A DNA stretch of 17,571 nt. It comes from Sulfuricurvum sp. GTDB lineage: Bacteria; Campylobacterota; Campylobacteria; Campylobacterales; Sulfurimonadaceae. This document shows, piece after piece, positions 1-17,571 of this stretch. Made by a program: the position numbers and the translations under genes. The stretch covers positions 1 through 17,571 of the forward strand of contig JAGXHZ010000052.1 of NCBI GenBank assembly GCA_024635855.1. The letters are read 5' to 3'. Each line of letters starts with the position of its first letter. Position 1 is the stretch's first letter. The notes under the pieces are model-generated. The model made no database searches. It was not told where the DNA came from and saw only the letters and a list, made by a program, of their open reading frames with translations.

Positions 1-149
1 AAAACAATATCTTGGGCAAATTTAGCCTTGAGTTCATCGGAAGTTTGAGCGGAACCGCCGTATTTGATGACAACGATTTCATCACGAAACTCTTTAATGA
101 ACGGCATAGCATCCATTAGAGTTTTGACGGTATCAATTTTTCGCTGCAT
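1..149 (-). CDS. argB: N-acetylglutamate kinase, N-terminal fragment (cut by window edge)
   Basis: The first 49 codons of a minus-strand gene run off the left edge. The translation starts MQRKIDTVKTLMDAMPFIKE and contains IVVIKYGGSA at residues 29-38, the lysine/glycine-rich ATP-phosphate-binding loop at the start of the amino-acid-kinase fold in ArgB. The family phosphorylates N-acetyl-L-glutamate in the second step of arginine synthesis, in the cytosol. The ATG at 149-147 has an upstream AAGGA about eight bases away, which supports this start. It begins inside the last codons of lpxK (17 bp overlap), so it is the distal gene of the nadE operon. Only the N-terminus is visible; the ArgB call rests on the loop motif and leader helix. 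Confidence 0.8.
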   Translation of the reverse strand, partial: MQRKIDTVKTLMDAMPFIKEFRDEIVVIKYGGSAQTSDELKAKFAQDIV

Positions 150-1050
150 TTACATAGTCCTTCACAGTAGTTATTAACGCCTCATCCAACGTAATGGAAA
201 GTTCCAAAATAGAAAGATTGAGTTTTTTATAGGTCGACATTTTAACCAAGTCTTTTGAAGTTACCAAGAGACTCGTCGCACCGGTACGCTCAACAATCAT
301 TTCCAATTCCCCTTGGGTAAAGAAATGGTGATCTTCGAAATAGATTTTTTCACTCACTTCCGGCAGATAAGGATCAAGTCTCTCAGGACGTGCGATTGCG
401 GTTACCAATACCATCTTTTCCGTTGGATTTTTAATACTCACGGAACGTTGAAAAGCCACTTTTTCCATCAACACGATAGCCTCTTTGCTACTCCACAAAC
501 GCTCTCTATACGGTCCTGAGGGAAGGCAAAAAGGGTTCGTGGTCGGGACGGCAATTACAAGATCAAGCTTCTCAATAGAGTGTTTGCCGTACCCATCATC
601 AAGCAATACGACTTCGCACCCCATCGATGCAGCTTCTGCGATTCCCCGTTCTCTGATTTCACTGACAATCACCGTAGCATTTTCCAAATACTCGGCATAA
701 AGCATCGCTTCATCACCGCTTCGAATCACGTCGCACAGTATTGTTGATTTATATTTGACAACAACCATTCCACGGCTTTGTCGTCCGTATCCGCGCAATA
801 CTATAGCCGGCTTCTCAAAGTGTTTTGCCAATTCAATGACGACGGGGGTTTTTCCACTACCGCCGAGGGTAAGGTTACCGATGCTCACGACAGGAATCCC
901 TAAAGATTTAGGGACACTGCGGCGATAGCGTACGTATGCCCCCAAACAGTAGATCCAGCTTAGCGGTAAAAGTAATAGGGAGAGGATTTTTTGGCTCAGT
1001 GAGGGGTTGTAAAAATACCGTTCACCCCACAGTACCCAAAAACGTTTCAA
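133..1050 (-). CDS. lpxK: Tetraacyldisaccharide 4'-kinase (lipid A synthesis)
   Basis: LpxK phosphorylates the 4' position of the tetraacyldisaccharide-1-phosphate lipid A precursor at the inner membrane. At 305 aa it has normal length. It shows a hydrophobic membrane-associated helix at about residues 20-40, the family P-loop GNLTLGGSGKTP at 58-69, RGYGR at 86-90, SGDEAML at 111-117 and the LLDDGYGKHS segment at 149-158, which corresponds to the usual DDGFQHH motif. The Gln-His-His part is replaced by Gly-Lys-His, a variation I see in the sequence but cannot rate. The start codon is TTG (1050-1048), overlapping the TGA stop of the upstream gene as TTGA, so translation is probably coupled. 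The 3' end overlaps argB. It belongs to the operon nadE > DegT-family > lpxK > argB. Confidence 0.93.
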   Translation of the reverse strand: MKRFWVLWGERYFYNPSLSQKILSLLLLPLSWIYCLGAYVRYRRSVPKSLGIPVVSIGNLTLGGSGKTPVVIELAKHFEKPAIVLRGYGRQSRGMVVVKYKSTILCDVIRSGDEAMLYAEYLENATVIVSEIRERGIAEAASMGCEVVLLDDGYGKHSIEKLDLVIAVPTTNPFCLPSGPYRERLWSSKEAIVLMEKVAFQRSVSIKNPTEKMVLVTAIARPERLDPYLPEVSEKIYFEDHHFFTQGELEMIVERTGATSLLVTSKDLVKMSTYKKLNLSILELSITLDEALITTVKDYVNAAKN

Positions 1051-2165
1051 ACGCGTGTTGAAGCTACATCCAAAATTGCGTCACAAATCTCTTCGACTTC
1101 ATCGTCGCTGAGTGCGGCATAATTCGGAATAGAAAGTACTTGTTGATAGTTACGAAGAGCCACTGGAAAATCATTAACCCGTAAGGAGTATTTTGATTTA
1201 TAATAACTCAATAAATGAAGCGGAATGTAGTGAAGACCACACTCGATTCCCCGTAGAGAAAGTTCCCGCGCAAATGAGTCACGATTTTTATCGACCTTGA
1301 TAATATACAACGAATAAGCATGTTCTTCATTGGCGATAGGAAGTCTGATATGCGGTGCATCGATAAGACGTTCATTGAATATTTCAGCGATTTGACGTTG
1401 CCGCTCAATATTTTCATCTTGTTTCTCAAGCTGAATGATAATCGTTGCCGCATCGAGAGGACTCATCATGTATTGACTTCCGATATCGGTAACATCATAG
1501 ATGTATCCTAGCCCCTCATCCTCTACTACCATGGCATGATTGCGAAGTGAGCGTGCACGTTCCATGATATCTTCATCGTCACACACCATCATTCCGCCGT
1601 TACAAACATTACGGCGTAGATGAGGGCTAAAATCAAAACAGGTGATATCGGCACCGGTAGAGCCGATTTTTTGTCCTTTGTAGATTGCACCCAAAGCATC
1701 CGAAGCATCTTCTACGATTTTAACATCGTATTGTTTTGCCATCGCATACAATCGATCCAATTCGACACTTTGACCTGCGATATGAGAGACAATGACCGCT
1801 TTGAGTTTTTTGGATTTGTTTTCAGCCAAGTAAGCTTCGAGTTTATCCAAATCGATGGTAAACGTATCGGGATTGATATCGATAAAGATCGGCTCTGCAT
1901 CGAAATGACGTACCACTTCGGGAACGGAGGGGTACGCATTAATAGAACAGAGCACTTTATCGCCTCGCTTGAGATCAATCGCCAACATTGCCAAATGAAG
2001 TGCTGCCGTGCCGTGTGAAGTAGCCAAAGCGTACGTTGCTCCGATATACGATTCAAATGCCGCTTCTAAGTCTTCGACGATATTCGGAGCTTCTCCGTCG
2101 AGCACTTCATCAATTTTTTCTCGTTCATCTCCGCCGACTTCGACACGATAGAATGGGATACTCAT
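1047..2165 (-). CDS. DegT/DnrJ/EryC1/StrS-family protein lacking the PLP lysine
   Basis: This 372-aa protein has the full length and order of sugar aminotransferases of the DegT/ArnB/PseC family: SHGTAALH at 50-57 (cofactor phosphate loop), VEDASDALGA at 151-160 (the Asp that pairs with the pyridine nitrogen), and SLRNHAM at 206-212. In the family the PLP lysine sits in a motif like FSFHPVKNITTGEGG. Here residues 177-191 read FDFSPHLRRNVCNGG, with Leu183/Arg184 at the lysine position and no lysine nearby. I reread the bases and the residues are correct. Normal transamination through an internal aldimine is therefore unlikely. It could be a dehydratase-like, binding-only or structural member. 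An AAGGA lies seven bases before the ATG. It lies 14 bp after nadE and overlaps lpxK, so a link to surface-sugar or lipid A work is possible but inferred. Confidence 0.85.
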   Translation of the reverse strand: MSIPFYRVEVGGDEREKIDEVLDGEAPNIVEDLEAAFESYIGATYALATSHGTAALHLAMLAIDLKRGDKVLCSINAYPSVPEVVRHFDAEPIFIDINPDTFTIDLDKLEAYLAENKSKKLKAVIVSHIAGQSVELDRLYAMAKQYDVKIVEDASDALGAIYKGQKIGSTGADITCFDFSPHLRRNVCNGGMMVCDDEDIMERARSLRNHAMVVEDEGLGYIYDVTDIGSQYMMSPLDAATIIIQLEKQDENIERQRQIAEIFNERLIDAPHIRLPIANEEHAYSLYIIKVDKNRDSFARELSLRGIECGLHYIPLHLLSYYKSKYSLRVNDFPVALRNYQQVLSIPNYAALSDDEVEEICDAILDVASTRV

Positions 2166-2179
2166 TTTCTGTTCCTTTT

Positions 2180-2980
2180 TTATAGGGTAATATCTCTAGG
2201 ATAATTAAAATCATGATTAAGTGTTCGTGATGTCAATTTTGCGATTACAGGCATACGCCGTTTAAATTGATTTTGATAAATTCTCTTTACTATCATATCA
2301 ACTAATTGGGAGTTTTCTCCATCGGCTATCATATCTTCAACGGTATGCCGTTCTTCAACGTAACGCTTTAACACACGATCTAAATCTACATACGGAAAAC
2401 CTATTTCCGTTTCATCACTCTGCCCTGCCCATAAATCAGCAGAGGGAGGTTTATCAATAATCGGGCTTGGAACCCCTAAATAACGGGCCAATTCAAATAC
2501 TTCGGTTTTATACAAATCACCGATAGGGTTGAGCGCACTCGCTAAATCTCCGTACAATGTTCCGTATCCGAGCATCAGTTCGCTTTTATTACTGGTTCCT
2601 AGAACCAAAGCCCCCTCACGCGCCGAAATATCGAACAGCGTTACCATTCGTAACCGTGCTGAAAGGTTCCCTATCCGAAGCGGTGTCATATCGGTAGACT
2701 CATAAGCACGAAGCATCGGTTCAATGCTTTTCGTCTCGGATCGGAGTCCGAATACTTCGCATAATTCATCTGCATCATCCAATGAGTTTTGAGATGAATA
2801 GTGTGAAGGCATTTTAATACAGAGTAAGTCATCACCGAATGCACGATGCGCCAATACAGCCACAACGGCTGAATCAATACCGCCGCTCAAGCCTAAAAGC
2901 ACTTTTTTCAGACCTGTTTTACGAACTTCTTGATCCAAAAATTCGCTCAAGTACCGGCTGACAAGTTCGTATTTACCCAC
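2180..2980 (-). CDS. nadE: NH3-dependent NAD+ synthetase
   Basis: NadE converts deamido-NAD and ammonia to NAD with ATP, via an adenylate intermediate, in the cytosol. The 266-aa length matches the short ammonia-dependent form, with no N-terminal glutaminase (nitrilase) domain. Visible motifs: LSGGIDSAVV at 31-40 (PP-loop for ATP pyrophosphate), NLSARLRM at 105-112, GTSNKSELMLGYGTLYGD at 128-145, and KPPSADLWAGQSDE at 177-190, the active-site loop. The start is GTG at 2980-2978, with AAGG about eight bases upstream. It is the first gene of the minus-strand operon; a TATAAT box lies 33 bases before the start. In Campylobacter jejuni nadE and lpxK are, as I recall, also neighbours, so the pairing is conserved. 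Confidence 0.95.
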   Translation of the reverse strand: MGKYELVSRYLSEFLDQEVRKTGLKKVLLGLSGGIDSAVVAVLAHRAFGDDLLCIKMPSHYSSQNSLDDADELCEVFGLRSETKSIEPMLRAYESTDMTPLRIGNLSARLRMVTLFDISAREGALVLGTSNKSELMLGYGTLYGDLASALNPIGDLYKTEVFELARYLGVPSPIIDKPPSADLWAGQSDETEIGFPYVDLDRVLKRYVEERHTVEDMIADGENSQLVDMIVKRIYQNQFKRRMPVIAKLTSRTLNHDFNYPRDITL

Positions 2981-3012
2981 TATTTAACCTTACTTTAGTA
3001 TTAACTATTTGC

Positions 3013-3018
3013 ATTATA
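3013..3018 (-). promoter_or_regulatory. Predicted -10 box of the nadE operon
   Basis: The minus strand reads TTAGTTATAATGC, with a perfect TATAAT at 3018-3013. Transcription would start near 3006, leaving a leader of about 25 nt that includes the AAGG before the GTG start. There is no clear -35 box, only AT-rich sequence, which is normal for the vegetative sigma factor of Campylobacterota. The preceding gene ends at 3041, so the box lies in the only real gap (2981-3040) upstream of nadE. Confidence 0.55.
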
Positions 3019-3040
3019 ACTAATTTTAGTAACGAAGTTA

Positions 3041-3862
3041 TTAACACTTTGAGGGAGAAATACGTTCCAATTCATCTTTATGAAATCCGGCTTGCTCTCT
3101 CGCTGTACAGTTAATATCAATTCTTCGGGGAAAACTGTTGGGGTAGTGTTTTTCAATGATTTCAAAATAGCTTGAAATCCCCTTATTCTCTTGTGAACAA
3201 GCGTATTCAAACCACACATCCCCTTTACGGACATGATCGATCTCTTCCTCTAAAATAATATGAAGTGCCCCCATGATTTTTTGTATCATGGAATCCGATG
3301 CATGAGGCTGTAATTTACGTAATATAAGGGGGGTCGCATCCAAGCCGTTGGCTTCAAGGTATCTCGGCACTACTGCCATCCGCTCATGCAAATCCAGTGT
3401 CCGCATAGAGGCTTCAAACAAAGCGTCATGTACCGGATACTCCCCGTAAAAACTCCCTAACTCATGGAGCAATACCTCTATCATCTCAAAATGGCGTACT
3501 TCATCATCGGCTACTTCTAACCAATCACGTTCAAAATTTTCACCTAATCCGCGAAAACGATACACGGCATCGAGGGCAAGATCGATTGCGCTGTATTCAA
3601 TATGAGCGATTGCATGAAGAAGCAATATCTGACCTTGCGGGGTATTGAGTTTTGTACGTCTTGGCACCTTTTTCGGATCAATCACCGTACAAAAATCACG
3701 ATAGGAGGGGTGGCTAAAAGCGATAGGCTTAATTTCGTCATCTCGTGTAATCTCGCCGCGACGATAGGCATCGTAAAACTCTCGAAAGAGGGCTATTTTC
3801 TCACTTGGAGCAGCAGTGGTTAAAAGAGTTTTCAAAATGCTATTGAGTTCCATAAAAGCCAT
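3041..3862 (-). CDS. DUF455 ferritin-like protein
   Basis: At 273 aa this matches the DUF455 family, a ferritin-like four-helix fold. Candidate metal ligands are spaced as in such proteins: Glu89 in HIEYSAIDLA, Glu121 and His124 in DDEVRHFEM, His159-Glu160, and Glu205-Glu207 with His210 in EEEIDHV. A di-metal (probably iron) site is likely, but no reaction is established for the family to my knowledge; some relatives resemble the tRNA hydroxylase MiaE. The start is uncertain. The ATG at 3862 overlaps a TATAAT box at 3866-3861 and has no Shine-Dalgarno; the next in-frame ATG at 3853, giving MELNSILK and 270 aa, would sit at the predicted transcript start. It is divergent from the GIY-YIG gene, 20 bp away. 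Confidence 0.85.
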   Translation of the reverse strand: MAFMELNSILKTLLTTAAPSEKIALFREFYDAYRRGEITRDDEIKPIAFSHPSYRDFCTVIDPKKVPRRTKLNTPQGQILLLHAIAHIEYSAIDLALDAVYRFRGLGENFERDWLEVADDEVRHFEMIEVLLHELGSFYGEYPVHDALFEASMRTLDLHERMAVVPRYLEANGLDATPLILRKLQPHASDSMIQKIMGALHIILEEEIDHVRKGDVWFEYACSQENKGISSYFEIIEKHYPNSFPRRIDINCTAREQAGFHKDELERISPSKC

Positions 3863-3866
3863 TATA
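3861..3866 (-). promoter_or_regulatory. Predicted -10 box before the DUF455 gene
   Basis: TATAAT on the minus strand at 3866-3861 runs into the upstream candidate start codon (TATAATGG). If used, transcription starts near 3855, just before the second in-frame ATG at 3853. That would give a leaderless or nearly leaderless mRNA and would exclude the first ATG. Confidence 0.4.
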
Positions 3867-3869
3867 TCG

Positions 3870-3875
3870 TATACT
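3870..3875 (+). promoter_or_regulatory. Predicted -10 box before the GIY-YIG gene
   Basis: TATACT at 3870-3875 stands seven bases before the ATG at 3883, and the region upstream of that ATG has no Shine-Dalgarno. The predicted transcript start falls on or next to the start codon. This box and the divergent one at 3861-3866 share a 20-bp intergenic gap. Confidence 0.35.
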
Positions 3876-3882
3876 CTCAGTT

Positions 3883-4146
3883 ATGAAATCATCCGAAAAA
3901 GCCTACACTCTTTATATTCTAAAATGCAGTGACGATACCTATTACACAGGGATAGCAATCGATGTTGAAAAACGGTTGATGGAGCATAATACGTCGGACA
4001 AAGGGGCAAAATATACCCGTTCGCGTCGTCCCGTAGAATTGATCTACCGTGAAGAATACAGCGATAAAAGCACTGCACTCAAACGGGAACTCGCGATCAA
4101 ACGGATGAAACGCTCCAACAAAGAGGCTTTATGGACTTGTGGATAA
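3883..4146 (+). CDS. YhbQ/UPF0213-type GIY-YIG nuclease-superfamily protein
   Basis: An 87-aa protein that is essentially a single GIY-YIG domain. YTLYILKCSDDTYYTGIA at residues 8-25 supplies the two tyrosine-containing strands. R31 in DVEKRLMEHN is the expected catalytic arginine, and a Glu follows in the LKRELAIK helix. The length and the GAKYTRSRRPVELIYREE segment match the small YhbQ class. Members are thought to act on DNA in repair or related processes, but a cellular role is not firmly established. It has no ribosome binding site and may be leaderless (-10 box at 3870). Its end overlaps the next gene by 16 bp, so the two are translated from one message. Confidence 0.9.
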   Translation: MKSSEKAYTLYILKCSDDTYYTGIAIDVEKRLMEHNTSDKGAKYTRSRRPVELIYREEYSDKSTALKRELAIKRMKRSNKEALWTCG

Positions 4147-4895
4147 AAATAACCCTTATCCTTCTTCTGGCGATACTTATTTATCGTGAAATTCTCAAAT
4201 CAGCACTTTATCACCACCAACGCCCGAGTCAAAAATCGAAGGCAAATTTTCTAAGCCTGCTCCTTGTGGGAGGAGTGGTAGGAATCTTTACCTATGCAGG
4301 GATTTCAATAACCTGGATTGAAACACGGGATTTACGCCCCTATATCCCGAAACATTCCCCTCAAATGGTCAGCATCTTTGATCGTGGAGTTATTGAACTG
4401 GAAGGGATGGTGATTAAAACGAATTTAGCACGTGAGGGAGAACTCTCGAAACTCGCTAATACGCTTACCGAAGGTTGCAACAACGATCAAGGATGCGAAG
4501 TTCAAAAAATGTTCGACTATGTCACTAATATCCCCTATAAAACTGACTATACTAGCCGTAATGCCAAAAAAGTGGTAGAGAGCAACTGGGGGGATTGTGA
4601 CGATAAATCGAATCTCTTTGCTTCCTTACTGAATGAAAAAGGGTATGAGTATCGCTTTGTCTACGTACCTCATCATGTTTTTGTCGTTGTCCATCTCAGT
4701 GATACCGACGACCTCCCTTTTCTAAGTGCCAGTCTTAAAATAGAAGGGAAAAACTTCTACTACGCCGAAACCACTTCAGAAGGGGCTAAAATCGGTGAAT
4801 TTAACGGTCAATTCCCTTATAATTTCGAGGGTATTTACGATATGAAGAGAAATCGTCCCGAAGAACTCTCAAACGTCAAATTTTCGATTGGATAG
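4131..4895 (+). CDS. Membrane-anchored transglutaminase-like protein
   Basis: A 254-aa protein with two N-terminal hydrophobic segments (about 5-19 and 40-61), followed by a soluble domain that probably lies in the periplasm. The domain carries the transglutaminase/papain-like core: NWGDCDDKSNLFASLL at 152-167 with nucleophile Cys156, VPHHVFVVVHLSD at 179-191 with His181/His182, and an acidic residue in YYAETTSEGA at 210-219 (Glu213) where the third catalytic residue is expected. Two more cysteines at 116 and 122 bracket a short loop and could form a disulfide. The substrate is unknown; relatives act as proteases, peptidases or transamidases. The start lies inside the end of the GIY-YIG gene. 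The 3' end converges on the large STAND gene with a 38-bp gap. Confidence 0.8.
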   Translation: MDLWIKITLILLLAILIYREILKSALYHHQRPSQKSKANFLSLLLVGGVVGIFTYAGISITWIETRDLRPYIPKHSPQMVSIFDRGVIELEGMVIKTNLAREGELSKLANTLTEGCNNDQGCEVQKMFDYVTNIPYKTDYTSRNAKKVVESNWGDCDDKSNLFASLLNEKGYEYRFVYVPHHVFVVVHLSDTDDLPFLSASLKIEGKNFYYAETTSEGAKIGEFNGQFPYNFEGIYDMKRNRPEELSNVKFSIG

Positions 4896-4928
4896 AACAT
4901 AATAATAAATTTATCAATCCTATCCCAA
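4888..4928. terminator. Weak inverted repeat between convergent genes, possible terminator
   Basis: TTGGATAG at 4888-4895 can pair with CTATCCCAA at 4920-4928, giving eight pairs with one bulged C around a 24-nt AT-rich loop. It spans the stop of the transglutaminase-like gene and the gap before the STAND gene's stop. The loop is long and there is no T-run, so terminator function is a weak inference. Confidence 0.2.
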
Positions 4929-4933
4929 GTCTC

Positions 4934-7900
4934 TCAATCAATTGCCGCTTTAGTAGTGTCTCTTAATGTGTCGCTCATTAAAAACTTATCCATTAAATCC
5001 AATAGAGCTATTTTCTTTTCATCAGATTTTGTTCTAGTATTAAGCTCTAAAATAAACTCGATCAACGGTCTTGAATCATAATAACCCATCTCTTTATTGG
5101 CATCAATATTGTCTATTACTATCTCTAAAAGTTCAAAGATTTTTTCAGAAATAGCTGTATCTAAATGATACTCATTTTTCAAATAATTTATAAAACTATT
5201 CGTTTCTCTTCTTATGTGAATGGATTGAGCCAAACTTTTCACAAAATCAAAGTCATTTTGAATAAAATTTAATCCATTCATCTTGATGAGATCAAATGTA
5301 TAGAAATAATCATTGTTGTCACTATTTTTAAACTTTAATATAAATTGTTTGGATTTTTCAACTTTTTTTCTATCTTTTGAATGTAACTCTTGTGCAAAAA
5401 TTTGATGTAAAACCCCATGAATTATGTGAGAATTTGAATCGATTGCATCATTTAGTAGTTCTTCAAATATTTCATCATTTTCATGTAAATAATAATAAAA
5501 CAAATACATACCTAAGTTTTGTATATAGTGAGAATCTTCTCGATCCTTGACTTGTTTTACAAAAGAAAGCGCTTTTTTAGTGAAGTCAATTAACTCTTCT
5601 TTTGTAATGAAACTATTGCCGTATAAATAATGAAGATTTTGTAATGAATAAATTGAAACTTGTCCTATTTCATCTTTTTTTATAAGGTCAACTAAAAGCT
5701 TTGCAAATACAATTTTATCGACAGACTCGATGCTACCTAAAGTTCTCAATAATCCAAAAATGACGAAACTCTCACTATCAAGAATTATATTATTTACAAG
5801 GCTTAAAACTCTTTTTTTGCCACTCTCATCATGAAATACGTTCGTATAGACCAAGGGAAGTAATTCTGCAAATTCACCCTCAAAAGAATTTATTGCACTT
5901 GACATATGATCATGTATCGTTTGAAATTTCTCTTGATCTCTAACTAAACCTTCATATCGAATATTTTGATTGGCTTCTAAAATATATATGAAACTTTCAT
6001 CAAATTTATTCTGATGTATTAAATGTTTCATTGCTTTTAAAATCGTCCGTTTTAACCAACTATTATCTATATCTGAATATAGATGAATAATTTTTAAAAC
6101 TCTCTCTTCATCATAGTTAGATGCAATTAATCCACTTAATCCAGCCGACAAATAATCCGCATGGATGTTTTCTGATTTTAACTGTAGCAATAAATCATAA
6201 AAGTTATCTGGTTTTTCAGTAACTTCTTTTTCAAATTGCCTATGATGTTCAGTTTTACCGCCTCTAAAAAAACTATTCATACTTTTTCTTGAGTTGGTGC
6301 CATCAAAAATTTTCATCGATTGTAGCCAATGTTCTAAACTCATTTTTTTATAAACTTCTTGCTTTAATGGTGCTCCAGCAACACTAACATTTGATTTATG
6401 AGGCTTATTCAGCTTATACCAATGGAATTTTCTTTTCAATTCTTGAAATTCTTTGAAATAACCAAACTTTTTTATATCTATAATATTGAGCAAACATAAA
6501 AATTCATATCTTTGTAATCCAATATAGGTGCCTTGATATACAGATTTCATATCCCATTTGCCTAAAAAAGTAGTTTTCTGCCATTTAGGATTTATCTGAA
6601 GAATCGTATTGAATATTTTTTCTTGTTCTGATACATCGTATAAATGAAATGATTTAGCTAATAACATTGCCAACTCATAACCAGTATCTTGATCAAAAGA
6701 CATCGCTTCCAAAAGCCTTGGATTTGTCAATAATGTCAATGTTTCATTTTTATACTCATACGGATTTTTAGAATAACCAAATATAAAAAATGTAATTAGT
6801 GAAAGATACCGAGAATCTTGATAAGGTTGGATGAGTTCTAAAAAAACATCTTTATCATCTATAGCCAATTGAGAGATTTGATGAAGAGTGGATCTATATA
6901 ATCCCCATGTACTATGAGGTAACTCCTCAAATTGCCACATCAAATAATCAAACACATGATCAGTAATTAAAAACTCTTTTTTAGAATATTCATTTTTAAT
7001 TTTTTCACTAATTTTTTGTATTGATTCCAAGAGCTTCTGAAAAATATATTGTTTGTTAGTTGCTACTAAAAATTCAAATATCCTATACCAATGATAATCT
7101 AAAAGATCATTTTTATTACTATCGTCAGCTTCTTTTATGAGAGTATCTAAAAAGTCAAAAAACAAATGTATCGCATATTCTTGATTGAATAAATATACTT
7201 TTTTATAAATCTTTTCTATATCAAATCTCACATTCTCTTTACGCATGATATGATGATACTTTTCAAAAATTGCAAAACTATAATCGTTCCAACGATCAAG
7301 TCTTTCTAGAGACAACATTATGGCTTCATCTTTGAATTCAGATTCACATTCATCAAATATTTCTAAAACTAAGTACGGTTCTTTATTTACAAAAGTATCT
7401 AATCGATAATGCAAATTATATTTTTTAAAATTCTCATCATTAAAAAAACCATCTTTTTTAAAATAAATCAGCCAATCAGCGGATATCCAACTTTCTATAA
7501 AATACTTTTCAAAGTTTTTATCATCAGTAAAGAGTTTTTTTACAAAAGCGAATTCTTCGATGGTCGGATTTTCAAGACTTCCAAGATATGACATCAATAA
7601 AAGTTTTATATGAAATCTAACTTTATCTGAGTGCAAGATATTTTCAAGTTCTAAGAGATACATACTCTCATCTGTACCCCTTAAAAATTGAATAATTTGT
7701 TTGAATTGTTCTCTTATACTCAAATCTTGATATGTCGTTAAAATGTACTCAAATAAAGATACGCCTTTTATTGCAAAATCTCTAGCGAATACATAATCAT
7801 AAAAAGTTTGATGAAAAAATGTGATTTTATTATTCTCTTGTTTCAAAATTCCATTACTACATAAAAGACTCATTTCTTCTTTAAATTCGTCTTCAAAATA

Positions 7901-9220
7901 TAAAGCAGGAACTTCAATTTTTTTTATTTCATTCATTTTTTGAACGACTAAGTTTAATAACTTAATACTATTTTGTCTCGTAATTCTATCAATTGACTCA
8001 CTATTGACTTTTTGCTCCCAAAATTTGTTATATAAATCTTGCAGTGTTTTAATGGATATACAGCTATTGTCATTAGGATATAAGTCTATAAAAATCGAAA
8101 GATGTAAAGGTGTCCGTAATAACTCAATTAAGATATTATTTAATGTTACAGATTCTTTTACAAATGACTTCAATTTGTTATTGACATACTCAAAGCTCAA
8201 TAACTGCGTTCTTATAACATTAGAGTCATCTAAATGTTTGAATAACGGATCATTTTTTAAATCATATTCCCTAATAGAAACAATTACCTTTACATTTGAG
8301 ATGTATTTTAATTGTTCTATAAATCCCAAGATAATATTTATTACTTTTTGATTTGATGACATTGTTAAAGATAAAGCATCCAGTTGATCTATCAACACAA
8401 TGACTTTTTCTTTTCTTGATAACTGTTTTATAGAGTGCAAAAGATCTTCAACTCCAAAAAATTTAGAAAAAGAATCTCGACTTTCTATATCGATTTTATC
8501 ACTTTTAATGCCCAAATAAGCCATCTTACTCTCTATAAGATCACTTTGTATCTTACTTAATATTGCAGTTTTACCGATACCAGCTTTTCCAGTCAGAACC
8601 AATAAATCATCTTTATAATTCTCACTATTTATAAACTCAAAAATCTCATCAAATTCGGGCATATCAATAAAACTTTTTTCAATATATAAATTTGATGAGG
8701 AAAGTAGAAACACTGAATTTTCGTGAAACTTTTGTTTGATGTCATTTTCACTCAATACACTTTTATAAAACGCCCAAGGATAGTAATATTTTGCTACTGT
8801 TGGATATTTTTCGAGTAATCCTTCAATCTCTTCCCAACTCCACACAATAACAGTAAAGCCATATTGAGATGTTAATTCTGTTGCTCTATCTTGTAGAACA
8901 GTATCTTGTTTAAAAGAGTTCGCAAAAATAAATGTATCGATATTCGTAAATTTAGCACTAGCCGATTTAACTTCATCTTCTATGTCTTTTAAAAGCTCAG
9001 CTTGAATTTTTATATCATTTCTAGCTATTAGTTTATTTTTACATTGATAAACAATTTGTTTTTCATTCTTTGAAAAAGAAAGCCCATCTATTCCACTTTG
9101 ATTTTGACCTTTTCTTCCATAAACTTGAAATTCAAATCCATATTTTTCTTCACATAAATCATTGACTAACGATTCAAACTCTTTTTCATCTTTTAAAGGT
9201 GGAAATTGATAACTACTCAT
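4934..9220 (-). CDS. Mrr-like nuclease-STAND NTPase with long helical C-terminus, probable Avs-type anti-phage protein
   Basis: A single 1428-aa gene with three parts. Residues 1-150 form an Mrr-type PD-(D/E)xK nuclease: FESLVNDLCEEKYGF, then SGIDG (Asp45) and YQCKNK (Gln59, Lys61). Residues 170-380 form a STAND/NACHT NTPase: P-loop TGKAGIGKTA at 210-219, Walker B VIVLIDQLDAL at 273-283, VSIREYD with Arg317 as a sensor candidate, and RTPLHL at 369-374, the conserved proline site. About 1000 residues of helical character follow, without a motif I can name, as expected for a repeat-built sensor. In Avs proteins the C-terminus binds a phage protein and assembly activates the N-terminal effector; Mrr-type nucleases occur in Avs4. 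The gene is far more AT-rich than its neighbours and has no partner gene. Assignment to a specific Avs type is inference. The start has poor Shine-Dalgarno support. Confidence 0.82.
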   Translation of the reverse strand: MSSYQFPPLKDEKEFESLVNDLCEEKYGFEFQVYGRKGQNQSGIDGLSFSKNEKQIVYQCKNKLIARNDIKIQAELLKDIEDEVKSASAKFTNIDTFIFANSFKQDTVLQDRATELTSQYGFTVIVWSWEEIEGLLEKYPTVAKYYYPWAFYKSVLSENDIKQKFHENSVFLLSSSNLYIEKSFIDMPEFDEIFEFINSENYKDDLLVLTGKAGIGKTAILSKIQSDLIESKMAYLGIKSDKIDIESRDSFSKFFGVEDLLHSIKQLSRKEKVIVLIDQLDALSLTMSSNQKVINIILGFIEQLKYISNVKVIVSIREYDLKNDPLFKHLDDSNVIRTQLLSFEYVNNKLKSFVKESVTLNNILIELLRTPLHLSIFIDLYPNDNSCISIKTLQDLYNKFWEQKVNSESIDRITRQNSIKLLNLVVQKMNEIKKIEVPALYFEDEFKEEMSLLCSNGILKQENNKITFFHQTFYDYVFARDFAIKGVSLFEYILTTYQDLSIREQFKQIIQFLRGTDESMYLLELENILHSDKVRFHIKLLLMSYLGSLENPTIEEFAFVKKLFTDDKNFEKYFIESWISADWLIYFKKDGFFNDENFKKYNLHYRLDTFVNKEPYLVLEIFDECESEFKDEAIMLSLERLDRWNDYSFAIFEKYHHIMRKENVRFDIEKIYKKVYLFNQEYAIHLFFDFLDTLIKEADDSNKNDLLDYHWYRIFEFLVATNKQYIFQKLLESIQKISEKIKNEYSKKEFLITDHVFDYLMWQFEELPHSTWGLYRSTLHQISQLAIDDKDVFLELIQPYQDSRYLSLITFFIFGYSKNPYEYKNETLTLLTNPRLLEAMSFDQDTGYELAMLLAKSFHLYDVSEQEKIFNTILQINPKWQKTTFLGKWDMKSVYQGTYIGLQRYEFLCLLNIIDIKKFGYFKEFQELKRKFHWYKLNKPHKSNVSVAGAPLKQEVYKKMSLEHWLQSMKIFDGTNSRKSMNSFFRGGKTEHHRQFEKEVTEKPDNFYDLLLQLKSENIHADYLSAGLSGLIASNYDEERVLKIIHLYSDIDNSWLKRTILKAMKHLIHQNKFDESFIYILEANQNIRYEGLVRDQEKFQTIHDHMSSAINSFEGEFAELLPLVYTNVFHDESGKKRVLSLVNNIILDSESFVIFGLLRTLGSIESVDKIVFAKLLVDLIKKDEIGQVSIYSLQNLHYLYGNSFITKEELIDFTKKALSFVKQVKDREDSHYIQNLGMYLFYYYLHENDEIFEELLNDAIDSNSHIIHGVLHQIFAQELHSKDRKKVEKSKQFILKFKNSDNNDYFYTFDLIKMNGLNFIQNDFDFVKSLAQSIHIRRETNSFINYLKNEYHLDTAISEKIFELLEIVIDNIDANKEMGYYDSRPLIEFILELNTRTKSDEKKIALLDLMDKFLMSDTLRDTTKAAID

Positions 9221-9230
9221 ACAGTGGTCA

Positions 9231-9255
9231 CTATCTTAATCTCATCCATACTCAA
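9231..9255 (-). repeat. Leader segment A, similar to segment B at 12759-12787
   Basis: On the plus strand CTATC is followed by TTAATCTCATCCATACTCAA. It matches 18 of 20 bases of the leader of the membrane-protein gene (TTAATCTCATCCTCACTCAA); CTATC also recurs there, with four extra bases between. It lies 11 bases upstream of the STAND start codon, in the transcribed leader. Confidence 0.5.
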
Positions 9256-9332
9256 CCTATTTTCTGGAAATGAATTTAAAAGAGACCTTTGGAAGAATGA
9301 CAAAATTTATGCCTCATTGTTAATGTAAGACC

Positions 9333-9338
9333 ATTATA
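9333..9338 (-). promoter_or_regulatory. Predicted -10 box of the STAND nuclease gene
   Basis: The minus strand reads TTTGCTATAATGG, with a perfect TATAAT at 9338-9333. Transcription would start near 9326 and leave a leader of about 105 nt, the longest in this window, before the ATG at 9220. The same 11-mer TTTGCTATAAT precedes the gene at 12220-12750. The box is back to back with the promoter of the MBL-fold gene. Confidence 0.5.
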
Positions 9339-9368
9339 GCAAATCAAAATTCCAATCCCCTTTTATGC

Positions 9369-9374
9369 TACAAT
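9369..9374 (+). promoter_or_regulatory. Predicted -10 box of the MBL-fold gene
   Basis: TATGCTACAAT contains an extended -10 (TGCTACAAT) with the hexamer at 9369-9374. The predicted start near 9381 leaves a short leader holding AAAAGAG before the ATG at 9395. Confidence 0.45.
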
Positions 9375-9394
9375 CTAACTAAAAAAGAGCACCT

Positions 9395-9988
9395 ATGGAA
9401 ATCCTAAAACGCCCGATGGGCGATTATCAGACTAACTGCTATATCGTAAAGATTGAGGGAAAAGAGATCATTATCGATCCGGGGATGGGGGCGACCGAGT
9501 GGGTAATGGCGAATGTCAAAAACCCGATAGCCATCCTCAATACCCACGGTCATTTTGACCACGTTTGGAGTAACAGTGCCCTACAAGAAAAACTGAATAT
9601 CCCCCTTTATACCCCTAAAGGGGATGTGATGCTACTCCAAAACAGCACATGGATGCCGGGGTTGCCCCCCTCGACCCCCAACGTCGAAGTCGAAGGAGAC
9701 CAGATATTTAATCTCGGCGGTATTGAAGTGAAATTCCACCATTTTCCCGGCCATTGTCCCGGATGCTCTATGATTGAAATCGGTGATGTTATGTTTAGCG
9801 GGGATTTTTTATTCAAAAACTCGATCGGGCGGGTTGATTTTCCCTACTCCGACCCAGAAGCGATGAAAGAGAGCTTGAAAAAGTTTTCACAGATGGGCGA
9901 AGATAAAATTCTCTACCCCGGTCATGGGGAAGCAACAAGGGTCTATGCCGAACAGCAGCATGTCACCTACTGGATTCGTTCGATTTAA
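9395..9988 (+). CDS. MBL-fold metallohydrolase, glyoxalase II-like
   Basis: A 197-aa protein covering the metallo-beta-lactamase fold alone. The metal ligands are all visible: THGHFDH at 50-56 (His51, His53, Asp55, His56), His120 in FPGHCPGCSM, Asp137 in FSGDFLF, and His177 in YPGHGEAT. This set suits a two-metal hydrolase of the GloB-like group, acting on a thioester such as an S-acylglutathione or another small thiol ester, but it lacks the C-terminal substrate-binding domain of classical glyoxalase II, so the substrate is open. A hydrolase of this kind sits next to nadE in C. jejuni (Cj0809c, from memory). The stop overlaps that of the convergent hotdog gene: the two TAA codons share four bases TTAA at 9985-9988. 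Confidence 0.88.
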   Translation: MEILKRPMGDYQTNCYIVKIEGKEIIIDPGMGATEWVMANVKNPIAILNTHGHFDHVWSNSALQEKLNIPLYTPKGDVMLLQNSTWMPGLPPSTPNVEVEGDQIFNLGGIEVKFHHFPGHCPGCSMIEIGDVMFSGDFLFKNSIGRVDFPYSDPEAMKESLKKFSQMGEDKILYPGHGEATRVYAEQQHVTYWIRSI

Positions 9989-10458
9989 GAGTCGATATTT
10001 TTTAAAAGATCTAAACGGAGGACATGACGTTCAGTTACAACCGTTTTAAACTCGCCTTCAAAAACTTTGATTTCATGGACGAAACCACGGACGGTCACGT
10101 TACGTTTTCGTCCCTCTTTTTGATGCTCAGTTGCTTCAAACGTAACCGTGTCCCCGACTCTAACGGGAGCTAAAAAAAGGCAATTACACGAAGCCAAGAC
10201 GACATTAGGTTCATTTACGGCAACCATTGCGGAGAAATCGGCTGCACTGAAAATAAATCCGCCGTGAACCAATCCCACCTCATCGGCACGCATCACTTCA
10301 TTGGTTTCTAGCATTACTTTAGAGTACCCGCTTTCCAGCTTAATAATTTCTCCGCTGTAAACGGTATTGATGCGCTCATGCGTATTCAGCGCCGTTTGCG
10401 GGCTGATCGCCACTTGGATCATCTCATTCATAACATCTGATGCTTGCTCTTTTGCCAA
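9985..10458 (-). CDS. Hotdog-fold protein, Cj0977/HP0420-like
   Basis: A 157-aa protein with a single hotdog domain. HGGFIFSAADFSAMVA at 65-80 is the characteristic helix entry of PaaI/FapR-type hotdog proteins, and FLAPVRVGDTVTFEA at 95-109 is the following strand pair. Hotdog proteins bind or hydrolyse acyl-CoA or acyl-ACP thioesters. The position just after cmoB recalls Cj0976-Cj0977 in C. jejuni, where Cj0977 is a FapR-like hotdog protein linked to flagellar regulation and virulence; that orthology is an inference from memory. The start is TTG at 10458-10456, chosen because GAGGG lies five bases upstream and overlaps the end of cmoB, which ends two bases before. Translation is probably coupled to cmoB. 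Confidence 0.8.
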   Translation of the reverse strand: MAKEQASDVMNEMIQVAISPQTALNTHERINTVYSGEIIKLESGYSKVMLETNEVMRADEVGLVHGGFIFSAADFSAMVAVNEPNVVLASCNCLFLAPVRVGDTVTFEATEHQKEGRKRNVTVRGFVHEIKVFEGEFKTVVTERHVLRLDLLKNIDS

Positions 10459-10460
10459 AA

Positions 10461-11354
10461 TTACCCTCTTTTAATCCGTATGTATCCCCGCTTCGGCGCA
10501 GGGTATCCCTCTATGGTTTTACTACTATCGGCAGGATTCAAAAAATCTTCAAGACTTTGGGATTCAATCCAATCGGTTTTACGCTGTTCATCTGAAGTCG
10601 TCAGTACGCTCCCCAATACTTCAAACGATGTAAATCCGGCACGGATACACCAGTTCTCCAATGCCTTGAGTGTTGGAACAAAATAAACATTCGTGATTTT
10701 CGAATAACTTTCACTCGGACAAAGAGCGTATGGCTCATCTCCATCAATAATAAACGTATCGAGATAAATCTCTCCCCCCTCTGCCAAACCTTGAGCAAGA
10801 GCTTTGAGCATCGCAATCGGATCACTACGATGATAGAGTACACCCAGACAAAAAATGACGTCAAATTTTTCTTCATAATAGGGCAGATGCTCCACTCCGA
10901 GGAGTTCATAGACAATATCACTCTTAACATAATGGTTGATGAGATCGAATTGCGATTGAAAGAGAGCCGAGGGGTCAAATCCGACCACTTTTGCAGGTGC
11001 ATCTTCGAGAAAACGGAACATATAATAGCCGTTATTGCAGCCTATGTCGGCCACTTTTTTACCCGCTAGATTAAAATGGGGACGGAGAAAATTGTATTTG
11101 AGGTCTGAGCGCCATTCGGTATCGATAAAAAGACCGAATAGATCAAACGGCCCTTTTCGCCACGGCATCATAAGACGGGCAACACGTTCAAGTTCTGCGG
11201 TATCTACCGTCTCATTGGTCGTTACTTTTACAGTATTACCAAGTTCTACAGCAGATTTAATCGTTGGAAGCTGTTGTAGCGCTTCACGCAGCGGGGCAAT
11301 ATTTTTCCATGTCATCCATTTTGAGCGCTCTTGACGAACCGTATTTAAATCCAT
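10461..11354 (-). CDS. cmoB: tRNA U34 carboxymethyltransferase
   Basis: CmoB transfers a carboxymethyl group from carboxy-SAM to 5-hydroxyuridine at the wobble position 34 of tRNAs, giving cmo5U. At 297 aa it is close to the usual length. Visible motifs: [13 protein letters not shown] at 62-74, [11 protein letters not shown] at 77-87, the nucleotide loop [16 protein letters not shown] at 101-116, and [12 protein letters not shown] at 168-179. These are typical of CmoB and separate it from other methyltransferases. The partner CmoA, which makes carboxy-SAM, is not in this window. A strong GAGGAG lies seven bases before the ATG at 11354. It is the first gene of a two-gene operon with the hotdog protein. 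Confidence 0.93.
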
Positions 11355-11379
11355 TGTGACTCCTCACATTTGTCCTGAA

Positions 11380-11385
11380 ATTTTA
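11380..11385 (-). promoter_or_regulatory. Predicted -10 box of the cmoB operon
   Basis: The minus strand reads GCTAAAATTTCAGG, with TAAAAT at 11385-11380. A start near 11373 leaves a leader of about 19 nt that contains the GAGGAG ribosome binding site. Confidence 0.4.
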
Positions 11386-11444
11386 GCGTGATTACCCTAA
11401 AGAGGATGTGAATTACACAATGACGGAAGATATAGTGTCGATTC

Positions 11445-11473
11445 TTGACATGACACATGTTGTGTGTTAAAAT
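11445..11473 (+). promoter_or_regulatory. Promoter with palindromic operator of the toxin-antitoxin operon
   Basis: A consensus TTGACA (11445-11450) and TAAAAT (11468-11473) are separated by exactly 17 bases. The spacer holds an inverted repeat, ACACA-TGT-TGTGT, at 11453-11465. A ribbon-helix-helix antitoxin dimer bound there would cover the promoter, the normal arrangement for autoregulation of such operons. It is the only promoter in the window with a near-perfect -35 box. The antitoxin start follows at 11505 with AAGGG upstream. Confidence 0.65.
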
Positions 11474-11504
11474 AGTCTAAAGTTTACTACATAAAGGGTT
11501 CGTC

Positions 11505-11771
11505 ATGACAACAACAGCTCATAAAATCAGAACCAACGTCTATTTGGATGCAGTGATCAAAGATAAAGCGCAAGAAGTATTCAAACAATACGGGATGGGG
11601 CTAAGTGACGCATTCAATATCTTTTTAGCTCAAACAGTATTAGAAAGAGGTATACCTTTTCAAATTAAGATTCCTAATGAAGAGACGAAACAAGCAATCA
11701 ATGATGCACGCTTAGGAATCAATATGACAAAAATTTCTTTTGAGGATCTAAAAAAGGAGATCGATGCGTGA
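11505..11771 (+). CDS. dinJ: RelB/DinJ-family antitoxin
   Basis: An 88-aa antitoxin. Residues 8-14 (IRTNVYL) form the DNA-binding strand and residues 16-29 and 32-46 the two helices of a ribbon-helix-helix domain, ending in LERGIPFQIKIPN, which is typical of DinJ. The rest, about 55-88, is the toxin-binding tail. DinJ-type antitoxins neutralise the mRNA interferase YafQ and, with it, repress their own promoter; a fitting palindrome lies at 11453-11465. AAGGG precedes the ATG. The gene overlaps the toxin gene by eight bases (ATGCGTGA), the usual toxin-antitoxin coupling. Confidence 0.9.
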   Translation: MTTTAHKIRTNVYLDAVIKDKAQEVFKQYGMGLSDAFNIFLAQTVLERGIPFQIKIPNEETKQAINDARLGINMTKISFEDLKKEIDA

Positions 11772-12030
11772 TATTGCAATTCACAAATCGTTTGTCAAAG
11801 AGCTCAAAAACGCCCAACTCAATCCGACTAATACTGCCAAACTTTTTATGTTTATATCGCTTTTACTAAATGGTGAAGATTTACCGCTAGAAGCAAGAGA
11901 CCATCCGCTTATAGGTAACTGGGCAGATACGAATGAATTTCATATCAGCGGGGATTTATTGGTCATTTATAGAATCAATGCTGATACTCTGGAACTGCTT
12001 AGAATCGGTACACACTCACAACTTTTTTAA
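11764..12030 (+). CDS. yafQ: YafQ-family mRNA interferase toxin
   Basis: An 88-aa RelE/ParE-superfamily toxin. The YafQ core is clear: ARDHPLIGNWADTNEFHI at 44-61, SGDLLVIYRI at 62-71 and LLRIGTHSQLF at 78-88. With a shift of three residues it keeps the E. coli YafQ catalytic set as I recall it: His47 (His50), His60 (His63), Asp64 (Asp67), His84 (His87) and Phe88 (Phe91); Trp68 is replaced by Leu65. YafQ cuts mRNA at the ribosome in the A site, slowing growth. AAGGAG six bases before the ATG lies inside the antitoxin gene. All key histidines are present, so the toxin is probably active. The pair sits between cmoB and an accessory patch, consistent with horizontal gain. Confidence 0.9.
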   Translation: MRDIAIHKSFVKELKNAQLNPTNTAKLFMFISLLLNGEDLPLEARDHPLIGNWADTNEFHISGDLLVIYRINADTLELLRIGTHSQLF

Positions 12031-12045
12031 ATTTAAATATATTCT

Positions 12046-12139
12046 TCCTCCATCTGCATTCCCACTTAAAAATGTGGAAACGAAGGATCGATTCGGGTCA
12101 AAAAGATATTAAGTGAGACCAGCTAAGTTTGATGGAGGA
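12046..12139. repeat. Degenerate extragenic palindrome with flanking 9-bp inverted repeat
   Basis: TCCTCCATC at 12046-12054 is exactly complementary to GATGGAGGA at 12131-12139. Inside is a smaller hairpin, TTCCCAC (12059-12065) with GTGGAAA (12074-12080), six of seven pairs. The look, TTCCCAC...GTGGAA followed by an ACGAAGGA tract, resembles the ATTCCCGC/GCGGGAAT extragenic repeats common in bacterial intergenic space, here decayed. The right arm lies in the short remnant ORF. The 189-bp gap 12031-12219 holds this element and the remnant and nothing else I can support. Confidence 0.4.
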
Positions 12140-12188
12140 GCGTTTTGATCTCTTCATAAAAGTGGTTTGATTTGTCGATGTTACTCAT
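12123..12188 (-). pseudogene. 21-codon gene remnant with its own ribosome binding site
   Basis: On the minus strand ATG at 12188-12186 opens a 21-aa frame, MSNIDKSNHFYEEIKTLLHQ plus one Thr, ending at TAG (12125-12123). AGGGG lies eight bases upstream, and the preceding gene on the same strand ends 31 bases away, as expected for the second gene of an operon. The peptide looks like the start of a longer protein. NHFYEEIKTLLHQT resembles the first helix of YhcG/DUF1016-type PDDEXK nuclease proteins (xxEIKxLIxxAR), but that is recall only. The sequence after the TAG has no coding continuation and merges into the repeat at 12046-12139, so the body was probably deleted. It could instead be a genuine small protein. 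Confidence 0.4.
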
Positions 12189-12219
12189 TTATTATCCCCT
12201 AGTCAATCCTTTGCTCATG

Positions 12220-12750
12220 TTAATTTAACCTATATTTTTTTTCATATTTTTCAAATAACTGAGACACTTTTTCTTCTAAAACGTTCTTGAAGTATTTATT
12301 TATTTCTACTTCTAGTTCTCGTTCCAAAGTAGTTCTAAGAACAATTTTTAGTTTAGGTTTGAATAAACTGTCAAAAGGTGTTTGCTCTTTCACACACTGT
12401 TCTATTGCTGAATCCAAAAAACGAAAAATATCTTGTGAAAATTTTGTTTTCTCTTGATAGCCTACATCCTGAAGTGCGATTTCCCAAAATTGTCCAAAAG
12501 AGCTCCATCGTTTAATCCAAATGCCAATAAAATCAATTCTTTTTAATGATTGTTCAGAAAGATTAATCACTTCAAAATTTAAAAAATATTCCGTTGGTTT
12601 TTGATTTACTGGAGATGGTGTACCAATAGCTTTAATCTTAAAATGGCGTTTGTAATAAAATTCATAAATAGCCCATCCGAAAGCTAATATAGTTGCAATA
12701 TCTGAAGCTATTCCTATTAAGTCTTTTAACTCATACCCCATAAAATTCAT
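12220..12750 (-). CDS. Hypothetical single-span membrane protein
   Basis: I do not recognise this 176-aa protein. One hydrophobic helix lies at about residues 8-28 (IGIASDIATILAFGWAIYEF), followed by a basic YYKRHFKIK, which suggests a cytoplasmic C-terminal domain. That domain has beta-rich sequence (YFLNFEVINLSE, KPKLKIVLRTTL) and ends in a charged helix of about 30 residues. I chose the ATG at 12750 because AGGAG lies five bases upstream; a longer frame from GTG at 12783 would place that site inside the gene and lacks its own. The gene is AT-rich compared with its neighbours and is followed by a truncated remnant on the same strand, so it is probably a leftover of an accessory operon. Function unknown. 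Confidence 0.7.
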   Translation of the reverse strand: MNFMGYELKDLIGIASDIATILAFGWAIYEFYYKRHFKIKAIGTPSPVNQKPTEYFLNFEVINLSEQSLKRIDFIGIWIKRWSSFGQFWEIALQDVGYQEKTKFSQDIFRFLDSAIEQCVKEQTPFDSLFKPKLKIVLRTTLERELEVEINKYFKNVLEEKVSQLFEKYEKKYRLN

Positions 12751-12758
12751 TACTTCTC

Positions 12759-12787
12759 CTATCCTCATTAATCTCATCCTCACTCAA
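12759..12787 (-). repeat. Leader segment B, similar to segment A at 9231-9255
   Basis: CTATC, four extra bases, then TTAATCTCATCCTCACTCAA on the plus strand. It matches 18 of 20 bases of the STAND leader. It lies directly upstream of the ribosome binding site of the membrane-protein gene. Confidence 0.5.
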
Positions 12788-12813
12788 GTCATACAGTACA
12801 TACATCATCATAT

Positions 12814-12819
12814 ATTATA
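12814..12819 (-). promoter_or_regulatory. Predicted -10 box of the hypothetical membrane-protein gene
   Basis: The minus strand reads GGTTTGCTATAATATATG, with TATAAT at 12819-12814. The core TTTGCTATAAT is identical to that before the STAND gene. A start near 12807 leaves a leader of about 57 nt that includes segment B and AGGAG. Confidence 0.5.
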
Positions 12820-12860
12820 GCAAACCATATCCCTAGCAACAATTTTTAGCGATTTTAAGC

Positions 12861-12866
12861 TAAAAT
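12861..12866 (+). promoter_or_regulatory. Predicted -10 box of the CDF exporter gene
   Basis: TAAAAT at 12861-12866 ends six bases before the ATG at 12873, and the stretch between is only CCCCC-like sequence without a ribosome binding site. The predicted transcript start falls at or next to the A of the start codon. Confidence 0.35.
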
Positions 12867-12872
12867 ACCCCC

Positions 12873-13757
12873 ATGCGTATAGAAAAAAAAGCCACCCTTA
12901 TTTCGACAATTGTCGCCTTCTTGCTCGTAACGTTTAAACTGACGGCGGGGATCATTAGCGGTTCCGTTGCCGTATTAGCTTCTGCTATCGACTCACTTCT
13001 GGATATGGTCGTATCGCTCTTTAACTATTTTGCCCTTCACAATTCCGACAAAGAACCGGATGAGCATTTCAACTTCGGCCGCCGCAAGCTTGAGCCTCTC
13101 GCCGCCGTTATCGAGGGAACTATTATCAGCCTTTCGGCACTCTTTATCCTCTATACCGCCATCTCAAAAATGGTTCAGGGGAGTGTCATAGAACATTTGG
13201 ATCTCTCTATAGGCGTAATGATCATATCCCTCATCATCACGACTGGACTAGTCTTCTTTCTCAATCATGTTGCAAAAAAAACAGGAAATATGGTTATACA
13301 AGCCGACGCCCTCCATTACAAAACCGACCTTTTAAGTAATGGAGCGGTATTAATCTCTCTTGTTGTCATTACCTTTACCGAATACACCTTTATTGATCCC
13401 CTATTGGGTATCGGGATCAGTGCTTATATGATCTATTCAGCTTATCCGCTTATCAAAGAGGGTATATTAATGCTTCTTGATGCGGCACTCGATCCGCAAA
13501 GTGTCGATAAAATCAATAGACTTCTCAACTCGCAAACCGATATTAGCGGGCATCATGACCTCCGAACACGCCGTTCGGGAAGTGATATCTATTTGAGTGT
13601 TCATGTTGTTTTCAGTATCAGCACCTCTTTGTATGACGCGCACATGGTAGGAGATCGCATCGAACTCTCCTTCAAAAATCTCTTTCCCGAAAATAATGTT
13701 TACGCACTCATCCATCTTGACCCATATGATGATTCTGAAATTGACGATTTAGATTAA
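12873..13757 (+). CDS. Cation diffusion facilitator (FieF/YiiP-like) metal exporter
   Basis: A 294-aa inner-membrane antiporter of the CDF family, with six hydrophobic segments in the first 200 residues and a cytosolic domain after about 205. The transport site is the Asp-His type: SAIDSLLDMV with Asp40 and Asp44 in helix 2, and ADALHYKTDLLSN with His148 and Asp152 in helix 5. That ligand set fits Zn(II), Fe(II) or Cd(II) export rather than manganese. DEHFNFGRRKLEPL at 63-76 is the family's second signature. The C-terminal domain has the conserved GHHDLRTRRSGSD and LIHLDP segments that bind regulatory metal ions at the dimer interface. There is no Shine-Dalgarno before the ATG, and a TAAAAT box six bases upstream suggests a leaderless message. 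The actual metal cannot be told from sequence. Confidence 0.92.
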   Translation: MRIEKKATLISTIVAFLLVTFKLTAGIISGSVAVLASAIDSLLDMVVSLFNYFALHNSDKEPDEHFNFGRRKLEPLAAVIEGTIISLSALFILYTAISKMVQGSVIEHLDLSIGVMIISLIITTGLVFFLNHVAKKTGNMVIQADALHYKTDLLSNGAVLISLVVITFTEYTFIDPLLGIGISAYMIYSAYPLIKEGILMLLDAALDPQSVDKINRLLNSQTDISGHHDLRTRRSGSDIYLSVHVVFSISTSLYDAHMVGDRIELSFKNLFPENNVYALIHLDPYDDSEIDDLD

Positions 13758-13788
13758 CTTCATTAGTCAATCATTCTACTATATCTGT

Positions 13789-13794
13789 TAAAAT
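13789..13794 (+). promoter_or_regulatory. Predicted -10 box of the DUF3365 gene
   Basis: CTGTTAAAATTATCC contains TAAAAT at 13789-13794, giving a start near 13801 and a short leader with AAGGA at 13812-13816 before the ATG at 13824. A second match, TATAAT at 13804-13809, would start inside the ribosome binding site and is less likely. Confidence 0.35.
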
Positions 13795-13823
13795 TATCCA
13801 TATTATAATATAAGGATATATTT

Positions 13824-14387
13824 ATGCTTCGATTAAGTGCTCTCTCATTTTTTTTAGCCTCTGCGCTACTTAGTGCTGAACCGCTCTCTCAAGAGCAAAT
13901 GATTCAAAAAGCTAACGAAATATCAGCTAAATTGCTTCAAACCCTCGGCGACGAGCTAAAAACACAAATGCAAGCGGGTGGTCCAATGCAAGCTCTGAAT
14001 TTTTGCTCACACAATGCATTAACCCTAACTGATACTGTTGCCAAAGAGTCATCTGTCGAGATCAAACGGGTTAGCAATCTCAACCGCAATCCGATCAATG
14101 CCGCAACCGCAGAGGAGAAAACTGTGCTGAATAGATGGCGTACTCTGTTGGCTAACGGACAAGTTCTCCCCTCAGGTGAGCTGAAAAAGCTTTCCAACGG
14201 AAGAGATGCCTATTATAAACCGATCGTCATCAATAATGAAGCGTGTTTAAAATGTCATGGTAGTCTTGAGCCTGATTCACTGCTTACAAAAGCGATCAAA
14301 ACAACCTATCCCGAAGATAAAGCAGTGAGATATAAAATGGGGGATTTACGAGGGATGGTAGTCGTTACATTTCCGAAAGATAAATAG
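13824..14387 (+). CDS. Periplasmic DUF3365 (Tll0287-like) monohaem protein
   Basis: A 187-aa exported protein. Residues 1-18 form a signal peptide with probable cleavage after LLSA. The remainder is one DUF3365/Tll0287-like domain: ALNFCSHNA at 57-65, RVSNLNRNPINAATAEE at 82-98, AYYKPIVINNEACLKCHG at 129-146. CLKCH at 141-145 is a covalent c-type haem site. Such domains occur alone or as the sensing part of signalling proteins and are thought to bind haem for redox or gas sensing; the function of stand-alone forms is not settled. There is no linked kinase, cyclase or cytochrome partner here. AAGGA lies seven bases before the ATG. It is convergent with rny. Confidence 0.88.
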   Translation: MLRLSALSFFLASALLSAEPLSQEQMIQKANEISAKLLQTLGDELKTQMQAGGPMQALNFCSHNALTLTDTVAKESSVEIKRVSNLNRNPINAATAEEKTVLNRWRTLLANGQVLPSGELKKLSNGRDAYYKPIVINNEACLKCHGSLEPDSLLTKAIKTTYPEDKAVRYKMGDLRGMVVVTFPKDK

Positions 14388-14400
14388 TTCTTTTTACCTC

Positions 14401-14416
14401 TGCCTCTGTTGAGGCA
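14401..14416. terminator. Hairpin between convergent DUF3365 and rny genes
   Basis: TGCCTC-TGTT-GAGGCA at 14401-14416 is a perfect six-pair stem with a four-base loop, placed in the 36-bp gap between the two stop codons. There is no run of T after the stem on either strand, so efficient intrinsic termination is doubtful. Confidence 0.4.
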
Positions 14417-14423
14417 AAAGTAT

Positions 14424-15992
14424 TTAACGCGCGTATTCTACCGCTCTGCTCTCTCGGATTACACTGACTTTGATTTCACCCGGAAACTGTACTTTCTGCG
14501 AAATTTCATCGGCAATTTCCCGTGCTATCAATGCCGTCTCGTCATCGTTAATACTTTGAGCACTGACAATGACCCTCACTTCTCGACCGGCATTAATCGC
14601 ATATGCCTGTTTAACTCCCGCTTTTTGAGTAGCAATCTCTTCGATCTCACTGACACGGCGTAAAAAACTCTCCAGCACTTCACGACGTGCTCCCGGACGA
14701 GCCGCTGAGAGACTATCGGCGGCACACACTGCGGCACATTCGATACTCTTAATCTCTTCATGGCCGTGATGGGCATAAATAGCATTTATAACCACCGGAT
14801 CTTCATTGTAACGACGGCAGAGTTCAACCCCGATATCGACATGATTCCCACCGTTTTCTTGCGTAAGCGTTTTCCCGATATCATGCAGTAACCCTGCTCG
14901 TCGAGCGAGTTTAACATCCCCACCCATTTCTGATGCCATAATACCTGCCAAATGGGCAACTTCAAGCGTATGGGCAAGAGCATTTTGTCCGTAACTGGCA
15001 CGGTATTTTAGCCGTCCAATCAGTTTCATCAATTCCGGATGGATCCCTTGAACCCCCATCTCGAAGATGATCTCTTCCCCTTCACGTGCCGTCGCTTCGT
15101 CAAACTCTTCGCATACTTTCTGGTATACCTCTTCGATTCGTGAGGGTTGAATTCGACCGTCTTGAATTAACACTTCAATCGTTTTCGTCGCAATCGCACG
15201 GCGGTAAAGATTAAATGAACTAACGATAATGGCATTCGGGGTTTCGTCAATAATAATATCGACTCCGCTAACCATTTCGAGGGTTTTAATATTACGCCCC
15301 TCTTTCCCGATTATACGCCCTTTAAGTTCATCATCATCCAAATGGATCACACTGATCAGTCGCTCTGCCGCGTATTCTCCGGCAAATCGTGATGTCGCTT
15401 GTGCCAAAATATAGTTTGCTTTGCGTTTGAGCTGTTCTTTGGATTGTTCTTCCAATGCACGCATAGCACGCGCTAATTCCAAACGCTCAGTTTCACGTAT
15501 TTGATCCAATAAAATCGTTTTCGCTTCGTGTGCCGATAACCCTGCACGCTGTTCGACGATCACCTGTAATTGTTCACTTTTTTTGCGGTAGTCATCTTTT
15601 AATTTCTCTAAAGCACGCTCATTACGTTCAACATTGAGCCGACGATTTTCAACTCCGGCACGCTCGGAAACGATTTTTTCCTCTTCAAGCCGTCGGAATC
15701 GATCAAACTCGCGTTCTGAACGTTCAATCTTCTCTTCTCGTATGGATAAATCTTTTTTTACTTGTTCATACGTCTCATCGTAATGCTTTTGAGCCTCTTT
15801 TTCAATCTCACGAGAGCGGAAAGAAGCTCGCTCTAGCATCAAATGTGCTTCATTCTCAATCGCTTTGGCTTTCCCTTTCGCTTGTTCTACGTAAAGGTCA
15901 AAATGTGTAGCGGTAATCTTTTTTGAAATTAAAAATCCGACCAGCCCGCTGATGAGGGCGACTGCGCCCCCGACGAGAAGTTCGTTTAACAT
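14424..15992 (-). CDS. rny: Ribonuclease Y, membrane-anchored endoribonuclease
   Basis: RNase Y starts mRNA decay with an endonucleolytic cut at the inner membrane. At 522 aa it is full length. In order: a transmembrane helix at about 5-23 (LLVGGAVALISGLVGFLIS), a long charged coiled coil from about 30 to 200, a KH RNA-binding domain with LKGRIIGKEGRNIK at 223-236, and an HD domain with GLLHDIGKTL at 367-376 (His370, Asp371), NHVDIG with His384, and Asp427 in AADSLSA. GAGGAAAACCA precedes the ATG at 15992. The start codon lies inside the 3' part of the upstream cyclo-ligase frame. It is probably co-transcribed with that gene. Confidence 0.96.
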   Translation of the reverse strand: MLNELLVGGAVALISGLVGFLISKKITATHFDLYVEQAKGKAKAIENEAHLMLERASFRSREIEKEAQKHYDETYEQVKKDLSIREEKIERSEREFDRFRRLEEEKIVSERAGVENRRLNVERNERALEKLKDDYRKKSEQLQVIVEQRAGLSAHEAKTILLDQIRETERLELARAMRALEEQSKEQLKRKANYILAQATSRFAGEYAAERLISVIHLDDDELKGRIIGKEGRNIKTLEMVSGVDIIIDETPNAIIVSSFNLYRRAIATKTIEVLIQDGRIQPSRIEEVYQKVCEEFDEATAREGEEIIFEMGVQGIHPELMKLIGRLKYRASYGQNALAHTLEVAHLAGIMASEMGGDVKLARRAGLLHDIGKTLTQENGGNHVDIGVELCRRYNEDPVVINAIYAHHGHEEIKSIECAAVCAADSLSAARPGARREVLESFLRRVSEIEEIATQKAGVKQAYAINAGREVRVIVSAQSINDDETALIAREIADEISQKVQFPGEIKVSVIRESRAVEYAR

Positions 15993-16542
15993 TGGTTTTC
16001 CTCATGCTTTGCACACCATGAGGGGTGATAAGAAGATCACCTTGCACATCGTAATCATCACATACATTTTCTTTTGTTCGGCATGCACATGATTGAATAA
16101 AAATCGTAAACGGTTTCGTTTTCAGGGTCGGAAAAAATCGATCATACATCCCTTTACCGAAACCTACTCGGCGCAGTGACCCGTCCACCCCTATCACAGG
16201 GACAATAGCTACATCTATTAAATTATATTTTCTATACGAATTCCGCGGCTCATAAATCCCAAAAGCTTTACATTCCAACGGGTATCTTAATGGTACCATT
16301 TTGAAACTGACGCCATCCATAAACGGCAAATATACTTCTTTTTCACGGCGTAAATATTGGATTGATTTACGAATATCAGGTTCAAATCCCATCGGCCAAA
16401 AAAATAATATTCTCTTAATTGAGAGTTCCTGAAGTACCCCCTCAAGAATAGTTCGGATTTTTGTGTCACGGTAATATCGAGTATGTGGACTAAGCGTTTT
16501 TAGCTGCTTAATACATTCGCTTCTAAAATCGTTTTTGGACAC
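15898..16542 (-). CDS. 5-formyltetrahydrofolate cyclo-ligase with an extended basic tail
   Basis: The enzyme uses ATP to turn 5-formyltetrahydrofolate into 5,10-methenyltetrahydrofolate, salvaging folate in the cytosol. Family signs: LFFWPMGFEPDIR near 46-58, FGIYEPR at 94-100, and VPVIGVDGSLRRVGFGKGMYDRFF at 114-137, which corresponds to the usual GxGGGYYDR loop, here GFGKGMYDR. The protein is 214 aa, longer than the 180-190 I would expect. Residues from about 184 are encoded by the first 95 bases of rny in another frame and are basic and low in structure (many Arg, Ser, Lys), so the tail looks like a read-out after loss of an earlier stop. The start is GTG at 16542 with AAAGG six bases upstream. 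Confidence 0.85.
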   Translation of the reverse strand: MSKNDFRSECIKQLKTLSPHTRYYRDTKIRTILEGVLQELSIKRILFFWPMGFEPDIRKSIQYLRREKEVYLPFMDGVSFKMVPLRYPLECKAFGIYEPRNSYRKYNLIDVAIVPVIGVDGSLRRVGFGKGMYDRFFPTLKTKPFTIFIQSCACRTKENVCDDYDVQGDLLITPHGVQSMRKTNVKRTSRRGRSRPHQRAGRIFNFKKDYRYTF

Positions 16543-16560
16543 TTTTTACCTTTGCTTCGT

Positions 16561-16566
16561 TATAAT
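16561..16566 (+). promoter_or_regulatory. Predicted -10 box of the tlpA-like/ftsY operon
   Basis: TATAAT at 16561-16566, following TTTGCTTCGT, gives a predicted transcript start near 16573 and a leader of about 24 nt with AAAAAAGG before the ATG at 16597. It lies downstream of another in-frame ATG at 16552, so that one is not the start. Confidence 0.55.
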
Positions 16567-16596
16567 CTTCATTATTTTATCGAAAAAAGGTTTTGT

Positions 16597-17148
16597 ATGC
16601 GTTTTTCAACCCTCCTTATCCCTTTACTCTCCATAACGCTCCTCTTTCAAGGATGCGGCGAAGAATCAGCTGATGAAGCAATGGTCTCCACGGCTGAATT
16701 CACCCTTATGGATACTAAAGGTAAAAGCTATGTCGTTGAGAAACGAGGAACCAACTTTACCCTCGATGCGGGGGATGACAAAGTCGTCCTTTTCGATATC
16801 TTTGCAACCTGGTGCCCTCCCTGCCAAGCTGAAGTCAAACACCTCGGAAATTTGCAAAAAAAATACGGTGATGACCTCATTATTATGGGGGTTACGATTG
16901 AAGACGACAAAAGTAATGCGGAACTCGATGCGTTTCGTGAAAAATATCAAGGGGGGGAGTATCTAATCAGTAACAAAGCCGATAATCAGGAATTAGCACG
17001 TTCTATCGCTTCTACCATCGGTGTAGGACAACAATTCCCGATTCCCCTTATGGTTCTCTATTATAAAGGCGAATACATCACCCACTACGCGGGAGCGACT
17101 CAAGAAGAGATTATTGATCACGATATTGCTCAAGCTTTAGGAAAATAA
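16597..17148 (+). CDS. TlpA-like thioredoxin-fold lipoprotein
   Basis: A 183-aa protein anchored by lipid on the periplasmic side. Residues 1-19 are a signal peptide ending in the lipobox LLFQGC with Cys20 as the modified residue. The thioredoxin-like domain follows: LFDIFATWCPPCQAEV at 65-80 with the redox pair WCPPC at 72-76, and the cis-proline segment FPIPLMVLYY about 90 residues later. Members of the TlpA/ResA group keep periplasmic thiols reduced, often for cytochrome c maturation; the target here is unknown. I chose the ATG at 16597 because AAAGG lies six bases upstream and the lipobox then falls at the normal distance; the longer frame from 16552 would start before the TATAAT box. ftsY follows two bases after the stop. 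Confidence 0.9.
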   Translation: MRFSTLLIPLLSITLLFQGCGEESADEAMVSTAEFTLMDTKGKSYVVEKRGTNFTLDAGDDKVVLFDIFATWCPPCQAEVKHLGNLQKKYGDDLIIMGVTIEDDKSNAELDAFREKYQGGEYLISNKADNQELARSIASTIGVGQQFPIPLMVLYYKGEYITHYAGATQEEIIDHDIAQALGK

Positions 17149-17150
17149 AT

Positions 17151-17571
17151 ATGTTTTCATTCATAAAAAAAGGGCTTCAAAAGACAATCGATGCAATAAC
17201 CGCTATCGCACCGGAGCGAAAAGCAAAAATATCCAAAGATGAACTCGAAAACATCCTTCTCGAAGCCGATGTCGAATACGATCTTGTTGAAATCATTCTC
17301 CGTGAACTGTATCAAAACGATATTACCCGTGAACAGCTTCGATCCAAACTCCTCGCAACCCTCAATTTTGCCCAAAATACCCTCCCTGATAATCCTAATA
17401 AACCGACGGTGACTCTCATCATCGGCGTTAACGGTGCAGGAAAAACAACGACCATTGCCAAACTGGCGCAACACCATCTAAACAACGGTGAGCGGGTTAT
17501 TCTCGGTGCGGGTGATACCTTCCGTGCCGCTGCTATCGAACAGCTCACCCGCTGGGCGGATAAGCTCGAAA
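17151..17571 (+). CDS. ftsY: Signal recognition particle receptor FtsY, N-terminal part (cut by window edge)
   Basis: FtsY is the SRP receptor GTPase that brings ribosomes making membrane proteins to the translocon. The first 140 codons are present. Residues 1-75 form the helical N domain (LLEADVEYDLVEIIL), and the GTPase begins with GVNGAGKTTTIAKLA (P-loop G1) and LGAGDTFRAAAIEQL, the DTFRAAA motif specific to SRP GTPases. The GVNGxGKTT and AGDTFRAAA wording points to FtsY rather than Ffh. It has almost no acidic A domain in front of the N domain. AGGA precedes the ATG at 17151, in the end of the TlpA-like gene, so the two are co-transcribed. The C-terminus is outside the window. Confidence 0.95.
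   Translation, partial: MFSFIKKGLQKTIDAITAIAPERKAKISKDELENILLEADVEYDLVEIILRELYQNDITREQLRSKLLATLNFAQNTLPDNPNKPTVTLIIGVNGAGKTTTIAKLAQHHLNNGERVILGAGDTFRAAAIEQLTRWADKLE

Follow-up and report, generated by a model that had tools for sequence, protein, structure and literature searches.

The gene at positions 4934..9220 (minus strand) of the window, as we call the whole 17,571-nucleotide stretch of Sulfuricurvum sp. DNA analyzed here, probably encodes a single-gene Avs-like anti-phage receptor. Its product joins an Mrr-type nuclease, a NACHT-like STAND NTPase and a helical solenoid, its active-site residues are conserved, and its distribution is that of an accessory, mobile gene; the effectors of its relatives differ, and the family appears to have evolved as a mosaic.

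A single AT-rich gene

The open reading frame starts with ATG and runs through 1428 codons with no internal stop. Since at least 82 other proteins matched at E ≤ 1e-3 among the best 7991 candidates scored, 54 of them with 61-86% identity over ≥ 90% of the query length, the ORF is real and not a product of chance. Comparison with four homologues gave a whole-gene dN/dS of 0.14-0.23, indicating purifying selection. The gene has a GC content of 27.5% versus 42% for the remainder of the window. At L002, L021 and L022, half of the six other loci for which GC was determined, the gene (23-26%) differs little from its surroundings (26-28%), which is compatible with an AT-rich donor. Between positions 4896 and 9394, the sole further ORF of ≥ 80 amino acids is antisense and lies inside the gene. 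The original prediction had described a gene of this placement and contrasting composition lacking a companion gene, and all the residues it named (D45, Q59, K61, 210-219, 273-283, 369-374) were located where expected.

Nuclease and NTPase parts

Residues 1-150 (8771..9220, minus strand) were classified as an Mrr-type nuclease domain of putative activity, with a PD-(D/E)XK core in which the D (D45) and the Q/E-x-K element (Q59-x-K61) are present. The Pfam model Mrr_cat matched with E 0.0011 and 19.5 bits, slightly below the cut-off of 21. In the predicted structure, D45 is positioned just before strand 46-48, and Q59 and K61 are carried by strand 55-61. All three residues were retained in 52 of the 54 close alignment rows, the other two being gapped there. 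Residues 151-480 (7781..8770, minus strand) comprise a NACHT-like STAND NTPase and a winged helix, with the features of the STAND/NACHT superfamily: a P-loop (210-218, in TGKAGIGKTA at 210-219), a Walker B motif (273-281, in VIVLIDQLDAL at 273-283), a sensor arginine (R317), an R-x-P motif (RTPLHL at 369-374) and a winged-helix histidine (within FHQTFYDY at 469-476). G211, G216, K217, D278, R317, P371 and H470 were identical in all 29 rows of alignment A1. This conservation of catalytic and switch residues among the homologues bears out the proposed combination of an Mrr nuclease with an intact STAND NTPase.

A C-terminal solenoid shared across phyla

Residues 481-1428 (4937..7780, minus strand) were assigned as an alpha-solenoid and putative sensor on the basis of an AlphaFold2 model, a profile match and motif conservation. 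The model, which spans residues 470-1428, had a mean pLDDT of 87.5 and a pTM of 0.62, and its fold matches were generic HEAT/ARM solenoids. A conserved block at about 905-1045 holds the motif RGGxxxHxxxFxxxVxxxP at 986-1004; the sensor part as such varies more than the rest of the protein. Pfam revealed no domain above cut-off C-terminal to the NTPase, and curated-model and Pfam searches linked the C-terminus to no curated non-defence family, although such a link had been named beforehand as possible counter-evidence. The C-terminal profile matched the C-terminus of a Sinorhizobium plasmid receptor (hhalign 98.5%, E 2.8e-15) but not that of Avs4 (hhalign 0.2%, E 0.33). The C-terminus is common to STAND proteins of Bacteroidota, Alphaproteobacteria and Chloroflexota, and relatives in other phyla such as the Sinorhizobium receptor bear other effectors; we are thus dealing with one receptor family to which different effectors are attached. 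The expectation of a C-terminus free of known domains was borne out by Pfam and by the comparison with the Avs4 sensor, but the C-terminus is not unique, as three other groups share it.

Relationship to Avs and other NACHT proteins

The nuclease of Avs4 is of the Mrr type. The window protein resembles Avs4 in combining an Mrr-type nuclease, a STAND NTPase and a long helical C-terminus within one protein, and the modeled solenoid appears similar in overall shape (query TM 0.40-0.41). Residues 14-539 align collinearly with Avs4 (hhalign 97.2%, E 4.5e-11), the Mrr and STAND parts being distant homologues of those of Avs4. Membership in Avs4 was rejected: the protein matched neither the NCBIfam nor the PADLOC Avs4 models, which scored 1942 and 1945 bits, respectively, with the true Avs4 L099 as positive control. 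The L099 genome also carries a homologue of the window gene (L020), which the Avs4 models miss too. The NCBIfam models of Avs2, Avs3a and Avs5 (NF041813, NF041816 and NF041814), all three lacking a positive control above cut-off, gave no match at E ≤ 1 or E ≤ 0.1. The partner nuclease and protease that Avs1 has according to PMC12799240 are absent here, no gene adjoining within the conserved unit; no Avs1-named row occurred among the PADLOC and curated-model matches, whether or not those libraries contain Avs1 models. The proposal of an Avs-type phage sensor thus stands with respect to the tripartite Avs-like logic, but by curated models the protein falls outside Avs2, Avs3a, Avs4 and Avs5.

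Earlier work has already touched on this kind of receptor, on its NTPase part (in the PADLOC candidate PDC-M54A) and on a solved relative (9n00). The closest solved relative by sequence is PDB 9n00/9n01/9yix ('AAA family ATPase', 1523 aa), with E 4.7e-18 for the protein alone and 3.2e-45 when the family profile was used, residues 50-597 giving the best stretch, but the C-terminal likeness amounts to a weak stretch of 8.6 bits (i-Evalue 2.5). The PDC-M54A model PDLC04702 matched residues 205-480 (E 1e-12) and all 29 rows of A1, but through model positions 318-607 of 1621 only, i.e., the NTPase part. The clade 6 bacterial NACHT proteins bNACHT25 and bNACHT32 likewise have an N-terminal PD-(D/E)XK nuclease joined to a NACHT module and, according to PMC12169576, require DnaJ; judged by that description only, they differ in their NCH1 domain, as no Pfam domain was detected in the window C-terminus.

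Mosaic evolution

The family is apparently mosaic, as judged from conflicting trees for the effector/NTPase and sensor parts. The window protein and P0005 were four times closer in tree distance over the N-terminal 480 residues than over the last 378. For within-segment controls, each segment was divided in two. The C-terminal halves conflicted as well (deltaL 176, rejected by SH), and the N-terminal halves were rejected by KH but not by SH (deltaL 97). This could mean that each segment is a mosaic in its own right, or that the test over-rejects. The cross-segment conflict exceeded the within-segment conflict 2-3 times for the C-terminal and 7.5 times for the N-terminal segment; AU tests used 2000 replicates, which is below the number advised for the program.

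Proposed mechanism

Autoinhibition, oligomerization, DNA cleavage, a phage trigger and an abortive outcome are carried over here from Avs and bNACHT proteins. In the resting state, the C-terminal solenoid would keep the ADP-bound NACHT switch closed. Upon recognition of an infection product by the solenoid, most likely a conserved phage protein, the NTPase would swap its nucleotide and oligomerize, and the N-terminal Mrr domains would gather and cut DNA, so that infection would be stopped and the cell lost.

It is also conceivable, but rather unlikely, that the same receptor senses infection indirectly, its solenoid watching a host factor such as a chaperone that is disturbed by infection, as has been reported for bNACHT25 and DnaJ. 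According to PMC12169576, direct binding of the activating coat protein to bNACHT25/32 was not found, and the block at about 905-1045, kept across phyla, could be easier to reconcile with a conserved partner in the host than with a variety of phage targets. On the other hand, Avs1-4 are described in PMC12931631 as recognizing phage proteins directly, namely terminase, portal or others of unknown function, and the sensor is the more variable part of the window protein and mosaic.

An accessory gene at unrelated sites

The gene is accessory and mobile, as follows from its low GC content, its occurrence in a single genome out of the 41 from the nearest genus, the unrelated sites at which relatives carry homologues, the loss of DNA homology close to either end of the ORF, and empty sites in relatives. 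Homology to six other loci began at the ATG, or at codon 8 in the case of L003, and went no further than about the stop codon. Compared with relatives that lack the gene, blastn of the flanks places the insertion at 4895..9313 (no strand), with the right edge at 9313 versus L059 and at ~9360 versus L060 and L061; at the empty sites, the flanking genes are separated by 60 bp in L060 and 50 bp in L061. A single syntenic place with normal composition, the other outcome named as counter-evidence, was not observed, the homologues lying at differing sites.

Eight loci were full-length and close (window, L001, L002, L003, L020, L021, L022 and L065). L001 adjoins, as judged by eye, conjugation-like genes, and L002 a TraG/TrwB-type coupling protein and a tyrosine integrase, as would be expected if the gene were a weapon of conjugative elements aimed mainly at plasmids and rival mobile elements instead of phages. 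We consider this improbable, since conjugative elements commonly carry defence genes of any kind and at the remaining six loci the gene stands alone, by eye, in chromosomal surroundings of housekeeping appearance. Two results speak against the anti-phage reading itself: no curated Avs model matches the protein, and beside the eight loci, whose neighbors were scanned in part, no established defence system was recognized: the 10 chosen proteins (nine from the window, L001, L002, L003, L020 and L065, with L021 and L022 left out, and one from the L059 sister slot) matched candidate models only (PDC-S05 twice, PDC-S31 once, PDC-M34B weakly). A non-defence regulatory or signaling STAND protein of the host is very improbable, since the nuclease residues are conserved, the gene occurs sporadically and as an AT-rich insertion, the effectors differ, and relatives have defence-type neighbors.

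Implications for the receptor family

For the anti-phage receptor favored here, we tentatively put forward, as a view more easily doubted than the function itself, that it represents a separate Avs-like type present in at least four phyla, whose cross-phyla C-terminal receptor with the RGGxxxHxxxFxxxVxxxP block may sense a trigger new to Avs, which may evolve by recombining sensor with effector/NTPase segments, and whose sister forms may reach a separate effector via short matching tags, in place of a fused nuclease. The gene offers a clean single-gene test case for the question of what bacterial NLR-like receptors beyond Avs1-5 recognize. Conservation of the C-terminal family between phyla is sufficient for its trigger to be sought by screening, and natural mosaics such as the window protein and P0005 provide ready-made pairs to map specificity.

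Conservation of the window gene

The ORF encoding the window protein (4934-9220, minus strand; 1428 aa) is unbroken from its ATG start codon, and all nuclease and NTPase motifs named in the original prediction are present at the residues given there. When about 5.8 billion proteins were searched and the best 7991 candidates scored, 82 other homologues were obtained. The close group (P0002-P0061, 60 proteins) shows 61-86% identity to the window protein, with 54 of the 60 covering ≥ 90% of the query, and its hosts, where named, are Sulfuricurvum, Sulfurovum, Sulfurovaceae, Arcobacter, Halarcobacter or Aliarcobacter. Identity is 37-47% in a middle group and, in nine distant proteins (named hosts Flavobacterium and Chitinophaga), 24-35% over partial length. 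The nuclease residues D45, Q59, and K61 are conserved in 52 of 54 close rows, the other two being gapped. The Mrr domain is present in 7 of 11 middle rows, where these residues are conserved except for one Q-to-H exchange; among eight distant rows, D and Q are conserved in six and K in five, and two are gapped. In the NTPase switch, seven residues are invariant in all 29 aligned rows. Since the whole-gene dN/dS against four homologues was 0.14-0.23, the window gene is under purifying selection.

Relation to Avs4 and the C-terminal sensor family

Genome G137 harbors both a homologue of the window gene (locus L020) and, elsewhere, a full-length Avs4 gene (L099:1486-6177), which served as positive control and scored 1942 bits with the NCBIfam and 1945 bits with the PADLOC Avs4 model. 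The NCBIfam Avs models, among which those for Avs2, Avs3a, and Avs5 were confirmed to exist, matched neither the window protein nor its L020 homologue, and an assignment of the window protein to Avs4 was therefore rejected. In profile comparisons, residues 14-539 aligned with Avs4 (97.2%, E 4.5e-11), whereas the Avs4 C-terminus alone gave nothing against the window-family profile (0.2%, E 0.33). The same profile matched the C-terminus of a Sinorhizobium plasmid protein that lies outside the profile (98.5%, E 2.8e-15), with an alignment that starts at residue 715 and ends at about 1420. BLASTP aligned C-terminal stretches (residues 905-1043, E 8e-12; residues 797-1032, E 4e-8) with Sinorhizobium and Segatella, respectively, and a single stretch (residues 168-1115, E 3e-63) with Herpetosiphon. 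These results indicate that the window protein is built like Avs4 and that effector and switch of both have a common distant ancestor, but that its sensor belongs to another family, which spans phyla. Parts of the wider receptor group are already on record, namely the PADLOC candidate PDC-M54A and the solved chain 9n00.

These three more distant receptor relatives are located on plasmids. The Segatella gene lies 2.5 kb from a Gabija pair, with a DUF2971 gene on one side and, on the other, a gene that matches TIR weakly (22.2 bits; the cut-off is 28). A group of multiubiquitin/ThiF genes and a recombinase gene occur close to the Sinorhizobium gene, and genes for an integrase, a helicase, and a DUF262 protein close to that of Herpetosiphon.

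Variation of effector modules

In P0077, the same receptor carries an LmuA-type nuclease at its N-terminus (E 5.9e-23), and relatives of the receptor in P0065, P0066, P0067, P0069, P0079, P0080, and locus L016 have no N-terminal effector. Conversely, the Mrr module is joined to TPR repeats in genome G180 (50% identity over 159 residues), and in G146 it is found on a 730-aa protein that by eye is NTPase/TPR-like and matches residues 3-481 of the window protein at 29%. The latter is encoded in a defence island (L024:1330-18001) with DndH, Orf5, PbeC/DndD, DndC, and GajA matches. In these sequence comparisons, effector and sensor appear as modules. In the G213 homologue (L023:12497-16500), a segment that is hydrophobic by eye replaces the nuclease; as stop codons interrupt this homologue, it is likely a broken copy.

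Split forms were seen in L016, in P0065, P0066, P0067, and P0069, and in Segatella (L066:7761-12915). In L016, a small ORF of 116 aa (L016:152-502) is located immediately upstream of the effector-less receptor (L016:504-4421), and the short motif at its end (VEKGIGYIHTNTGNINF) looks by eye like the head of the receptor (VDKGIGKIDNMFGDIHF). Similarly, the Segatella TIR-like protein has a tail that by eye looks like the head of the NACHT protein there. According to a study on amyloid signalling (BASS) pairs (PMC7889193), a matching tail/head layout is that of such pairs, which the L016 and Segatella split forms resemble in this by-eye comparison.

Mosaic history of the window gene

Compared with its homologue in L065, the window gene differs at synonymous sites by a proportion of 0.155 in codons 151-480 and of 0.534 in codons 1051-1428. 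The best change point was at codon 1082 (0.24 to 0.57) with a log-likelihood gain of 34.1, which was never approached in 500 shuffles (largest gain 9.7). Trees of residues 1-480, 481-1050, and 1051-1428 from 54 proteins mutually rejected each other (deltaL 797-1586; KH, SH, AU). Within-segment controls gave deltaL values of 97 (rejected by KH, not by SH) and 176 (rejected by both), compared to 730-732 and 356-504 across segments. In the N-terminal tree, P0003 and P0005 are closest to the window protein (0.08 and 0.11), whereas in the C-terminal tree P0002 is closest (0.11) and P0005 and P0003 are at 0.42-0.43. Likewise, the N-terminus of P0012 clusters near the set of the window protein (closest P0007, P0009, and P0006) and its C-terminus with another set including Aliarcobacter P0037 and P0038 and Sulfurovum P0024. 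On the simplest reading, recombination swapped sensor and effector parts. Pairwise identities of six segments correlate at 0.64-0.83, which argues for partial exchange, and the breakpoints need not fall between domains.

Insertion site and mobility

The sharp contrast in composition pointed out in the original prediction was confirmed, with a GC content of 27.5% for the window gene vs. 42% for its surroundings. Since the homologues in L002, L021, and L022 (23-26% GC) show no contrast to their AT-rich hosts (26-28% around them), the composition fits an origin from an AT-rich donor. The window gene is flanked by a transglutaminase-like gene and a metallo-beta-lactamase-fold gene (MBL; named by eye). 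Where relatives keep this gene order, only 50-60 bp separate the two (L060, L061, L070, L073, L082, L088; L073 and L088 belong to the genomes of L060 and L061). The best match found for the transglutaminase-like gene is in L059 (86%), the relative with the closest flanks. In L059, a 1.1-kb insert of 28% GC occupies this slot with a DUF2971 gene (L059:8871-9845) matching the PADLOC candidate PDC-S31 (E 6.3e-42), and the slot therefore accepts different AT-rich cargo. Among 30 loci of this slot examined in the genus, out of 37 matches, the two genes are adjacent in four and separated by a 0.9-1.1 kb insert in two; a DUF455 gene is immediately next to the MBL gene in 15 and about 0.5 kb from it in one; six have neither in reach (a transglutaminase-like stretch of 33% identity occurs in one of these); and two stop at a contig end.

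Genome counts are lower bounds, as scoring covered part of the first-look candidates. Within the genus, the gene is present in at least 1 of 41 genomes, 118 kb from the MBL gene of that genome on the same contig. A class-wide draw gave matches in at least 7 of 397 genomes, at least three by full-length close homologues, and one family gave matches in at least 7 of 104 genomes, at least four full-length and close, with G137 being common to both. DNA alignments with six homologous loci began at the start codon, or at codon 8 in the case of L003, and ended near the stop codon, and no similarity beyond the ORF ends was found across these loci, indicating that the ORF itself is the shared unit. The L002 homologue adjoins integrase and coupling protein genes and the L001 homologue genes that by eye are conjugation-like. 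An N-terminal remnant in G408 suggests loss of the gene there.

Of the eight full-length loci, two have a PDC-S05 candidate as neighbour gene (L003:14623-15129, E 4.6e-51; L020:8881-9798, E 6.2e-120). The window contains a second acquired, AT-rich segment (11355-12872) with a RelB/YafQ toxin-antitoxin pair (11505-12030) and a 187-aa gene (12220-12783), located between the CmoB and cation diffusion facilitator genes (both named by eye). L059, L060, and L061 have these two genes side by side.

Proposed function

In the light of studies on Avs (PMC12931631, PMC12799240) and on bNACHT25 (PMC12169576), the natural reading is that the window protein would sense infection and then cleave DNA. These studies offer two ways of sensing: a phage protein may be bound directly, or infection may be sensed via a host chaperone. 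Several STAND nucleases of this type and one candidate model are already known, and the value of the window protein lies in its putative sensor.
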